From the IMG/VR virus record IMGVR_UViG_3300028610_000159, positions 1 to 50,005 of that record: a DNA stretch of 50,005 bases, one strand, 5' to 3'. Made by a program: the position numbers and the translations under genes. Positions 1 through 50,005 of this stretch are shown in pieces (the stretch's first letter is position 1; the number at the start of each line of letters is the position of its first letter). The DNA comes from a virus. The notes under the pieces are model-generated. The model was not told where the DNA came from. It saw nothing but the letters and a program-made list of their open reading frames with translations, and did not search any database.

Positions 1-136
1 GCAGACTATCGCTGAGATTTGTGCTTTGATGAAACCTGATCCGGGCTTAATGGTTGACCCCGTTTTGGCTGCGAAGGTTTTTTATGCCAATAGAAAAGAA
101 TATCCCCCTTCTGACTGCGATAAGTTGAAGGCGGCA
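1..136. repeat. Left copy of 136-bp terminal overlap
   Basis: The first 136 bases are identical to bases 49870-50005. The recombinase reading frame crosses this junction without interruption. The simplest reading is a circular or circularly permuted genome of 49,869 bp whose assembly overlaps itself. A true short terminal repeat is less likely because the repeat lies inside a coding sequence with no visible end signal. Confidence 0.9.
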
Positions 137-355
137 ACATGGCTCTGGAAACTAAATCCAAGCATCTATAAAGAGGACAACAGGGACGCCCTCGACAAGC
201 AATTAGGGCTCCCCGGTGATGAGGACAGCCAACCCGATCACGTTGAATGCCGATATGTTTGTGTAATTTGTGACAATGAATTCGACGCCCTCAACAAAGA
301 CGGTAATTGTCCGAATTGCACAGGTAGTGATGTTACTGACAGGAGACCGGAGTAA
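1..355 (+). CDS. erf: Erf-like recombinase, C-terminal part with zinc ribbon
   Basis: This is the continuation of the gene that starts at 49295. The reading frame enters at base 2 and stops at 353-355, overlapping the next ATG by one base. After a charged helical stretch the protein ends in a zinc-ribbon-like module: VCVIC about 30 residues from the end and NCPNC about 12 residues from the end. Classical Erf of P22 ends without such a ribbon, so this C-terminal module could be a DNA- or partner-binding addition. That role is inference. Confidence 0.8.
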   Translation, partial: QTIAEICALMKPDPGLMVDPVLAAKVFYANRKEYPPSDCDKLKAATWLWKLNPSIYKEDNRDALDKQLGLPGDEDSQPDHVECRYVCVICDNEFDALNKDGNCPNCTGSDVTDRRPE

Positions 356-771
356 TGCCAACATATCGCTGTAAAATGGTAAATGGACAACCGGCCTTTG
401 GTGTCAAGATGTCCGAAATACTCGGACAACTGGAACAGGGTGGGGGACTGAAAGTTCTAACCCCTGTGGAATATATTACAGATCAACAGAGAAAATGGTA
501 TAAAGGCATCTGTTTGCCGTGGCTGATGAAACACGACGAGAACCAGGAGAGCCGCGAATGGTGGGATATGGAAGTCAAGAGTTTATGTAATGGTTTAGGC
601 TTACTCAAAAAAGAGATATTCTTCTTGGGTTACGGTAACTCTGTTGGGCGACTGACAACTAAAGGCGTCGGCGTAAAAAACATGACTCAATTCATCGAGG
701 AGATATTAGCAATGTCAGTAACAAAGAATTGGGGAATATCCCCGCCAGACAAAGAATTAAGGAAAAAATAA
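355..771 (+). CDS. NinB-like recombination-associated protein (tentative)
   Basis: 138 residues. The start overlaps the Erf stop and the stop overlaps the SSB start (taATG), so the three genes are translationally coupled. The pattern of an EYITDQQRKWYKG segment, a middle helical region and a late TTKGVGVKNMTQFIEEIL segment resembles NinB/Orf-type proteins that act in phage recombination. Position between an annealing protein and SSB agrees with that. The similarity is weak by eye, so the specific family is uncertain. Confidence 0.45.
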   Translation: MPTYRCKMVNGQPAFGVKMSEILGQLEQGGGLKVLTPVEYITDQQRKWYKGICLPWLMKHDENQESREWWDMEVKSLCNGLGLLKKEIFFLGYGNSVGRLTTKGVGVKNMTQFIEEILAMSVTKNWGISPPDKELRKK

Positions 772-1160
772 TGTCATCATACAACCGAGTAATTTTACTA
801 GGCAATCTAACCCGCGACCCCGAACTTAGATACTTGCCGAACAGCCAGACGGCAGTTGTGGATATAGGACTTGCAACTACCCGTAAGTGGCAAGGACAAG
901 ACAAGCAACAGCATGAAGAAACTTGTTTTGTGGATTGCACTATCTTCGGCAAACGCGCTGAGGTAGTCAATAAGCACTTCCAGAAAGGTAATCCGATATT
1001 CATTGAGGGCTATCTGAAATTTGAAAGCTGGCAGGCTCAGGACGGATCAAAGCGTAGCAAGCTGTTGAGTTCGTCGGAGGACAGAAACAACAAGAAGATA
1101 GTGGGCAACAGCATTATGGCGGTGGGCAAGGCGAGGCTCCCGGGAAGTGAACCCTTTTAA
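771..1160 (+). CDS. ssb: Single-stranded DNA-binding protein with abnormal tail frame
   Basis: 129 residues from ATG 771. The OB-fold start (MSSYNRVILLGNLTRDPELR), the central TCFVDCTIFGKRAEVV and the EGYLKFESWQAQDGSKRSK strand are diagnostic of bacterial-type SSB. It coats single strands during replication and recombination. From about base 1062 the frame no longer looks like SSB. The -1 frame instead reads VEFVGGQKQQEDSGQQHYGG and then GQGEAPGK, a typical Gly/Gln-rich linker, until 1148. The last residues in the zero frame (GSEPF) again resemble an SSB C-terminal tip. Two compensating indels would explain this. An upstream in-frame start at 729 is possible, but 771 matches the family N-terminus. 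Confidence 0.9.
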   Translation: MSSYNRVILLGNLTRDPELRYLPNSQTAVVDIGLATTRKWQGQDKQQHEETCFVDCTIFGKRAEVVNKHFQKGNPIFIEGYLKFESWQAQDGSKRSKLLSSSEDRNNKKIVGNSIMAVGKARLPGSEPF

Positions 1161-1211
1161 CCGAATGGACAATTTCGCCTGTGGTATACCCCCAGCGGAA
1201 ACGGTAGAGAT

Positions 1212-1880
1212 ATGAGAGAACATCCAAAACTATTAACCGGCGAAATGGTAAGGGCTGTACTTGAAGACCGGAAGACGCAGACAAGGGAGATTAACAAAAC
1301 AATACCAGAAGGCTGCGAAATGTGTCCGGTTTCAGTTGCGTTAGATGTAGCTTCGCCCAGTGGCTATTCATGGTTTTCCGATATGTACGGGACGCATCAC
1401 ATAAAACCCAAATACCAAATCGGCGACTTGCTTTATGTGCGGGAAAAGTTTAGCATAAGCACTGAATCACATGGCTCGGATGGACACTATAATATGACTT
1501 ATGCTGCCGATGGTTATGTTGACGAGATTGACTACAGCGAGATTGATATGGGGCGATTAAAGCCGGGGAAAACATATCCTTGCATCCACATGCCGAAATG
1601 GGCATCCCGCCTCTGGCTTGAAATAACAGATGTACGGATTGAACAGTTGCAAAAAATAAGCGAGGAAGACACTTTGCTTGAGGGGATAAGAAGAGTTTGG
1701 GACGGGCATAAATGGTGGTATAGAAATTACGACGAATCAGCAAAGGGCGATTTTACGGGATATGATGGTCAGCGAGAATCATTTCGCACTCTCTGGGACT
1801 CGCTATACAAACAACGTAATAACGGCTGGGATATAAACCCGTGGGTTTGGAGACTTGAATTTAAAAAGGTGAAAAAATGA
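1212..1880 (+). CDS. Phage ASCH-like domain protein
   Basis: 222 residues. It starts with EHPKLLTGEMVRAVLEDRKTQ, followed later by IGDLLYVREKF, MPKWASRLWLEITDVRIEQL and a C-terminal FRTLWDSLY. This is a familiar phage protein type (lambda-like 'morphogenetic'/ASCH-type annotations) with a PUA-like fold expected to bind RNA or modified bases. Its role in phages is not established. The stop overlaps the next small gene in an ATGA junction. Confidence 0.65.
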   Translation: MREHPKLLTGEMVRAVLEDRKTQTREINKTIPEGCEMCPVSVALDVASPSGYSWFSDMYGTHHIKPKYQIGDLLYVREKFSISTESHGSDGHYNMTYAADGYVDEIDYSEIDMGRLKPGKTYPCIHMPKWASRLWLEITDVRIEQLQKISEEDTLLEGIRRVWDGHKWWYRNYDESAKGDFTGYDGQRESFRTLWDSLYKQRNNGWDINPWVWRLEFKKVKK

Positions 1881-1996
1881 CAATGGACGAAATCAAAACA
1901 GCACGTAAAAAGACAAGTTGCAGAAGGATCGCCCCCGAAGCATGGAGGCTGGCAGCATGGAGGCTACTCAAGGATGTTCTTACGGATGATAGGTGA
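1877..1996 (+). CDS. Small basic protein, 39 residues
   Basis: It overlaps the preceding stop (ATGA at 1877-1880), so translation is probably coupled. The product is short and basic, with a repeated EAWRLAAWRLL stretch that would form an amphipathic helix. I do not recognise it. A weak hairpin with a T-rich tail (2008-2029) follows and may end this transcription unit. Confidence 0.4.
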   Translation: MTMDEIKTARKKTSCRRIAPEAWRLAAWRLLKDVLTDDR

Positions 1997-2035
1997 CGGA
2001 TCGCTGTGAGCACGGAGGCTCTTTTATTTAGGATA

Positions 2036-2137
2036 ATGTGCCGGGTAAAAGCATGTTTCCATAGGCTTCCGACTTGTACCTCTTATGGTGTTGACGCGCT
2101 GTTCGAGTCTATCGGGCCCGGCACCTATTAACTTTTA
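2036..2137 (+). ncRNA. Pseudoknot RNA element A
   Basis: S1 pairs 2038-2045 (GTGCCGGG) with 2117-2124 (CCCGGCAC). S2 pairs 2046-2051 (TAAAAG), inside the S1 loop, with 2132-2137 (CTTTTA), outside it, giving H-type pseudoknot order. A nested stem 2059-2063/2084-2088 (CCATA/TATGG) lies in the loop. A 31-codon frame starts at ATG 2036, on S1a, and runs to 2131, so a leader peptide cannot be excluded. The next gene starts at 2151 after TTGGAGATATT. S2 is A/T-only, which makes this the weakest of the six main elements. No clear promoter is seen. Confidence 0.45.
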
Positions 2138-2150
2138 ATTTGGAGATATT

Positions 2151-2372
2151 ATGAAATTCAACGCAAGGGCATTTACGCATATTACATTTGATTTTGAGAT
2201 TGAAGCGGAGTCAGAACAAGAGGTTGAGGAAATGGTTACCCAGCATTTGAAATACGTTGCGGGTGGTAAACTTGACGATCAAAAAATAACCATCAATACA
2301 GACGACTCCACAGAACTAACGAATATATTTGTCATGGAAGTCGAGATCGAGGATGTGTACGAATTAGACTAA
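2151..2372 (+). CDS. Acidic protein, 73 residues, unknown
   Basis: Strong ribosome site (TTGGAGATATT) before ATG 2151; the same 14-base string TTGGAGATATTATG also precedes the gene at 45828. The product is small and acidic (DFEIEAESEQEVEEM, VEIEDVYELD) with alternating hydrophobic residues suggesting a compact beta/alpha domain. I do not recognise the family. A rho-independent terminator follows it closely. Confidence 0.75.
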   Translation: MKFNARAFTHITFDFEIEAESEQEVEEMVTQHLKYVAGGKLDDQKITINTDDSTELTNIFVMEVEIEDVYELD

Positions 2373-2386
2373 GTTTCTCCCCTCCA

Positions 2387-2432
2387 GCCGGGCGGAGATA
2401 CATGACTGGGTTTCCGTCCGGCATTTATTTTT
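2387..2432 (+). terminator. Rho-independent terminator
   Basis: A 10-bp stem (2387-2396 with 2413-2422, one G-U) with a 16-base loop is followed by the T-rich run ATTTATTTTT. It separates the gene at 2151 from the promoter at 2443 and so ends the recombination/early transcript. Confidence 0.75.
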
Positions 2433-2442
2433 AAAAAAGAAT

Positions 2443-2470
2443 TTGACTTCTTCCAGAAAAGTAGTATATT
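2443..2470 (+). promoter_or_regulatory. Sigma70-type promoter before element B
   Basis: TTGACT (2443-2448), a 16-base spacer and TATATT (2465-2470). The expected start of transcription, near 2477, falls at the first base of the pseudoknot element and at its ATG (2478). The upstream string AAGAATTTGAC recurs before the promoter at 44257. Confidence 0.75.
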
Positions 2471-2477
2471 GTAATAT

Positions 2478-2554
2478 ATGAAGACTGAGACTATGAAATA
2501 TAAACCCCGAACCCGGAGCAATTCCTCTCAGTCTTCTTTCAGGTAAGGGGTTTT
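2478..2554 (+). ncRNA. Pseudoknot RNA element B
   Basis: S1 is an 11-bp perfect helix, 2480-2490 with 2526-2536 (GAAGACTGAGA/TCTCAGTCTTC). S2 is 7 bp, 2502-2508 (AAACCCC) in the S1 loop with 2547-2553 (GGGGTTT) downstream, giving an H-type pseudoknot followed by a short T run. A 22-codon frame starts at ATG 2478 and ends at 2546. The promoter at 2443-2470 would start the RNA at S1a itself. It lies just upstream of the gene at 2575. Confidence 0.7.
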
Positions 2555-2574
2555 CTAATTAAAGGAGTAGTATT

Positions 2575-2844
2575 GTGGAGCAAAGTGAGCCAATGAAAGA
2601 CTCGGAACTTGACAGATATTGTTCTCAAGTGGAAACAGAAATGTCATCACTAAATCACGCAATCAAGAAGCTTATAGGTGGTTTGGAGAAATTCAGAGTG
2701 CCGGGCACTAAAATCGAAGAAAAGCCCACACTCGACACCCAGCATCAGATGTCTTCCCATGCTAGCCAGCTATGCCGATGGGCTGACGGAGCCAAAGAGA
2801 TGCGTGAGTCACTTGAATGTTTGATGAATGAACTGGAAATATAA
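2575..2844 (+). CDS. Helical protein, 89 residues, unknown
   Basis: GTG start at 2575 with a strong AAAGGAGTAGTATT site; no better ATG is available at that spacing. The sequence is predicted helical with two amphipathic segments (ETEMSSLNHAIKKLIGGLEK and REMRESLECLMNELEI-like end). Probably a small phage accessory protein made from the promoter at 2443. Not recognised. Confidence 0.7.
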   Translation: MEQSEPMKDSELDRYCSQVETEMSSLNHAIKKLIGGLEKFRVPGTKIEEKPTLDTQHQMSSHASQLCRWADGAKEMRESLECLMNELEI

Positions 2845-2902
2845 ACCAGTACCCCACCGAGAGTACGGCCTGGACGGCTGGTTTCGCGAAGTCCCCCGGT
2901 GA
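2828..2902 (+). CDS. Possible 24-residue peptide overlapping weak pseudoknot C
   Basis: ATG 2828 lies inside the end of the preceding gene, shifted in frame, and the frame stops at 2902. The peptide (MNWKYKPVPHREYGLDGWF and five more residues) looks protein-like. The same DNA can also form S1 2843-2849/2878-2884 (AAACCAG/CTGGTTT) and a short S2 2855-2859/2897-2901 (CACCG/CGGTG) in pseudoknot order. Either reading is weak alone. A hairpin at 2925-2943 follows. Confidence 0.3.
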   Translation: MNWKYKPVPHREYGLDGWFREVPR

Positions 2903-2960
2903 TTTACAAGTCAATAATGAGAGCGGCGGCGTGTGATGTCGCCCCAACAGGAGTAATAGA

Positions 2961-3422
2961 ATGAGTAGGCCAATAAAATTCCGGGGCAAAGTGCTTGAGG
3001 GTATGTTGTCTGTAGATAAATATGTAAACTCATGGATTTACGGCGATTTGTCACATCTGGGCGACGATTTCTGTATTTCGTCGATAGACAGTGAGGAGCA
3101 GATAGAAAATCCTGAGTTAATAATCCCCACAATGCAAGTCGATCCTGCCACCGTAGGGCAATTCACCGGCCTATCCGATAAGAACGGGAAAGAGATATAC
3201 GAGGGGGATCGGTTGAAATGCAAGTGTAAGAAACGGCCTCTCGCAATGCCTCCTAGGGGCAAGCAGAAGTATGTTTACAAAGAAGCTTTAGTTGAATGGT
3301 GGAGTTCTTCTTGCGCACATGGGTATAGGTTAAAGTTCAAACATGGAACAATGATGGCCAAGCAGGGTGGATTGAACACGATGGAAGTTGAAGTAATCGG
3401 CAATATCCACGAGGATAAATAA
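2961..3422 (+). CDS. YopX family protein
   Basis: 153 residues from ATG 2961 with an AGGAG site. It opens with MSRPIKFRGKV and contains TVGQFTGLSDKNGKEIYEGDRLKC and the closing VEVIGNIHEDK, the hallmarks of the YopX family found in many phages. YopX proteins are small beta-rich proteins of unknown biochemical role. An insertion of KCKKRPLAMPPRGKQK lies where the family usually has a short loop. Confidence 0.85.
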   Translation: MSRPIKFRGKVLEGMLSVDKYVNSWIYGDLSHLGDDFCISSIDSEEQIENPELIIPTMQVDPATVGQFTGLSDKNGKEIYEGDRLKCKCKKRPLAMPPRGKQKYVYKEALVEWWSSSCAHGYRLKFKHGTMMAKQGGLNTMEVEVIGNIHEDK

Positions 3423-3462
3423 AAGAGGCGATTACATTTAGCCCCGAACTGATAGGAGAATA

Positions 3463-3660
3463 ATGATAACCCCACAACAGAAAATATCCAGTCTCTTGAA
3501 GAAGCTCGACGCCATCACCTTAGAGTGCTCTGAGAGGGGCAAGGAGCTAACCAGAATCAACGTTCTCGTAGAAAAGGCCCCAATGCCGGACGAGACTAGA
3601 GAATCGCTTAGAGAGCCGCTGGAGAGCTATGTGAAGCGGTGCGGGAAAGGAAAATTATGA
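3463..3660 (+). CDS. Small coiled-coil-like protein, 65 residues
   Basis: ATG 3463 after ATAGGAGAATA. The first 35 residues (ISSLLKKLDAITLECSERGK) have heptad spacing suited to a short coiled coil. The C-terminus is basic. Its end overlaps the next start by four bases (ATGA at 3657-3660), so the two genes are probably coupled. Not recognised. Confidence 0.65.
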   Translation: MITPQQKISSLLKKLDAITLECSERGKELTRINVLVEKAPMPDETRESLREPLESYVKRCGKGKL

Positions 3661-3923
3661 AATCTTATTCAGAAGTTATCAAAGCAATTAAGAAATGGAC
3701 TAGGCACAATAGAGTAAAAAAGTATCTCTTTGTGGCGGAGCTTGCAAGGGGACGCATGGGAACCGATAATGACGACGATCTCTACTGTGTCAACGAGGCT
3801 GCTTTCGACGCCTTTTTCGACATAACCGCCTTACGTAATGCTTTCAGACGTGCAAAATCGAGGTATAACCAACACGATGCTTATGTAGAGGATTTATTTG
3901 ACGGGGATGGAGAAAGAATGTAA
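3657..3923 (+). CDS. Unknown protein, 88 residues
   Basis: ATG 3657 overlaps the preceding stop and has the AAAGGAAAATT ribosome site; an in-frame upstream start at 3639 would lack one. Contains a basic helix (VIKAIKKWTRHNRVKKYLF), then an acidic DNDDDLYCVNEAAFDAFFD stretch and an acidic C-terminus. Not recognised. Confidence 0.6.
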   Translation: MKSYSEVIKAIKKWTRHNRVKKYLFVAELARGRMGTDNDDDLYCVNEAAFDAFFDITALRNAFRRAKSRYNQHDAYVEDLFDGDGERM

Positions 3924-3945
3924 CCCCAACCAAGAAAGAATAAGA

Positions 3946-4434
3946 ATGGCTAAGAAACGAAAGAAGAAGCCACACACGCCCAGAAGCAGAGTAAAGGCAT
4001 TTCTGCGCAGGTTAAGCTTGCATTCAAGAGAACGTGCAGCAGTTATGAAAAAGGCAGGGTACAGATGTCTTGATTGCGATGCCAAGCAAAGCAAGGCCAG
4101 AGGCAAAGAAGTTAAAGTAGAGGCTCACCACAATCCTCCGATTGACTGGGATGGGATTGTAGACTTGATATTTGAACGAATACTGGATGCACCACAAGAA
4201 ATTTTATGTGAGGCTTGTCACCGCAAAGCCCACGAAAATAAGAAACTTCTAACAAAAGAAATAGTAGAGACTTACCGCAACCCCGACAAGCGGTGCGTCT
4301 ATCCGTTTGAGCCGAATCCGGTGGGTTATTGCTGGGCGTATGCTCACCACGTTGACGGAACAGAACGATTTGAGGATATGGGCAAGATATGTCCAAGCTG
4401 TGAATATTGGAAAGAAAATGAAGCGACATGTTAA
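3946..4434 (+). CDS. HNH endonuclease-like protein
   Basis: 162 residues from ATG 3946; starts at 3898 or 3907 are also open but overlap the previous gene. A very basic N-terminus (MAKKRKKKPHTPRSR) precedes a zinc-finger HNH layout: CLDC at 41-44, AHHNPP at 60-65, and CEACHRKAHE near 88-97. A second set of Cys/His residues lies near the C-terminus (CWAYAHH, CPSC). HNH proteins nick or cut DNA; in phages they act in packaging, repair or as homing enzymes. No flanking intron is visible, so a stand-alone role is likely. Confidence 0.7.
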   Translation: MAKKRKKKPHTPRSRVKAFLRRLSLHSRERAAVMKKAGYRCLDCDAKQSKARGKEVKVEAHHNPPIDWDGIVDLIFERILDAPQEILCEACHRKAHENKKLLTKEIVETYRNPDKRCVYPFEPNPVGYCWAYAHHVDGTERFEDMGKICPSCEYWKENEATC

Positions 4435-4669
4435 AATCTATCTCGACTTCCACGGCTATACAATAGCAGACATAATAATCTGCGAAATGCCTGAGTGCGG
4501 TGCCGTAGCCGTAGACATACACCATATCGATCCGCGTGGCATGGGTGGTAATCCTGATAAGGATGTAATCGAGAATCTTGTAGGCTTATGCCGTGACTGC
4601 CATGATAAAGCCGAAGCTGGAATAATTACGAAAGATGAATTGAAGCAGCTAACCCACAGCAGGAGATAA
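4418..4669 (+). CDS. Second small HNH protein
   Basis: 83 residues. It carries ICEMPECG (Cys 22 and 27), DIHHIDPRGMGG from residue 34, ENLVGLCRDCHDKAE with Asn 53 and Cys 58/61-His 62: a complete minimal HNH motif with zinc ligands. The start lies inside the end of the preceding HNH gene with TTGGAAAGAAA upstream. Two HNH genes side by side suggests duplication or a shared nuclease function; their sequences are not closely alike. Confidence 0.75.
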   Translation: MKRHVKIYLDFHGYTIADIIICEMPECGAVAVDIHHIDPRGMGGNPDKDVIENLVGLCRDCHDKAEAGIITKDELKQLTHSRR

Positions 4670-4673
4670 AGAC

Positions 4674-4844
4674 ATGAAAGCAGTTTATAAATGCCCGAAG
4701 TGTGGTACATTTACTGGCAAAACAGGCGTTTATTATGCAGGAACCTACGCCCACAAGTGCCCGCATTGTAAACAAAAGGTTCAATTACATGTTACCGGGA
4801 GTAGTCACTGGACGATTAGTTCGACAACTGCAACGTGTAAGTAG
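4674..4844 (+). CDS. Zinc-ribbon protein, 56 residues
   Basis: ATG 4674 after AGGAGATAAAGAC. CPKC at residues 7-10 and CPHC at 29-32 form a classic two-knuckle zinc ribbon, followed by a short beta-like tail ending in TATCK. Such proteins usually bind nucleic acid or a partner protein. Several other zinc-knuckle small genes occur in this early region. Stop is TAG. Confidence 0.65.
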   Translation: MKAVYKCPKCGTFTGKTGVYYAGTYAHKCPHCKQKVQLHVTGSSHWTISSTTATCK

Positions 4845-4883
4845 CCCCCGGATAAATGAAAATAATTTCAAGAAAGCAAGGAG

Positions 4884-5048
4884 ATGAAATACACAGATGA
4901 ACAGATCGAAAGGCTCATATTCCACTGTAAATGGATGTTAGCTGAAATGGATTACCGTAACACCCAAACAGGTATAGATTCGTCGGATTCGCCAGAGGTT
5001 GCGGAGTTGAGAGAATTGTTAGCGGTGTTGAATGAACCAATTATATAA
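4884..5048 (+). CDS. Small acidic helical protein, 54 residues
   Basis: Good AAGGAG site at five bases before ATG 4884. Predicted helical and acidic (YTDEQIERLIFHCKWMLAEM, EVAELRELLAVLNE). It overlaps the next gene by 17 bases. Not recognised. Confidence 0.55.
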   Translation: MKYTDEQIERLIFHCKWMLAEMDYRNTQTGIDSSDSPEVAELRELLAVLNEPII

Positions 5049-5208
5049 ACAACTACTCCAAAGAAAGAAAACGCCCAAAGCAATGTTCCTGTTGGCAAGG
5101 CTATTCGGCAAGAAAGCCCAATTTACGGACTCAGGCTATCAATTAACTGTTTATTACTTCCGTGAACAAATATTTGTGGCTAAATTTGAGAAAAGATTTG
5201 ACAAATGA
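5032..5208 (+). CDS. Small basic protein, 58 residues
   Basis: ATG 5032 lies within the end of the preceding gene in another frame. The product is basic with a helical N-terminus (MNQLYKQLLQRKKTPKAMF) and a beta-like middle (YQLTVYYFREQIFVAKF). Its last codons contain the -35 box of the promoter for the next unit. Not recognised. Confidence 0.5.
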   Translation: MNQLYKQLLQRKKTPKAMFLLARLFGKKAQFTDSGYQLTVYYFREQIFVAKFEKRFDK

Positions 5209-5230
5209 ATCTCATAGGGTAAACTATAAT
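5198..5230 (+). promoter_or_regulatory. Promoter before element D
   Basis: TTGACA (5198-5203) is perfect. TAAACT (5220-5225) sits at 16 bases and overlaps a perfect TATAAT (5225-5230) at 21 bases. The pairing is ambiguous but the region is a strong promoter candidate. It overlaps the 3' end of the gene at 5032. A four-codon frame with an unusually strong GGAGGTG site follows at 5270-5284. Confidence 0.65.
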
Positions 5231-5293
5231 TTTACATAGCACTTTTGATAATAGATTCGGAGGTGTAATATGAAGCCAATGTAAAGAAGAATA

Positions 5294-5385
5294 ATGAATA
5301 AAAGCGTACTGAGACAAGTGAAAAAGTTCAACAAAGCCCGAAACGGGGAGTTCCTAGTACGCTCTCCCCATGCTGGGCTTTTTTT
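5294..5385 (+). ncRNA. Pseudoknot RNA element D with terminator-like end
   Basis: S1 pairs 5303-5310 (AGCGTACT) with 5356-5363 (AGTACGCT). The second strand lies in the loop of S2, a two-part helix: 5333-5339/5375-5381 (AAAGCCC/GGGCTTT) and 5345-5350/5364-5369 (GGGGAG/CTCCCC). S1b abuts S2b directly. S2 plus T7 (5379-5385) is a strong intrinsic terminator. The upstream strand could therefore modulate termination by pairing with the terminator loop. Confidence 0.7.
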
Positions 5386-5398
5386 ATGTCTGGAGTGA
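5294..5398 (+). CDS. Possible 34-residue peptide spanning element D
   Basis: ATG 5294 opens a 34-codon frame (MNKSVLRQVKKFNKARNGEF, then LVRSPHAGLF) that covers the whole pseudoknot and stops just before the ribosome site of the next gene. The upstream site (AAAGAAGAATA) is mediocre. It may be a translated leader whose ribosome traffic alters the RNA fold, or a chance frame. Confidence 0.3.
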   Translation: MNKSVLRQVKKFNKARNGEFLVRSPHAGLFLCLE

Positions 5399-5401
5399 AT
5401 T

Positions 5402-5725
5402 ATGAATGATAGAGAAAAATTGATTAAGAAATTCGCTGGAGCAATAAACGAAATGAGCAGGGAGGAAGATTCTAATACGCCAGATTTCCTTTTGGCGGAG
5501 TATTTAGTATTTTGCTTGGAAGCTTTTGAGTTGGCAAGCAATAAAAGAGAGGTATGGTTCGGTGTCCACCTTGACATCTTGAACGACTGGCCGGAATTGA
5601 TTATGACTGCTATTGGTGAAGCCTCTATGTGTTGGAGCGAGACGCCCAAGGGGACTTTTGATAGTACAAGAGCACAAAAAATAGGAATAAAACTTCTCGA
5701 AGACATCAAGTCTCAGCCAAAATAA
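5402..5725 (+). CDS. Unknown protein, 107 residues
   Basis: ATG 5402 with a TGGAG site immediately downstream of element D, so its expression depends on reading through that structure. Mainly helical and acidic (EKLIKKFAGAINEMSREED, FCLEAFELASNKREVWFGV). Not recognised. Confidence 0.7.
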   Translation: MNDREKLIKKFAGAINEMSREEDSNTPDFLLAEYLVFCLEAFELASNKREVWFGVHLDILNDWPELIMTAIGEASMCWSETPKGTFDSTRAQKIGIKLLEDIKSQPK

Positions 5726-5806
5726 AACAAATATCCCATTTATAATATATCAAGCCTTCACCATGCGTAGGAAACCCGGTATGTTTAAAATTAAGGAAAA
5801 GGAAAA

Positions 5807-6016
5807 ATGATAGCAAAAATGTACTTACATAGTTGCAAAGAAGACAACTACGGCTTAGCTGAGGAACTGAATTTGCCGGAAAACATCCACCAAGAATTTA
5901 GCTATGCTTTATACGAAGTTGAGTTCGATGTTGAAATTGACGAAAAAACAGGAGATTGCGTAATCTGGAAGGTAAATGGAAGAGCCGTAGCCCCGAACAA
6001 ACCCATAACCCCATGA
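5807..6016 (+). CDS. Unknown protein, 69 residues
   Basis: ATG 5807 with AAGGAAAAGG upstream; it overlaps, as ATGA, a 15-codon basic leader frame that starts at 5763. A beta-like middle (YEVEFDVEIDEKTGDCVIWK) suggests a small globular domain. Followed directly by the long hairpin element E. Not recognised. Confidence 0.65.
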   Translation: MIAKMYLHSCKEDNYGLAEELNLPENIHQEFSYALYEVEFDVEIDEKTGDCVIWKVNGRAVAPNKPITP

Positions 6017-6026
6017 ACCACCTATT

Positions 6027-6128
6027 AAAACCGAGGGCAAGTAGCACAAATTCCGGTTCGGCTGGAAGAATGAAGATACTCTGACATTCACGCTATTCAA
6101 CATCCTGACAGATAGCCCTCGGTTTTTT
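6027..6128 (+). ncRNA. Structured leader element E with 12-bp closing stem
   Basis: A 12-bp perfect helix pairs 6027-6038 (AAAACCGAGGGC) with 6115-6126 and is followed by a T run to 6128. The 76-base loop can form three smaller hairpins: 6051-6056/6062-6067 around a UUCG-type loop, 6068-6072/6085-6089 (GAATG/CATTC), and 6092-6096/6112-6116 (GCTAT/ATAGC). The last overlaps the closing stem by two bases. I find no convincing S2 partner, so this is not clearly a pseudoknot. It could be a terminator or a multi-branched leader for the gene at 6157. A 23-codon frame starts at ATG 6013. Confidence 0.6.
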
Positions 6129-6156
6129 AAATATTAACCAATACAAGGAGATTATT

Positions 6157-6504
6157 ATGAGACTAACAGTTCCGACTTCAAATATTAACTGGGTTGAATG
6201 GGCTGGCGGTGTACTTTTTATGGAGTTTGATACCGATAAATGCGTTAGATATGAGGATGTCCCGGAGGGGTATGCTCTCGCAATGGTTCAAGCTCCATCA
6301 GCAGGCTCCTTTTTTAACCGGTATATCAAGGGCCAGTACCGATATACTGTGATAGATGCCCCACCTGAAAAACACGAAAAGCCTGACGAACTAACTCGGC
6401 TACAACATGAATATGACAGCACACGAGGCTTGTGGTGCGTTGACAAAAACCCCGCAGACGTAACTCTGGAGTGGATTCGAGAAAACGCCTTTCAATTGAC
6501 ATAA
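6157..6504 (+). CDS. KTSC domain protein
   Basis: 115 residues; AAGGAGATTATT precedes ATG 6157. Residues 8-62 fit the KTSC domain: a beta start (INWVEWAGGVLFMEFDTDKC), RYEDVPEGYALAMVQAPSAG and FFNRYIKGQYRY. KTSC domains are small beta-rich modules next to nucleic-acid enzymes or alone in phages; the function is not settled. The C-terminal half (ADVTLEWIRENAFQLT) is unassigned. Confidence 0.75.
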   Translation: MRLTVPTSNINWVEWAGGVLFMEFDTDKCVRYEDVPEGYALAMVQAPSAGSFFNRYIKGQYRYTVIDAPPEKHEKPDELTRLQHEYDSTRGLWCVDKNPADVTLEWIRENAFQLT

Positions 6505-6519
6505 ATAAAAAGTTTTTAA

Positions 6520-6548
6520 TTGTAATTATCTTGAGACTGTGGTATAAT
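6520..6548 (+). promoter_or_regulatory. Sigma70-type promoter before element F
   Basis: TTGTAA (6520-6525), 17 bases, TATAAT (6543-6548). The expected start, near 6555, coincides with ATG 6556 and the first strand of pseudoknot element F, the same geometry as the promoter at 2443. Confidence 0.7.
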
Positions 6549-6555
6549 GCAGGAA

Positions 6556-6662
6556 ATGAACGGTACAAAGCAAATTCAAACAGCATCAACAATACCCTCT
6601 GGAGAAGGTCCCGCATTGCTTTGGTTATGCCGTTCAGCCTTTTTCATTGGGTATTTTTTTTG
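6556..6662 (+). ncRNA. Pseudoknot RNA element F
   Basis: S1 is a 12-bp helix in two parts: AACGG 6559-6563 with CCGTT 6630-6634, and CAAAGCA 6566-6572 with TGCTTTG 6617-6623. S2 pairs AATACCC 6591-6597, in the loop, with GGGTATT 6649-6655 outside it, and a T run follows. It lies between a promoter and the DUF1376 gene, whose ATG (6671) has no recognisable ribosome site. A 54-codon frame from 6556 to 6720, with a hydrophobic middle, overlaps that start and could couple its translation. Confidence 0.7.
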
Positions 6663-6670
6663 GTTTGACT

Positions 6671-7429
6671 ATGGGAAACAGTCCTGCATTTCAATATTAT
6701 CCCGCAGACATGGCAACTGACCCGATTGTTCAGTTCTGGACGATGGAGCAACTAGGATGCTATCATGCGATGATTGATTTTTTGTGGCAAAATTGTGGGA
6801 AAATTGACGGAAATTCCAGCGATTTTCCAGCGAAACTCCGGCGAATTTTCAGAGTTTCTCACGCAAAAAGGGCGCAAAAATTGTGGGAAAACATCATAGA
6901 AAAGTTTGAAATAAAAGATGGAATAATAAGCCATAAGAGAGTTGATAAAGAGATGCAAAAGCAGGTAGAATCAAGACTTAGGAGACAAAGGGCCGGGGAA
7001 AAAGGTGCGGAGAAACGTTGGAAAAAAGATATTGAGGGTGATAGCAATGCCATTTTTTCGGGTATGGCATTGGATAGCTCTTCAACTCCAACTACATCTT
7101 CTTCTTCAACTCCAACCCCAAAGGAAGATATTGAATTGAGTTGTAACAACAAGGGAAATTCTTCTGATTCGTTGGTTTTGGGTTTGAGAATAAAAGAGTT
7201 GTTGGAGGAATCTTTCAAACCATTTAACGCCCGTGAGCAATCAACATTCACAAACATTTCTGCGCACCTTGCCGGATACGCAGCGGGTAAATCCCCGATG
7301 GCGTTCATGGGGAAATTACAGGGGTGGGTGAAATCTTCCAAATTGCCGACAATCAAGAAACCAAAGGCTATGTTTGTCGATATAGTTAAAAAAGAAACAG
7401 GCTTTAAGAAACAGGATAAGATATTATAA
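6671..7429 (+). CDS. DUF1376 protein, replication-initiation type
   Basis: 252 residues. The N-terminal half (SPAFQYYPADMATDPIVQFW, YHAMIDFLWQNCGKI, KIISHKRVDKE-like segment and RRQRAGEKGAEKRWKK) fits DUF1376, a winged-helix family often placed at phage replication initiation sites. A Ser/Thr-rich low-complexity linker (SSSTPTTSSSSTPTPK) separates it from a C-terminal helical domain that may bind a helicase loader. It is the only replication-like gene in the window. No clear ribosome site lies before ATG 6671; a TTG at 6647 is also in frame. Confidence 0.7.
   Translation: MGNSPAFQYYPADMATDPIVQFWTMEQLGCYHAMIDFLWQNCGKIDGNSSDFPAKLRRIFRVSHAKRAQKLWENIIEKFEIKDGIISHKRVDKEMQKQVESRLRRQRAGEKGAEKRWKKDIEGDSNAIFSGMALDSSSTPTTSSSSTPTPKEDIELSCNNKGNSSDSLVLGLRIKELLEESFKPFNAREQSTFTNISAHLAGYAAGKSPMAFMGKLQGWVKSSKLPTIKKPKAMFVDIVKKETGFKKQDKIL
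7403..7427. repeat. 25-bp direct repeat, left copy
   Basis: TTTAAGAAACAGGATAAGAT followed by ATTAT; identical to 7733-7757. This copy encodes the last codons of the DUF1376 protein (FKKQDKI). The shorter string AAGAAACAGG also occurs once more just upstream (7391-7400). Confidence 0.9.
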
Positions 7430-7440
7430 AGGAGATTGAA

Positions 7441-7737
7441 ATGCCAATCGCCCACAAACATATTATGTACGGATGCCAGTTTAAATGCGGTAATGACCAT
7501 ACGTTATCTTATGAAGCCACCAAAAATCACGAACTGAGATGTTGGTACAACCCTGATAATAAGACTTGTAAATCATGCAGGTTTGAAGAGTACGGGCTTG
7601 ATAATCAAAGTGTGACTATAACCAGATGGTGTACGGCTCCCAACGGAGAAGATATTATAAAAGCCAAACACGATGAAATTTATGTCGGCAGAAACGTAAA
7701 ACCAGTAGAGCATTGCGAAGCATGGGAACCAATTTAA
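7441..7737 (+). CDS. Cys-rich unknown protein in a repeat-bounded cassette
   Basis: 98 residues from ATG 7441 with AAAGGAGATTGAA. Seven cysteines (YGCQFKCGN, RCWY, TCKSCRFEEYG, TRWCTAP, EHCEAW) suggest one or two zinc knuckles. It lies between two 25-bp direct repeats, so it looks like a late arrival between the DUF1376 and methyltransferase genes. Family not recognised. Confidence 0.7.
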   Translation: MPIAHKHIMYGCQFKCGNDHTLSYEATKNHELRCWYNPDNKTCKSCRFEEYGLDNQSVTITRWCTAPNGEDIIKAKHDEIYVGRNVKPVEHCEAWEPI

Positions 7738-8729
7738 GAAACAGGATAAGATATTATGACAGACAGGAAAAGATGTGGATAGTACCCAAAACGTTATCTC
7801 ATTTTGTACCGGATACGGCGGGCTCGACATTGGACTCAAAAGAGTTTGGCCTGATTGCCGAACAATCGCTTATGTGGAGATCGAAGCGTTCGCGATCACG
7901 AACCTGGTCGCAAAGATGGAACAAGGTAAGCTGGATTCGGCTCCTATCTGGACGGATATTAAAACATTCGATGGACGCCCGTTTCGTGGAAAAGTACACG
8001 GATTCACTGCCGGATATCCCTGTCAGCCTTTTTCAGTCGCGGGGAAGCGAAGAGGAAAAGAAGACCCTCGACACCTTTGGCCGTATCTTGAAGAACACAT
8101 CCGTACAATTAGACCTCTTTGGTGCTGGTTTGAAAACGTCGGAGGGCACCTCACAATTGGATTCGATGAGGTTTTCAAGAGCCTTCGAGATTTGGGTTAC
8201 AAAGTTGAGGCAGGACTGTTTACAGCGTCAGAAGTTGGCGCACCTCACAAGAGAGAACGGTTGTTTATCCTGGCCTACAATGACGACAGCGAATGCAGAA
8301 CACGGGCCGTGCAAAACAGAGTTGATAAACGGCCGATTCAAGAGGGTCAGCGAGATAACAGGCGAAGTTTACGGGTCGAAGTTGCAGGACGTGGTGATCA
8401 ACTGGCAATCCCCCAGAGCCAACGATGCGGAGAAACGGGGTCAGATAGCGGACGATGTTCGGAACGGACTGCCATCGCAAGTGAACTGGCCGACACCACA
8501 AGCCAGCGAATACAAGGGCATGAGCCAAAGGGGAGTAGCCAGCCCGAAAGACAGATTGACCAATTGCGTAATAACAGATGGCCTGCCCGCCCCGGACAAG
8601 AGCAATACGACTGGGAAGAACCGAGGACAGTTGAATCCGGCATGGGTAGAACAATTGATGGGTTTAAATCCAGGGTGGACGAACTTCGACTACTGGGTAA
8701 CGGAGTTGTCCCGGAACAAGCAGAGTTAG
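7713..8729 (+). other. Second long open frame overlapping the methyltransferase gene
   Basis: A same-strand frame of up to 338 codons overlaps almost the whole methyltransferase gene. Its second half is not random-looking. It has repeated W-P-T motifs (SWPTMTTAN, NWPTPQASEYKG), a helical stretch (FEIWVTKLRQDCLQRQKLAH) and a C-terminal LNPAWVEQLMGLNPGWT. I recall this pattern from proteins annotated beside phage methyltransferases. Whether it is translated is unknown; no good start site is obvious. Confidence 0.35.
7733..7757. repeat. 25-bp direct repeat, right copy
   Basis: Exact copy of 7403-7427, 330 bp downstream. It provides the stop codon of the gene at 7441 and, read in the frame of the left copy, would again end the DUF1376 protein at TGA (7757-7759). 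The repeats bracket one gene with its ribosome site, as expected after insertion or duplication of a cassette. Confidence 0.9.
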
Positions 8730-8764
8730 CATTAAGGATATTATTGGGAAAGATAGCGGAATGA
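7775..8764 (+). CDS. DNA C5-cytosine methyltransferase
   Basis: 329 residues from GTG 7775 (AGGAAAAGAT upstream). The C5 motifs are all visible in order: I (FCTGYGGLDIG, residues 10-20, AdoMet binding), IV (PCQPFS, catalytic Cys 83), VI (FENVGG, Glu 120), VIII-like (GAPHKRERLFI, about 155-165) and IX-like (LLGNGVVP, 306-313). It should methylate cytosine in a short target, probably to protect phage DNA from host restriction. The region between VIII and IX, the target-recognition part, is very hydrophilic and is fully overlapped by another long frame. ATGA overlap with the next small gene. Confidence 0.9.
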   Translation: MDSTQNVISFCTGYGGLDIGLKRVWPDCRTIAYVEIEAFAITNLVAKMEQGKLDSAPIWTDIKTFDGRPFRGKVHGFTAGYPCQPFSVAGKRRGKEDPRHLWPYLEEHIRTIRPLWCWFENVGGHLTIGFDEVFKSLRDLGYKVEAGLFTASEVGAPHKRERLFILAYNDDSECRTRAVQNRVDKRPIQEGQRDNRRSLRVEVAGRGDQLAIPQSQRCGETGSDSGRCSERTAIASELADTTSQRIQGHEPKGSSQPERQIDQLRNNRWPARPGQEQYDWEEPRTVESGMGRTIDGFKSRVDELRLLGNGVVPEQAELALRILLGKIAE

Positions 8765-8838
8765 TCCCCGGCATATTAAACAAAGAAGAAGATACTGAAT
8801 TCAAACGTAAGTTTGATTTATTGCAAAGGACAGGCTAA
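8761..8838 (+). CDS. 25-residue peptide gene
   Basis: ATG 8761 overlaps the methyltransferase stop (ATGA), which suggests coupled translation. Charged peptide (MIPGILNKEEDTEFKRKF and seven more). Too short to classify. Confidence 0.35.
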   Translation: MIPGILNKEEDTEFKRKFDLLQRTG

Positions 8839-8858
8839 ATTGTTATAGGAGAATGAAC

Positions 8859-9038
8859 ATGGAAACTGGATGCGGCTGGAAAGGCTTCTGTGAAGAGGCG
8901 GGCGAAAACAGGTGGGTATTTGGTGAGTTGGTTGGAGAACGGACGATATTAGAGGACTATATCAGTTACCGAGTGACCAACGGTTCTTTAACAAGAGTGT
9001 GTCAAGGTGATATAGCAAACTTACTCAACCACGAATGA
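8859..9038 (+). CDS. Unknown small protein, 59 residues
   Basis: ATG 8859 lies eight bases after ATAGGAGA, a better spacing than the ATG at 8853. Mixed beta-like sequence with two Trp and three Cys (GCGWKGFCEEAGENRWVFGE). Not recognised. Confidence 0.6.
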   Translation: METGCGWKGFCEEAGENRWVFGELVGERTILEDYISYRVTNGSLTRVCQGDIANLLNHE

Positions 9039-9094
9039 TAAGAGCAAGGTTTAAAGGTATATGCCAGAGAGCATGATAATATGAGGATAAGAAT

Positions 9095-9817
9095 ATGACA
9101 AAAGGAAAAGTAATCTATGAGCCTAAAGGGCCTGCGAAAGAATACGCACATTTGGCAGTAAATCTCTACAAAGGCTGTGCGTTTGGATGCAAGTATTGTT
9201 ACGCACCGAAAATTGCTTATATGAAATTGGATGAATGGTCAGCAAATCCAGAACCGAAAAAAGACATTCTCAAACGGCTCGAAGCCGACTGCAAGAAAAT
9301 GAAAGGCGATCCACGCGAAATACTATTATGCTTCACCTGCGATCCATACCAAAGCCCAGAAGCTGCGAAGCTTACCCGCAAAGCCTTGTTGATTCTTGAG
9401 AAGTACGAAATGACAGCAACGGTTCTGACAAAGGGCGGCGAGGCTGCAATCCAAGACTTCGATATTCTCAAGCGAAACGACTGGAAATTCGGAACAACAT
9501 TAAGCTGTATGAATGATGAAATAACGAAGCAATGGGAACCCAACGCCGCACTAGCTTCATCAAGACTTTTCACTATCGCAAGGGCGGCTGACAAAGGTAT
9601 TAAAACATGGGTTTCAATGGAGCCTGTGTATAATACAAAACAAGCGTTGAGCGTGATTAAATGTGCAAAGCATTGTGTTGACTTCTGGAAGATCGGCAAA
9701 ATGAATCATAGAAACTTGCCGATCAACTGGGCAAAATTCCGGTTCGACGTAACAAACTTACTGGAAGAAATTGGTGCTAAATATTATATCAAGAAAGAAT
9801 TGAGGGACGCGAAATGA
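9095..9817 (+). CDS. Radical SAM protein
   Basis: 240 residues. YKGCAFGCKYCYAP (Cys 28, 32, 35) is the CX3CX2C motif that binds the 4Fe-4S cluster of radical SAM enzymes. The family in phages resembles the DUF5131/spore-photoproduct-lyase-like group: LLCFTCDPYQSPEA and TVLTKGGEAA strands, then TWVSMEPVYNT. Substrate unknown; DNA base repair or nucleotide modification fits the setting beside a methyltransferase, but that is inference. Confidence 0.8.
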   Translation: MTKGKVIYEPKGPAKEYAHLAVNLYKGCAFGCKYCYAPKIAYMKLDEWSANPEPKKDILKRLEADCKKMKGDPREILLCFTCDPYQSPEAAKLTRKALLILEKYEMTATVLTKGGEAAIQDFDILKRNDWKFGTTLSCMNDEITKQWEPNAALASSRLFTIARAADKGIKTWVSMEPVYNTKQALSVIKCAKHCVDFWKIGKMNHRNLPINWAKFRFDVTNLLEEIGAKYYIKKELRDAK

Positions 9818-9990
9818 GATGCACGTGCGGACATGACGAACATTACAACTTCGCCATAGATAATGGCTTGTGTAATATGTGCATCGGGGAGAGATTGGAA
9901 TTCTTGGAGTTTGCTGAAAAGCTTTGCCCCACTACAATGGATATAGCAATGCAACAATTCAAATTAAGACAAGAACAATTAAAGGATTAG
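9814..9990 (+). CDS. Small Cys-rich protein, 58 residues
   Basis: Overlaps the radical SAM stop (ATGA), so coupled. CTCGHDEH at residues 3-10 and LCNMC at 19-23 form a likely zinc knuckle, followed by a long helix (RLEFLEFAEKLCPTTMDIAM). It might partner the radical SAM protein. Not recognised. Stop is TAG. Confidence 0.55.
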   Translation: MRCTCGHDEHYNFAIDNGLCNMCIGERLEFLEFAEKLCPTTMDIAMQQFKLRQEQLKD

Positions 9991-10028
9991 AATAAAAACA
10001 ATATTCACACAGATACGAAAGGGATGAG

Positions 10029-10286
10029 ATGAAATTTGAGACAATATCTTTTTTTTCGCCAGAAGGCACGGGGCACACGGAAGCATCTTTGATATTCATC
10101 CCTGACAACTTTGGCGAAATCGTTAATATTACGAGACAAATTGACAAGCTCGGTGAAAAGGATTCTTTGATTCACGCCCATATCGAAAACGAGCGGCTGG
10201 TAATCAAGTTCGGTAGTGGAATGTACGTCCATATCATTAAGAAGCTACAGGCTGAGATTGCTGAACTGAAAAATGAGTCGCCATGA
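10029..10286 (+). CDS. Unknown protein, 85 residues
   Basis: AAAGGGATGAG precedes ATG 10029. Beta-rich first half (KFETISFFSPEGTGHTEASL) and a helical end (YVHIIKKLQAEIAELKNES). Its stop overlaps the next start. Not recognised. Confidence 0.65.
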   Translation: MKFETISFFSPEGTGHTEASLIFIPDNFGEIVNITRQIDKLGEKDSLIHAHIENERLVIKFGSGMYVHIIKKLQAEIAELKNESP

Positions 10287-10723
10287 AACAAACAACACTA
10301 TTAATAATAAAAACCATACTCCTGAGTGTGGCAATAACATCACCCGACACGCTCCAAACGATAGCCCTTGACTACCAGCAAGGCAATAAGAGCTTAAAAG
10401 ATTACGCAATATGGGCAGAAACATATCGAAGTGACAAGCCAACACCGAACACAGAATGGGAGTACATCGATGGCTGGTATGTCCGACTTATGGATATAAA
10501 ACGAACGGTAACGACGGTAATCGAATACCTCAATGGCGTCTGTGTGAGCAGGCAGGTAAAAGAGAAGTTTAAGCAAGAATACGGCGAATCCAGGAGAGCT
10601 TATCCGCCCGAATTTTACTGGGTTCCTAAAAAAGTAGAACCTGCATTGACTCTGGATGATATTCTTTCTGATCCAAATTTGCCTCCTGAGATCAGGCTTA
10701 TGATTGAATCACTGGAAAAATAA
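10283..10723 (+). CDS. Unknown protein with hydrophobic N-terminus
   Basis: 146 residues; ATGA overlap with the preceding gene. The N-terminus (MKQTTLLIIKTILLSVAITS) could be a signal or anchor, but its hydrophobic core is short. The middle (EYIDGWYVRLMDIKRTVTTV) and a Pro-rich tail with DDILSDPNLPPEI are not recognised. It is the last gene before the LamG unit; no clear terminator follows. Confidence 0.6.
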   Translation: MKQTTLLIIKTILLSVAITSPDTLQTIALDYQQGNKSLKDYAIWAETYRSDKPTPNTEWEYIDGWYVRLMDIKRTVTTVIEYLNGVCVSRQVKEKFKQEYGESRRAYPPEFYWVPKKVEPALTLDDILSDPNLPPEIRLMIESLEK

Positions 10724-10745
10724 ATCCCTAATGACAAAGTTTTAC

Positions 10746-10774
10746 TTGACATATCCCCAAAAATAGTGTAAAAG
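10746..10774 (+). promoter_or_regulatory. Promoter of the LamG-like gene
   Basis: TTGACA (10746-10751), 17 bases, TAAAAG (10769-10774). With the hairpin after the gene it gives this gene its own transcription unit. Confidence 0.6.
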
Positions 10775-10814
10775 ATAAATAATCGTGAGCAAGAAACAGA
10801 TTTAAAGGAAAAAC

Positions 10815-11774
10815 ATGCGAATCTCCGGCACAAACTGGATAGGAGTATGCTTAATAGGTGTACTACTGTCTGCGTCTACAGTATCAGCCGCATTCACTAA
10901 ACACCATTGGTACAAACTGGATGATCGCGCTGAGAACACTATTTTAACGGATTCTGGGACAGGGGAAGAAGACGCCGACTGGGTTGTCGGTACTGGGCAA
11001 ACCATTCGGGACACTAATTTAGACAGCGTGACGGGTTTGGTAAATACATCACCCAGCCGAGCTATGAATTTCGCAGACGAGCACCATGTTTATACTCGCC
11101 ATGTAGCCGCTACTACAAGAGCGTCGTTTGCCGCGGTATTTTCAACAAACTTTGCAGTATCTATGTGGGTTAGGCCCGTCGATGGGCAACCGGCATCAGT
11201 GGAGAGGGTATTCGGATATATTGAACTGGACGGCGAAGGTGGTAATATAGTTGATAAAGTCATTGCTTCTATTCTTGCCGATGGCCGAGTCAATTTGAGA
11301 TATACGGTAGCCGCTAATGCTAACGAGGCTCGTGCCCAGACGCAGAATGTGATATTTAACGATGGCGGCGGGCAAACCAAGAACTTAGTATTTGTGGGGT
11401 TCAAGGATGTAACAGGGGTGGACGGGCTGGCTATCTGGGTGGACGGGGTGAGGCAGACACTTGGGGCGAATAATGGGAATACGTCCAACATAAACGAAGG
11501 CCTCTGGGCAACGTGGGAAGGGGAAACCACAACTACTTCAGGAAATTCCAAGGGGCCTAATTTCGGGGCCATGCTTACAATTTGGCCTCCCGGTCCAGAT
11601 TCGGCAACACTCTTTTATAACGGAGTAATGGATGAAATTACTACATGGACATGGGACAATGCTGATTCCGCCAACATTCAAACAGAACTGATTGATGTAC
11701 TATTTAGTGATGTGCTAGTCAGTGTGGACAGGACAGCCCGAAGCAGGCCCAGATATTCAGGTGGTGGAAGATAA
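10815..11774 (+). CDS. Secreted LamG-like (jelly-roll) protein
   Basis: 319 residues; AAAGGAAAAAC precedes the ATG. A signal peptide (hydrophobic GVCLIGVLLSASTVSAA, cleavage near residue 25) leads into a concanavalin/LamG-like fold: HHWYKLDDRAENTILTDSGT, RAMNFADEHHVYT, FAVSMWVRPVDG, LVFVGFKDVTGVDGLAIWVD, and YNGVMDEITTWTW, the usual 'feature' and 'opening' strands. Such domains bind glycans or act as virion surface modules. It has its own promoter and terminator and stands between two opposed transcription units, as a moron gene would. A role at the host surface is inference. Confidence 0.75.
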   Translation: MRISGTNWIGVCLIGVLLSASTVSAAFTKHHWYKLDDRAENTILTDSGTGEEDADWVVGTGQTIRDTNLDSVTGLVNTSPSRAMNFADEHHVYTRHVAATTRASFAAVFSTNFAVSMWVRPVDGQPASVERVFGYIELDGEGGNIVDKVIASILADGRVNLRYTVAANANEARAQTQNVIFNDGGGQTKNLVFVGFKDVTGVDGLAIWVDGVRQTLGANNGNTSNINEGLWATWEGETTTTSGNSKGPNFGAMLTIWPPGPDSATLFYNGVMDEITTWTWDNADSANIQTELIDVLFSDVLVSVDRTARSRPRYSGGGR

Positions 11775-11803
11775 AAAAAGGCCCAACCATTGGGCCCTTG
11801 CTC
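11773..11803. terminator. Bidirectional terminator
   Basis: GGCCCAA (11780-11786), a 3-base loop, TTGGGCC (11790-11796). The A7 on the left becomes T7 for leftward transcription, and a weaker pyrimidine run (CTTGCTCTTTT) follows for rightward transcription. It separates the LamG gene from the leftward cluster. Confidence 0.8.
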
Positions 11804-11809
11804 TTTTAC

Positions 11810-11965
11810 TTACTTTTCAAGCGGGATTTCTCCCTTTGAAACCCTGTCAAGCCACTCAGCAAATGAGATGTTTTTAGTGCATTTAGGGGTTTTGAGGTAA
11901 TCCAGGTGAGCCTTCCGAAGACGGTTTTTCGTGGTTTCTCTTGCACTGATTGACGATTGTTTCAT
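11810..11965 (-). CDS. Small basic protein, 51 residues
   Basis: Last gene of the leftward cluster; AAGGAG lies eight bases before its ATG at 11965. Basic helical sequence (SARETTKNRLRKAHLDYLKT, then SFAEWLDRVSKGEIPLEK). Not recognised. The bidirectional terminator follows 14 bases after its stop. Confidence 0.6.
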   Translation of the reverse strand: MKQSSISARETTKNRLRKAHLDYLKTPKCTKNISFAEWLDRVSKGEIPLEK

Positions 11966-11982
11966 GTTAATTCTCCTTGAGT

Positions 11983-12174
11983 TTATATTCCTGCTGTATC
12001 GCCGATTAAATCTCTTGCTTCGTCCATCTGTTCGATATTCTGTTCCATAGCTTCTCCCTTTTCGGAGTACTGAAGGCCTTCGGGCAGATTATCAAACGCC
12101 TCCTGTTCTTCTGAAATAATATCCTCAAGCTTAAACCAAATCGACTCTAATCGAGCTCTTCTGTCTTTATTCAC
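11983..12174 (-). CDS. Acidic helical phage protein, 63 residues
   Basis: GTG start at 12174 chosen because TTGGAG lies eight bases upstream and the sequence from there (VNKDRRARLESIWFKLEDI, EEQEAFDNLPEGLQYSEKG) is a familiar acidic coiled-coil type in phages. The frame stays open back to an ATG at 12273, but the extra 33 residues look non-coding. Its start overlaps the end of the small membrane-peptide gene. Confidence 0.65.
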   Translation of the reverse strand: MNKDRRARLESIWFKLEDIISEEQEAFDNLPEGLQYSEKGEAMEQNIEQMDEARDLIGDTAGI

Positions 12175-12257
12175 GATAAATACTCCAATAAAAGTGCAAT
12201 TAGCATACCCACCACAACGGCGAGCTAGGTTAAGAATAGTTTGGTTACTAGTCGCAT
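12171..12257 (-). pseudogene. Small membrane-peptide gene with an in-frame amber codon
   Basis: ATG at 12257 has a good AAGGAT site. The frame reads MRLVTKLFLT, TAG (12225-12227), then LAVVVGMLIALLLEYLS to TGA. The TGA overlaps the next GTG start. Both halves fit one 28-residue peptide with a single membrane segment; TAG could have been TGG (Trp). TAG is used as a normal stop elsewhere in this genome, so recoding is unlikely. Confidence 0.4.
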
Positions 12258-12272
12258 GATTATCCTTTTTCA

Positions 12273-12458
12273 TTAGGCGAGTTTCATTAAGTCCTTTGCA
12301 ACAGAAATGTCGTAGGTATCTTCAAGCCAATGCCAGATATCAAATTTACTTGTTCCAATGGGGAAATGTTTCCATTCCGTATCAATGTTGTCATCCTTGT
12401 CTACAGGTATATCGCCAAGTTCCTGCCACATCTTTTTAACTTCTTTAGTGTCCTTCAT
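12273..12458 (-). CDS. Unknown acidic protein, 61 residues
   Basis: ATG at 12458 with AAGGGAAAGAATT upstream. Contains three Trp and many acidic residues (EVKKMWQELGDIPVDKDDN, FDIWHWLEDTYDISVAKD). Not recognised. Part of the leftward operon. Confidence 0.65.
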   Translation of the reverse strand: MKDTKEVKKMWQELGDIPVDKDDNIDTEWKHFPIGTSKFDIWHWLEDTYDISVAKDLMKLA

Positions 12459-12533
12459 AATTCTTTCCCTTAATTAAATTAGTTTCAGCCTTTGATTGAG
12501 TTGGTTAGCCGTGTGCATAGGCTTAGCATACCG

Positions 12534-12695
12534 TTACTTGGTTGCAGGTGGTGTTTCATTGCTATTGAATATTACTTGTGCAGCCAGATTATTACACTTA
12601 GCAAGCCCACACTTCTCAGGTCGTCTTGTACTCACAGTCTTAATTTCTGCGATTCGCCCTTTGTTTTGTTTGTGGCCATTACATCTGAATCTCAT
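12534..12695 (-). CDS. Small basic protein, 53 residues
   Basis: ATG at 12695 with GAGAGGATGTATT. Basic N-terminus (MRFRCNGHKQNKGRIAEIK) and four Cys in total (including CGLAKCNN), possibly one metal site. Not recognised. Confidence 0.55.
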   Translation of the reverse strand: MRFRCNGHKQNKGRIAEIKTVSTRRPEKCGLAKCNNLAAQVIFNSNETPPATK

Positions 12696-12723
12696 AATAC
12701 ATCCTCTCAAATAAATAAAATAG

Positions 12724-12849
12724 TTAGTCTTGTTCCTTTACATCTTTACAATCCCTGACTACACCCATACAGCCAACTTCACTACAATGACAAGGACAAT
12801 CAGCCACGCACCCATTACAACAACATTCGTAACAATTTTCATTATCCAT
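12724..12849 (-). CDS. Ten-cysteine mini-protein, metallothionein-like
   Basis: 41 residues with 10 Cys: MDNENCYECCCNGCVADCPC, then HCSEVGC and RDC. ATG at 12849 has AAAGGG six bases upstream. CC, CxC and CxxC clusters recall metallothioneins or iron/zinc-binding peptides; a cytoplasmic protein would not keep so many Cys for disulfides. Function unknown; metal binding is inference from composition. Confidence 0.6.
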   Translation of the reverse strand: MDNENCYECCCNGCVADCPCHCSEVGCMGVVRDCKDVKEQD

Positions 12850-12862
12850 TTCAAACCCTTTC

Positions 12863-12916
12863 GATAAAATAGTTACGCAAAGGCCCGGTTAAAGGCCCTT
12901 GAGTGATTATTTTATC
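12863..12916. other. Nested intercistronic stem-loop
   Basis: A 9-bp perfect A/T-rich stem (12863-12871 with 12908-12916) encloses an inner imperfect AAGGGCC/GGGCCTT hairpin (12879-12900). It includes the stop codon of the methyltransferase-like gene. It may stabilise or process the leftward mRNA; there is no clean T run for termination in either direction. Confidence 0.45.
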
Positions 12917-13502
12917 CCCATTGCTCAGCCATAGCGTCAGCGAAACCTTGACAAATTATCGATCTCTTTTTACCCCTGTCTTTTGATGGTGACATTCTGT
13001 GTATTCTCGCTTCCCGTCCCTCTACGATGTTTGTTGGTTCAAGTAGCGGCAAGCCCTTGATCCTTAAACAGGTTGCTTTTGTCTCCCCGTGCCCGAATTG
13101 CCAAGGCTGGATAATTTGATCGGGCTTGTACTCTATAATTTCTTGGGCATATCTGTGCATTATTGGACTCTCTGCAACCACTTTATCGCAAGGCGCGTCG
13201 AATAAATCTTTAAAAAATATAGACCCTGCATACATTTTGCCCCATCTGTCATAGTTTTTGTGCCCGTCCGGGAGATAGAGCCATCTTACGCCTGAGTTAC
13301 ACGTATATGTGCAAGGGGGGAACATCAATATCATATCCCACCTCTGACTATATGCCAGTTTAACAGCGTCCCCGATAATGTGCGGTCCCGGCGATTCAGT
13401 CGGCAACAAGTCACAACTAATCGCATCATGGCCTTTAGCAATAAACGCATCACGGACACGGCCTGAGAATTCACAAGGCACGAAGACTTTCATCTTACGC
13501 AT
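12912..13502 (-). CDS. Methyltransferase-like phage protein
   Basis: 196 residues from ATG 13502; an ATG at 13493 would match the family start (MKVFVPCEFSGRVRDAFIA). AFIAKGHDAISCDLLPTESP has the look of a Rossmann AdoMet-binding start, and MILMFPPCTYTCNSGVRW has the PPC-type motif IV position. GHGETKATCLRIKGLPLL and RIHRMSPSKDRG complete a widespread phage family annotated as cytosine-methylase-like. Whether it methylates DNA is unknown. First large gene of the leftward operon, coupled to the gene upstream. Confidence 0.65.
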   Translation of the reverse strand: MRKMKVFVPCEFSGRVRDAFIAKGHDAISCDLLPTESPGPHIIGDAVKLAYSQRWDMILMFPPCTYTCNSGVRWLYLPDGHKNYDRWGKMYAGSIFFKDLFDAPCDKVVAESPIMHRYAQEIIEYKPDQIIQPWQFGHGETKATCLRIKGLPLLEPTNIVEGREARIHRMSPSKDRGKKRSIICQGFADAMAEQWG

Positions 13503-13677
13503 ACTTTAACTCCCTGAGATTAGCATAATAGGCCTTAGCTTCGCACACAGCAGCATCGGCGACATTCTCAAGGGCTTTACCGTCAATCTCAAACAAGGCC
13601 GACACCATTTGACTGATGGTTGTGGAGTCAACACCGGAAAGATACATTTCTTTATAGTATGCAATTGCTGTTTCCAT
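13495..13677 (-). CDS. Small helical protein, 60 residues
   Basis: First gene after the leftward promoter; ATTGGAGATGTGAATC precedes ATG at 13677. Helical and mildly acidic (METAIAYYKEMYLSGVDSTT). Overlaps the methyltransferase-like start. Not recognised; its first position suggests an immediate-early product. Confidence 0.6.
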   Translation of the reverse strand: METAIAYYKEMYLSGVDSTTISQMVSALFEIDGKALENVADAAVCEAKAYYANLRELKYA

Positions 13678-13719
13678 GATTCACATCTCCAATAAAATAA
13701 CGATTAACATTACAAATAG

Positions 13720-13747
13720 AATATAACACAGATTCCTAATTTGTCAA
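13720..13747 (-). promoter_or_regulatory. Leftward sigma70 promoter
   Basis: Read on the minus strand: TTGACA (13747-13742), 16 bases, TATATT (13725-13720). It drives the leftward cluster and stands back-to-back with the late promoter 40 bp away. Confidence 0.75.
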
Positions 13748-13787
13748 TAGAAAAAATAGAATAATATTAAAATAAAAGAAAAAGAAC

Positions 13788-13816
13788 TTGACAGCGCATA
13801 CTCAACCTGCTATAAT
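13788..13816 (+). promoter_or_regulatory. Perfect consensus late-operon promoter
   Basis: TTGACA (13788-13793), exactly 17 bases, TATAAT (13811-13816). No gene-internal promoter of this strength is seen in the following 30 kb, so host sigma70 RNA polymerase could read the whole virion region from here unless a regulator blocks it. Confidence 0.9.
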
Positions 13817-13869
13817 ACCCATTAAATAAAGAAACGAACTGGAAACTATTTTCAATCGTATGCGCTTAA

Positions 13870-14022
13870 ATGGACACACTCGGAGAAATAATTGAAGACA
13901 AAGCCAAGGATGAAATGGACGAGCATATCAAAGAACTGAACAGACTGGCTTTACTAATCGAACCGAATCCACGTATATTTGAACTATTACAGGAACTAAC
14001 GGGGATAATAGATAATGGCTGA
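13870..14022 (+). CDS. Small acidic protein before terminase, 50 residues
   Basis: ATG 13870 is the first start after the late promoter; a stop lies directly upstream in frame and no clear ribosome site is seen. Helical acidic sequence (MDTLGEIIEDKAKDEMDEHI). It overlaps the small terminase start by eight bases, so it may prime its translation. Not recognised. Confidence 0.5.
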   Translation: MDTLGEIIEDKAKDEMDEHIKELNRLALLIEPNPRIFELLQELTGIIDNG

Positions 14023-14407
14023 AGTGAAGAAAAGAAATAGGAAACAGCCACCAAAACGCAAGGTAGGTAGGCCCCGAAGACACTTTACCCCGGAACAGAT
14101 AGAACAGATGGAAAACTATGCCTTTAACGGCTGCCAGAACAACACGATAGCTTGTTTAATGGGTATACCACAGCAGACATTAGAAGACAATTTTCGGGAA
14201 CAATTAACTAAAAAGAGGGCAGAACGCAAGTTACGACTCAGAACACAGCAAAACGCCGCAGCAGCAAAAGGTAATCCGGCCCTATTAATATTCTTGGGCA
14301 AGAACTATTTAGAGCAATCGGACAAGATCGAAGAAAAGATTCATATAACCGGACTAACAGAGCTATTATCGGAAGTGGATGGGAAAACAAAGGGCCTGCC
14401 AAAATGA
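14015..14407 (+). CDS. Terminase small subunit-like protein
   Basis: 130 residues. A basic N-terminus with an AT-hook-like KVGRPRR, then an HTH region (FTPEQIEQMENYAFNGCQNN, IACLMGIPQQTLEDNF) and GNPALLIFLGKNYLEQSDK, a phrase common in phage small terminases. It recognises the packaging site and feeds DNA to the large subunit that follows with a 4-base overlap. Confidence 0.8.
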   Translation: MAEVKKRNRKQPPKRKVGRPRRHFTPEQIEQMENYAFNGCQNNTIACLMGIPQQTLEDNFREQLTKKRAERKLRLRTQQNAAAAKGNPALLIFLGKNYLEQSDKIEEKIHITGLTELLSEVDGKTKGLPK

Positions 14408-15954
14408 CAGAAGAAGAGCTAAAAGAGAATATGTCTGATAGGTTATGGCGATTGAATAACTTGTATTGGATTACTGACGAACAAGGCAGAAGAGTTAAGT
14501 TCTCATGTCGCCCGGTACAGCTCTTATTCTTCAGGGCTTTGCACTGGCTCAATATCATACTCAAATCCCGACAGCACGGTATAACAACGTTCTGTTGCTT
14601 GATGATGCTGGATATGTGTTTATTTAATTCCAACACCAAAGCAGGGATCATAGCTCATAATATGCAGGCAGCGGGTGAGATATTCAGGGACAAGATTAAA
14701 TACCCTTATTCCCAGCTTCCCACAGCATTAAAACAAGCAATACCAACTATCAAGAACGATGCAGGGCAGTTAATCCTTGAGAATAATTCAAGCTTAATGG
14801 TTGCAACCTCTTTACGCTCAGGTACTTATCAGTGGGTGCACGTATCGGAATACGGCAAGATATGTGCCAAGACTCCTGAAAGAGCTATTGAGATACGTTC
14901 AGGGACGTTAGAGACTGTACATGAGGAAGGGTTTGTTACGATAGAATCCACCGCCGAGGGCAGCGCTGGGGACTTTTACGATAGATGTAAGGACGCCGAG
15001 GATATCAAATTAAAAGGAAAAGAGCTGGGCCCGATGGATTACAGGTTCCATTTCTTTAGCTGGTATCAAGATCCAAAGAATACTACCGATCCGCAGTATG
15101 TCACTGTTCCCGATGATGTGAGCGTTTACCTGGGCAAGCTCGAATCAGGGTTAGGGATAAGTTTAACTGATGGACAGCGGGCCTGGTATGCTCAAAAGAA
15201 GCACACACTTAAGCTCCTTATGTACCGGGAACATCCGTCGACTCCTGACGAGGCGTTTAAGGCCAGTATCGAAGGGGCTTACTGGGGGACTGAAATGGCA
15301 ATTGCCCGCGAATCAGGGCGGATATGCACTGTTGCATACGATAGATTCGCGAAAGTTAATACGTTCTGGGACTTGGGGCATAAGCATACAGCAGTTTGGT
15401 TTGTTCAGTTTATTGGACAGGAGATAAGACTGATCGACTATTACATCGATAACGAGGGAATAGGTATGCCCGGTTATGCTTTAATGTTGCAAGAGAAGAA
15501 GTATATCTATGGGACACATTACGGCCCGTGGGATGTGGCTTCGGATGGGCCAAATGGACGGAGTATGCAAACCGGGCGGGATCTCATAGATGTTGCCAGG
15601 GATGCAGGTATTGATTTTGCGATTGTCGACAGATGCAGTGTGAGTGCAGGCATAAAAGAGGCTCAGGACATTATAATCCGGTGTTGGTTCGATATTGACA
15701 AATGCAGTGCAGGGATTAAGTGCTTGGAAATGTATAGAGCGGTATGGGACGAGTCAGTAGGGATATATCAGAAGAACCCTTTGCATAACTGGGCGAGTCA
15801 TGGAGGAAGTGCCTTTTGGTATATGGCCGTTGTTTATCGCGGTTCCAGTATCCAGGGCGAGCGTGTTGGTGAGATAAAACAGAAAATACCAGCAAGACAA
15901 AACCATACACCGTACCCGAAAAGATCAAGAAGCGGATTAAAGAGATTAGCGTAA
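14404..15954 (+). CDS. terL: Terminase large subunit
   Basis: 516 residues. ATPase: Walker A-like LKSRQHGITT (53-62), Walker B region WVHVSEYG (144-151), coupling motif ESTAEG (181-186). RNase H-like nuclease: FWDLGHKHT (Asp 323) and GPWDVASDG (Asp 377). The last catalytic Asp of the family, usually in a SHxxDAxR-type motif, appears as SHGGSAFWYMA, with Ser in the expected place. It cuts and pumps DNA into the prohead. The motif assignments are by eye. Confidence 0.9.
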   Translation: MTEEELKENMSDRLWRLNNLYWITDEQGRRVKFSCRPVQLLFFRALHWLNIILKSRQHGITTFCCLMMLDMCLFNSNTKAGIIAHNMQAAGEIFRDKIKYPYSQLPTALKQAIPTIKNDAGQLILENNSSLMVATSLRSGTYQWVHVSEYGKICAKTPERAIEIRSGTLETVHEEGFVTIESTAEGSAGDFYDRCKDAEDIKLKGKELGPMDYRFHFFSWYQDPKNTTDPQYVTVPDDVSVYLGKLESGLGISLTDGQRAWYAQKKHTLKLLMYREHPSTPDEAFKASIEGAYWGTEMAIARESGRICTVAYDRFAKVNTFWDLGHKHTAVWFVQFIGQEIRLIDYYIDNEGIGMPGYALMLQEKKYIYGTHYGPWDVASDGPNGRSMQTGRDLIDVARDAGIDFAIVDRCSVSAGIKEAQDIIIRCWFDIDKCSAGIKCLEMYRAVWDESVGIYQKNPLHNWASHGGSAFWYMAVVYRGSSIQGERVGEIKQKIPARQNHTPYPKRSRSGLKRLA

Positions 15955-16382
15955 TGGAACTAAGGCCAACTACAACCGAAGATTTAGCATGGATCAGGGC
16001 AAATCCTCTTGACTCCAATATCAAGGAATACCCTGCATTTCCCTTAGATGGTGTTACCGGTATTCATGCTGGTAAGATATGGGGTGTTGGTGGTGTAGTG
16101 GTTCATCGTGAGGGTATGGGCGAGTTCTGGCTAATACTGGCAGTTGACTTCAAACAGGCCATTGCAAGCAGGACAGTACTCAAACAGTTAATGCTCTACA
16201 TTGAAGACACGATAAATGATAAGGGATTGTACCGGGCTCAAGCTATAATCAGGGCAGACTACCCCGCAGCTATGAAGATGATAGAATTCCTCGGCTTTGA
16301 GCGTGAGAGCAATAGGATGAGAAATTATTTACCCGGCCCGACAGATGCTTATATGTATTCAAGAATAAAGGATATGAAATGA
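15954..16382 (+). CDS. GNAT-like acetyltransferase
   Basis: 142 residues, start overlapping the terminase stop. ELRPTTTEDLAWIRAN, then a beta strand pair (GEFWLILAVDFKQA), helix (VLKQLMLYIEDTINDK) and AAMKMIEFLGFERESNRMRN near the end match the GNAT fold, with the FLGF motif at the acetyl-CoA end. Genes of this kind sit between terminase and portal in many short-tailed phages; substrate unknown. Confidence 0.7.
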   Translation: MELRPTTTEDLAWIRANPLDSNIKEYPAFPLDGVTGIHAGKIWGVGGVVVHREGMGEFWLILAVDFKQAIASRTVLKQLMLYIEDTINDKGLYRAQAIIRADYPAAMKMIEFLGFERESNRMRNYLPGPTDAYMYSRIKDMK

Positions 16383-16750
16383 AGAAAGTATTAGTTTTAG
16401 CGGTATTGTGTTTCCTGCTTGCGGGCTGTGATTCTAAAGTGGATGATTTACAGAATGAAACTATCGCCTACAATCGCACGGGTTTAATTGAACTGGAGAG
16501 GCAAGTCATCACCTTGCTCTCAGAGAATGCCAGCCTGAGAGAAGAATTAAAGAGGCTAGACATTAAGTTTTCGTGGAAAGTGGAACTGTTAAGCTATGAA
16601 CGTGACGAACGGCAAAGTGCTGAGCAGGAGGTCGATGCTATTAGCTTATGTACAGCGTCCCAGAGAGATGACCCGTATCGTCCGGGCGAGAGTAGCCTTA
16701 CGCAGGATCAACTTAAACCAAAAGGGAGGCCTAATGGACACGAGCGATGA
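16379..16750 (+). CDS. Predicted lipoprotein
   Basis: 123 residues with a clear lipoprotein signal: MKKVLVLAVLCFLLAGC, lipobox LLAGC, Cys 17. A helical, coiled-coil-like stretch follows (LIELERQVITLLSENASLRE). The last 40 residues are basic and Pro/Ser-rich. It could be the outer-membrane spanin or a superinfection-exclusion lipoprotein; its place inside the head module is unusual for either. Confidence 0.6.
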   Translation: MKKVLVLAVLCFLLAGCDSKVDDLQNETIAYNRTGLIELERQVITLLSENASLREELKRLDIKFSWKVELLSYERDERQSAEQEVDAISLCTASQRDDPYRPGESSLTQDQLKPKGRPNGHER

Positions 16751-17045
16751 GGGCATAGTTTCAAGCTTGACAGGTTTTGCCAGTGACTTACCAGGTGCAA
16801 GGAACTTAGCGAAAGTCGATCCCGTTCTGCGGAAGCAGTTCAAAAAGCGGGATGACGAATTAGAGGAAGAAGAGGAGCTAAGGCGCCAAGAGGCTGCCGC
16901 TGTTGAACAAGAGCAGCGAACCGTAACCGCCGAGGCCTTACCTCAACAGACAGAACTGGAACGCAGGAACAGACGAAGACGTGCTTCTGTATTGACACGT
17001 GATTTCGCTCCAGCAACATTGGGCAGGACGGGATTGTTAGGATAG
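16734..17045 (+). CDS. Charged protein before portal, 103 residues
   Basis: ATG 16734 after AAAGGGAGGCCTA; the open frame extends upstream to 16596 without a site. A Glu/Arg-rich middle (RKQFKKRDDELEEEEELRRQ) suggests a coiled coil. Ends LGRTGLLG. Possibly an ejected or head-assembly protein; comparable small proteins precede portal genes in related phages. Stop TAG. Confidence 0.6.
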   Translation: MDTSDEGIVSSLTGFASDLPGARNLAKVDPVLRKQFKKRDDELEEEEELRRQEAAAVEQEQRTVTAEALPQQTELERRNRRRRASVLTRDFAPATLGRTGLLG

Positions 17046-17048
17046 ATA

Positions 17049-18791
17049 ATGGCGATATGGGACAACAAAAAGTTATTTGATAGATTGATGGACTTATTCC
17101 ACCAGCGGGAAAAGGGTTTTAATAAGTTCAATAAAGCCCGCGATAGCATAGTAGATTACTTCCGCCCTGATCTTGGCGACGAAGTAGACGCTAATGGTGA
17201 CGGTGCTTTCTTTGGTGAGAATATCTATGAGGGTACTGCGCCATGGGCTGCTGATGTTATGGCTAGAGGTTTCCAGGGTAATCTAGTCAGTCCGTCAACC
17301 GACTGGATACAATATGCAATGTTGCAAACCGAACTCAAGGACAACGATCAACTTGATATCTGGCTACAGGACGTTAAAGAACATATGTCGGACGTTTACC
17401 AGAGGAGTAATTTCTACAGTGTGTTACCACCATTCACGCTTGACGGAATAACAATTGGTTCGCCGGTGATGTTCATTGACGAGGAGGTATCTTCTGGCGT
17501 AACCAAGTTCATGCCTCAGCATTACAAGACTGTCTTCCTCTTTTACGATAAATTCAATCAACCTGACGGCGTGATAGTTAAAGATGAGACATGGACTGTC
17601 AAGCAGATATCCGATATGTTCGCACGAACTGAAGAAGAGCAGAAACTAAAACTCACAATATCAACGAATAACGCGATAAGAGAGAAGAAGTTTTATCTTG
17701 AAAGAACCGTTTACCGCGCAGCTTTCAGGGGTAATAATCAGGTGTGGGATGTGCCTGGTTTCCAAAAGCCTGACGCTGAATGGATAAGTGTTTATTTCGA
17801 GGAGAAGCCGGAAGAGGAGCGTAAGAACGATCCATTGAGAACCGAGCAGTATTTCTCAAGGCCGTTTGTTACATGGGACTTTAATAAGAAGCCGTGGGAA
17901 TCAGCGTCGAGGACTCCTGCTTTTAGTGCTATTTACGATGTACTCAGCCAGCAACAGGTAGCAAAGAACCAGCTTGAAAACATCGAACTCAAGAACCGTC
18001 CACCGCGAGCAGTGTTAGAGGATCATAGAAACGTAATAGATTTCGGCCCCGAAGGATTGACTTATGTTGATAGAAAAGATTGGGAGTTCCTCCCTAAGAT
18101 GATCGATGCGGTTGGAGATATAAGGTTAAGTAAAGAGCAGCTTGAAACTGGTGAAAAGGCTATTAAGCGGTGGTTCTTTACGGACCAATTCCTGAAGTTC
18201 ACGGATCTCACAAACACACTAAGACAACAACCTTCAGTCGATCAGAATCATCGAATCGCTGCCGAGCTTGCCGTTCAGTTGAATCCGGCAATCGGAAGTT
18301 ATACCGGGGAGTTTCTAAGATCAGTTGACAACAGAGTAGTCGACATCGAAGCAAGGGCAGGACGAGGCCCGTTTGCTCCTGATATTATGGCGAATATCAC
18401 AGATATAGTTCTGAGTAATTCCAAAGAGGAAGTAGCTTCTATTGGGGTTGTACCAGTATTTATAGGGCCGCTAGCCAGAGAACAAAGGACTCAGCAGGAA
18501 CTTGATCCGATACTGACAGCTATGAGTGTGTTGCAACCTGTCTTTGAGCTATACCCTGATCTCAAAAACGCGATAAGGGAATACGGAACGCTTGAGGATA
18601 TTATCAAGGCCGTCAACTTCCCGTTAAAGAATTTGGTACCAGAAGAAGAATACAATACCATAATCAAGGGGTTAAATGAGCTAAGGGCACAACAACAGCA
18701 ACAGCAACTTGCCCTTGAAATGGCAAAGGCCTCTCCGAGCGTATCGGGTCCGGTAGACGAAACAAGTGTTTTAGCTAATGTAGGAGGTTAG
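17049..18791 (+). CDS. Portal (head-tail connector) protein
   Basis: 580 residues. The pattern fits the podovirus head-to-tail connecting protein: KLFDRLMDLFHQREKGFNKF at the start, DVMARGFQGNLVSPSTDWIQ, RTPAFSAIYDVLSQQQVAKN, and IGPLAREQRTQQELDPILTA near the C-terminus. It ends with a Gln-rich stretch (RAQQQQQQLALEMAKAS), common in portal barrels. The 12-mer portal is the entry for DNA packaging and the base for the tail. Confidence 0.9.
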   Translation: MAIWDNKKLFDRLMDLFHQREKGFNKFNKARDSIVDYFRPDLGDEVDANGDGAFFGENIYEGTAPWAADVMARGFQGNLVSPSTDWIQYAMLQTELKDNDQLDIWLQDVKEHMSDVYQRSNFYSVLPPFTLDGITIGSPVMFIDEEVSSGVTKFMPQHYKTVFLFYDKFNQPDGVIVKDETWTVKQISDMFARTEEEQKLKLTISTNNAIREKKFYLERTVYRAAFRGNNQVWDVPGFQKPDAEWISVYFEEKPEEERKNDPLRTEQYFSRPFVTWDFNKKPWESASRTPAFSAIYDVLSQQQVAKNQLENIELKNRPPRAVLEDHRNVIDFGPEGLTYVDRKDWEFLPKMIDAVGDIRLSKEQLETGEKAIKRWFFTDQFLKFTDLTNTLRQQPSVDQNHRIAAELAVQLNPAIGSYTGEFLRSVDNRVVDIEARAGRGPFAPDIMANITDIVLSNSKEEVASIGVVPVFIGPLAREQRTQQELDPILTAMSVLQPVFELYPDLKNAIREYGTLEDIIKAVNFPLKNLVPEEEYNTIIKGLNELRAQQQQQQLALEMAKASPSVSGPVDETSVLANVGG

Positions 18792-18793
18792 CA

Positions 18794-18889
18794 ATGCCAC
18801 ATAAAGGAACAAAGCCGTACAAAGGTTCCAGTAACAAGGGAAACAAAGGAAGCACGGGCCACAAGCGGAAGAAGACGAGGCGTAAGTAA
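18794..18889 (+). CDS. Tiny Lys/Gly-rich protein, 31 residues
   Basis: Extremely basic: MPHKGTKPYKGSSNKGNKGS followed by TGHKRKKTRRK. The ATG follows AGGAGGTTAGCA and the stop overlaps the next ATG. Probably nucleic-acid binding; a similar poly-basic mini-protein ends the late operon at 44025. Confidence 0.55.
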   Translation: MPHKGTKPYKGSSNKGNKGSTGHKRKKTRRK

Positions 18890-19113
18890 TGGCGAAAAAG
18901 CAATTAACACAAGCAGGAATAAACCGATGTATCTGGGCTATGCTGAAACAGTTGGGCGGTAAGTTCGTTATCTCTGAGCGAGAAGTTGAACGAACCAACA
19001 CAGAAGATGCGATAAGGATAGATCACGATCCGTCTATACAGACGTTCACCCTGTCGATCCATAAGATCAAGAACAAAAAAGACTCTCTTATAATCCAGTC
19101 GAGGATGAACTAA
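18889..19113 (+). CDS. Unknown protein, 74 residues
   Basis: TAATG overlap on both sides, so part of a tightly packed head module. Helical start (AGINRCIWAMLKQLGGKFVI) then a beta stretch (IQTFTLSIHKIKNKKDSLII). Not recognised. Confidence 0.65.
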   Translation: MAKKQLTQAGINRCIWAMLKQLGGKFVISEREVERTNTEDAIRIDHDPSIQTFTLSIHKIKNKKDSLIIQSRMN

Positions 19114-19376
19114 TGCCAGATGACAGGCCATTAGCAGATGCGTACAGGCGGGCAGGTAACGATTTCCTTGCCCAGAGGCTTGAGGGTTTGTTTCGGGTAT
19201 TAAAAACCCCGGAGGATGTTGCATTGCATAACTCGATCCAGGAAGAGGTTATGAAACTGGTTGCAGGTGAGCCATTGAAGTTTTACAGGTTAATCGCTTA
19301 TGAGCTTTTAGAGAAGAAAATGGTTAGACGGACTTTCAGGAAGATAGTCGCTGAAGCTATATTTGGAGCAAGATAA
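19113..19376 (+). CDS. Unknown helical protein, 87 residues
   Basis: Overlaps its neighbours by one base each. Almost wholly helical (DRPLADAYRRAGNDFLAQRL, YRLIAYELLEKKMVRRTFRK). Lies between portal and scaffold genes. Not recognised. Confidence 0.65.
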   Translation: MPDDRPLADAYRRAGNDFLAQRLEGLFRVLKTPEDVALHNSIQEEVMKLVAGEPLKFYRLIAYELLEKKMVRRTFRKIVAEAIFGAR

Positions 19377-19642
19377 TGGGAAATGCCGCAGTAAAAAATG
19401 AAACTGTTAGTATTACGGTTATGGAATGTATTTCGAGAGTGAAGAAATCAGATATACGAAAGGCGTTCAACAGCTATGACTTTAGAATGCGAGCAGATGG
19501 AAAGAATCTCTTAGAGATTATATGTGCTATACAAAGTATGGGTCAGGAAAATGGCAAAATCACCATCACAGACAAAGGACTTGTCTATGTGGAAGGTGGG
19601 GAAGATGAGTTTCACACTTGGATAGAAGTGGAAGTGTTGTAA
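19376..19642 (+). CDS. Unknown protein, 88 residues
   Basis: Overlaps both neighbours. Mixed fold; MECISRVKKSDIRKAFNSYD in the middle and an acidic C-terminal strand pair (VYVEGGEDEFHTWIEVEVL). Not recognised. Confidence 0.65.
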   Translation: MGNAAVKNETVSITVMECISRVKKSDIRKAFNSYDFRMRADGKNLLEIICAIQSMGQENGKITITDKGLVYVEGGEDEFHTWIEVEVL

Positions 19643-19806
19643 TGAGAACTGGTTTACCAAACGTATTCAGGGGACAAGAAGCTGAGAAATTGGCTAATGC
19701 ACTGGGAGAGAAAAACGAGAGTCAGTTAATTGTTAGAGATATGTTGATTATAAGACACCTGATGCTTCGCAATGAACAAAGATGTAGAAAAGCAGGTGTG
19801 TCCTAA
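19642..19806 (+). CDS. Small helical protein, 54 residues
   Basis: Start at ATG 19642, overlapping the previous stop; the open frame upstream belongs to the preceding gene's DNA. Helical, charged (EAEKLANALGEKNESQLIVR). Not recognised. Confidence 0.55.
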   Translation: MRTGLPNVFRGQEAEKLANALGEKNESQLIVRDMLIIRHLMLRNEQRCRKAGVS

Positions 19807-20003
19807 TGGCTGACAACGGGCTGAGTAAAAAAGTATGTATAGCCGCTCTTTGCATTGATAAGATAGCTTTTCTTGGAGTGGATGCGGAAAATAAAATACC
19901 GTACATTGTTTGTATTTTAATAGTATGTGTTATCTATAAAACAGCAAGAACAATAAGCGATTTAAGAAAAGGAGCCAATAATGGCAAGAATGAAGAAAGC
20001 TGA
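19806..20003 (+). CDS. Small membrane protein, holin candidate
   Basis: 65 residues with one strong membrane segment (IPYIVCILIVCVIYKTA, about 31-47) and a weaker hydrophobic stretch near the start. A basic tail follows. Size and layout would suit a holin or a small membrane accessory; no other holin stands out. It lies inside the head module, not beside the endolysin. Confidence 0.5.
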   Translation: MADNGLSKKVCIAALCIDKIAFLGVDAENKIPYIVCILIVCVIYKTARTISDLRKGANNGKNEES

Positions 20004-20331
20004 TGTAATTTTAGCGTTGACAGAGCAGTGCGTCGATATCCCAGAAGGCATGGGGTACAATGATTTGTGCAAGTTGCTGAAAGCCCACATGGACGGAGAT
20101 ACTCCGACTGATGCAGCCCCAACCAGAACGATCAAGCTCACGAACAAAATCCCTAAACGGAATATGTTCCTGGCTGACGCAGTTCGTAACGAGAGAGATA
20201 CGGAAGTTTTGAATCAAGAGTTGCGCAAGCGTGAGCATAAGGGTAAAGTTCTCAGGACTACGACTGTCAAAGAGTATGAAGTGATCGACGGGCACTGGGT
20301 AACTAATTTTGTTATTGAATTGAAGGAATAG
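19981..20331 (+). CDS. Unknown protein, 116 residues
   Basis: Start AAAGGAGCCAATA-ATG within the end of the membrane-protein gene. An HTH-like or SAP-like N-terminus (KKADVILALTEQCVDIPEGM, then NDLCKLLKAHMDG) suggests DNA or protein binding. Then TIKLTNKIPKRNMFLADAVR and a basic beta end. Immediately before the scaffold. Not recognised. Stop TAG. Confidence 0.6.
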   Translation: MARMKKADVILALTEQCVDIPEGMGYNDLCKLLKAHMDGDTPTDAAPTRTIKLTNKIPKRNMFLADAVRNERDTEVLNQELRKREHKGKVLRTTTVKEYEVIDGHWVTNFVIELKE

Positions 20332-20335
20332 TTTT

Positions 20336-21172
20336 ATGGCATGGAGTGAAGATTTTCAGAATGAAGCGATCACGGACGATAACCGTGAAGCGTTCACTAC
20401 GTTTGCAAATAAATACGATAGCCCGGAAGCTGCTATTGTTGGAGGATTCAATGCGCAAAAGGCCATCGGCGCACCTTTCAAGCTCCCTGAGTCGCTGGAG
20501 AAGTTATCAGACGATGCGATGAGGGCTGACTTTACATCGAAGTCAAACCAGTTATTTGGCAGAGAGTTTGCAGGTGACGTAAAGGATTTGGATAGCCTCG
20601 ATTTGAAGATGGGCGCTGCTGAGGGATCGCAGACAGACGAAACACTCGCCAACGCATTCAAACAGTTTGTTGTAGACAAAAAGATTGCTAAGGCAGACGC
20701 ACAGGAGATGCTTGGTTTCCACAACAAGTTTATGGGCGAAGCGAATGCTGCCGCTGCCGAGAAACAGGAAACCGATAGAGAAGCCACGGCTAAAAAAGTC
20801 AACGATGAGCTGGTTGTGCATTTTGGCAGTATTGAAGAAGTTACCAAACAATCAGATCTGTTCAAAAGGGCGATACGAAATCACGTTGGCTTGACTAACG
20901 ACGAAGCTGAGGAATTCGCCGATGCGATGATAGATGCCGGGATAACACGGAATGCTGTCATGGCAAGGGTGATGCTGAAACAGTTCGCTCCGCTAGCTGC
21001 TGAGGGTTCTACTGACGGCGGTGACGGAACAAAAGGTGACGGAACAAAAGGGCCATCTCCTTACGAATTCAAGAAACAGCTACACCCCAAATCCGACGAT
21101 CTCTGGGGTAAGCCCACCGATACATGGGAAAACGAAGGCATTGAAATGAGAAAACGAGCAGGCATTAAATAA
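20336..21172 (+). CDS. Scaffolding protein
   Basis: 278 residues, acidic and helical, directly before the major capsid gene. EDFQNEAITDDNREAFTTFA, KFANKYDSPEAAIVGGFNAQ-like early region, AAEKQETDREATAKKVNDEL and a Gly/Asp/Lys repeat (GDGTKGDGTKG) fit phage scaffold proteins. The basic C-terminal helix (ENEGIEMRKRAGIK) would dock onto the capsid protein. Call rests on composition and position. Confidence 0.75.
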   Translation: MAWSEDFQNEAITDDNREAFTTFANKYDSPEAAIVGGFNAQKAIGAPFKLPESLEKLSDDAMRADFTSKSNQLFGREFAGDVKDLDSLDLKMGAAEGSQTDETLANAFKQFVVDKKIAKADAQEMLGFHNKFMGEANAAAAEKQETDREATAKKVNDELVVHFGSIEEVTKQSDLFKRAIRNHVGLTNDEAEEFADAMIDAGITRNAVMARVMLKQFAPLAAEGSTDGGDGTKGDGTKGPSPYEFKKQLHPKSDDLWGKPTDTWENEGIEMRKRAGIK

Positions 21173-21344
21173 CGCCCTGAAAGGGATACCGTAGATATGA
21201 AAAAAGATTAGACACTCTAACTATGGTTGGACCTAATTGACCGCCTTGAAAGCAAGGTGACGAGCACAGTCTGTTGTGTAAGGCAGAGCCTCGAAAGAGA
21301 TACCTCTCCGAAATTAAAAATTAACTTAATTACGGAGTATTGAA
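21173..21344 (+). promoter_or_regulatory. Structured leader of the capsid gene; ribosome site in a hairpin
   Basis: This 172-base gap holds three small hairpins with related loops: 21175-21185 (CCC-TGAAA-GGG), 21244-21257 (CCTTG-AAAG-CAAGG) and 21290-21299 (CTC-GAAA-GAG). A longer stem follows: CTCCG 21306-21310 and AATTAA 21312-21317 with TTAATT 21326-21331 and CGGAG 21333-21337. It contains the capsid gene's GGAG site, so translation may be gated or the mRNA stabilised. No open frame of note is present. Confidence 0.55.
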
Positions 21345-22355
21345 ATGAGTCAATTAGGCTTAGACACAAGGTACAATCTGATCGACAATTTGAAACTGGT
21401 CCAGAACGGCCAATTTGTTCCGTGGGCGGAAGTGCTTACGGAAAACAATCCCTTCCTGTTCGACCTTGCGATGGTAGCTGCTAACGGTATACTATCCAAT
21501 GAAGGTTCGCGGGAAACATCCTTACCCACGCCCCAGATCATTAAGGTCGGTGACGGACATGATTCCAGTACAGTCCGATGGGATAAGTACAAAGATAATA
21601 TCAGCATCTTTACAGATCGTGCTGATATCCCAAAACACGTCCTCGATCTGCAACCGGACAAAGCTGCGTATCGTGCCAAAGTTGAAGATCGGCACATGGA
21701 AGGCTTTGGCCAGGGCGTAACGAACCATTTCTTCTACGGAACTTCTGTTGGAACACCTGAGAAGTTTGACGGACTCGGAGTACGTTACAGCGTCCCCGAT
21801 TCGACTGATCCCACGAACCCGTCAAGTGCAAGTGCGGACCCGTTCGTATTTGACGCTGGTGGCAGCGGTTCAGATACAATGTCGATTTTCCTCATTCAGC
21901 ATGGACTCGATAAAGTAAAGGGTATAACCCCCATAAACGATCCTATGATGGGTATCAGTAAGGAAGATTCCGGGCTGGTTTACGTCACTGCCGAAAACTC
22001 GAAAGAAAGACAGGATTGGCGTACAGAATTCGAGTGGAAAATCGGTCTTGAAGTAGTCGATATGCGAGCGGTTGCACGTATCAGGAATATCGAAACCTCT
22101 CTTGCTAGTCTGGATACAGGTTTCTTGCAGTTGATATTCCAGGCGGAACAGGAAGTATTCAAGGGAGCTGAGCAGATATTTGCTTATGTCCCCAAGAGAC
22201 TGATGACGTTCCTGCAAGTAATGGCAGAGGCCAAGCAGAATGTTACGTATGACACGAACAACATTTACGGCATTCCACTTTTCCGTATCGGCAAGATTCT
22301 TCTTCGTCCGATGGATGCTTTAACAATAACCGAGACCGCAGTTGCGGCAGTTTAA
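21345..22355 (+). CDS. Major capsid protein
   Basis: 336 residues. Early VPWAEVLTENNPFLFDLAMV and a glycine-poor RETSLPTPQIIKVGDG segment, a long spine-helix region, YVTAENSKERQDWRTEFEWK and the C-terminal IYGIPLFRIGKILLRPMDAL match the HK97-fold capsid family found with Bbp16/17-type podoviruses. It follows the scaffold and precedes the decoration protein. Start at ATG 21345 (ACGGAGTATTGAA). Confidence 0.85.
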   Translation: MSQLGLDTRYNLIDNLKLVQNGQFVPWAEVLTENNPFLFDLAMVAANGILSNEGSRETSLPTPQIIKVGDGHDSSTVRWDKYKDNISIFTDRADIPKHVLDLQPDKAAYRAKVEDRHMEGFGQGVTNHFFYGTSVGTPEKFDGLGVRYSVPDSTDPTNPSSASADPFVFDAGGSGSDTMSIFLIQHGLDKVKGITPINDPMMGISKEDSGLVYVTAENSKERQDWRTEFEWKIGLEVVDMRAVARIRNIETSLASLDTGFLQLIFQAEQEVFKGAEQIFAYVPKRLMTFLQVMAEAKQNVTYDTNNIYGIPLFRIGKILLRPMDALTITETAVAAV

Positions 22356-22370
22356 GAAAGGGGTACTCTT

Positions 22371-22871
22371 ATGGGTGCACACGAAAATTTAGGCGTATTT
22401 AGCGACGATCAGGATATTTCTGCCGACAATACTGCGTCTACTAATACAATCGATTTGGCTCAGCCAAACGCTCCGAGAATGGGCGTAGGGCAACATGCTC
22501 CACTTCTTTGTATTCGTACTAACAATATCGATAACCTTGCTGCGTCGAATGACACTTTGTCTATCGAATTGCAGGCAGATGACGACGACGGTGCAGGTGA
22601 TCCAACAGGTACATGGACTCATGTTGTTATGATGCCGCTTGTGGGCGTTAATGGCGCTGAGGTTAATCAGAGCGATGCGAGACTTGCAACAGCAGGTGCA
22701 TGGATATTCAGAGGGCAATTGCCTTATGATCTGAAATTCCGTCACATCCGGTTGATGTACAGGAATACAACATCTGTCGGCACGTTCGCTATCGACGCAT
22801 GGCTTGAAGATGGCCCGGCTTCTGATTTCAGAGGAAGTCAGGTAATCAAAAGCAATGTCGGTAATCCGTAA
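22371..22871 (+). CDS. Capsid decoration (Bbp16-like) protein
   Basis: 166 residues. The beta-rich sequence (TIDLAQPNAPRMGVGQHAPL, LSIELQADDDDG, GAWIFRGQLPYDLKFRHIRL and MYRNTTSVGTFAIDAWL) fits the Bbp16-type jelly-roll protein that sits on the capsid of related podoviruses. A strong terminator follows its stop by seven bases. Confidence 0.75.
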   Translation: MGAHENLGVFSDDQDISADNTASTNTIDLAQPNAPRMGVGQHAPLLCIRTNNIDNLAASNDTLSIELQADDDDGAGDPTGTWTHVVMMPLVGVNGAEVNQSDARLATAGAWIFRGQLPYDLKFRHIRLMYRNTTSVGTFAIDAWLEDGPASDFRGSQVIKSNVGNP

Positions 22872-22877
22872 CAATGA

Positions 22878-22904
22878 GCAGGGGTCCGCCCCTGCATTTT
22901 ATTT
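22878..22904 (+). terminator. Rho-independent terminator after capsid genes
   Basis: GCAGGGG (22878-22884), loop TCCG, CCCCTGC (22889-22895), then ATTTTATTT. A compact 7-bp GC stem with a tetraloop. It would cut expression of tail genes relative to capsid genes. Confidence 0.85.
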
Positions 22905-22917
22905 AAGGAGTTTCAAA

Positions 22918-25266
22918 ATGAAGAAGTATATTGTAATAATGCTCCTGCTGATTACGATGCAGGCGCAGGCTACTTTTACAGCCCAGAATTATCTGGACAA
23001 AAAGACATACTTAGGATCGGGCAATAAACTGCTTGACCCATTGTATTTGCATATCGTAGATGCGCAAGCAGCCGATACTGTAGGTAAGCCGTTCTTCTAC
23101 TACATACCGTCAACGGCACCAGATGAGATAGAAGGATATCTCTACTACAGTTCTAATCTGGATGCGCTTGTTCTTAGGACTGCAAGTGAATGGGTAACTC
23201 TTGAAGCAGGCGGCGACTTTGCGTCGCTTGACGAAGCTTATAATGGCGGTAATGCTATTGACGTGGATGGCAGCGCAGTAACCATGACTGTCAGTCTCGG
23301 TGATAATAACGCCGGGTTACTTGTTGCCCAGAACGATTCTACTAACGATCCGGACGCTATGAATATCACAAGTGCTGCCGATGCCGGTACAGCCGTAGGT
23401 TTGCAGATAGATTGTACCGCAGGGTTTGATATCCAGGGCACAAGTGACTCGTGGAGCGTTTCCATTGCAGGCTTGTTCGACGGCGAAGGATTAACCGGTG
23501 TTACGAACTCGCAAGGTATTCTGTTCGACGGTGACAACGAGATTCAGTTCGGAGATAACTCAGAAGATGTTGCAATGAATTTCTCCGGATCGAATGTTAT
23601 AACGTGGACAACCGATACATCCGTTAATACGATGGCTTTTGGTGATGTAGACGCTTTGACTCAGATTGGCACGATTGCCTTCGATGCTGCTGCTGCATCA
23701 ATTACTCTTACTGCTGATGCAGGTACAGAAGATTTGACAATCAATCAGGCCGGGGCCGTAGATGCAAGTCTTATTCTTACATCTGCCGGGACATCGACAA
23801 CAGACGCGTTGATTATCACTTCGGTTACTGGTAGTACGAAGATCGATTCTGCTGACAATCTTGATATCGATGCTGCCGATGACATCACTATTGACACCGC
23901 AGGCGGATCGATTACCACTACTCTTGTTGGTGGTGATTTTGCTTTAGACGCCACAAACGCTTCTGTTCACTTAGATGCTGGCGAAGCTGTTACCGACGCT
24001 ATCAATATCGACGCTGCTGCCGGCGGCCTTGATGTAGATGTAGCTCTGAGTATATCTCTGACTTCTACAGAAAACACTGTAGATGCTATAGAGATAGTCG
24101 CGTCTGCTGGTGGTATTGATATTACAGCGGCAGGTGCAGCTACTGAGGATATTGACATTGCCAATGCAGCAGGTTCGGTAAATATCACTGCCGGCGAGGA
24201 CCATGCCGCTGCGATTGTAATTACGGAAGACGGTGGTGTGAGTGGCGGTATCAATATCTACGCCGATCAAGGCACTGGCGCATCAGCTACTACAGAACAC
24301 GATGCGTCCGTTCAGTTACATTCTGACGACGGTGGTATTGGTCTCTACACAACTGCCAATCTTTCTGATGCTATCAGGATAGAAACTAACGGCGGAGTGG
24401 ATGAGTTTATCACAATCAACAATCTTCAGGGAACCGGGGCAGATGCAATAACTATTGCTGCAAACGCTGCCGGAGGCGACGTAAATATCGACTCTGTTCT
24501 GGGTAGGATTGAGATAGAGGCGGAAGAAGATGTTGCCAATGCAATACTTATTGACGTTGATGGTGGTAATTCAACTACGATGTCGTTGATAGCAACAACA
24601 GGGACATCCGTTACCGAAGAGGCTGCTGCGATAACGCTGTGGTCTAAAGCCGGTGGTATCAACCTCCAAGCAGACGGGGACCTTGACGATGCAATTGTTA
24701 TCAGAGCTGACGGTGGAACAACTGCCGAGATCACTGTAACTAACGATCAGGGAACGGCGGTTGATTCTATTGAATTGCTTTCCGCGGCTGGTGGAGTCAC
24801 TATAAACGCCGCCAAGCCGGTAAGAGTAACTAATGCGTTTGAGTTGGATGTTGTCGTTGTGCCCGATGCTTCTCCGTACACTGTGCTCGCTAATAACTCT
24901 GGGCAGATGCACTTTATCCCAGACTTGGGGCAGGACACTACGTTCAATCTGCCGGCAGAACTTGACGGCCTTCACTATACATTCATGTATATTGGTGCTG
25001 CTGCTGATGCCCAGGATTGGATTATCACTTCCGGCGATGATACCGAACAATTTGTCGGTGGTGTAGTTCAGCATGATCCAGATGCCGGTGGCGATGATAC
25101 TACGGTGTATTACTCTGACGGTAACAGTAACTCGATATTGGGAGTTCTGACGCCAGAGGCCGGTACCAAGATCGAAATTTGGTACGATCTTGCAACTACA
25201 AGTTGGTACATAAACGGAACTGCGATAACTGCTACAGATACGGGTGTTACGTTTGCTGACCAATAA
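22918..25266 (+). CDS. Secreted beta-helix-like virion protein
   Basis: 782 residues from ATG 22918 (AAGGAGTTTCAAA); an open frame begins at 22855 but without a site and through the terminator. N-terminus is a signal peptide (MKKYIVIMLLLITMQAQA, cleavage near 18). The body is a long Ala/Gly/Asp/Thr-rich repeat region (units such as AAGGIDITAAGAATEDIDIA) of short beta strands every 15-25 residues, like a beta-helix or beta-spiral fibre. A globular C-terminal domain follows (QDTTFNLPAELDGLHYTFMY). Likely an adhesive or decorating fibre. Confidence 0.7.
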   Translation: MKKYIVIMLLLITMQAQATFTAQNYLDKKTYLGSGNKLLDPLYLHIVDAQAADTVGKPFFYYIPSTAPDEIEGYLYYSSNLDALVLRTASEWVTLEAGGDFASLDEAYNGGNAIDVDGSAVTMTVSLGDNNAGLLVAQNDSTNDPDAMNITSAADAGTAVGLQIDCTAGFDIQGTSDSWSVSIAGLFDGEGLTGVTNSQGILFDGDNEIQFGDNSEDVAMNFSGSNVITWTTDTSVNTMAFGDVDALTQIGTIAFDAAAASITLTADAGTEDLTINQAGAVDASLILTSAGTSTTDALIITSVTGSTKIDSADNLDIDAADDITIDTAGGSITTTLVGGDFALDATNASVHLDAGEAVTDAINIDAAAGGLDVDVALSISLTSTENTVDAIEIVASAGGIDITAAGAATEDIDIANAAGSVNITAGEDHAAAIVITEDGGVSGGINIYADQGTGASATTEHDASVQLHSDDGGIGLYTTANLSDAIRIETNGGVDEFITINNLQGTGADAITIAANAAGGDVNIDSVLGRIEIEAEEDVANAILIDVDGGNSTTMSLIATTGTSVTEEAAAITLWSKAGGINLQADGDLDDAIVIRADGGTTAEITVTNDQGTAVDSIELLSAAGGVTINAAKPVRVTNAFELDVVVVPDASPYTVLANNSGQMHFIPDLGQDTTFNLPAELDGLHYTFMYIGAAADAQDWIITSGDDTEQFVGGVVQHDPDAGGDDTTVYYSDGNSNSILGVLTPEAGTKIEIWYDLATTSWYINGTAITATDTGVTFADQ

Positions 25267-25272
25267 CATAAC

Positions 25273-25301
25273 GGGGTGGGTTTCGGCTCACCCCCTTTTT
25301 T
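25273..25301 (+). terminator. Rho-independent terminator
   Basis: GGGGTG (25273-25278), a 10-base loop, CACCCC (25289-25294), then C and T6. It directly follows the beta-helix gene and partially separates it from the next unit. With the hairpin at 22878 it isolates that one gene. Confidence 0.8.
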
Positions 25302-25311
25302 GGAGAATATA

Positions 25312-26175
25312 ATGCGAAAAATACTTTGCTTTTTAATATTAACGTCGGCCTGTTTAGCTCAGTCAACCACTATTGTCCCAACAATAGAAGGTGACGTTCT
25401 CCACACGATACAGAATGCGTGGAGGATCGCCGACTCAACGACAGCGGCAGGTGACGAACCGTCGGCTCTTGGTGTTGACGAGATGACAAAGCTTGCAGTT
25501 GACGCTATAATAGCGGCAGATTCAAGTGGTGACGGTGAGATTTCCATATTCCCGATACCGTCAAAATGGAACGCTATGCGTTTCAGGGGTGCGAGCGTAG
25601 ACGATGAAGATGATGTAGTTCATACTCTCTATCTCGGTACATTGGGCGGGGATAGAGATTGCGATTTGGACCTTATCGGGGTTTTGACTTGGGACACTGG
25701 ACTACAACAGTCGATGTATAGCCAGATAACATTCACTGATGGCGGAACGTATGTTCCTCAAATCGGAGACACCGTAACAGGTAATACCAGTGGCGAGACT
25801 GCGGTTATTGTAGAAATTTCTGCTTTATCTTCCGGTGCATGGGCTGACGGGGATGCAGCGGGAACTATTACTTATAAATCAGATTCAGGGGCTTTCACCA
25901 ACTCGGAAACAATCTCTATCAAGAAAGCCTCTACCGTACTATCAAGCGACGCTTATACTCATGCCGCTTCTGATTTAGTAGATTTCCTATTGGCTCAGTC
26001 TGTGGTACTTTCCGGCGAAAAAACATGGTCGGCAGGGACAACGTGGAGAATAGCTTCACCGGGCAGCGACGAAGTGGCGGAAGCTAGACTTGACGTAACG
26101 GGTGCAGATATTTTGGTTGTAGTAACAACTGGCCTGACAAGTGTTGATGGTAAGTTACTTGTAAAGGGATATTAG
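25312..26175 (+). CDS. Secreted structural protein, unknown
   Basis: 287 residues from ATG 25312 with TTGGAGAATATA; the frame upstream crosses the terminator. Signal peptide MRKILCFLILTSACLA, then QSTTIV. The body is beta-rich and Thr/Ser-rich (GGTYVPQIGDTVTGNTSGET, AVIVEISALSSGAWADGDAA, TWSAGTTWRIASPGSDEVAE) as in virion surface proteins. Not recognised. Stop TAG. Confidence 0.65.
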   Translation: MRKILCFLILTSACLAQSTTIVPTIEGDVLHTIQNAWRIADSTTAAGDEPSALGVDEMTKLAVDAIIAADSSGDGEISIFPIPSKWNAMRFRGASVDDEDDVVHTLYLGTLGGDRDCDLDLIGVLTWDTGLQQSMYSQITFTDGGTYVPQIGDTVTGNTSGETAVIVEISALSSGAWADGDAAGTITYKSDSGAFTNSETISIKKASTVLSSDAYTHAASDLVDFLLAQSVVLSGEKTWSAGTTWRIASPGSDEVAEARLDVTGADILVVVTTGLTSVDGKLLVKGY

Positions 26176-26176
26176 T

Positions 26177-26902
26177 ATGGCTGTTTCAGAGACCGACATA
26201 GCAAATCTTGCTTTAGGTAAAATAGGCGGTGCGGGCGATGCCGTTAGCGGGAATGCTTTTATTAGTAGTATCAACGGTTCAGACAAAGTATCGTCATGGA
26301 TGAAAATATCATTCCCCAGAGTAAGGCGCAGGGTTATTAGAGATTTGGCGACCAGTCATGCTCCTTTCAGATCGACGTTGAGATTTCTTAATCTTGACGC
26401 ACAGTTAAGTTCAACTCCCGAAATTGGAAACTGGACTTATGCGTTTAATCTACCGGGTGATTGCCTTGCAGTTGTTAGTCAGTTTGACGAAGATAGCATT
26501 GCCAGGCGGAGCCAGAAGGCAGATTACGTTTCTAATGCTGCTAACATTGTTTATCAATTCGAGGAGGTAGCAAATGAAGCTGGTACTGGTAAGATACTCC
26601 TGACAGACACATTAAGTAATACCGATCAGGATGGGGCTTTCATAGAGTATGTAATTGACACCCCGAATACAGCGTCATTCTCCGAGGAAATGATTGAATG
26701 TATTGCTACATTGCTTGCTTCGGGAGTTTCTCCTGTCATTGGTAAGGACATTGAAACAAGCGATAATATGTTAGTGAAATATCGCGAAGTTGCAGTTCCA
26801 AACGCAAAGAGAGCAAATCTGTTTGATTTCAACTTCTCAGCACGGCCTATCCCAAATTACAAAGGCGGAAGATCAGAAGTTATTGTAAAAGCAGCTACAT
26901 AA
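26177..26902 (+). CDS. Tail adaptor (T7 gp11-like) protein
   Basis: 241 residues without a signal peptide. AVSETDIANLALGKIGGAGD, WMKISFPRVRRRVIRDLATS, NWTYAFNLPGDCLAVVSQFD, and a C-terminal ARPIPNYKGGRSEV are the common features of tubular tail protein A, the adaptor between portal and nozzle. It sits before the fibre and nozzle genes as in T7-like tails. Confidence 0.85.
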   Translation: MAVSETDIANLALGKIGGAGDAVSGNAFISSINGSDKVSSWMKISFPRVRRRVIRDLATSHAPFRSTLRFLNLDAQLSSTPEIGNWTYAFNLPGDCLAVVSQFDEDSIARRSQKADYVSNAANIVYQFEEVANEAGTGKILLTDTLSNTDQDGAFIEYVIDTPNTASFSEEMIECIATLLASGVSPVIGKDIETSDNMLVKYREVAVPNAKRANLFDFNFSARPIPNYKGGRSEVIVKAAT

Positions 26903-26911
26903 GGATATGAT

Positions 26912-28177
26912 ATGAAAAAGATAATGATATTTGTGTTAATGTGTTCAGCATGTGCTTTCGCTACGGTTGACGATCCGGAGTCTATCAGGCAGTATTTCAC
27001 TATTGGCCCGGCAACTGATGAATTCATCTTTACTCAGCCGGTTACTTCCAGTGATGATGTATTTGTTTACAAGAAAGATATTTCTACAGATGCTACACTA
27101 AAGTCTCCCGGCACCGAAACCTTACTGACTATCACTACGGACTATACGATAGTAGCAACAGGCGGAGATTATCTGAATGGCGGGACAGTGACAACGAACA
27201 GTGCGCTTGGAGTTGATTTCCAGTTAGTTATTGTCAGGACGATTAAGAAGAGTCAGGAAACTTCTCAGGGTGCAATTACTCCGACTTCGGTAGTTACGGC
27301 GTTAGATAAACTCACAAGGACAGTTCAGGATTTACAGGACCAGTCTGACAGATCATGGCGATTACCCCAGAGCGATGCAACTACGTTTGACGTGGAAATG
27401 CCTACATTAGCAGACAGGGCAGAGACTTTCCCGTTCTTTAATGCAAGCGGCGTACTAACCTATGTTTCGGACCTTGTTACTAACAGTGAAACAGCAAGTG
27501 CTTTTGGTGTATCTCTTATGCAATCGGCAAATGCCCTGGCGGGAAGAGTTCTCTTGGAGCTAACTACCTCAGATGCAGTCGAGTTCGCTGCCCTAACAGC
27601 CACGACAGGTGCCTTTTCGGGCAGTGTAACATTAGCGGCAGGCGCAGACTTTATCGGTTCGGCAACTTCTGATATTGCTATAGGAGGTTCTGGAACAGAA
27701 AAGTTCACAGTAGCAGGGGCCACTGGTAATACTGTTATTGCTGGAACGGGCACTCTCACCGTTGCTGGCGTAGCAACATTAGGGGCAGCATCGGAACTAG
27801 CCAGTTCACCAGCAACCGCCGACGATAGTACGAAAATTGCGACTACAGCTTATGTCCAAGCCAATATCGGATTTGGAGTGTACACCAGCGACTCCACTAC
27901 CACTCAACCCATGATTGCAGGAGAAGCCTACACAGCCCGGCAGGATGGATTTGTAACTGTTTTAGTGCAGGCTAGCGGAGTAGCAGTAAGTATCGTGACA
28001 GGAAAGATAGGGGCATCTAATAGAGTAAGGGATCAAGCTGTAATATCAGGATGGGCAGGGTTTACGATGCCGGTAGCCAACGGCGAAGCATTCACAATAA
28101 CCACAACTGGATCACCCGGTACCGTAGAGATTGTCTGGAGAGGTGCCCAAACTACTCTACCGCCAACGGGTCCATAA
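26912..28177 (+). CDS. Tail fibre with T7-like anchor and a signal peptide
   Basis: 421 residues. Signal peptide MKKIMIFVLMCSACAFA, then a T7 gp17-type anchor domain: IRQYFTIGPATDEFIF, VFVYKKDISTDATL, TDYTIVATGGDYLNGGTVTT, LVIVRTIKKSQETSQG and VVTALDKLTRTVQDLQDQSD. The rest is a Ser/Ala/Gly-rich fibre and a small beta end domain. In T7 this anchor attaches the fibre to the adaptor/nozzle ring inside the cytoplasm and has no signal, so the leader here is unexpected. Confidence 0.8.
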   Translation: MKKIMIFVLMCSACAFATVDDPESIRQYFTIGPATDEFIFTQPVTSSDDVFVYKKDISTDATLKSPGTETLLTITTDYTIVATGGDYLNGGTVTTNSALGVDFQLVIVRTIKKSQETSQGAITPTSVVTALDKLTRTVQDLQDQSDRSWRLPQSDATTFDVEMPTLADRAETFPFFNASGVLTYVSDLVTNSETASAFGVSLMQSANALAGRVLLELTTSDAVEFAALTATTGAFSGSVTLAAGADFIGSATSDIAIGGSGTEKFTVAGATGNTVIAGTGTLTVAGVATLGAASELASSPATADDSTKIATTAYVQANIGFGVYTSDSTTTQPMIAGEAYTARQDGFVTVLVQASGVAVSIVTGKIGASNRVRDQAVISGWAGFTMPVANGEAFTITTTGSPGTVEIVWRGAQTTLPPTGP

Positions 28178-28188
28178 GGTTGATATAA

Positions 28189-30732
28189 ATGAAAAAAATA
28201 CTGTTTCTATTACTATGCTCAGTCTCCTTTGGATACATAGGCCCTGTTACTAATTTTAACTCTGGGCAAGTCAGTCCATTAATAGAAGCGAGAGGGGATT
28301 TCGCTAAATACAGTTCATCCTGCCGAACACTTGAGAATATGTTTGTAACGGTACAGGGTCCTGCACTGAAAAGGCCGGGAACGGAATATATCGCGACAGC
28401 GAAAGATGCGGGGAAGATAAGATTGATACCTTTTGAGTTCTCTACTGACGATGCGTATATCCTTGAATTCGGGGACAATTATCTAAGATTCTACCGTAAT
28501 GGAGCGCAGATATTAGATGGCGATAATTTTCCTGTAGAAATAGAAACTCAACACCAGACGAGCGATCTGTTTAATATGCAGTTCGTACAAACTGACAACG
28601 CTATGTATATTGTCGATAACGAAAACCCACCCCAGATATTAACAAGGACAAGTCACACTGACTGGGCTATCAGGAATGTACCTTTTACTAACGGGCCTTT
28701 TCTGCCTGAGAACGATCTTGATATATCCATCACGCCAAGTAGGACAACGGGAAATATAACACTTACTTGCAGCGCAGAGATTTTCAAGTCAACACCGGGC
28801 GTAGGGCATAAAGGGTCTTTATGGGCTATCGAGCAGGTCAGGGCAAGTTCGATAGTGAGTGGTACTTTTTCTGACAACGGCACATCATTATCTACACCTT
28901 TTTTTATAGGCGGGTATAGTTTTACGACAACAGGCACAGGGACAGGAACCACGACATTACAGAGAAGTACGAATAACGGAATTTCCTGGCGAAATGCTTT
29001 GACGCCATTGACGAATCAGTTTTTTGACAACCCTGCGGAATTTGAAGAGGATGGAGCGATATACAGGGTCACGCTGACAGGTTCAAATCAAGTAGATATC
29101 AATTACAATTTCACTATCGCGGATAATATCAATAAAGGAGTTGTGAAGATAACAGGTATCGTATCCTCGACAGTTGCTAATGCGTCTGTAATCACCGAAT
29201 TAGCTGATACATCTGCTACTACAACATGGCGAGAGGGGTATTGGTCCGACTTCCGGGGATGGCCGGGAACACTTACATTCCACCAACAGAGACTCGTATA
29301 CGGTGGGTCAGATTCTTTTCCTCAAGAACTCTGGTTTGGCGAACAGAATCCAGATGATTATGCTAATTTTCTTGAAGGTAGTTTAGACACAGCGGCATTT
29401 ACATTTGCCCTTGAGGGCCAAAACCCTATCAGGTGGTTGCTGTCTCAAGATTATCTCTTAATAGGAACGAGCGGATCGTGCGGGAAATGGGGCGAGCAGG
29501 GCAAGTCAGCTACGCCAACCTCACCGAGTTTCCAGAAACAGACAAGGAACGGATCATTCGCCCTTGCCGCTATGTTCGCCGGTGACGATATTATTTACGT
29601 GGAAAGAGGCGGAAGAAAGGTTCGAAGGTTTGGATTTGATTTGCAATCAGATAAATATCTCTCTCCGGAATTAACTGTCTTGTCACCTGAAATAACCGAT
29701 AGCGGTATATTAAACGCCGATTTCCAACTAAGGCCTGATCCGATATTATGGTGTGTTCTCAATAACGGAGACATAGCAACATTGACGCACCAACCGGAAC
29801 AATCTGTAATTGCGTGGACAAAACAGGTAACGGATGGCGACTTTGAGAGCGTGGCGGTTATCTCCAGCGGTGATAATGAAGATGAAGTCTGGGTTTCAGT
29901 TGAAAGAATTTTAGCCGGAGCGAGGTATATAGAACGATTCAAGCCCCATGATTGGGGGTCGGATGACGATGATCTATGGTTTGTTGATTCTGGTTTATCG
30001 TATGACGGAGGGGCAGCGATTACGGTTACAGGAGCAACACAAGCTGACCCCGGAGTGATTACAGCAGGTACTCATGGTTTTAGCGATGGCGACCAGGTTC
30101 TGTTTTCGTCAGTAGGGGGTATGGTAGAACTCAATGGCAATGTCTACACAGTTGCCTCGTCTGATGCGGATACATTTGAATTGAAAGACGCCACAGGTAC
30201 ATGGGACTATGACACCAGCGGATTCACTGCCTACACGTCTGGGGGTTCTGTCCAGCAAGTTGAGGACACTTTCACAGGATTAGATCATCTTGAAGGCGAA
30301 ACAGTTAAGGTCTGGGCTGATGGAATAGTCCTGAGCGATGAGGTTGTGGTGAATGGGGCGATAACCATAGACGTAGCGTCCTCGACAGTAGCCGTAGGAC
30401 TCCCGTACACGGCCAAAATAGAAACATTGCCAATAAGGGTCGACCCGCAGGACATATCACTAAATAAAAAGATAAAAAGGCTGTGGGTCGACCTCTACAA
30501 ATCAGGTACATTCAAGTTCGGGCCGGGCTCTACCGCTGACCTTAGCGAAGTAAATATGTGGGAAGAGGCGACATTAACGGCAAAGCAGGACCTTTACACT
30601 TCGACTGCGAAAATGAAGCAATTTTCATTCATTTATGCGGGCTTCCAAAAGCAGACAGTGTATGTCGAGAGCTCCGAACCGGTACCATTCACGGTGCGCG
30701 CTATAGTTGCAGAACTAGAGGGGAGAAGATGA
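28189..30732 (+). CDS. Tail nozzle (T7 gp12-like) with a signal peptide
   Basis: 847 residues. After a signal-like MKKILFLLLCSVSFG come the nozzle hallmarks: NFNSGQVSPLIEARGDFAKY, SCRTLENMFVTVQGPALKRP, IPFEFSTDDAYILEFGDNYL, GWPGTLTFHQQRLVYGGSDS and DRIIYVERGGRKVRRF-like late strands. No Met occurs between the leader and the conserved start, so the leader is part of the gene. The nozzle forms the lower tail tube. The end overlaps the next ATG. Confidence 0.85.
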   Translation: MKKILFLLLCSVSFGYIGPVTNFNSGQVSPLIEARGDFAKYSSSCRTLENMFVTVQGPALKRPGTEYIATAKDAGKIRLIPFEFSTDDAYILEFGDNYLRFYRNGAQILDGDNFPVEIETQHQTSDLFNMQFVQTDNAMYIVDNENPPQILTRTSHTDWAIRNVPFTNGPFLPENDLDISITPSRTTGNITLTCSAEIFKSTPGVGHKGSLWAIEQVRASSIVSGTFSDNGTSLSTPFFIGGYSFTTTGTGTGTTTLQRSTNNGISWRNALTPLTNQFFDNPAEFEEDGAIYRVTLTGSNQVDINYNFTIADNINKGVVKITGIVSSTVANASVITELADTSATTTWREGYWSDFRGWPGTLTFHQQRLVYGGSDSFPQELWFGEQNPDDYANFLEGSLDTAAFTFALEGQNPIRWLLSQDYLLIGTSGSCGKWGEQGKSATPTSPSFQKQTRNGSFALAAMFAGDDIIYVERGGRKVRRFGFDLQSDKYLSPELTVLSPEITDSGILNADFQLRPDPILWCVLNNGDIATLTHQPEQSVIAWTKQVTDGDFESVAVISSGDNEDEVWVSVERILAGARYIERFKPHDWGSDDDDLWFVDSGLSYDGGAAITVTGATQADPGVITAGTHGFSDGDQVLFSSVGGMVELNGNVYTVASSDADTFELKDATGTWDYDTSGFTAYTSGGSVQQVEDTFTGLDHLEGETVKVWADGIVLSDEVVVNGAITIDVASSTVAVGLPYTAKIETLPIRVDPQDISLNKKIKRLWVDLYKSGTFKFGPGSTADLSEVNMWEEATLTAKQDLYTSTAKMKQFSFIYAGFQKQTVYVESSEPVPFTVRAIVAELEGRR

Positions 30733-31256
30733 ACCACTTTGATGTATTGAAAATTGAGCGTAATGGCATAGTTTTTCAGGCACACTGGAACAGGAGATAT
30801 GCTCCAATAATTTTAGCTGGTATTGGTACGGCGATTTCGGTAGCTGGTACAATCGAAGAGGGCAAACAAGCCGAAAAAATAGCCAAACAAAGGGCAACCG
30901 TCGACGAAAGAGACGCTGAAGCTGTCAGGGAAGCAACTGTCGATGAAGCCAAAATCAGGCAAGAGAGAGGCAGGCGAATACTTGCTACTCAAAAATCAGT
31001 GGCGGCGGCGGGTAATGTCAGGATAAACAGAGGTTCACCACTACTGATAGAAGCGGAGACACAAGCAAATATTACGCAGGACATAGGATTTGTTCTGGAA
31101 CGTGGCAGGGTAGAATCTTTAGCTCTCAGATCAGGGGCAGATATCGAAAGGCAACTTGGAGAGAATATAAGAAGGCAATCAACGTTTGCGGCTATCGGAA
31201 AAGGAGTAAGGGGCTTCGGTACAATTGCAAATCTAGCTCGTGACCGAGGGATATAA
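30729..31256 (+). CDS. Internal virion/ejection protein (gp14-like)
   Basis: 175 residues from ATG 30729 (AGGGGAGAAG; ATGA overlap). Near residues 25-43 a hydrophobic segment (APIILAGIGTAISVAGT), then a long helical region (GRRILATQKSVAAAGNVRIN, RGSPLLIEAETQANITQD) and SLALRSGADIERQLGEN. This is the small ejection protein that forms the outer-membrane pore in T7-like ejection. No signal peptide. Confidence 0.75.
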   Translation: MNHFDVLKIERNGIVFQAHWNRRYAPIILAGIGTAISVAGTIEEGKQAEKIAKQRATVDERDAEAVREATVDEAKIRQERGRRILATQKSVAAAGNVRINRGSPLLIEAETQANITQDIGFVLERGRVESLALRSGADIERQLGENIRRQSTFAAIGKGVRGFGTIANLARDRGI

Positions 31257-33391
31257 TGATTAAAAAAAGTCTAATCTTATTATTGATTGCCAGTACGGCC
31301 TTTGGGTACTTTGAAATATCCAATGATATTCCGACGATTTTTTCTTTCAGTGGCGAGGAAGAATGGCGGCTATGGTCAGGGAGTGACGAAGCCAATGAAT
31401 TGTTTAATAATTCAAGTGGTATATTATTCGATGATGGAAGAGAAAGTATTATTATTGGCAAGTTTACACCGGGCGCGGAGCAAGAAGCTGTAACAACTAT
31501 GGGGTTTTTTGCTGGTCAGGGTCATTTCGTAGGAACGCTTTGTGCTTTCGGAACAGAGGCCGGACAATATAACTCTAATATAGACGGCTCGTCTTTTGGC
31601 TACACAACTGGACGATATAATACAGGGTCAGGATTTTCAGGTTTTGGTGCTTCTGCCGGATATGCCAATGAGGGTGACGGCAATACGGCTTTAGGAGCAT
31701 ACTCGTTCAATACCTTTACTCAAGATGCGGGACTCGCTAAAGCTATAGATACCGTAGACTTCGCCAACAATCAGGTTGTGGTGAATGGTGGTCATAGTTT
31801 TGGAGCAAATAATACTTACAGGAATTTGGTTGCGTCAACATCCGATACGTTTCCAGACGGTCTAACTGGCTCATTCCCGGAATTGTGGCAGGTAGTAGAT
31901 TCAACTACACTTGTTTGCATATCTCAGAGTTTTACGGATGTAGGAGTCGGGACGTTGACACTAACCCCTAGAAATAGTAGCACTATCTATGAGAATTCCA
32001 CTGCCGTTGGTGTCAACGCAGAACCAGACGCAGACTTGCAAGTGATGTTGGGCAGCACAAGCGTAACTGAGGTTAAGACTACAGGTTCATTGACTGCGCC
32101 AAGTGCGACATTAAGTTGGCTCGATCTGACTACGGGTTTAGCGAACCCTGCATATAATGAGGGCAGAGTCTTTTACGACGACGACGAAAAGACTCTTGCT
32201 GTTTACAATAATGAATCTGATGTAACTCTTCAATTAGGACAGGAGATGTATATCAGGGCGACTAACAAAACAGGCTCTACCATAACTAACGGCCAACTGG
32301 TCTACATAGATGGAGCGCAAGGCAATCGCCCTACAATTGACCTTGCAAAAGCCGACTCTACTGCTACTTGCGGTGTTATAGCAATGGCAACTCACGACAT
32401 TCTAAACAATGCTACAGGATTCGTTACCACTGAAGGCATAGTCCATGACATAGACACTGACGGGCTTGGCGTTGGATCTGATCTTTATTTGTCTGCGTCA
32501 GTGGCGGGCGATTATACAGTAACCGCACCAACGGCTCCAAGTTTTGTATTGAAAATTGGAACTGTAATTGTAGATAGTTTAACCGAAGGAGATGTCTGCG
32601 TCCACATAACATCGACTGGCGTATGCGAAACAATGGTAATTCACGATGTGGACATTAACACTGATCTGGACGTGGCAGGTGATACGACATTAGGCGATGA
32701 AGCAACGGACACACTTGATGTTACTGGTGTCTCTCGGTTCGGTGACGGGGGGACAACGGACTATACGCGACTGTCCTCCACAGGTCATCAAACAATGGCT
32801 GGGGCTGCGAGGGTAAAAAAACATCTTCAAGGCATTGTTATCAGTGGCTTCGGAGCAAACGCCCCGACTTCCAGAATAACAGAGGCACCGTTTTTATCGT
32901 GGACTTTTAACGTAAACGACGATTCGCACGAAACAATGGAAGTACCAAAGGATATGGATGTAACTGAGTCCGTAGATATAGTAATCCACTGGTACACGAC
33001 AGACGCTACAGCGGACGGTGTAGATTCATCGAATTGGCAAGCGCAGTGGAACTCAAGGGCATTAGGGGAAACTGTTAACGCAGGTGCGACAACTGATACG
33101 AGCGGGGATGTTTTATGCGGGGCACAATACGTAATGGTGGAGACAACTATTGAGACTATCCCTGCAAACAGTATCACACAAGGCGACCATTTAGGGCTTG
33201 ATATAACAAGAATAGCTTTAGTTGGCGGAACTAACCCAACGCCTTCGGCAACCAGTATTCATTTACTTTCCATAGAAATCGAATATACCGCTAACAAGCT
33301 TGGTGAGGCGGTTGGGGTAGAATTGCTATTGCTTGAAGACGACACGTTCTTATTGCTTGAAGATGACACATTTATGATCCTGGAGATATAA
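31256..33391 (+). CDS. Secreted tail fibre/spike protein with tandem C-terminal repeat
   Basis: 711 residues; signal peptide MIKKSLILLLIASTAFG. Includes a trimer-type repeat zone (STAGYANEGDGNTALGAYSF-like) and a module common in phage adhesins (RATNKTGSTITNGQLVYIDG, later LKIGTVIVDSLTEGDVCVHI). The protein ends in a tandem repeat: LLLLEDDTF, LLLEDDTF, MILEI. Start overlaps the previous stop. Likely part of the receptor-binding fibre. Confidence 0.7.
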   Translation: MIKKSLILLLIASTAFGYFEISNDIPTIFSFSGEEEWRLWSGSDEANELFNNSSGILFDDGRESIIIGKFTPGAEQEAVTTMGFFAGQGHFVGTLCAFGTEAGQYNSNIDGSSFGYTTGRYNTGSGFSGFGASAGYANEGDGNTALGAYSFNTFTQDAGLAKAIDTVDFANNQVVVNGGHSFGANNTYRNLVASTSDTFPDGLTGSFPELWQVVDSTTLVCISQSFTDVGVGTLTLTPRNSSTIYENSTAVGVNAEPDADLQVMLGSTSVTEVKTTGSLTAPSATLSWLDLTTGLANPAYNEGRVFYDDDEKTLAVYNNESDVTLQLGQEMYIRATNKTGSTITNGQLVYIDGAQGNRPTIDLAKADSTATCGVIAMATHDILNNATGFVTTEGIVHDIDTDGLGVGSDLYLSASVAGDYTVTAPTAPSFVLKIGTVIVDSLTEGDVCVHITSTGVCETMVIHDVDINTDLDVAGDTTLGDEATDTLDVTGVSRFGDGGTTDYTRLSSTGHQTMAGAARVKKHLQGIVISGFGANAPTSRITEAPFLSWTFNVNDDSHETMEVPKDMDVTESVDIVIHWYTTDATADGVDSSNWQAQWNSRALGETVNAGATTDTSGDVLCGAQYVMVETTIETIPANSITQGDHLGLDITRIALVGGTNPTPSATSIHLLSIEIEYTANKLGEAVGVELLLLEDDTFLLLEDDTFMILEI

Positions 33392-35205
33392 TGAAAAAAA
33401 TAATACTTGTAATTACACTGTTAGCATCTATTTGCGTAGCCGACACGAAGACGAGTGATCTCGCTGAAACGGTGGACGTGCAAGACGCTGACGTACTGTA
33501 TCTGGTCGATGGCGGAACGAGTAAAAAGATTACAGTCCTAAACTTGTTTGACACAATTGATACATCTCTAAAATTGCTCACAATCCTCACAAACGAGACA
33601 GGAACAGGGCTTGCCGTCTTTGCAACATCCCCAACCTTTACGACCTCTATACTCGCCGCGGCACAAGCCGACATAGGATCAGTAGCAGCAGAGTTCGGCG
33701 ATATATTCATAGGTGACGGCAAAGCAATCAAGTTCGGTGACGATCAGGATGTAACCCTGACACACACAGCAGACACAAAACTCACAGTAAACTTAGAACT
33801 AGAGATTGACGGGGAACTTGACGCTGACGGAATAGTTACTTTAGGTGATGGCGGAGATAACTTTTCTGTTGCTTCGGATGGGATCGACATAGACACGTCT
33901 GGCAATATCACCAACGCCGGGACGATAGCATCCGGTGTTGTGACTATTACGGGTTTAATGAATACGTCTGTTGGATTGGATGCTGTCGGTGCGGTCGATC
34001 TGGATTACGGTTCTGGGGATGTAACTGACCATACTTTTGTATCGGATGGAGGAACAACGATCATTGACGGCTCTGTAACTGCCGTGACAGCCTTTATCAT
34101 CGGTGCGGCTAGTATGTCCGAAGCGGACCTCGAAACACTTGACGGCATCACACCGGGGACAGCAGCAGCGTCTAAGGCTCTTGTTCTGGACGGCGCTCTC
34201 GATATTGCAACGATAAACAGCTTGACCGCCACTACTTTAGTCGGAGCTTTGACAGGCAACGCCGATACGGCAACTCTGGCGGCTACGATCACTGTAGCGG
34301 ATAACGAGGCCACAGCCGAAACAAACGCTATACTGTTCTCTCCCGGCGGCGATCTCGATGGAGGCGATTACACTCCTGAAACCGATGGCGATTTAACGTA
34401 TACGCCAAACACCGGAACCGTCACGGCAACGGAATTTTCAGGTGGTGGAGCGAACCTCACAGCAGTTGACGCAGCAACAGGAGACTCGGCAACGGCGTTC
34501 TTCGATGCAGGTACGATTGAGCATGAAAGAGGCGGACTGCAAGCTGATGTAAGTGCGTTTACCGGCTTAATAGCTGTGACTGGGGCGGACACAACAGCGG
34601 AGATTGATTCAAAGGCCGAGCTTGAGGGCCAGATTGCAGATGTAAGTGATTTCGCTGAAGCTGACGGCGACGTATTCACAGGCGATCACGACTTCGGAGG
34701 TGCCGACCTGGAACTACCACAAGGACAAACACCCGATACGGACGGCGATGTGGACCTTGACTTCACTGATGGATCACTTGTTGTCCAGCATGGCGCGGCT
34801 CACGCTGAATTAGGTGGTGCAACTGATGTTGTGGTAGGCAAACTTATCAAGTCTTTTTCAGCTACTATCTTTGCTCCCGATGGAGTCAATGACGTAATAC
34901 CGGTAAAGCCTATCGTAGCAGGTGAGTTCCCACATGGCATCGTCGTTACGGAAGTTCACATGGTTGTCGGGACAGACAGCAATTACACCATAGACGTGGA
35001 GAACTGGGATGACTTCGATACAATCAATGCAGGTAACCCGTCTATAAACTCAACCGCTTACACCGCTGGCAACGATGGCGAGGTTACAGATTCAGCAATA
35101 ACTTTTGCAACAATAGCGGCAGGCCAGATTATTATGATCGACATCCCAGCTACGGATATAGACTGGGTTTCAATAACAATTTTCTACTATGAACCGATAG
35201 CATGA
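33391..35205 (+). CDS. Secreted tail fibre protein, repeat-rich
   Basis: 604 residues; signal peptide MKKIILVITLLASICVA, then TKTSDLAETVDVQDADVLYL, a start domain common in phage fibres. The shaft has short Asp/Gly/Thr-rich beta repeats (TLGDGGDNFSVASDGIDIDT) and LTGNADTATLAATITVADNE, a segment frequent in fibre genes of uncultured phages. A globular C-terminal domain (SFSATIFAPDGVNDVIPVKP) may contact the receptor. Confidence 0.7.
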   Translation: MKKIILVITLLASICVADTKTSDLAETVDVQDADVLYLVDGGTSKKITVLNLFDTIDTSLKLLTILTNETGTGLAVFATSPTFTTSILAAAQADIGSVAAEFGDIFIGDGKAIKFGDDQDVTLTHTADTKLTVNLELEIDGELDADGIVTLGDGGDNFSVASDGIDIDTSGNITNAGTIASGVVTITGLMNTSVGLDAVGAVDLDYGSGDVTDHTFVSDGGTTIIDGSVTAVTAFIIGAASMSEADLETLDGITPGTAAASKALVLDGALDIATINSLTATTLVGALTGNADTATLAATITVADNEATAETNAILFSPGGDLDGGDYTPETDGDLTYTPNTGTVTATEFSGGGANLTAVDAATGDSATAFFDAGTIEHERGGLQADVSAFTGLIAVTGADTTAEIDSKAELEGQIADVSDFAEADGDVFTGDHDFGGADLELPQGQTPDTDGDVDLDFTDGSLVVQHGAAHAELGGATDVVVGKLIKSFSATIFAPDGVNDVIPVKPIVAGEFPHGIVVTEVHMVVGTDSNYTIDVENWDDFDTINAGNPSINSTAYTAGNDGEVTDSAITFATIAAGQIIMIDIPATDIDWVSITIFYYEPIA

Positions 35206-35233
35206 TAAGTATTGTATTTTTAAGGAGCAAGAC

Positions 35234-35953
35234 ATGGAATTAACTAAAACAGTGACAAAATTATTGTTAATATTGGCAGTATTTGTAGCTCCTGTCTTCG
35301 GACAGGCGACGAAAACGGCGACGACAGAGAATTTGCCTTGGACAGCAATAGCCAACGCCAAAGGCGCAACTGGGACACTCCAGACTACGAGCGAAATTAA
35401 TGTTTCTACCTCTTATTCTGCAGTTGTTCATATCGATTGGGCATTAGCGGAGGCGGCGGCTCACGACGGGACGCAGATTATTGTTATGGTATCGAGCGAA
35501 ACGACCGCCGATGATGGATGGACAGTTCTGACTACAATACTCTCAAATGCAGTTACTCCTGTCAAAACAGACATTGCAGGCGCAGAGGCAGGAGGACAGA
35601 CAGAGCTAACAACCGGAGACCCGACAGCGACAGGCTTGGATCATCCTGGTAAATTGATTTTCATCGAAGATTTAACATTAGCGGCGAATTGCGAAATTGC
35701 TTACCAGATAACAGACAATGGTGCAAATTCAATTACAGTGATTGATGGTATCACTGAGGCAAAAGACGCGGGGGATGATATTTGGACTGTTGACGCGGCT
35801 ACTGCAACAGGAAATGCTTCCGTCGTAAATACATGGGCGATAACCTTGCCCCCAGCGGTAAGAAGGGCAAAAGTAATTTTCAACAATTGGTTCGATGAAA
35901 CTGGCGCAGATGGATATGGCCGTGTTCGGACTTCACTATTAACGGTTCTATAA
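35234..35953 (+). CDS. Secreted structural protein, unknown
   Basis: 239 residues; AAGGAGCAAGAC before ATG 35234. The signal peptide spans residues 1-23, core KLLLILAVFVAP and an FG cleavage end. The mature part is beta-rich (YSAVVHIDWALAEAAAHDGT, QIIVMVSSETTADDG, VVNTWAITLPPAVRRAKVIF) and looks like a small virion jelly-roll. Not recognised. The end overlaps the next gene. Confidence 0.65.
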   Translation: MELTKTVTKLLLILAVFVAPVFGQATKTATTENLPWTAIANAKGATGTLQTTSEINVSTSYSAVVHIDWALAEAAAHDGTQIIVMVSSETTADDGWTVLTTILSNAVTPVKTDIAGAEAGGQTELTTGDPTATGLDHPGKLIFIEDLTLAANCEIAYQITDNGANSITVIDGITEAKDAGDDIWTVDAATATGNASVVNTWAITLPPAVRRAKVIFNNWFDETGADGYGRVRTSLLTVL

Positions 35954-36759
35954 TGAAAAGATTCTTAATAATCCTGTTCCTGAGTATTTCGGTATCAGCC
36001 CAACTTTTACCATCTGATAAGCCTATGTTTGGAATGCAGCTTGATTTGACGAGCTTTTCGACGAGAAGGCTGGTTTTTTGGTCCCCGTTTACTAAAGCTG
36101 GCAATCTACCCGATTTCTCGTTTGATGGTAATGATGGCACTATTACCGGTGCAACTTGGCAAGGTAGCGGACTGTTGTTTACAGGTGGGTCTACAGATAG
36201 AGTCACACTTAGCAAGAAGTCTCTTGACGGTGCCGCTGCTTTCACAGTGATAGTTGTCTGCACGCCAGAAGTTCTAGGTGCTGATCGTGGACTATTTTTT
36301 ACAGAATTAATAGGAACATCTTTCGCCATAAATTTCTGGTTAGACCATATCGGAGGCAATATAACTACAGCATACGCAGTTAGAACAACCAGCGAAAATG
36401 AAGGTGTTACGTTTGGTACTATGCCGATCACAGTGGGTAATAAATACCACTTCGCTTTGACATACGACGGTGCTTTTAATCGGGTATATGTGAATGGTCA
36501 GCTCGATGGAACGCCAGCGGTAAAAACTGGGACACTAATAGCTTCAGGCACTAACTACACCATCGGAAATAACAATGGTCAAAATAGGAGCTTCAGTGGT
36601 ATTATCTCAGACACGAAGCTCTACACCCGTGCACTTTCAGCTAAAGAAATACAAGCACTATTTATCAACCCCAACCTGCCGATTCAGGTCGATCCGATCT
36701 GGATGTTCTTTCAGGAGGCGCCGGCAGGAGGCGGACAGGTAATATTTATAACACAATAA
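35953..36759 (+). CDS. Secreted LamG-like domain protein
   Basis: 268 residues; signal peptide MKRFLIILFLSISVSA. A single LamG/concanavalin-type domain: SFDGNDGTITGATWQGSGLL, FTVIVVCTPEVLGADRG, YHFALTYDGAFNRVYVNGQL and FSGIISDTKLYTRALSAKEI, the last being the classic end of the fold. Likely glycan-binding virion surface protein. It is the second LamG-type secreted protein in this genome (first at 10815). Confidence 0.75.
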   Translation: MKRFLIILFLSISVSAQLLPSDKPMFGMQLDLTSFSTRRLVFWSPFTKAGNLPDFSFDGNDGTITGATWQGSGLLFTGGSTDRVTLSKKSLDGAAAFTVIVVCTPEVLGADRGLFFTELIGTSFAINFWLDHIGGNITTAYAVRTTSENEGVTFGTMPITVGNKYHFALTYDGAFNRVYVNGQLDGTPAVKTGTLIASGTNYTIGNNNGQNRSFSGIISDTKLYTRALSAKEIQALFINPNLPIQVDPIWMFFQEAPAGGGQVIFITQ

Positions 36760-36777
36760 AGATACAAGCGAGTAAAG

Positions 36778-38406
36778 ATGGCAGAGATACAATTAACACA
36801 ACCAACACAAGTAGGACCCGGCAGAGCCGGTGCTGTGAAGCAGCCGTTTTCACTTGCCGACCGGTCTGGACAAAGACAGTTGGGGCAAGCAATAGAACAG
36901 GTCGGAGGCGATCTTGAGCGCAGACTCACCGGTGCCAAGGCAGCGAATGAAGAAGCTGTATTCAGGGGTGTAACTGAAACCGAATTGACAGGGTATGATA
37001 ATTTCGTCAAAACAAATCCTAACGCGAGTCTGGATCAACTGAAAAAAGAACAAGAAGCCATGATGGGCAGGATAAAGACTGCAAGCAATGAATCTTCTAC
37101 GGGGATAGCCAAGCGAAACAATACAAACTGGCTTGCTGTAAACGAAGACCGTCTGAACAAAGAAGCTAAAGACAACATGATAGCCGTAAAGACACGGCAG
37201 GAAATCGACACCTACGATATTCTCCAGAAAATCAATATGGCAAATCTGGATAAGGGTGCTTATTCCAAACTTAAAAATGATATGGTTTCGCGCGGGCTGC
37301 TTAGTAAGGAAATTTACGACGCGCAAGAGGAGCTGGATCATAAAATCATTGATAATGCACTTGACAAGATTGAGGACAAGAGCAATGTTGACTTGGCATT
37401 GGGCCTTGCTTTGGGCCAGAGAGATGGATTTAATCGAATAGACATAAGTGAAGCTGAAAAGAGCATAGATAGTGATGGGAATCTGACATCTACTCAAAAA
37501 GTATCTGTCAAGAATACAGTGAGAGCAGAGAAAGCCGTAGAGGAAAGAAGGTTAGCCGCTAAAGAGAAAGGGCAGCAGACTGCCAATCAATCAACTATTC
37601 TAACGGACATAGCTAGAGGTGAGTTGACGGGTTCTCAGATAAGAACTAAGATGATTGAAGAATTACAAGTCAAGCCTGATGGAACAGTTGGCCTCACCCC
37701 CGCGATGTTCAGGGCATTAGACGCAGACTTAAATAAGTCACCGGAAATTGTTACGTCACTTGATACGAATATTTCAGTAAGAAGACTCATACAGGACGTG
37801 AAACTCGGTAAAGTATCACAGGATGAGGCAATCGCAAGGTACTCGGCTGTAGCATCCACTGTATCGCCAAACGACAGCGAGCAATTCCTTGACGATATAT
37901 TCAGGGCAGCAGAAACACCAAGGAACTCTGCGCAGAAAACTCTCGACGAGTCTGTGAGCAGGCATGTCAAACTACTCAGGGATAACATTGTAACTCCTGA
38001 TCCATTTGGACTAATTGACACTACTGGCATAAAGACTATATTTGCTGACGAGGCTGAAATTGAATTATTCGACCTGATGAGAGAGGGAGAGTTTACTGAA
38101 GATGACATAAAGAGAAATACCAATAATCTCATAAGGAAGTTTAGCGTTTCAACATCCGCTATTATTGCAGCACAAGCTGATAGAGCAATCACTCAGGCTC
38201 AAAACGTAGAACAGCAGGCCGCCGCTTATCAGTCGGCAATAGCTCAATTTGAAAAAATAGGTGATATAACGTCAGCAACCGAAGCAAGGACAGAAGCTCA
38301 AAGGAGAGGAATATTGACAGAAGATAACAAAGCAGGGAAAGGGAAAAAGAAAGATGATGGGAAAATTTCCATATTCCAAAGACTATTAAAGGCAAGGCCT
38401 AGATAA
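36778..38406 (+). CDS. Internal virion/ejection protein, 542 residues
   Basis: No signal peptide. The N-terminus (FSLADRSGQRQLGQAIEQVG and GDLERRLTGAKAANEEAVFR) and long helical, charged body (KQEAMMGRIKTASNESSTGI-like stretches, AVEERRLAAKEKGQQTANQS) match the middle ejection proteins of podoviruses. In T7-like phages gp15 forms the periplasmic ejection tunnel with gp16. Order gp14-like, fibres, gp15-like, gp16-like differs from T7 by the inserted fibre genes. Confidence 0.65.
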   Translation: MAEIQLTQPTQVGPGRAGAVKQPFSLADRSGQRQLGQAIEQVGGDLERRLTGAKAANEEAVFRGVTETELTGYDNFVKTNPNASLDQLKKEQEAMMGRIKTASNESSTGIAKRNNTNWLAVNEDRLNKEAKDNMIAVKTRQEIDTYDILQKINMANLDKGAYSKLKNDMVSRGLLSKEIYDAQEELDHKIIDNALDKIEDKSNVDLALGLALGQRDGFNRIDISEAEKSIDSDGNLTSTQKVSVKNTVRAEKAVEERRLAAKEKGQQTANQSTILTDIARGELTGSQIRTKMIEELQVKPDGTVGLTPAMFRALDADLNKSPEIVTSLDTNISVRRLIQDVKLGKVSQDEAIARYSAVASTVSPNDSEQFLDDIFRAAETPRNSAQKTLDESVSRHVKLLRDNIVTPDPFGLIDTTGIKTIFADEAEIELFDLMREGEFTEDDIKRNTNNLIRKFSVSTSAIIAAQADRAITQAQNVEQQAAAYQSAIAQFEKIGDITSATEARTEAQRRGILTEDNKAGKGKKKDDGKISIFQRLLKARPR

Positions 38407-41400
38407 TGGCAGAAATTGATTTAGAGAATGGAGTTAGTGCAAGACGATTGGCTAGTGATGAAATCTCGATTGACGAGGATATTATCATTGATGATCCTAT
38501 GCGAGACAGATTCGACACTGGTATTAGTGAATTAGTCGATCCATCAGAGGCACCAATAATAACCGACGAACAGATAGACGACTTGATTGTTCCTGCTCTT
38601 GCTGCGCCGATGTATACACCTCTTGTGGAAATGATGGATGTCCTTAATAGAAATCTATGGGATGTCAACAGGATAGAAAATGCGCAGAAGAGACTTGATA
38701 ACACATTGGTTCCTGATAAAATAAACCCTCCCGATCCTACGCAATTACAGAAAAATCTAAATGAATGGTGGGTAACAGAGGGTTTTCGGTACCCAAGATT
38801 TGTATTAGATGAAATAGGTATCACTGGTGGAATGGCACCAATATCGTTTTCGCAAGGGATAATAGAAGCTCAAAAAGAAAATGCACTTACTCAAGTCCAA
38901 ACTGTCAAAGAAGCTCTTGGCGTTGATGCGATAGGTGATCCGTTGCGGGGTGTCGTGGGCAGAGAATTTGAATCTGACTTAGCAATAGCAACAAAATTTA
39001 TATCACCGGACAGTGAGATAGAGGACAAGAAAGTTGAAGAGAAACTTGAAAGCTTTGATGACGAATCTATTGAAGCGATAAAACAAATTGTTGACAGTAA
39101 TGTGTCTATGTTCGATGAAGAGGTAGTGTCTGCTGTTAATTTTGAAGTCAATGTGAGAGACAAAGAAGAGAAGTTCTTGGAGTTCATGCAGGAGTCGTCT
39201 AAGAATATAGCTATTATCTTGTGGGGCACTGATTTCTTTAATAGGTTGGGGGCAGATATTCCTGAGTTTATCGACAGGAGCCAGGGCAAGGGCGATTTGT
39301 CGGAGAATCTTGAGGCCATATCAAGGATAAGGGCACAGGTAAGGGTTGCTGATCCCAGCTTGGCGATTGCGTTTACTGCTGGCTTTGGAAATACTGCCGC
39401 CGAATTGGTATTGTTTGCCTTGTTGCCAGATCCGGGGAAGATTACAGCTTTCGCAAGTCTATCTCCTGCTGCAAAATCAGCAATAGGGGTTGGCAGCAGA
39501 GCCGCATTTACTACGCTTCTCAAGGCACCTGAGGAAGATGAGACATTAGAACAAAGGGCAGCGGAGATGACAAAAGCAGGTATAGCCGGTGCGGTTACGG
39601 GTGCTGCGTTGAGTAAGATATTCGGAACTGCGAATAAGATTTTTGATAAGTTAAAAAATAAGAAGTTCTCAGAACAAGCAGATATAATGCTGGCGAACAA
39701 TCCGCAGATCACGAAAACAAAAGAAGAGTTGATCGAGATACTCAAATTCTTAAAGTCTAACGATGCTGCTAAGTTCAAAGATGCGATCAGTCTTAAGGAA
39801 TTGCGCATACCAGTGAAGGCGAGAGTAGTAAAAGGTGCCAGAATCGGCGCAGCTGAGATAGAGAAGCCTGCAAAGATTGTAAAGGCGGGTGTTGAAAAGG
39901 CTGTGAAGGGCATAGCCAAAACTAAAGAGGCTATTGCTGTGCAGGCGGCAAAGGAAGCTCTCAAGATAGCAAAAGGTGTGCCTGCCAAAGCTGTTCCTGT
40001 TGAGAAAGCAAAGCCAACAAAGATACTCACCATGAAAGAAGCTAAGACATTTGAGCAGTCTAATCTGGTGACAGGAGAAACAGGTGATGTGAGGATTGTA
40101 GCTGATCCGCCAACAATAGCAAATATTAAGACTGCCGAAAAGAAAATAGCCACGCTCAAGACTCAGAGGAATCAACTTGCAGCAGATAAAAAGCAGGCAT
40201 TATCCAAGGCCCGTGGGATAGCGAAAGCACAAGTAGGTAAAGCTAAGGCCGTAGAGATAGAAAAGAAGGCTAAAGCAGTTGGAGCCGAAAAGGAGAGGAA
40301 GATAAAAGCAATCGAAGTAGAGATTGCAAAGAAACAAGTTTCGATTGCCACGCTAAAAGAAAAGTTCGGTATCAAACTGGAAACAACTATCGAAGGATTT
40401 AGGGCGAAGATAGATAAGATCAATGCCGCCACCGAGTTCAAAGAAGAATTACGGGACGATGCTATATCTATGGTTCAGGCCATACCGAAAGAATTACAGC
40501 CCAATTTCCTCAAGAGAGCCACTGATATAGGGAAACAGAAACAAAAACCTGAAACGTCATTAAAGAAAGTCTTTAAACTCAATGACGAGATAAGGGCTGG
40601 TGTAGAGAAGTTCGGGCAAAGGCAGGAAATTAAAAACGCAAAAGATTTCGTTAAGAGATTATTCAAAAAACACAGGCTTGGAAACCAACCTCTAGGTAAG
40701 TTACCGGAACCGCAAAGGAGCCAGATTCTTGATATAGTTAATAATACTGATTTCAAGAAACTCACAGAAGCAAAAGAGATTTCTCTGAAAGCAAGCCAGG
40801 CCCATTTCAAAAAGATGGCTGGTCAGATTGCCAGTGGGTTTGAATCTCTCGACGCAGAAGAATTGAAAGACTTGCAATTACCTCGCAAGTTATCTCAGGA
40901 GTTACGTAGACTTGAACAGAAGACAGTCGCCGACATGACTACTTCTGACATAAGGGCTATATACGACTCGCTTATGGCATTGGCGAAACAAGCCGAACTG
41001 AAAGGTAAACTTTTAACCAAAGAGGGACTGAAACCGCTTTCTGATATAGATGTAGAAAAAGAGGTATCGCCGAAGCCGTCAGCAATTAAAAAAGCTCAGG
41101 AACCAATAGAACGAGAAAAGAAAACTGGCCTTGTAGCTGGAGCAAAACGAACCGGTGGTTTGGTGAGAAGATTCGTATCCGTCGATAATTACAAACTTGA
41201 CACGTTGGCTGATATATCTACCACAAATGAATCTAAAGGGATCGTAAAGATATTAGATACCGATTTGCATTCTGGACAAAGAGATATGGCTGCTAATCAA
41301 TTGGCTATGTCTCAGATCATGGAAGAGGGATTCAGTAAGGCCGGACTTAAAAATGTAAATCAATTAAGCAAGAAGAAGACCACTGGAAAACTCGCAAACC

Positions 41401-43571
41401 AGAAAGTGAAACTTACCGACGATATGCTATTATCGCTGGAACTGGCTACGCGGGACGAAAATTACTTAGATGCAATTGGGCGACTGGAGGGTTGGGATAT
41501 AGATGGAAAGATTATAAGGTACCCGGTAGATTGGGGGTTTGCCGAGAAGATAGCTGAGATGAATAAACTCTTAAATGACACTAGGTCAGATGATATGCTG
41601 GTAGCGTTGGCAGATTTCACTAATCAGTTATCGAATGGTCCGTTTAAGAGTCTCATTAACGAAGCTTCCAACGCTCTTGTAGGCCACGACATAGCGAGGA
41701 TAAAGAATCAATGGCCTCGTCCTCGTACTGGCAAGCTGAGCGTTTCAGGCGCAAAGGATATTTCTGTTGCCCCAGAACAAAGAAGTATTTTGCAACCTCG
41801 GATCGGAAGCTCGAAGCCAATTCAACTTAATCCGTGGTCTGAAACTGTTTTGGGATCAATGGAAACAATAACTCATTTTAACGGCATGGCGATACCATTA
41901 AGGAATGCAAGGGCACTCGTAAGCTCGCAGGGTTTTCAGGATGCGATGATTTCTGCTGATAGAGAAGAAGAGTTGAGGAACATGATAACCCTTATCAGGA
42001 GGATACAAGGCTCTCAAACCAGCCGAGAAGTAGTAGAAGTTCTTGGCTCTAAGGTTAGGAATCTGTTTACTGTTCAGGTTTTAGGCTTCAGAGTTAGCAC
42101 AACAGGCACGCAGGCTATGTCAAACCCAATGTTCTTTGCAGTCACAAGAACTGTTTCTGTGGTTCCGAGGCTAACGATATCAGAGGCCATAAAGAGATTG
42201 AAAGAAGATTCGCCTCCGATAAATCTCAGATGGAGAGGGCGAAGGATTGGAGCAGAGATAGGTGCGATAGCGTCTCAGGAAACATTTGATTTATTGATCT
42301 TCGGCAAGTCAACAATTTTTTCGGGCAATGTGGCTATGGCTCAGCATGTAAAAGGCGATCAGGTTGCTATCGCTATAGGATACATTCATAACATAATCCC
42401 TGAAATTCTAAATAAGCCGAGAAACGGCAAGAATATTTCCCTGGAAGAGTGGGATGGGAATAATGTTGCCGATTTGCCAGAGATGAAAGATATAGATTCC
42501 AGAGAATTTCGAGAAGCCGCTGCACTTAGAACTGAATATGCAACACGAAAAGGACAGCCGATGTTTGATGTTCTCGACAGGTCAGTTAATCTATCGAGTC
42601 CAAGTCCGTTAGTAAGAATGGTGACGATGTTCAGGTCGGCATTAGAGGCTCAGCAAAATTTGTTAGTGTCTGAGTTGAGTAGATACAATAAAATAAAGAA
42701 TCCAACACTTAATGATAGAAAGAGATTGTGGGCGGCTCTATCTGCCGTAGTCGTATCAGCCGCACTTGTAGCAATCTGGAAAAAATCGTTCAAATGGGGC
42801 GTGAGGTTTGGCTCGAAGAAAGTTAAGGAGCAGCTTGGAATATTCCAGTTTGACGAAAAGAAAGATATTGAAACAGTCGTCACCGAGATAGGCAAGGACA
42901 CGGCGAAGAATCTCGTCAATGTAAGTCCTGCTGGTAAAATCATAGTGGCCGTAGGAGAGAAGATAGCCAACAGAGTTGCACCGGATGGTTACAATTGGAA
43001 CCGGGAGCCTTGGACAGACCCGATGTTAGATTTCGTAGTTAATGCAAGGGATGGGATTGCTGCAATTGCAGACTCAACATTTGATGTGACAAGATTGGAT
43101 AACTTCGTAGAAGATATTACTCCCGAAGACATTAAATTTAACGAAGAACTTGCCGAAGAAATAGCAGGCGACTTCATGGAAGCCATTGAATTTACGCTTG
43201 ATATGGGAACGACATTGCTGAAGACGCCAGTAAAGGCTCCATTACAGGAATTTGTTAAGCCCGTATTCAGAGACAGTCAGATTAAAATTATAAGAGAAGT
43301 TGGTTTCAGCGACGTTGATGATCCTCAAGAGTTTTCCCAGAGAGTATTTGATTTGTATGAGAGAAGATCAGAGTTGAGGCAAAAGTCAAAAACAGAAAGG
43401 CTGTCTGATCAGGAACAAAGAGATTTGAAGTGGTTAGATAAATTCGCGACCAAAAGCAATTCCGCTGCCGACTCAGCTAGAGATGCAGAAACAGAAAGCA
43501 TGAGGCATATTTTGTTTGGACAAATGGAAACATTGTTGGATTTAACAGAGAGCGTGATTAGCGATATTTAA
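38406..43571 (+). CDS. Very large ejection protein (gp16-like), 1721 residues
   Basis: The largest gene, overlapping the preceding stop. Long Ala/Lys/Glu helices (residues about 450-650), two hydrophobic stretches (around ALAFTAGFGNTAAELVLFAL and RLWAALSAVVVSAALVAIWK), and a C-terminal region with QEQRDLKWLDKF. Such giant proteins are ejected ahead of DNA in podoviruses. I see no transglycosylase motif like that in T7 gp16, and no polymerase motif. Confidence 0.7.
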   Translation: MAEIDLENGVSARRLASDEISIDEDIIIDDPMRDRFDTGISELVDPSEAPIITDEQIDDLIVPALAAPMYTPLVEMMDVLNRNLWDVNRIENAQKRLDNTLVPDKINPPDPTQLQKNLNEWWVTEGFRYPRFVLDEIGITGGMAPISFSQGIIEAQKENALTQVQTVKEALGVDAIGDPLRGVVGREFESDLAIATKFISPDSEIEDKKVEEKLESFDDESIEAIKQIVDSNVSMFDEEVVSAVNFEVNVRDKEEKFLEFMQESSKNIAIILWGTDFFNRLGADIPEFIDRSQGKGDLSENLEAISRIRAQVRVADPSLAIAFTAGFGNTAAELVLFALLPDPGKITAFASLSPAAKSAIGVGSRAAFTTLLKAPEEDETLEQRAAEMTKAGIAGAVTGAALSKIFGTANKIFDKLKNKKFSEQADIMLANNPQITKTKEELIEILKFLKSNDAAKFKDAISLKELRIPVKARVVKGARIGAAEIEKPAKIVKAGVEKAVKGIAKTKEAIAVQAAKEALKIAKGVPAKAVPVEKAKPTKILTMKEAKTFEQSNLVTGETGDVRIVADPPTIANIKTAEKKIATLKTQRNQLAADKKQALSKARGIAKAQVGKAKAVEIEKKAKAVGAEKERKIKAIEVEIAKKQVSIATLKEKFGIKLETTIEGFRAKIDKINAATEFKEELRDDAISMVQAIPKELQPNFLKRATDIGKQKQKPETSLKKVFKLNDEIRAGVEKFGQRQEIKNAKDFVKRLFKKHRLGNQPLGKLPEPQRSQILDIVNNTDFKKLTEAKEISLKASQAHFKKMAGQIASGFESLDAEELKDLQLPRKLSQELRRLEQKTVADMTTSDIRAIYDSLMALAKQAELKGKLLTKEGLKPLSDIDVEKEVSPKPSAIKKAQEPIEREKKTGLVAGAKRTGGLVRRFVSVDNYKLDTLADISTTNESKGIVKILDTDLHSGQRDMAANQLAMSQIMEEGFSKAGLKNVNQLSKKKTTGKLANQKVKLTDDMLLSLELATRDENYLDAIGRLEGWDIDGKIIRYPVDWGFAEKIAEMNKLLNDTRSDDMLVALADFTNQLSNGPFKSLINEASNALVGHDIARIKNQWPRPRTGKLSVSGAKDISVAPEQRSILQPRIGSSKPIQLNPWSETVLGSMETITHFNGMAIPLRNARALVSSQGFQDAMISADREEELRNMITLIRRIQGSQTSREVVEVLGSKVRNLFTVQVLGFRVSTTGTQAMSNPMFFAVTRTVSVVPRLTISEAIKRLKEDSPPINLRWRGRRIGAEIGAIASQETFDLLIFGKSTIFSGNVAMAQHVKGDQVAIAIGYIHNIIPEILNKPRNGKNISLEEWDGNNVADLPEMKDIDSREFREAAALRTEYATRKGQPMFDVLDRSVNLSSPSPLVRMVTMFRSALEAQQNLLVSELSRYNKIKNPTLNDRKRLWAALSAVVVSAALVAIWKKSFKWGVRFGSKKVKEQLGIFQFDEKKDIETVVTEIGKDTAKNLVNVSPAGKIIVAVGEKIANRVAPDGYNWNREPWTDPMLDFVVNARDGIAAIADSTFDVTRLDNFVEDITPEDIKFNEELAEEIAGDFMEAIEFTLDMGTTLLKTPVKAPLQEFVKPVFRDSQIKIIREVGFSDVDDPQEFSQRVFDLYERRSELRQKSKTERLSDQEQRDLKWLDKFATKSNSAADSARDAETESMRHILFGQMETLLDLTESVISDI

Positions 43572-43584
43572 TAAGGAGAACAGC

Positions 43585-44025
43585 ATGGCAAAAGAACAAT
43601 GGAAAAAGGTGGGAGTAATCGCGGCCGTTATAGGGTTGTTAATAACACTGGTGGTTACTGTTACGACAGTGGCATATACAAGCGGCGGGGGTGTGGCTGA
43701 AGTTAAGGGGGATATAAAGAATGTAAAAGAGAATGCCGTAGAGGACAGGGAGGCTATGGTTAAGCTTGAAGGGCGAACAACAAAACTGGAAGTAGAGGCC
43801 AATGAAAGCAAATTAAGGGATGCCCGCACCGCAGTTCAGTATACAAATATCGAATCGTATATGCGAAACGAATCAGACAGGACTAAAGAGATTGCCAGTG
43901 ACCTCAAAGAATATCGTAAGGAACATGAGGCCCAAGTGGAGTCAAACCGGAAAGAACAGCAGTCCCGAACTGAGGCTATAATAAAAATACAGGCACAAAT
44001 TGATAATCTCGAAAGGGTAGACTGA
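43585..44025 (+). CDS. Membrane-anchored coiled-coil protein (spanin-like)
   Basis: 146 residues; AAGGAGAACAGC before ATG 43585. One membrane segment (VIAAVIGLLITLVVTVTTVA, about 11-30), then a long coiled coil (GDIKNVKENAVEDREAMVKL through the C-terminus). This is the layout of an inner-membrane spanin or of XhlA-like lysis proteins. Its partner could be the lipoprotein at 16379, but that is inference. Confidence 0.55.
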   Translation: MAKEQWKKVGVIAAVIGLLITLVVTVTTVAYTSGGGVAEVKGDIKNVKENAVEDREAMVKLEGRTTKLEVEANESKLRDARTAVQYTNIESYMRNESDRTKEIASDLKEYRKEHEAQVESNRKEQQSRTEAIIKIQAQIDNLERVD

Positions 44026-44114
44026 TGGCGAAAAAAACGCAAGTGCGCAAAAAGAAGAAATCCGGGGTACGAAGAAAGAAGAAATCCGGCGTCAGGCCAA
44101 AGAAGAAATCTTAA
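44025..44114 (+). CDS. Poly-basic tandem-repeat peptide, 29 residues
   Basis: MAKKTQVRKKKK, then SGVRRKKK, SGVRPKKKS: a repeat of R-x-KKKSGV units, about 55% Lys/Arg. ATGA overlap with the preceding stop. A DNA- or RNA-condensing role is possible. Last gene of the late operon. Confidence 0.5.
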   Translation: MAKKTQVRKKKKSGVRRKKKSGVRPKKKS

Positions 44115-44136
44115 AATAACCAGCCCCTTATTTTAA
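44111..44136. terminator. A/T inverted repeat at the end of the late operon
   Basis: TTAAAATAA (44111-44119), loop CCAGCCCC, TTATTTTAA (44128-44136): a perfect 9-bp stem overlapping the last stop codon. Made only of A/T, it is a weak terminator at best. The following 120 bases hold no other clear signal until the promoter at 44257. Confidence 0.4.
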
Positions 44137-44256
44137 TTTCTGCATGTTTGTTAAATTTATTTTAACTCAAATCCCCATTTCCCGCCCGCAAACCATGTCC
44201 AGATATGCGCCTCTGAGTCCATTCGTGCTATTCTGGGATATATTCTGAAAAAGAAT

Positions 44257-44284
44257 TTGACATTCGCCCAATCTGTGTTAAGCT
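44257..44284 (+). promoter_or_regulatory. Promoter of the early region
   Basis: TTGACA (44257-44262), 16 bases, TAAGCT (44279-44284). Transcription would begin near 44291, at the ATG (44292) of pseudoknot element G. It shares AAGAATTTGAC with the promoter at 2443. Confidence 0.7.
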
Positions 44285-44291
44285 ATGAATA

Positions 44292-44387
44292 ATGCTTTAC
44301 TCGACATTGACATCAAGTTCCGATAAACCAAAACAAGCCCCTGCTTTGCGCTCAGTTAATGTCGAGTTCACCGGGCCGAGCAGGGGC
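44292..44387 (+). ncRNA. Pseudoknot RNA element G
   Basis: S1: 44299-44311 (ACTCGACATTGAC) with 44355-44367 (GTTAATGTCGAGT), 13 bp with one G-U. S2: 44337-44345 (GCCCCTGCT) in the S1 loop with 44379-44387 (AGCAGGGGC) downstream, 9 bp perfect. One of the clearest of the set: two long helices in H-type order. It lies between a promoter and the GHKL-ATPase gene. It is followed by the ribosome site AAGGGAAAGAG, which is free in the fold. Confidence 0.75.
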
Positions 44388-44411
44388 GATATTGAAGGGA
44401 AAGAGATATGA
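44292..44411 (+). CDS. Possible 39-residue peptide spanning element G
   Basis: A 39-codon frame from ATG 44292 covers the pseudoknot and ends in an ATGA overlap with the GHKL gene, as a coupled leader would. There is no ribosome site before the ATG; the predicted RNA would start almost at the ATG (leaderless). The peptide is Ser/Pro-rich and not recognised. Confidence 0.3.
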   Translation: MLYSTLTSSSDKPKQAPALRSVNVEFTGPSRGDIEGKEI

Positions 44412-45679
44412 AGTGGATTAAATGTTCCAATAAAATAGAGATAGAGCCAAACGCTTTCAAACTGATAGGGGCGTGTACTAAAAGAGAGGATGAGTCCAAG
44501 ATAGGCTTCTTTGGCTCTGGTTTGAAGTATGCTCTTGCCGTGTTTTTGAGGAATGGCATTGACATCAAAGTATTTGCAGGCAAGCAAGAGATTTCAATAG
44601 GTTGCGTTACGGACAGGCTGAGAGATCAAGAATTTGATGTAATTACTATAGATGGCGACAAAACATCCATGACAACCTCTATGGGACCTAAATGGGAACC
44701 GTGGCAGGCTATACGGGAAGTCTATTGTAACGCATTAGACGAAGGAGGGACCGCCAAAGTAGGCACATGCGAACCTTGTGGTATAGGGGGCGAAACTAAT
44801 ATCTTTATAAGCGCAGAGCATGAAGAAGTCGCTGAGGTTACAGATAATTGGGATAAATACTTTAGCTTCAACCGCGTAGCTTTAGCTGAGTGTGATCATG
44901 GTGCAATCTACGATAGGCTCTATGGTACCGTTTACCGCAAAGGTATTAGATGCGTAAAAGATGATATTACACGTACGCTGTTTGATTACGAAACGTCTAA
45001 AGTAGAACTTAACGAGTCCAGAGTCATAGATAGTCCGTACAGTTTGCCTTTGTATATGTGTAGGGTTCTCGCCAAGAGTGCAGACCAGAGTGTAATTGAC
45101 AAAATCGTTAAAGACAGGGTATCTAAAGAATTCCAAGCAGATTGGGACTATTCTTCGATTGAGTTGAATGGTGAGTGGTTGAAATACTTTGAAGGAAAAA
45201 TTCTCATACCTGAATCTTTCGCAGGACACTTTAGCGTATTAGTAGAGGACGAAAACTCTGTTATTATTAAAAGAAGTCTCATTCTGAAATTGCAAAAGAC
45301 ATTTGGCAAAGAAAAGTTTCGTGCTGTAATGTCAGGTTATTGTGCCGGAAGCGACTATGTAGAATCGAAACCTGACAGGAAACGAGATTACTTACTGAAA
45401 GAAGCAAAGAGTTTTCTGGATCAAGTAGGCTTAAATTGTACGTATGAGTGCAAGATAGTTTCATTTTCATCTAAGAAAATCATTGGCGCAGCCCATGAAG
45501 GTTTAATCTTATTATCTGAAACGCTGTTCGATAAAGGGAAACGGCAAATTGTTCTGGTTATCATGGAAGAATGGGCACATCTTGAGTCGGGCAAAGGAGA
45601 CGAGACGAGAGACTTTCAAAACTTCCTCATGGAACAAATGCTGACCTTACTTGAAAATCAACATGGAGTATTCTTGTAG
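44408..45679 (+). CDS. GHKL-type ATPase, apparently permuted, with EExxH C-terminus
   Basis: 423 residues. GFFGSGLKYALAVFLRNG (about 33-50) resembles the G2 lid of GHKL (gyrase/Hsp90/MutL) ATPases. IREVYCNALDEGG (about 102-114) resembles the N-box (E...N-A-x-D/E). In classical GHKL proteins the N-box comes first, so the order here is reversed. The C-terminus has VIMEEWAHLESGKGDETRDF, where family metalloprotease-like ends would carry an HExxH-type motif. Phage relatives of this architecture exist, but their function is unknown. First gene after pseudoknot G. Confidence 0.6.
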   Translation: MKWIKCSNKIEIEPNAFKLIGACTKREDESKIGFFGSGLKYALAVFLRNGIDIKVFAGKQEISIGCVTDRLRDQEFDVITIDGDKTSMTTSMGPKWEPWQAIREVYCNALDEGGTAKVGTCEPCGIGGETNIFISAEHEEVAEVTDNWDKYFSFNRVALAECDHGAIYDRLYGTVYRKGIRCVKDDITRTLFDYETSKVELNESRVIDSPYSLPLYMCRVLAKSADQSVIDKIVKDRVSKEFQADWDYSSIELNGEWLKYFEGKILIPESFAGHFSVLVEDENSVIIKRSLILKLQKTFGKEKFRAVMSGYCAGSDYVESKPDRKRDYLLKEAKSFLDQVGLNCTYECKIVSFSSKKIIGAAHEGLILLSETLFDKGKRQIVLVIMEEWAHLESGKGDETRDFQNFLMEQMLTLLENQHGVFL

Positions 45680-45691
45680 GAGAATAATAAT

Positions 45692-45809
45692 ATGTACGGC
45701 ATAAGACATTCATTTCTGGAAACTCTCGTCCGAGAGGTCTCCCTCCTTTTTCAAAACCAATGCAATGTCAAGGCCCCGATCCGGTCTTATGCCGACTGCG
45801 GATCGGGGC
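45692..45809 (+). ncRNA. Pseudoknot RNA element H
   Basis: S1: 45697-45707 (CGGCATAAGAC) with 45784-45794 (GTCTTATGCCG), 11 bp perfect. S2: 45773-45783 (GCCCCGATCCG) with 45799-45809 (CGGATCGGGGC), 11 bp perfect. S2a ends exactly where S1b begins, so the helices can stack coaxially. An extra hairpin CTCTC/GAGAG (45723-45736) sits in the first loop. The strongest case in the set. It lies between the GHKL gene and a small gene at 45828; no promoter is evident. Confidence 0.8.
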
Positions 45810-45853
45810 TACTTTATTGGAGATATTATGCAAACAATACAAGTAACAGATAA
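45692..45853 (+). CDS. Possible 53-residue protein spanning element H
   Basis: ATG 45692 has a good AGGAGA site eight bases upstream, the best of any frame overlapping a pseudoknot. The frame covers the whole element and ends 26 bases inside the next gene. Sequence begins MYGIRHSFLETLVREVSLLF; not recognised. Either a real peptide or a leader whose translation would unfold the RNA. Confidence 0.4.
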   Translation: MYGIRHSFLETLVREVSLLFQNQCNVKAPIRSYADCGSGLLYWRYYANNTSNR

Positions 45854-45980
45854 ACGACACGAACTAATTACAGCCGAGGCGAAACGACAGGGGATCACTC
45901 GTAGAAAGTTGGTATCAAATTTCACCTCTTCTCTCACTACCCGTAAAAGTTTGAAAAAGTGGCTCCGTGAATACTCGTAA
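45828..45980 (+). CDS. Small basic protein, 50 residues, HTH-like
   Basis: TTGGAGATATT before ATG 45828. Basic helices (QTIQVTDKRHELITAEAKRQ, ITRRKLVSNFTSSLTTRKSL) could form a ribbon-helix-helix or HTH unit: a short strand then two helices. DNA binding is inference. It overlaps the next small gene. Confidence 0.55.
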   Translation: MQTIQVTDKRHELITAEAKRQGITRRKLVSNFTSSLTTRKSLKKWLREYS

Positions 45981-46083
45981 ACAAACTGAACAGAAACGCT
46001 TAAAAGGCAAGCCTCGCAAGTGGTACGCGGTGCAGCGGTACTGTCCTAATTGGGCTTTTAGGACTATGAAAGGAATAAGATAA
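45967..46083 (+). CDS. Small basic protein, 38 residues
   Basis: GTG 45967 within the end of the preceding gene; no ATG start is available, and the stop overlaps the next ATG (taATG). Very basic (VNTRKQTEQKRLKGKPRKWY). It fills an otherwise empty 100-base gap, which supports it. Not recognised. Confidence 0.4.
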   Translation: MNTRKQTEQKRLKGKPRKWYAVQRYCPNWAFRTMKGIR

Positions 46084-46616
46084 TGAAAGACAAATGCGAA
46101 GATATAATTCCTGTTTATGAGTTCAGGCCTCTACCGCAAGACGTTGAAGGCATATTGCGATACAACAACGGGGAGTGGCTAGAAGATGATGGCGAATATG
46201 ATATTGCTTTCGCTAATCCTATTGATGGCAGGGCTTATATGTTTCAAGTTCCATATCGCAAAGGAATTCTTTGGTCGTGGGTCAAGGATGGCAAATGGGG
46301 CGCATTCGTGGCCGAACACCCCAGAGGGAATGCGTGGCATTATATGCTTCGTGAGGGCGAAACCGAATGGGGGAAGTCATGGCCTCGATATAACCATGTG
46401 AATCACAAAGCTGGAAAAAAGGCAATGAGTCGCGGCATCAAGGATAGATGTTCTTGCAGTGGGTCGGGGCCGGAGTTCCACATAAACGACCCCTACATAG
46501 CTGCTGGACTGCTTAGGGTTAAGGACACGAAAGAGACAATCGTATTCCCCGAAGTATTCAAGTGCATGTACTGTGGTGATATAGACTGGCGAGAAGAAGA
46601 TCAGGAGCTAACATGA
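46083..46616 (+). CDS. Unknown protein with a zinc-knuckle end, 177 residues
   Basis: Middle: AYMFQVPYRKGILWSWVKDG and AWHYMLREGETEWGKSWPRY, rich in Trp. Cys pairs RCSCSG and KCMYCGDIDW in the last third suggest a zinc site. ATGA overlap with the endolysin gene downstream. Not recognised. Confidence 0.6.
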   Translation: MKDKCEDIIPVYEFRPLPQDVEGILRYNNGEWLEDDGEYDIAFANPIDGRAYMFQVPYRKGILWSWVKDGKWGAFVAEHPRGNAWHYMLREGETEWGKSWPRYNHVNHKAGKKAMSRGIKDRCSCSGSGPEFHINDPYIAAGLLRVKDTKETIVFPEVFKCMYCGDIDWREEDQELT

Positions 46617-47113
46617 AATACCCCAAACCAATAATAATGCTCGCTGCACTGATAATTACGTTTGCGATAGGTTTTTATGCAGGACTCATCACACCTTCCT
46701 CCGAGGCCGGGGACGTTGTTCAGGCGTCCTCGCGCCTTTATACTTTTTTTGATTTACTGGATGCTATCGAGCAGGTGGAATCAAGAGGAAATCCCAATGC
46801 AATCGGTCCCGATGGTGAGGTAGGTAGTTTTCAGATCAAGTTGATTTATCTTTGTGATGTTAATTGGATAATAGGTGACGGGCGATACGAACACCTAGAC
46901 AGGCTCAGTCCTGTTCTCAGTAGGGAAATGGTCAAGATATATTTGAAATACTGGTATCGCCGACATTGCGATCCTCCGACGCTTCATATTGAATCAGGTA
47001 GTATTGGAGTATGGGAGCCTTACGCCCGTATTCACAACGGTGGACCGAATGGTTACAAAAAAGAATCAACGAAATCTTACTGGCTGAAAGTCAAAGCAGA
47101 ATTGGAGAAATAA
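46613..47113 (+). CDS. Endolysin, lysozyme-like with membrane (SAR-type) anchor
   Basis: 166 residues. An N-terminal hydrophobic segment with small residues (IIMLAALIITFAIGFYAGLI, 7-26) resembles a signal-arrest-release anchor. The domain carries LLDAIEQVESRGNPNAIGPD (catalytic Glu expected at 53 or 56), VGSFQIK (about 70-76) and a late YARIHNGGPNGYKK, as in lysozyme/transglycosylase-type phage endolysins. It cleaves host peptidoglycan. Confidence 0.75.
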   Translation: MKYPKPIIMLAALIITFAIGFYAGLITPSSEAGDVVQASSRLYTFFDLLDAIEQVESRGNPNAIGPDGEVGSFQIKLIYLCDVNWIIGDGRYEHLDRLSPVLSREMVKIYLKYWYRRHCDPPTLHIESGSIGVWEPYARIHNGGPNGYKKESTKSYWLKVKAELEK

Positions 47114-47115
47114 TG
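47099..47115. repeat. 17-bp direct repeat, left copy (ribosome site)
   Basis: GAATTGGAGAAATAATG, identical to 47471-47487; 372 bp apart. Both copies end in the start codon of a gene. Confidence 0.85.
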
Positions 47116-47472
47116 AAAGCCTTGAAACACATTCAAAAGAAACTCAGGAAGGCCAGAGGCACTGTTATACAGGCTGGGGATGATGGCTTTGCGGTTTCGT
47201 TCCCCTGCTTTAATGTTACTCTGGAGTGTATTGTTAGCTGGGGGGATGGTTGGGAACACGCTTCCATTAAGGTTCGCACAGCCGAACAGAAAACTTTAAC
47301 GCCAAACTGGGAACAAATGTGTTTTGCGAAGAGAATGTTTTTCAAAGATTCAGAATGTGTTGTTCAATTTCATCCGGCAAAGCAAGATTACGTGAATAAC
47401 CATCCAGATGTACTACACTTGTGGCGTTGCATTGAAACCCCGTTTATTATGCCCCCGAAAATTATGGTTTGA
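47113..47472 (+). CDS. Conserved phage protein (DUF7694-like)
   Basis: 119 residues from ATG 47113, overlapping the endolysin stop. CIVSWGDGWEHASIKVR, TPNWEQMCFAKRMFFKDSEC and VVQFHPAKQDYVNNHPDVLH then LHLWRC are the hallmarks of a widespread small phage protein family of unknown role. The gene is bracketed by a 17-bp direct repeat that includes its own and its neighbour's ribosome site and ATG. Confidence 0.7.
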   Translation: MKALKHIQKKLRKARGTVIQAGDDGFAVSFPCFNVTLECIVSWGDGWEHASIKVRTAEQKTLTPNWEQMCFAKRMFFKDSECVVQFHPAKQDYVNNHPDVLHLWRCIETPFIMPPKIMV

Positions 47473-47487
47473 ATTGGAGAAATAATG
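47471..47487. repeat. 17-bp direct repeat, right copy (ribosome site)
   Basis: Identical to 47099-47115. The unit between the two copies is exactly one gene. Confidence 0.85.
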
Positions 47488-47973
47488 GAAACTAAATTAC
47501 AGCAGATTGAGCGGTTGAAAGATAATAGGATTCCTTGGAAATGGCTTCCCATCCAAGACAAAGAAGTGTTCCGGTCATTGGTTAAAAAGGAAAACACTGT
47601 TTATATGTCCGGCAGAGACAGTTGGGATAAATGTAATCCCCATGATTGGTCTTTTTCAGTTGTCTACCGCATCCACCGCGACTACCAGCCTGACAAGCCT
47701 GTATTTCCGGGATATGAGCTGTGTGAGGTGAAGCCTGACGAAGACGGCAACGGGCATCTCAGGTTCTGGAAAGATGAGCTTTGGCATGTTCTTGATTGCG
47801 CCCCTCGTTACGGCCGTGCAGAGTATGTGTTTATGGAAATACCGGGCGAAAGATTCAAAAGTCCAATCATGTTTATTAAACTTACTAATTTTGATTGCTA
47901 CGTTCCCGCTACTCTTGCCTACGTAGCTTTAAGGAGACCAAGGAATGAAATGCGAACAAAACTGTTGCTGTGA
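47485..47973 (+). CDS. Unknown protein, 162 residues
   Basis: ATG 47485 within the right ribosome-site repeat. Aromatic-rich (LKDNRIPWKWLPIQDKEVFR, VVYRIHRDYQPDKPVFPG and RAEYVFMEIPGE). Pattern suggests a small globular phage accessory protein. The end overlaps the next gene by 29 bases. Not recognised. Confidence 0.6.
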   Translation: METKLQQIERLKDNRIPWKWLPIQDKEVFRSLVKKENTVYMSGRDSWDKCNPHDWSFSVVYRIHRDYQPDKPVFPGYELCEVKPDEDGNGHLRFWKDELWHVLDCAPRYGRAEYVFMEIPGERFKSPIMFIKLTNFDCYVPATLAYVALRRPRNEMRTKLLL

Positions 47974-48178
47974 ATTTCCAGAGTCAGAAGCGGTGACTTG
48001 CGAGCTTTGCCAAGAACCGAATTGCGGAGGCAAGGACTGTAATATACCAAATTGGCGAGGTATGGACTGGAACGTATGTACGGCCTGTGATGGGGATAAG
48101 GATAAGGTGATCGAGAGGTTGCTTGACGAAATCCAAAAGTTGCAGGAAGAAAACCGATCTTTGAGGAATTCGTTTTAG
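47945..48178 (+). CDS. Cys-rich protein with coiled-coil end, 77 residues
   Basis: ATG 47945 after GGAGACCAAGGA. Nine or ten Cys in the first 50 residues (MKCEQNCCCEFPESEAVTCE, LCQEPNCGGKDC, VCTACDG) suggest two zinc sites; the tail (KVIERLLDEIQKLQEENRSL) is a short coiled coil. Not recognised. Confidence 0.6.
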   Translation: MKCEQNCCCEFPESEAVTCELCQEPNCGGKDCNIPNWRGMDWNVCTACDGDKDKVIERLLDEIQKLQEENRSLRNSF

Positions 48179-48190
48179 GGAGTGAAGATA

Positions 48191-48451
48191 ATGGGAACAG
48201 CAACGAAGTTAAAGTGTGGATGTGTGCCAGATGCCTCCGGTTTTGGATATTGCCCTGAATGTACTAGAAAGCTAAGGCAGAAGATATGGAACAAGATGTC
48301 TGCTAAAGAGAAACGGTATGACCGACAATTTGCCCCTGAACAAAGTAGAGAGTTGGATGATGGGATGCCAGAGGAATATAATACTTGTTGTTCGTGCCAC
48401 ATAGATGCTCCGTGTAGTTATTGCATGGCGAAAGGCGAAGACGATGAATAA
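48191..48451 (+). CDS. Zinc-knuckle protein, 86 residues
   Basis: ATG 48191, eight bases after AGGGAG; a GTG at 48182 is also in frame but lacks spacing. Cys pairs KCGCVPD, YCPECTRK, CCSCHID and CSYCMAKG give likely two zinc ribbons around a basic middle. Overlaps the next gene. Not recognised. Confidence 0.55.
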   Translation: MGTATKLKCGCVPDASGFGYCPECTRKLRQKIWNKMSAKEKRYDRQFAPEQSRELDDGMPEEYNTCCSCHIDAPCSYCMAKGEDDE

Positions 48452-48665
48452 GGAACTTCAAGATTTTGCCAGAAAAAGGCTTAAAGAGGGCTTGTTGTTG
48501 GTGACTGAAGGAAACAGGTTACGATTCAAACGTATGTATTCGCACACAGATATTGGATTGCCGATAAACGACATTGTGGACTCTATGACAGATGATAGTT
48601 TGGATTTAGCAATGAGACAGGTTAAGAATACCCTCGAGAAAATCACAGAAAAGGGAGCCAAATGA
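48444..48665 (+). CDS. Small protein, 73 residues
   Basis: ATG 48444 overlaps the preceding stop. Basic start (NKELQDFARKRLKEGLLLVT) and helical end (LAMRQVKNTLEKITEKGAK). ATGA overlap with the exonuclease gene. Not recognised. Confidence 0.6.
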   Translation: MNKELQDFARKRLKEGLLLVTEGNRLRFKRMYSHTDIGLPINDIVDSMTDDSLDLAMRQVKNTLEKITEKGAK

Positions 48666-49285
48666 AAATCCACGATTGCATACAAGGCTCTCCAGAGTGG
48701 CATCTTCTCAGGCTGGGTATGGTGACAGGCTCACGCTTCAAAGACGCACAGGCTCAAAATAGGCAGAAAACCGGACCCGGCGAAACCAGTATAAAGTATA
48801 TGGCTGAGTTGATTGCGGAGAGAATAAAACTCGAACCCGCCGAATCCTATACAAGTGAGGCGATGCAGTGGGGAACAGCGACCGAATCAGAAGCCCGTAT
48901 GCACTATCAAGAGGCTACAGATAACATTGTTACCCAAGTTGGCTTTGTGCAGCGTGACGAGTACGTGGGGTGCTCTCCTGACGGTTTGGTAGGTAGTGAT
49001 GGTATGGTGGAAATCAAATGCCCAAATTCCGCCACGCATCTGAAATATGTTATGATTGGTGGACTTCCGCGTGACTATGAAGTTCAGGTACAAGGGAATC
49101 TATGGGTCTGTGAAAGACAATGGTGTGATTTTGTTTCATACGACCCGCGACTTGAACATAGCTTTTATTACAAATTCCGGGTTGAACGTGACGACGAATA
49201 CATCGCGAAACTTGAAAGCAAGATTGATATGTTCGTAACTGAAATGCAGAAAGAACTTGAAAAATTAACATTTAGTCCCTTTTAG
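48662..49285 (+). CDS. YqaJ/lambda-type recombination exonuclease
   Basis: 207 residues. GSPEWHLLRLGMVTGSRFKD at the start, AMQWGTATESEARMHYQ, YVGCSPDGLVGSDGMVEIKC with the PD-(D/E)xK residues Asp 107, Glu 117, Lys 119, and YEVQVQGNLWVC are the marks of YqaJ-type viral recombinases. It resects 5' ends to make single strands that the Erf-like protein (nine bases downstream) anneals. Stop TAG. Confidence 0.9.
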   Translation: MKIHDCIQGSPEWHLLRLGMVTGSRFKDAQAQNRQKTGPGETSIKYMAELIAERIKLEPAESYTSEAMQWGTATESEARMHYQEATDNIVTQVGFVQRDEYVGCSPDGLVGSDGMVEIKCPNSATHLKYVMIGGLPRDYEVQVQGNLWVCERQWCDFVSYDPRLEHSFYYKFRVERDDEYIAKLESKIDMFVTEMQKELEKLTFSPF

Positions 49286-49294
49286 GAGATAACC

Positions 49295-50005
49295 GTGAAA
49301 AACGAAATCCAAACAACAGAACAACAATCGCCAAACGAGATGATTCGACTAGCAATTGAAAACAACGCCGATTTGGATAAGCTGGAAAAATTGCTGGAAT
49401 TGGCAGAACGGTACGACGCCAGCCAAGCCAAGAAAGTTTATGCCTCTGATTTTGCTGTTGTTCAATCGAACATAGAGGCTGTTCTGAAAGCAAAATACAA
49501 CTCGCAAACGAAAAGCAATTACGCTGGACTTGATAGCGTTTTGGAGATAGCAAAGCCAGCGTATACCGAGCAAGGGTTTTCTGTTATTTTCTATGAGGGC
49601 AAGGCAGATAGTGAGGGAGACGTGCGAGTTTGCGCTGATGTTTTACACAAAGACGGACACAAGAATACATATCACCTTGACGTTCCGTTAGGCGGAGTCG
49701 GAATAAAAGGCAATGTTAATATGACCAAAATACACGCCAAAGCCACTTCCATTACTTACGGTAGAAGATACTTGCTCTGTATGATATGGAACATCCCAAC
49801 GCAGGACGACGACGGCAAAGGCGACGATCCGGAGCCGATTAAATTTCCTCCACCATCAGAAGAAGAAATGCAGACTATCGCTGAGATTTGTGCTTTGATG
49901 AAACCTGATCCGGGCTTAATGGTTGACCCCGTTTTGGCTGCGAAGGTTTTTTATGCCAATAGAAAAGAATATCCCCCTTCTGACTGCGATAAGTTGAAGG
50001 CGGCA
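49295..50005 (+). CDS. erf: Erf-like ssDNA annealing recombinase, N-terminal part
   Basis: The GTG start at 49295 follows a good ribosome site (ggagataacc). The frame is open to the window end and resumes at base 2, giving a 309-residue protein in the circular genome. The core resembles the ERF/Sak family: FAVVQSNIEAV near residue 50, a conserved NYAGLDSVLE segment, then VGIKGNVNMTKIHAKATSITYGRRY, the usual family signature region, and an acidic DDDGKGDDPEP linker. ERF proteins anneal single strands during phage recombination. The gene follows directly on a YqaJ-type exonuclease, the usual partner. The family call is from recognised sequence pattern, not from a search. Confidence 0.85.
   Translation, partial: MKNEIQTTEQQSPNEMIRLAIENNADLDKLEKLLELAERYDASQAKKVYASDFAVVQSNIEAVLKAKYNSQTKSNYAGLDSVLEIAKPAYTEQGFSVIFYEGKADSEGDVRVCADVLHKDGHKNTYHLDVPLGGVGIKGNVNMTKIHAKATSITYGRRYLLCMIWNIPTQDDDGKGDDPEPIKFPPPSEEEMQTIAEICALMKPDPGLMVDPVLAAKVFYANRKEYPPSDCDKLKAA
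49870..50005. repeat. Right copy of 136-bp terminal overlap
   Basis: Identical to bases 1-136. It lies inside the Erf-like recombinase gene, which continues in the same frame at the left end of the window. This is the signature of a closed circular contig rather than of a duplicated gene. Confidence 0.9.

Follow-up and report, generated by a model that had tools for sequence, protein, structure and literature searches.

Interlocked helices upstream of a gene for a small basic protein

The preliminary description of a 50,005-nucleotide stretch of viral DNA (IMG/VR record IMGVR_UViG_3300028610_000159; hereafter, the window) pointed to two perfect 11-bp helices at positions 45697-45809 that interlock with no spacer between them, which raises the question of whether this arrangement is accidental or belongs to an RNA with a function, and what that function might be. 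Both helices, S1 and S2, occur exactly where they had been placed: their strands follow the order S1a-S2a-S1b-S2b, S1b adjoins S2a directly, complementarity is 100% in both 11-nt helices, and one additional G.U pair extends S2 to 12 pairs in total (45772-45810; Table 1). The spacer L1 can form, besides a hairpin of its own, a stem GACATT../..AATGTC that shares positions 45705-45707 with S1a. The element lies between two genes: one of 423 aa, whose end is 17 nt upstream, and one for a basic 50-aa protein, whose ATG follows after 17-18 nt; all clearly coding frames nearby lie on the + strand. An upstream open frame (uORF), the ATG of which is located 5 nt upstream of S1a (the codon ends 2 nt before it), crosses the whole element and overlaps the start of the gene by 26 nt. 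Sequence and family searches retrieved no known relatives and no informative family match for the 50-aa protein, and DNA and protein searches with the region and gene of the element found nothing among annotated phages. The 423-aa protein belongs to phrog_8203, a family with no assigned function; its homologues are <30% identical, and among its relatives one is annotated as HATPase and another as metallopeptidase. Elsewhere in the window, a region of about 2.2 kb (11775-14014) contains no + strand ORF of at least 90 aa, and strong sigma-70-like promoters are found on both strands near 13740-13790.

Table 1. Coordinates of the interlocked element, of the other leaders in the window, and of related features in other phages.
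Feature	Position	Strand	Remarks
S1a (helix 1, 5' arm)	45697-45707	+	CGGCATAAGAC; p < 0.0005 against shuffled 5' regions
S1b (helix 1, 3' arm)	45784-45794	+	GTCTTATGCCG; within the 15-nt loop of hairpin S2
S2a (hairpin S2, 5' arm)	45772-45783	+	11-nt perfect part 45773-45783 GCCCCGATCCG; matched by covariance model R2
S2b (hairpin S2, 3' arm)	45799-45810	+	11-nt perfect part 45799-45809 CGGATCGGGGC; matched by R2
L1 spacer	45708-45771	+	own hairpin 45723-45736 (CTCTC GTCC GAGAG)
L3 strand, needed to span S1 in a full pseudoknot	45795-45798	+	4 nt
uORF of the element, 53 codons	45692-45853	+	SD AGGAG at 45678-45682; putative translation
Gene behind the leader, basic 50-aa protein	45828-45980	+	SD GGAG at 45819-45822
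Second leader, same layout	44299-44387	+	S1 44299-44311/44355-44367; S2 44337-44346/44378-44387; perfect-repeat cores 44299-44308/44358-44367 (10 bp) and 44337-44345/44379-44387 (9 bp); before the 423-aa gene 44408-45679
uORF of the second leader, 39 codons	44292-44411	+	stop overlaps gene start (ATGA)
Third leader	2480-2553	+	S1 2480-2490/2526-2536; S2 2502-2508/2547-2553; promoter TTGACT-TATATT; uORF 2478-2546; gene begins at GTG 2575
Fourth leader	5303-5381	+	S1 5303-5311/5355-5363; S2 5333-5340/5374-5381; model match E = 7e-5; uORF 5294-5398; gene begins 5402
Four-residue frame	window 5270-5284		strong SD
Four-residue frame	L009, about 2060-2045	-	strong SD
Four-residue frame	L041 6795-6809		7 nt after -10 box
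int-alpA RNA before HNH gene	L167:7895-7964	+
int-alpA RNA before HNH gene	L170:15640-15572	-
int-alpA RNA before HNH gene	L164:18093-18023	-
int-alpA RNA before HNH gene	L173:527-595	+
G+C-rich pre-SD hairpin	L012:4655-4772
G+C-rich pre-SD hairpin	L164:6348-6245	-
G+C-rich pre-SD hairpin	L168:8779-8833
G+C-rich pre-SD hairpin	L173:12784-12865

Interlocking exceeds chance expectation

A census of perfect inverted repeats across the 50,005-base window (at least 9 bp, arms within 150 nt; n = 33) revealed only two interlocked pairs in which both helices reach at least 9 bp, namely 45697-45809 (11+11) and 44299-44387 (10+9). Scored by uninterrupted stacking energy together with loop limits, they attain summed values of -49.2 and -45.0, respectively; the top-scoring sites of 40 Markov-shuffled 50-kb copies, one per copy, range from -30.3 to -38.6. 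The initial view that a chance origin of the interlocked helices is very unlikely is borne out, -49.2 lying beyond the best sites of all 40 shuffled windows. A permissive score allowing G.U pairs and mismatches did not separate these two sites from the shuffles, as uninterrupted stacking does, and was dropped because long imperfect stems score well under it. Ordinary fold prediction is blind to interlocking; it returned the S2 hairpin together with structure within the spacer (z = -4.1). The window also contains a perfect 12-bp inverted repeat (AAAACCGAGGGC, 6027-6126) with arms 76 nt apart, which is not interlocked with a second strong helix.

A family of leader RNAs in related phages

Far from being a single curiosity, the element is one of about 20 leader RNAs common to related uncultured phages. 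We gathered these relatives by way of the head-tail connector, a 177-aa early protein, a tail protein, and the major head protein, and read their contigs in whole. Phages having only the 177-aa protein in common yielded no convincing leaders, and no relatives turned up in two scans of bacterial genomes. Two of the leader-bearing phages, G001 and G002, have few structural genes in common with the window, and the layout is therefore not confined to one close lineage.

The excess of such structures before genes was measured on 1121 gene starts from 22 contigs belonging to this phage group, all with an SD and without a long ORF across the upstream region, counting interlocked helices that end 8-32 nt before the start and using dinucleotide shuffles of the same regions as control. 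At scores of -30 or better we counted 28 sites versus 2.7 expected, at -35 12 versus 0.1, and at -40 10 versus 0, with thresholds and loop limits tuned on the first members, against which the model and shuffle tests guard partly. When an ATG at S1a was also required, 18 sites were observed versus 0.0 in the shuffles at -30. The 2.7 sites expected at -30 imply that some of the weaker listed leaders are probably due to chance. The 331 starts from five other phage contigs showed no excess (4 versus 3.5 expected).

The usual order of parts is a sigma-70-like promoter, the uORF ATG, S1a (7-15 nt), an often A-rich spacer (about 11-40 nt), the 5' arm of S2, S1b in the apical loop, the 3' arm, often a U-run, the SD, and the gene. 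In other words, the apical loop of S2, just upstream of the SD, is complementary over 7-15 nt to S1a, which begins at the uORF ATG. The genes behind the leaders are unrelated, and stems, loops, and spacers share little sequence; S1a and S1b vary between leaders even inside one phage. Three further leaders are located in the window, the nearest one 1.4 kb upstream of the element, where a possible -10 box (TTGACA-N16-TAAGCT) precedes ATG 44292 by 7 nt. Directly before the promoter at 2443, a strong hairpin GCCGGGCGGAGAT/GTTTCCGTCCGGC followed by ATTTATTTTTAAAAAAG at 2387-2422 is a likely terminator.

In 9 of 21 leaders the uORF stop falls between -8 and +4 nt relative to the gene start, versus 8.8% of comparable ATGs (p = 3e-5), and a U-run follows S2 in about half of the leaders (11 of 21). 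The uORF peptides have no family match and vary among members, and an ATG is absent from L003 and some others. Several uORFs begin 6-7 nt past a -10 box (44292 and 2478 in the window, L009 3810(-), L171 11121(-), L166 11708, L041, and L175) and are possibly leaderless. Frameshifting from uORF into gene was set aside because the two frames stand in no constant relation. Four-residue frames (MKPM*, MRSR*, and MKVD*) occur ahead of S1a in three leaders. Within this family the element at 45697-45809 is atypical: its spacer measures about 65 nt, promoter matches directly upstream are only weak, its uORF stops 26 nt past the gene ATG and hence outside the interval above, and no real U-run follows S2. 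Viewed as an intrinsic terminator, it has a strong stem (12 pairs), a 15-nt loop, and the tail ACTTTATTGG, clear U-runs being found only in other members. Several phages of the group also carry G+C-rich hairpins, alike between phages and without convincing S1, directly before the SD of large structural-protein genes (with MKK.. starts, signal-peptide-like).

A homologous pair retains both helices while the bases change

The preliminary description had called for a compensatory comparison in homologous phages. No homologue of the 45697-45809 leader itself was found, but related leaders do hold both helices as bases change. Two homologous leaders that precede different genes, L171 (15836-15730, minus) and L007 (418-318, minus), keep S1 with two double compensatory and two one-sided changes, one pair being present in only one leader; S2 is kept as well, with all 15 pairs intact despite five one-sided changes. 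This amounts to two double compensatory and seven one-sided changes with one broken pair in 23, an indication rather than a full covariation test since only two sequences are compared. When the partners were slid as a control, at most 54% of cells paired, versus 97.8% in the true register; this sliding control is the useful one, a shuffle control being uninformative with two sequences. Retention of both helices under base change supports an action at the RNA level. At the start of the G002 contig (L007:1-63), a 23-nt perfect inverted repeat AGCAAAACGCTATAAACTGGTTC is possibly an assembly fold-back at the contig end.

When a covariance model built from this pair for S2 only (R1) was run against 1.35 Mb, the best matches after the pair itself were mostly other leaders already identified. 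A second model, R2, was built from six leaders of other phages, none from the window, and likewise holds S2 and not S1. It matched the window twice, at 5298-5404 (E = 7e-5) and at 45729-45830 (E = 0.027); the latter is the element under study, with S2 and gene start aligned, at a modest score (E = 0.74 in 1.35 Mb). Across the 1.35 Mb, interlocked leaders account for 10 of 14 matches, seeds and the duplicate L180 excluded; the matches L009:9580-9470 and L165:11534-11447 are not convincing leaders. S1, which lies outside the model, is significant against shuffled 5' regions in most leader matches: p is below 0.0005 for the element (11 bp), L173, L167, L188(-), and L178, between 0.0005 and 0.003 for L166(+), L193, L171 (11132-11021), L188(+), L030, and L007, and 0.02-0.03 for the window leader at 5303, L009 (2026-1918), and L171 (15836). 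The test is void for L171(+) and L166(-), where the script took a different hairpin.

A continuous rod is unlikely

The two helices had been proposed to stack end to end into a 22-bp coaxial rod, which their geometry does not support. Spanning 11 bp of A-form RNA takes a computed 31.5 A, about five phosphate steps, and the 4-nt L3 is too short for this, so that 1-2 terminal bp must open in the element. In its relatives this strand comprises only 0-3 nt for helices of 7-15 bp (0 in L188, with a 13-bp S1; 1 in L171/L007; 2-3 in L193 and L166), and therefore two full helices cannot generally coexist. In the leader at 5303-5381, an inner S2 stem (5345-5350/5364-5369) abuts S1b. Several members of the family are thus unable to form S1 and S2 both in full. 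Of the original interpretation, real and interlocked RNA-level helices remain, whereas conservation of a rigid 22-bp rod by the family is unlikely, and a pseudoknot formed only in part, or a switch in which S1 and full S2 alternate, is more likely.

A possible ribosome-controlled switch and its alternatives

The explanation that we favour, and to which we give an even chance, is that the element is a cis-acting leader RNA of the 50-aa gene at 45828, working as a switch between S1 and S2 under the control of the ribosome that translates the uORF. The uORF ATG and S1a would emerge first in the transcript. A prompt ribosome would sit on S1a, traverse S2a, hold S2 open, and terminate near the gene's own start, in which case the gene would be transcribed and translated. 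If no ribosome has arrived by the time S1b appears, S1 would close over the uORF start and S2 would fold as geometry permits, producing a full or partial pseudoknot; transcription would then end at the U-run where there is one, and where there is none, as at 45697-45809, the gene would be poorly initiated. The computed basis of this scheme consists of the helices, the family, the retention of the helices in the homologous pair, the position before gene starts, and the overrepresentation of uORF stops at gene starts; we infer uORF translation, the on/off assignment, and termination.

Alternatively, although this seems rather unlikely, S1 may be an antiterminator. S1b is placed at the nucleation site of S2, and S1 would trap S2a in a closed loop while RNA polymerase holds the 3' end, so that S2 cannot wind and the gene is ON, until a ribosome, a protein, or an RNA on S1a frees S2 and turns the gene OFF. 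S1b is indeed synthesised before S2b, S1 and full S2 are mutually exclusive in several members owing to an L3 of 0-4 nt or to an inner S2 stem beside S1b, and U-runs follow S2 in about half of the leaders. The order of synthesis and the steric exclusion agree with this model as well as they do with the ribosome-controlled switch, but it accounts less well for the uORF: by itself it does not explain why uORFs stop at the gene start. In addition, neither the element nor 44299-44387 has a good U-run.

It is decidedly unlikely that a stable pseudoknot serves as a binding site for a phage or host protein, or as a nuclease shield for the 5' part of the message. The large stability and the proximity of S1a to the predicted transcript start in many members would suit this role, and a precedent exists in the gene 32 operator of phage T4, a 5'-terminal pseudoknot in the leader, upstream of the SD and start codon, to which gp32 binds (PMC535899). 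That operator is about 28 nt long and is bound by the gene's own ssDNA-binding protein with UUAAA repeats, whereas the element spans about 110 nt, has a uORF running through the structure, and belongs to a family with unrelated genes. Given these unrelated genes and the little sequence common to stems, loops, and spacers, no common protein site is apparent, and the link with the uORF stays unexplained.

A trans-acting small RNA, ending at S2 and pairing through S1a or the loop with other leaders, is very improbable. A terminator-like S2 with a U-run in about half of the members would agree with it, as would the IsrK-orf45-anrP system of Gifsy-1, where a terminated phage RNA coexists with a read-through message carrying a coupled short ORF; there, as in P4 CI RNA/seqA, a terminator leader, a read-through message, complementary segments, and short-ORF translation leading to translation of the gene are found together (PMC4825925). 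In those systems, however, the regulators are separate trans RNAs with sequences unrelated to the element (no Rfam match in the window), and S1a and S1b differ between the leaders, even within one phage, so that each fits its own partner best. Both the T4 and the IsrK/P4 systems are to be taken as functional analogies only.

Chance complementarity within a real short coding sequence is scarcely credible and, for the whole family, already contradicted: the element does lie inside an open frame and any 50 kb contains many weak interlocked pairs, but the shuffle scores, the enrichment at gene starts, the R2 match, and the significance of S1 speak against it, as do uORF peptides that differ between members and have no family match. 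Among other RNA types, HDV-like, twister, and pistol ribozymes misfit in helix order and size and gave no Rfam match, and no tandem repeats as in type III toxin-antitoxin RNA were seen.

Relation to known leader RNAs

The element matches no Rfam family, and the window as a whole gave no relevant match at gathering scores. The leader of the ColIb-P9 replication gene repZ combines, much as we propose here, a leader ORF (repY), long-range loop pairing into a pseudoknot, and coupling to the gene downstream; that gene, however, is a plasmid one, its translation is activated by the pairing, and an antisense RNA takes part. A literature search found no description of the present leader layout, which is weak evidence since subscription papers are largely outside its coverage. 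Structured leader RNAs are usually discovered via sequence conservation; as this layout is kept while the stems diverge almost completely, the family would tend to escape comparative searches of the kind on which Rfam is built. It is quite possible, if somewhat short of probable, that these leaders constitute an undescribed class of phage switch, in which the 5' segment of a transcript pairs with the loop of its own terminator-like hairpin, ribosome loading on a short ORF races folding, and the gene is expressed solely from transcripts that are translated from the outset, one phage group reusing the layout before unrelated genes with little sequence in common. The family predicts a testable switch: over roughly the first 100 nt of a phage message, RNA folding, transcription, and translation would be linked to one another.

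The nearest topology is that of int-alpA RNA (RF02996), in which an outer helix near the transcript start encloses the 5' strand of a pseudoknot, with the 3' strand downstream followed by SD and gene; the element shares this S1/S2 topology, which alone does not establish membership. int-alpA RNA has a conserved core (CUAG...CGAAAAG), two inner hairpins, and a short pseudoknot of 5-7 bp, whereas the element is without the core, possesses a long S2 hairpin, and scores below Rfam cut-offs. At the gathering score of 35.8 bits no int-alpA match was detected in the window, and none at E up to 5 for 44240-45900. The core (U)AGG..CC.GAAAAG.C is likewise absent from the window and is present in four HNH leaders of related phages. 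In these phages, genuine int-alpA RNAs (42-52 bits) start at a predicted promoter and directly precede HNH-endonuclease-like genes. int-alpA RNA, which occurs in these phages too and shares the topology of the leaders, may represent a single branch, conserved in sequence, of a wider leader architecture. The HNH context of these RNAs differs from the int and alpA gene context.
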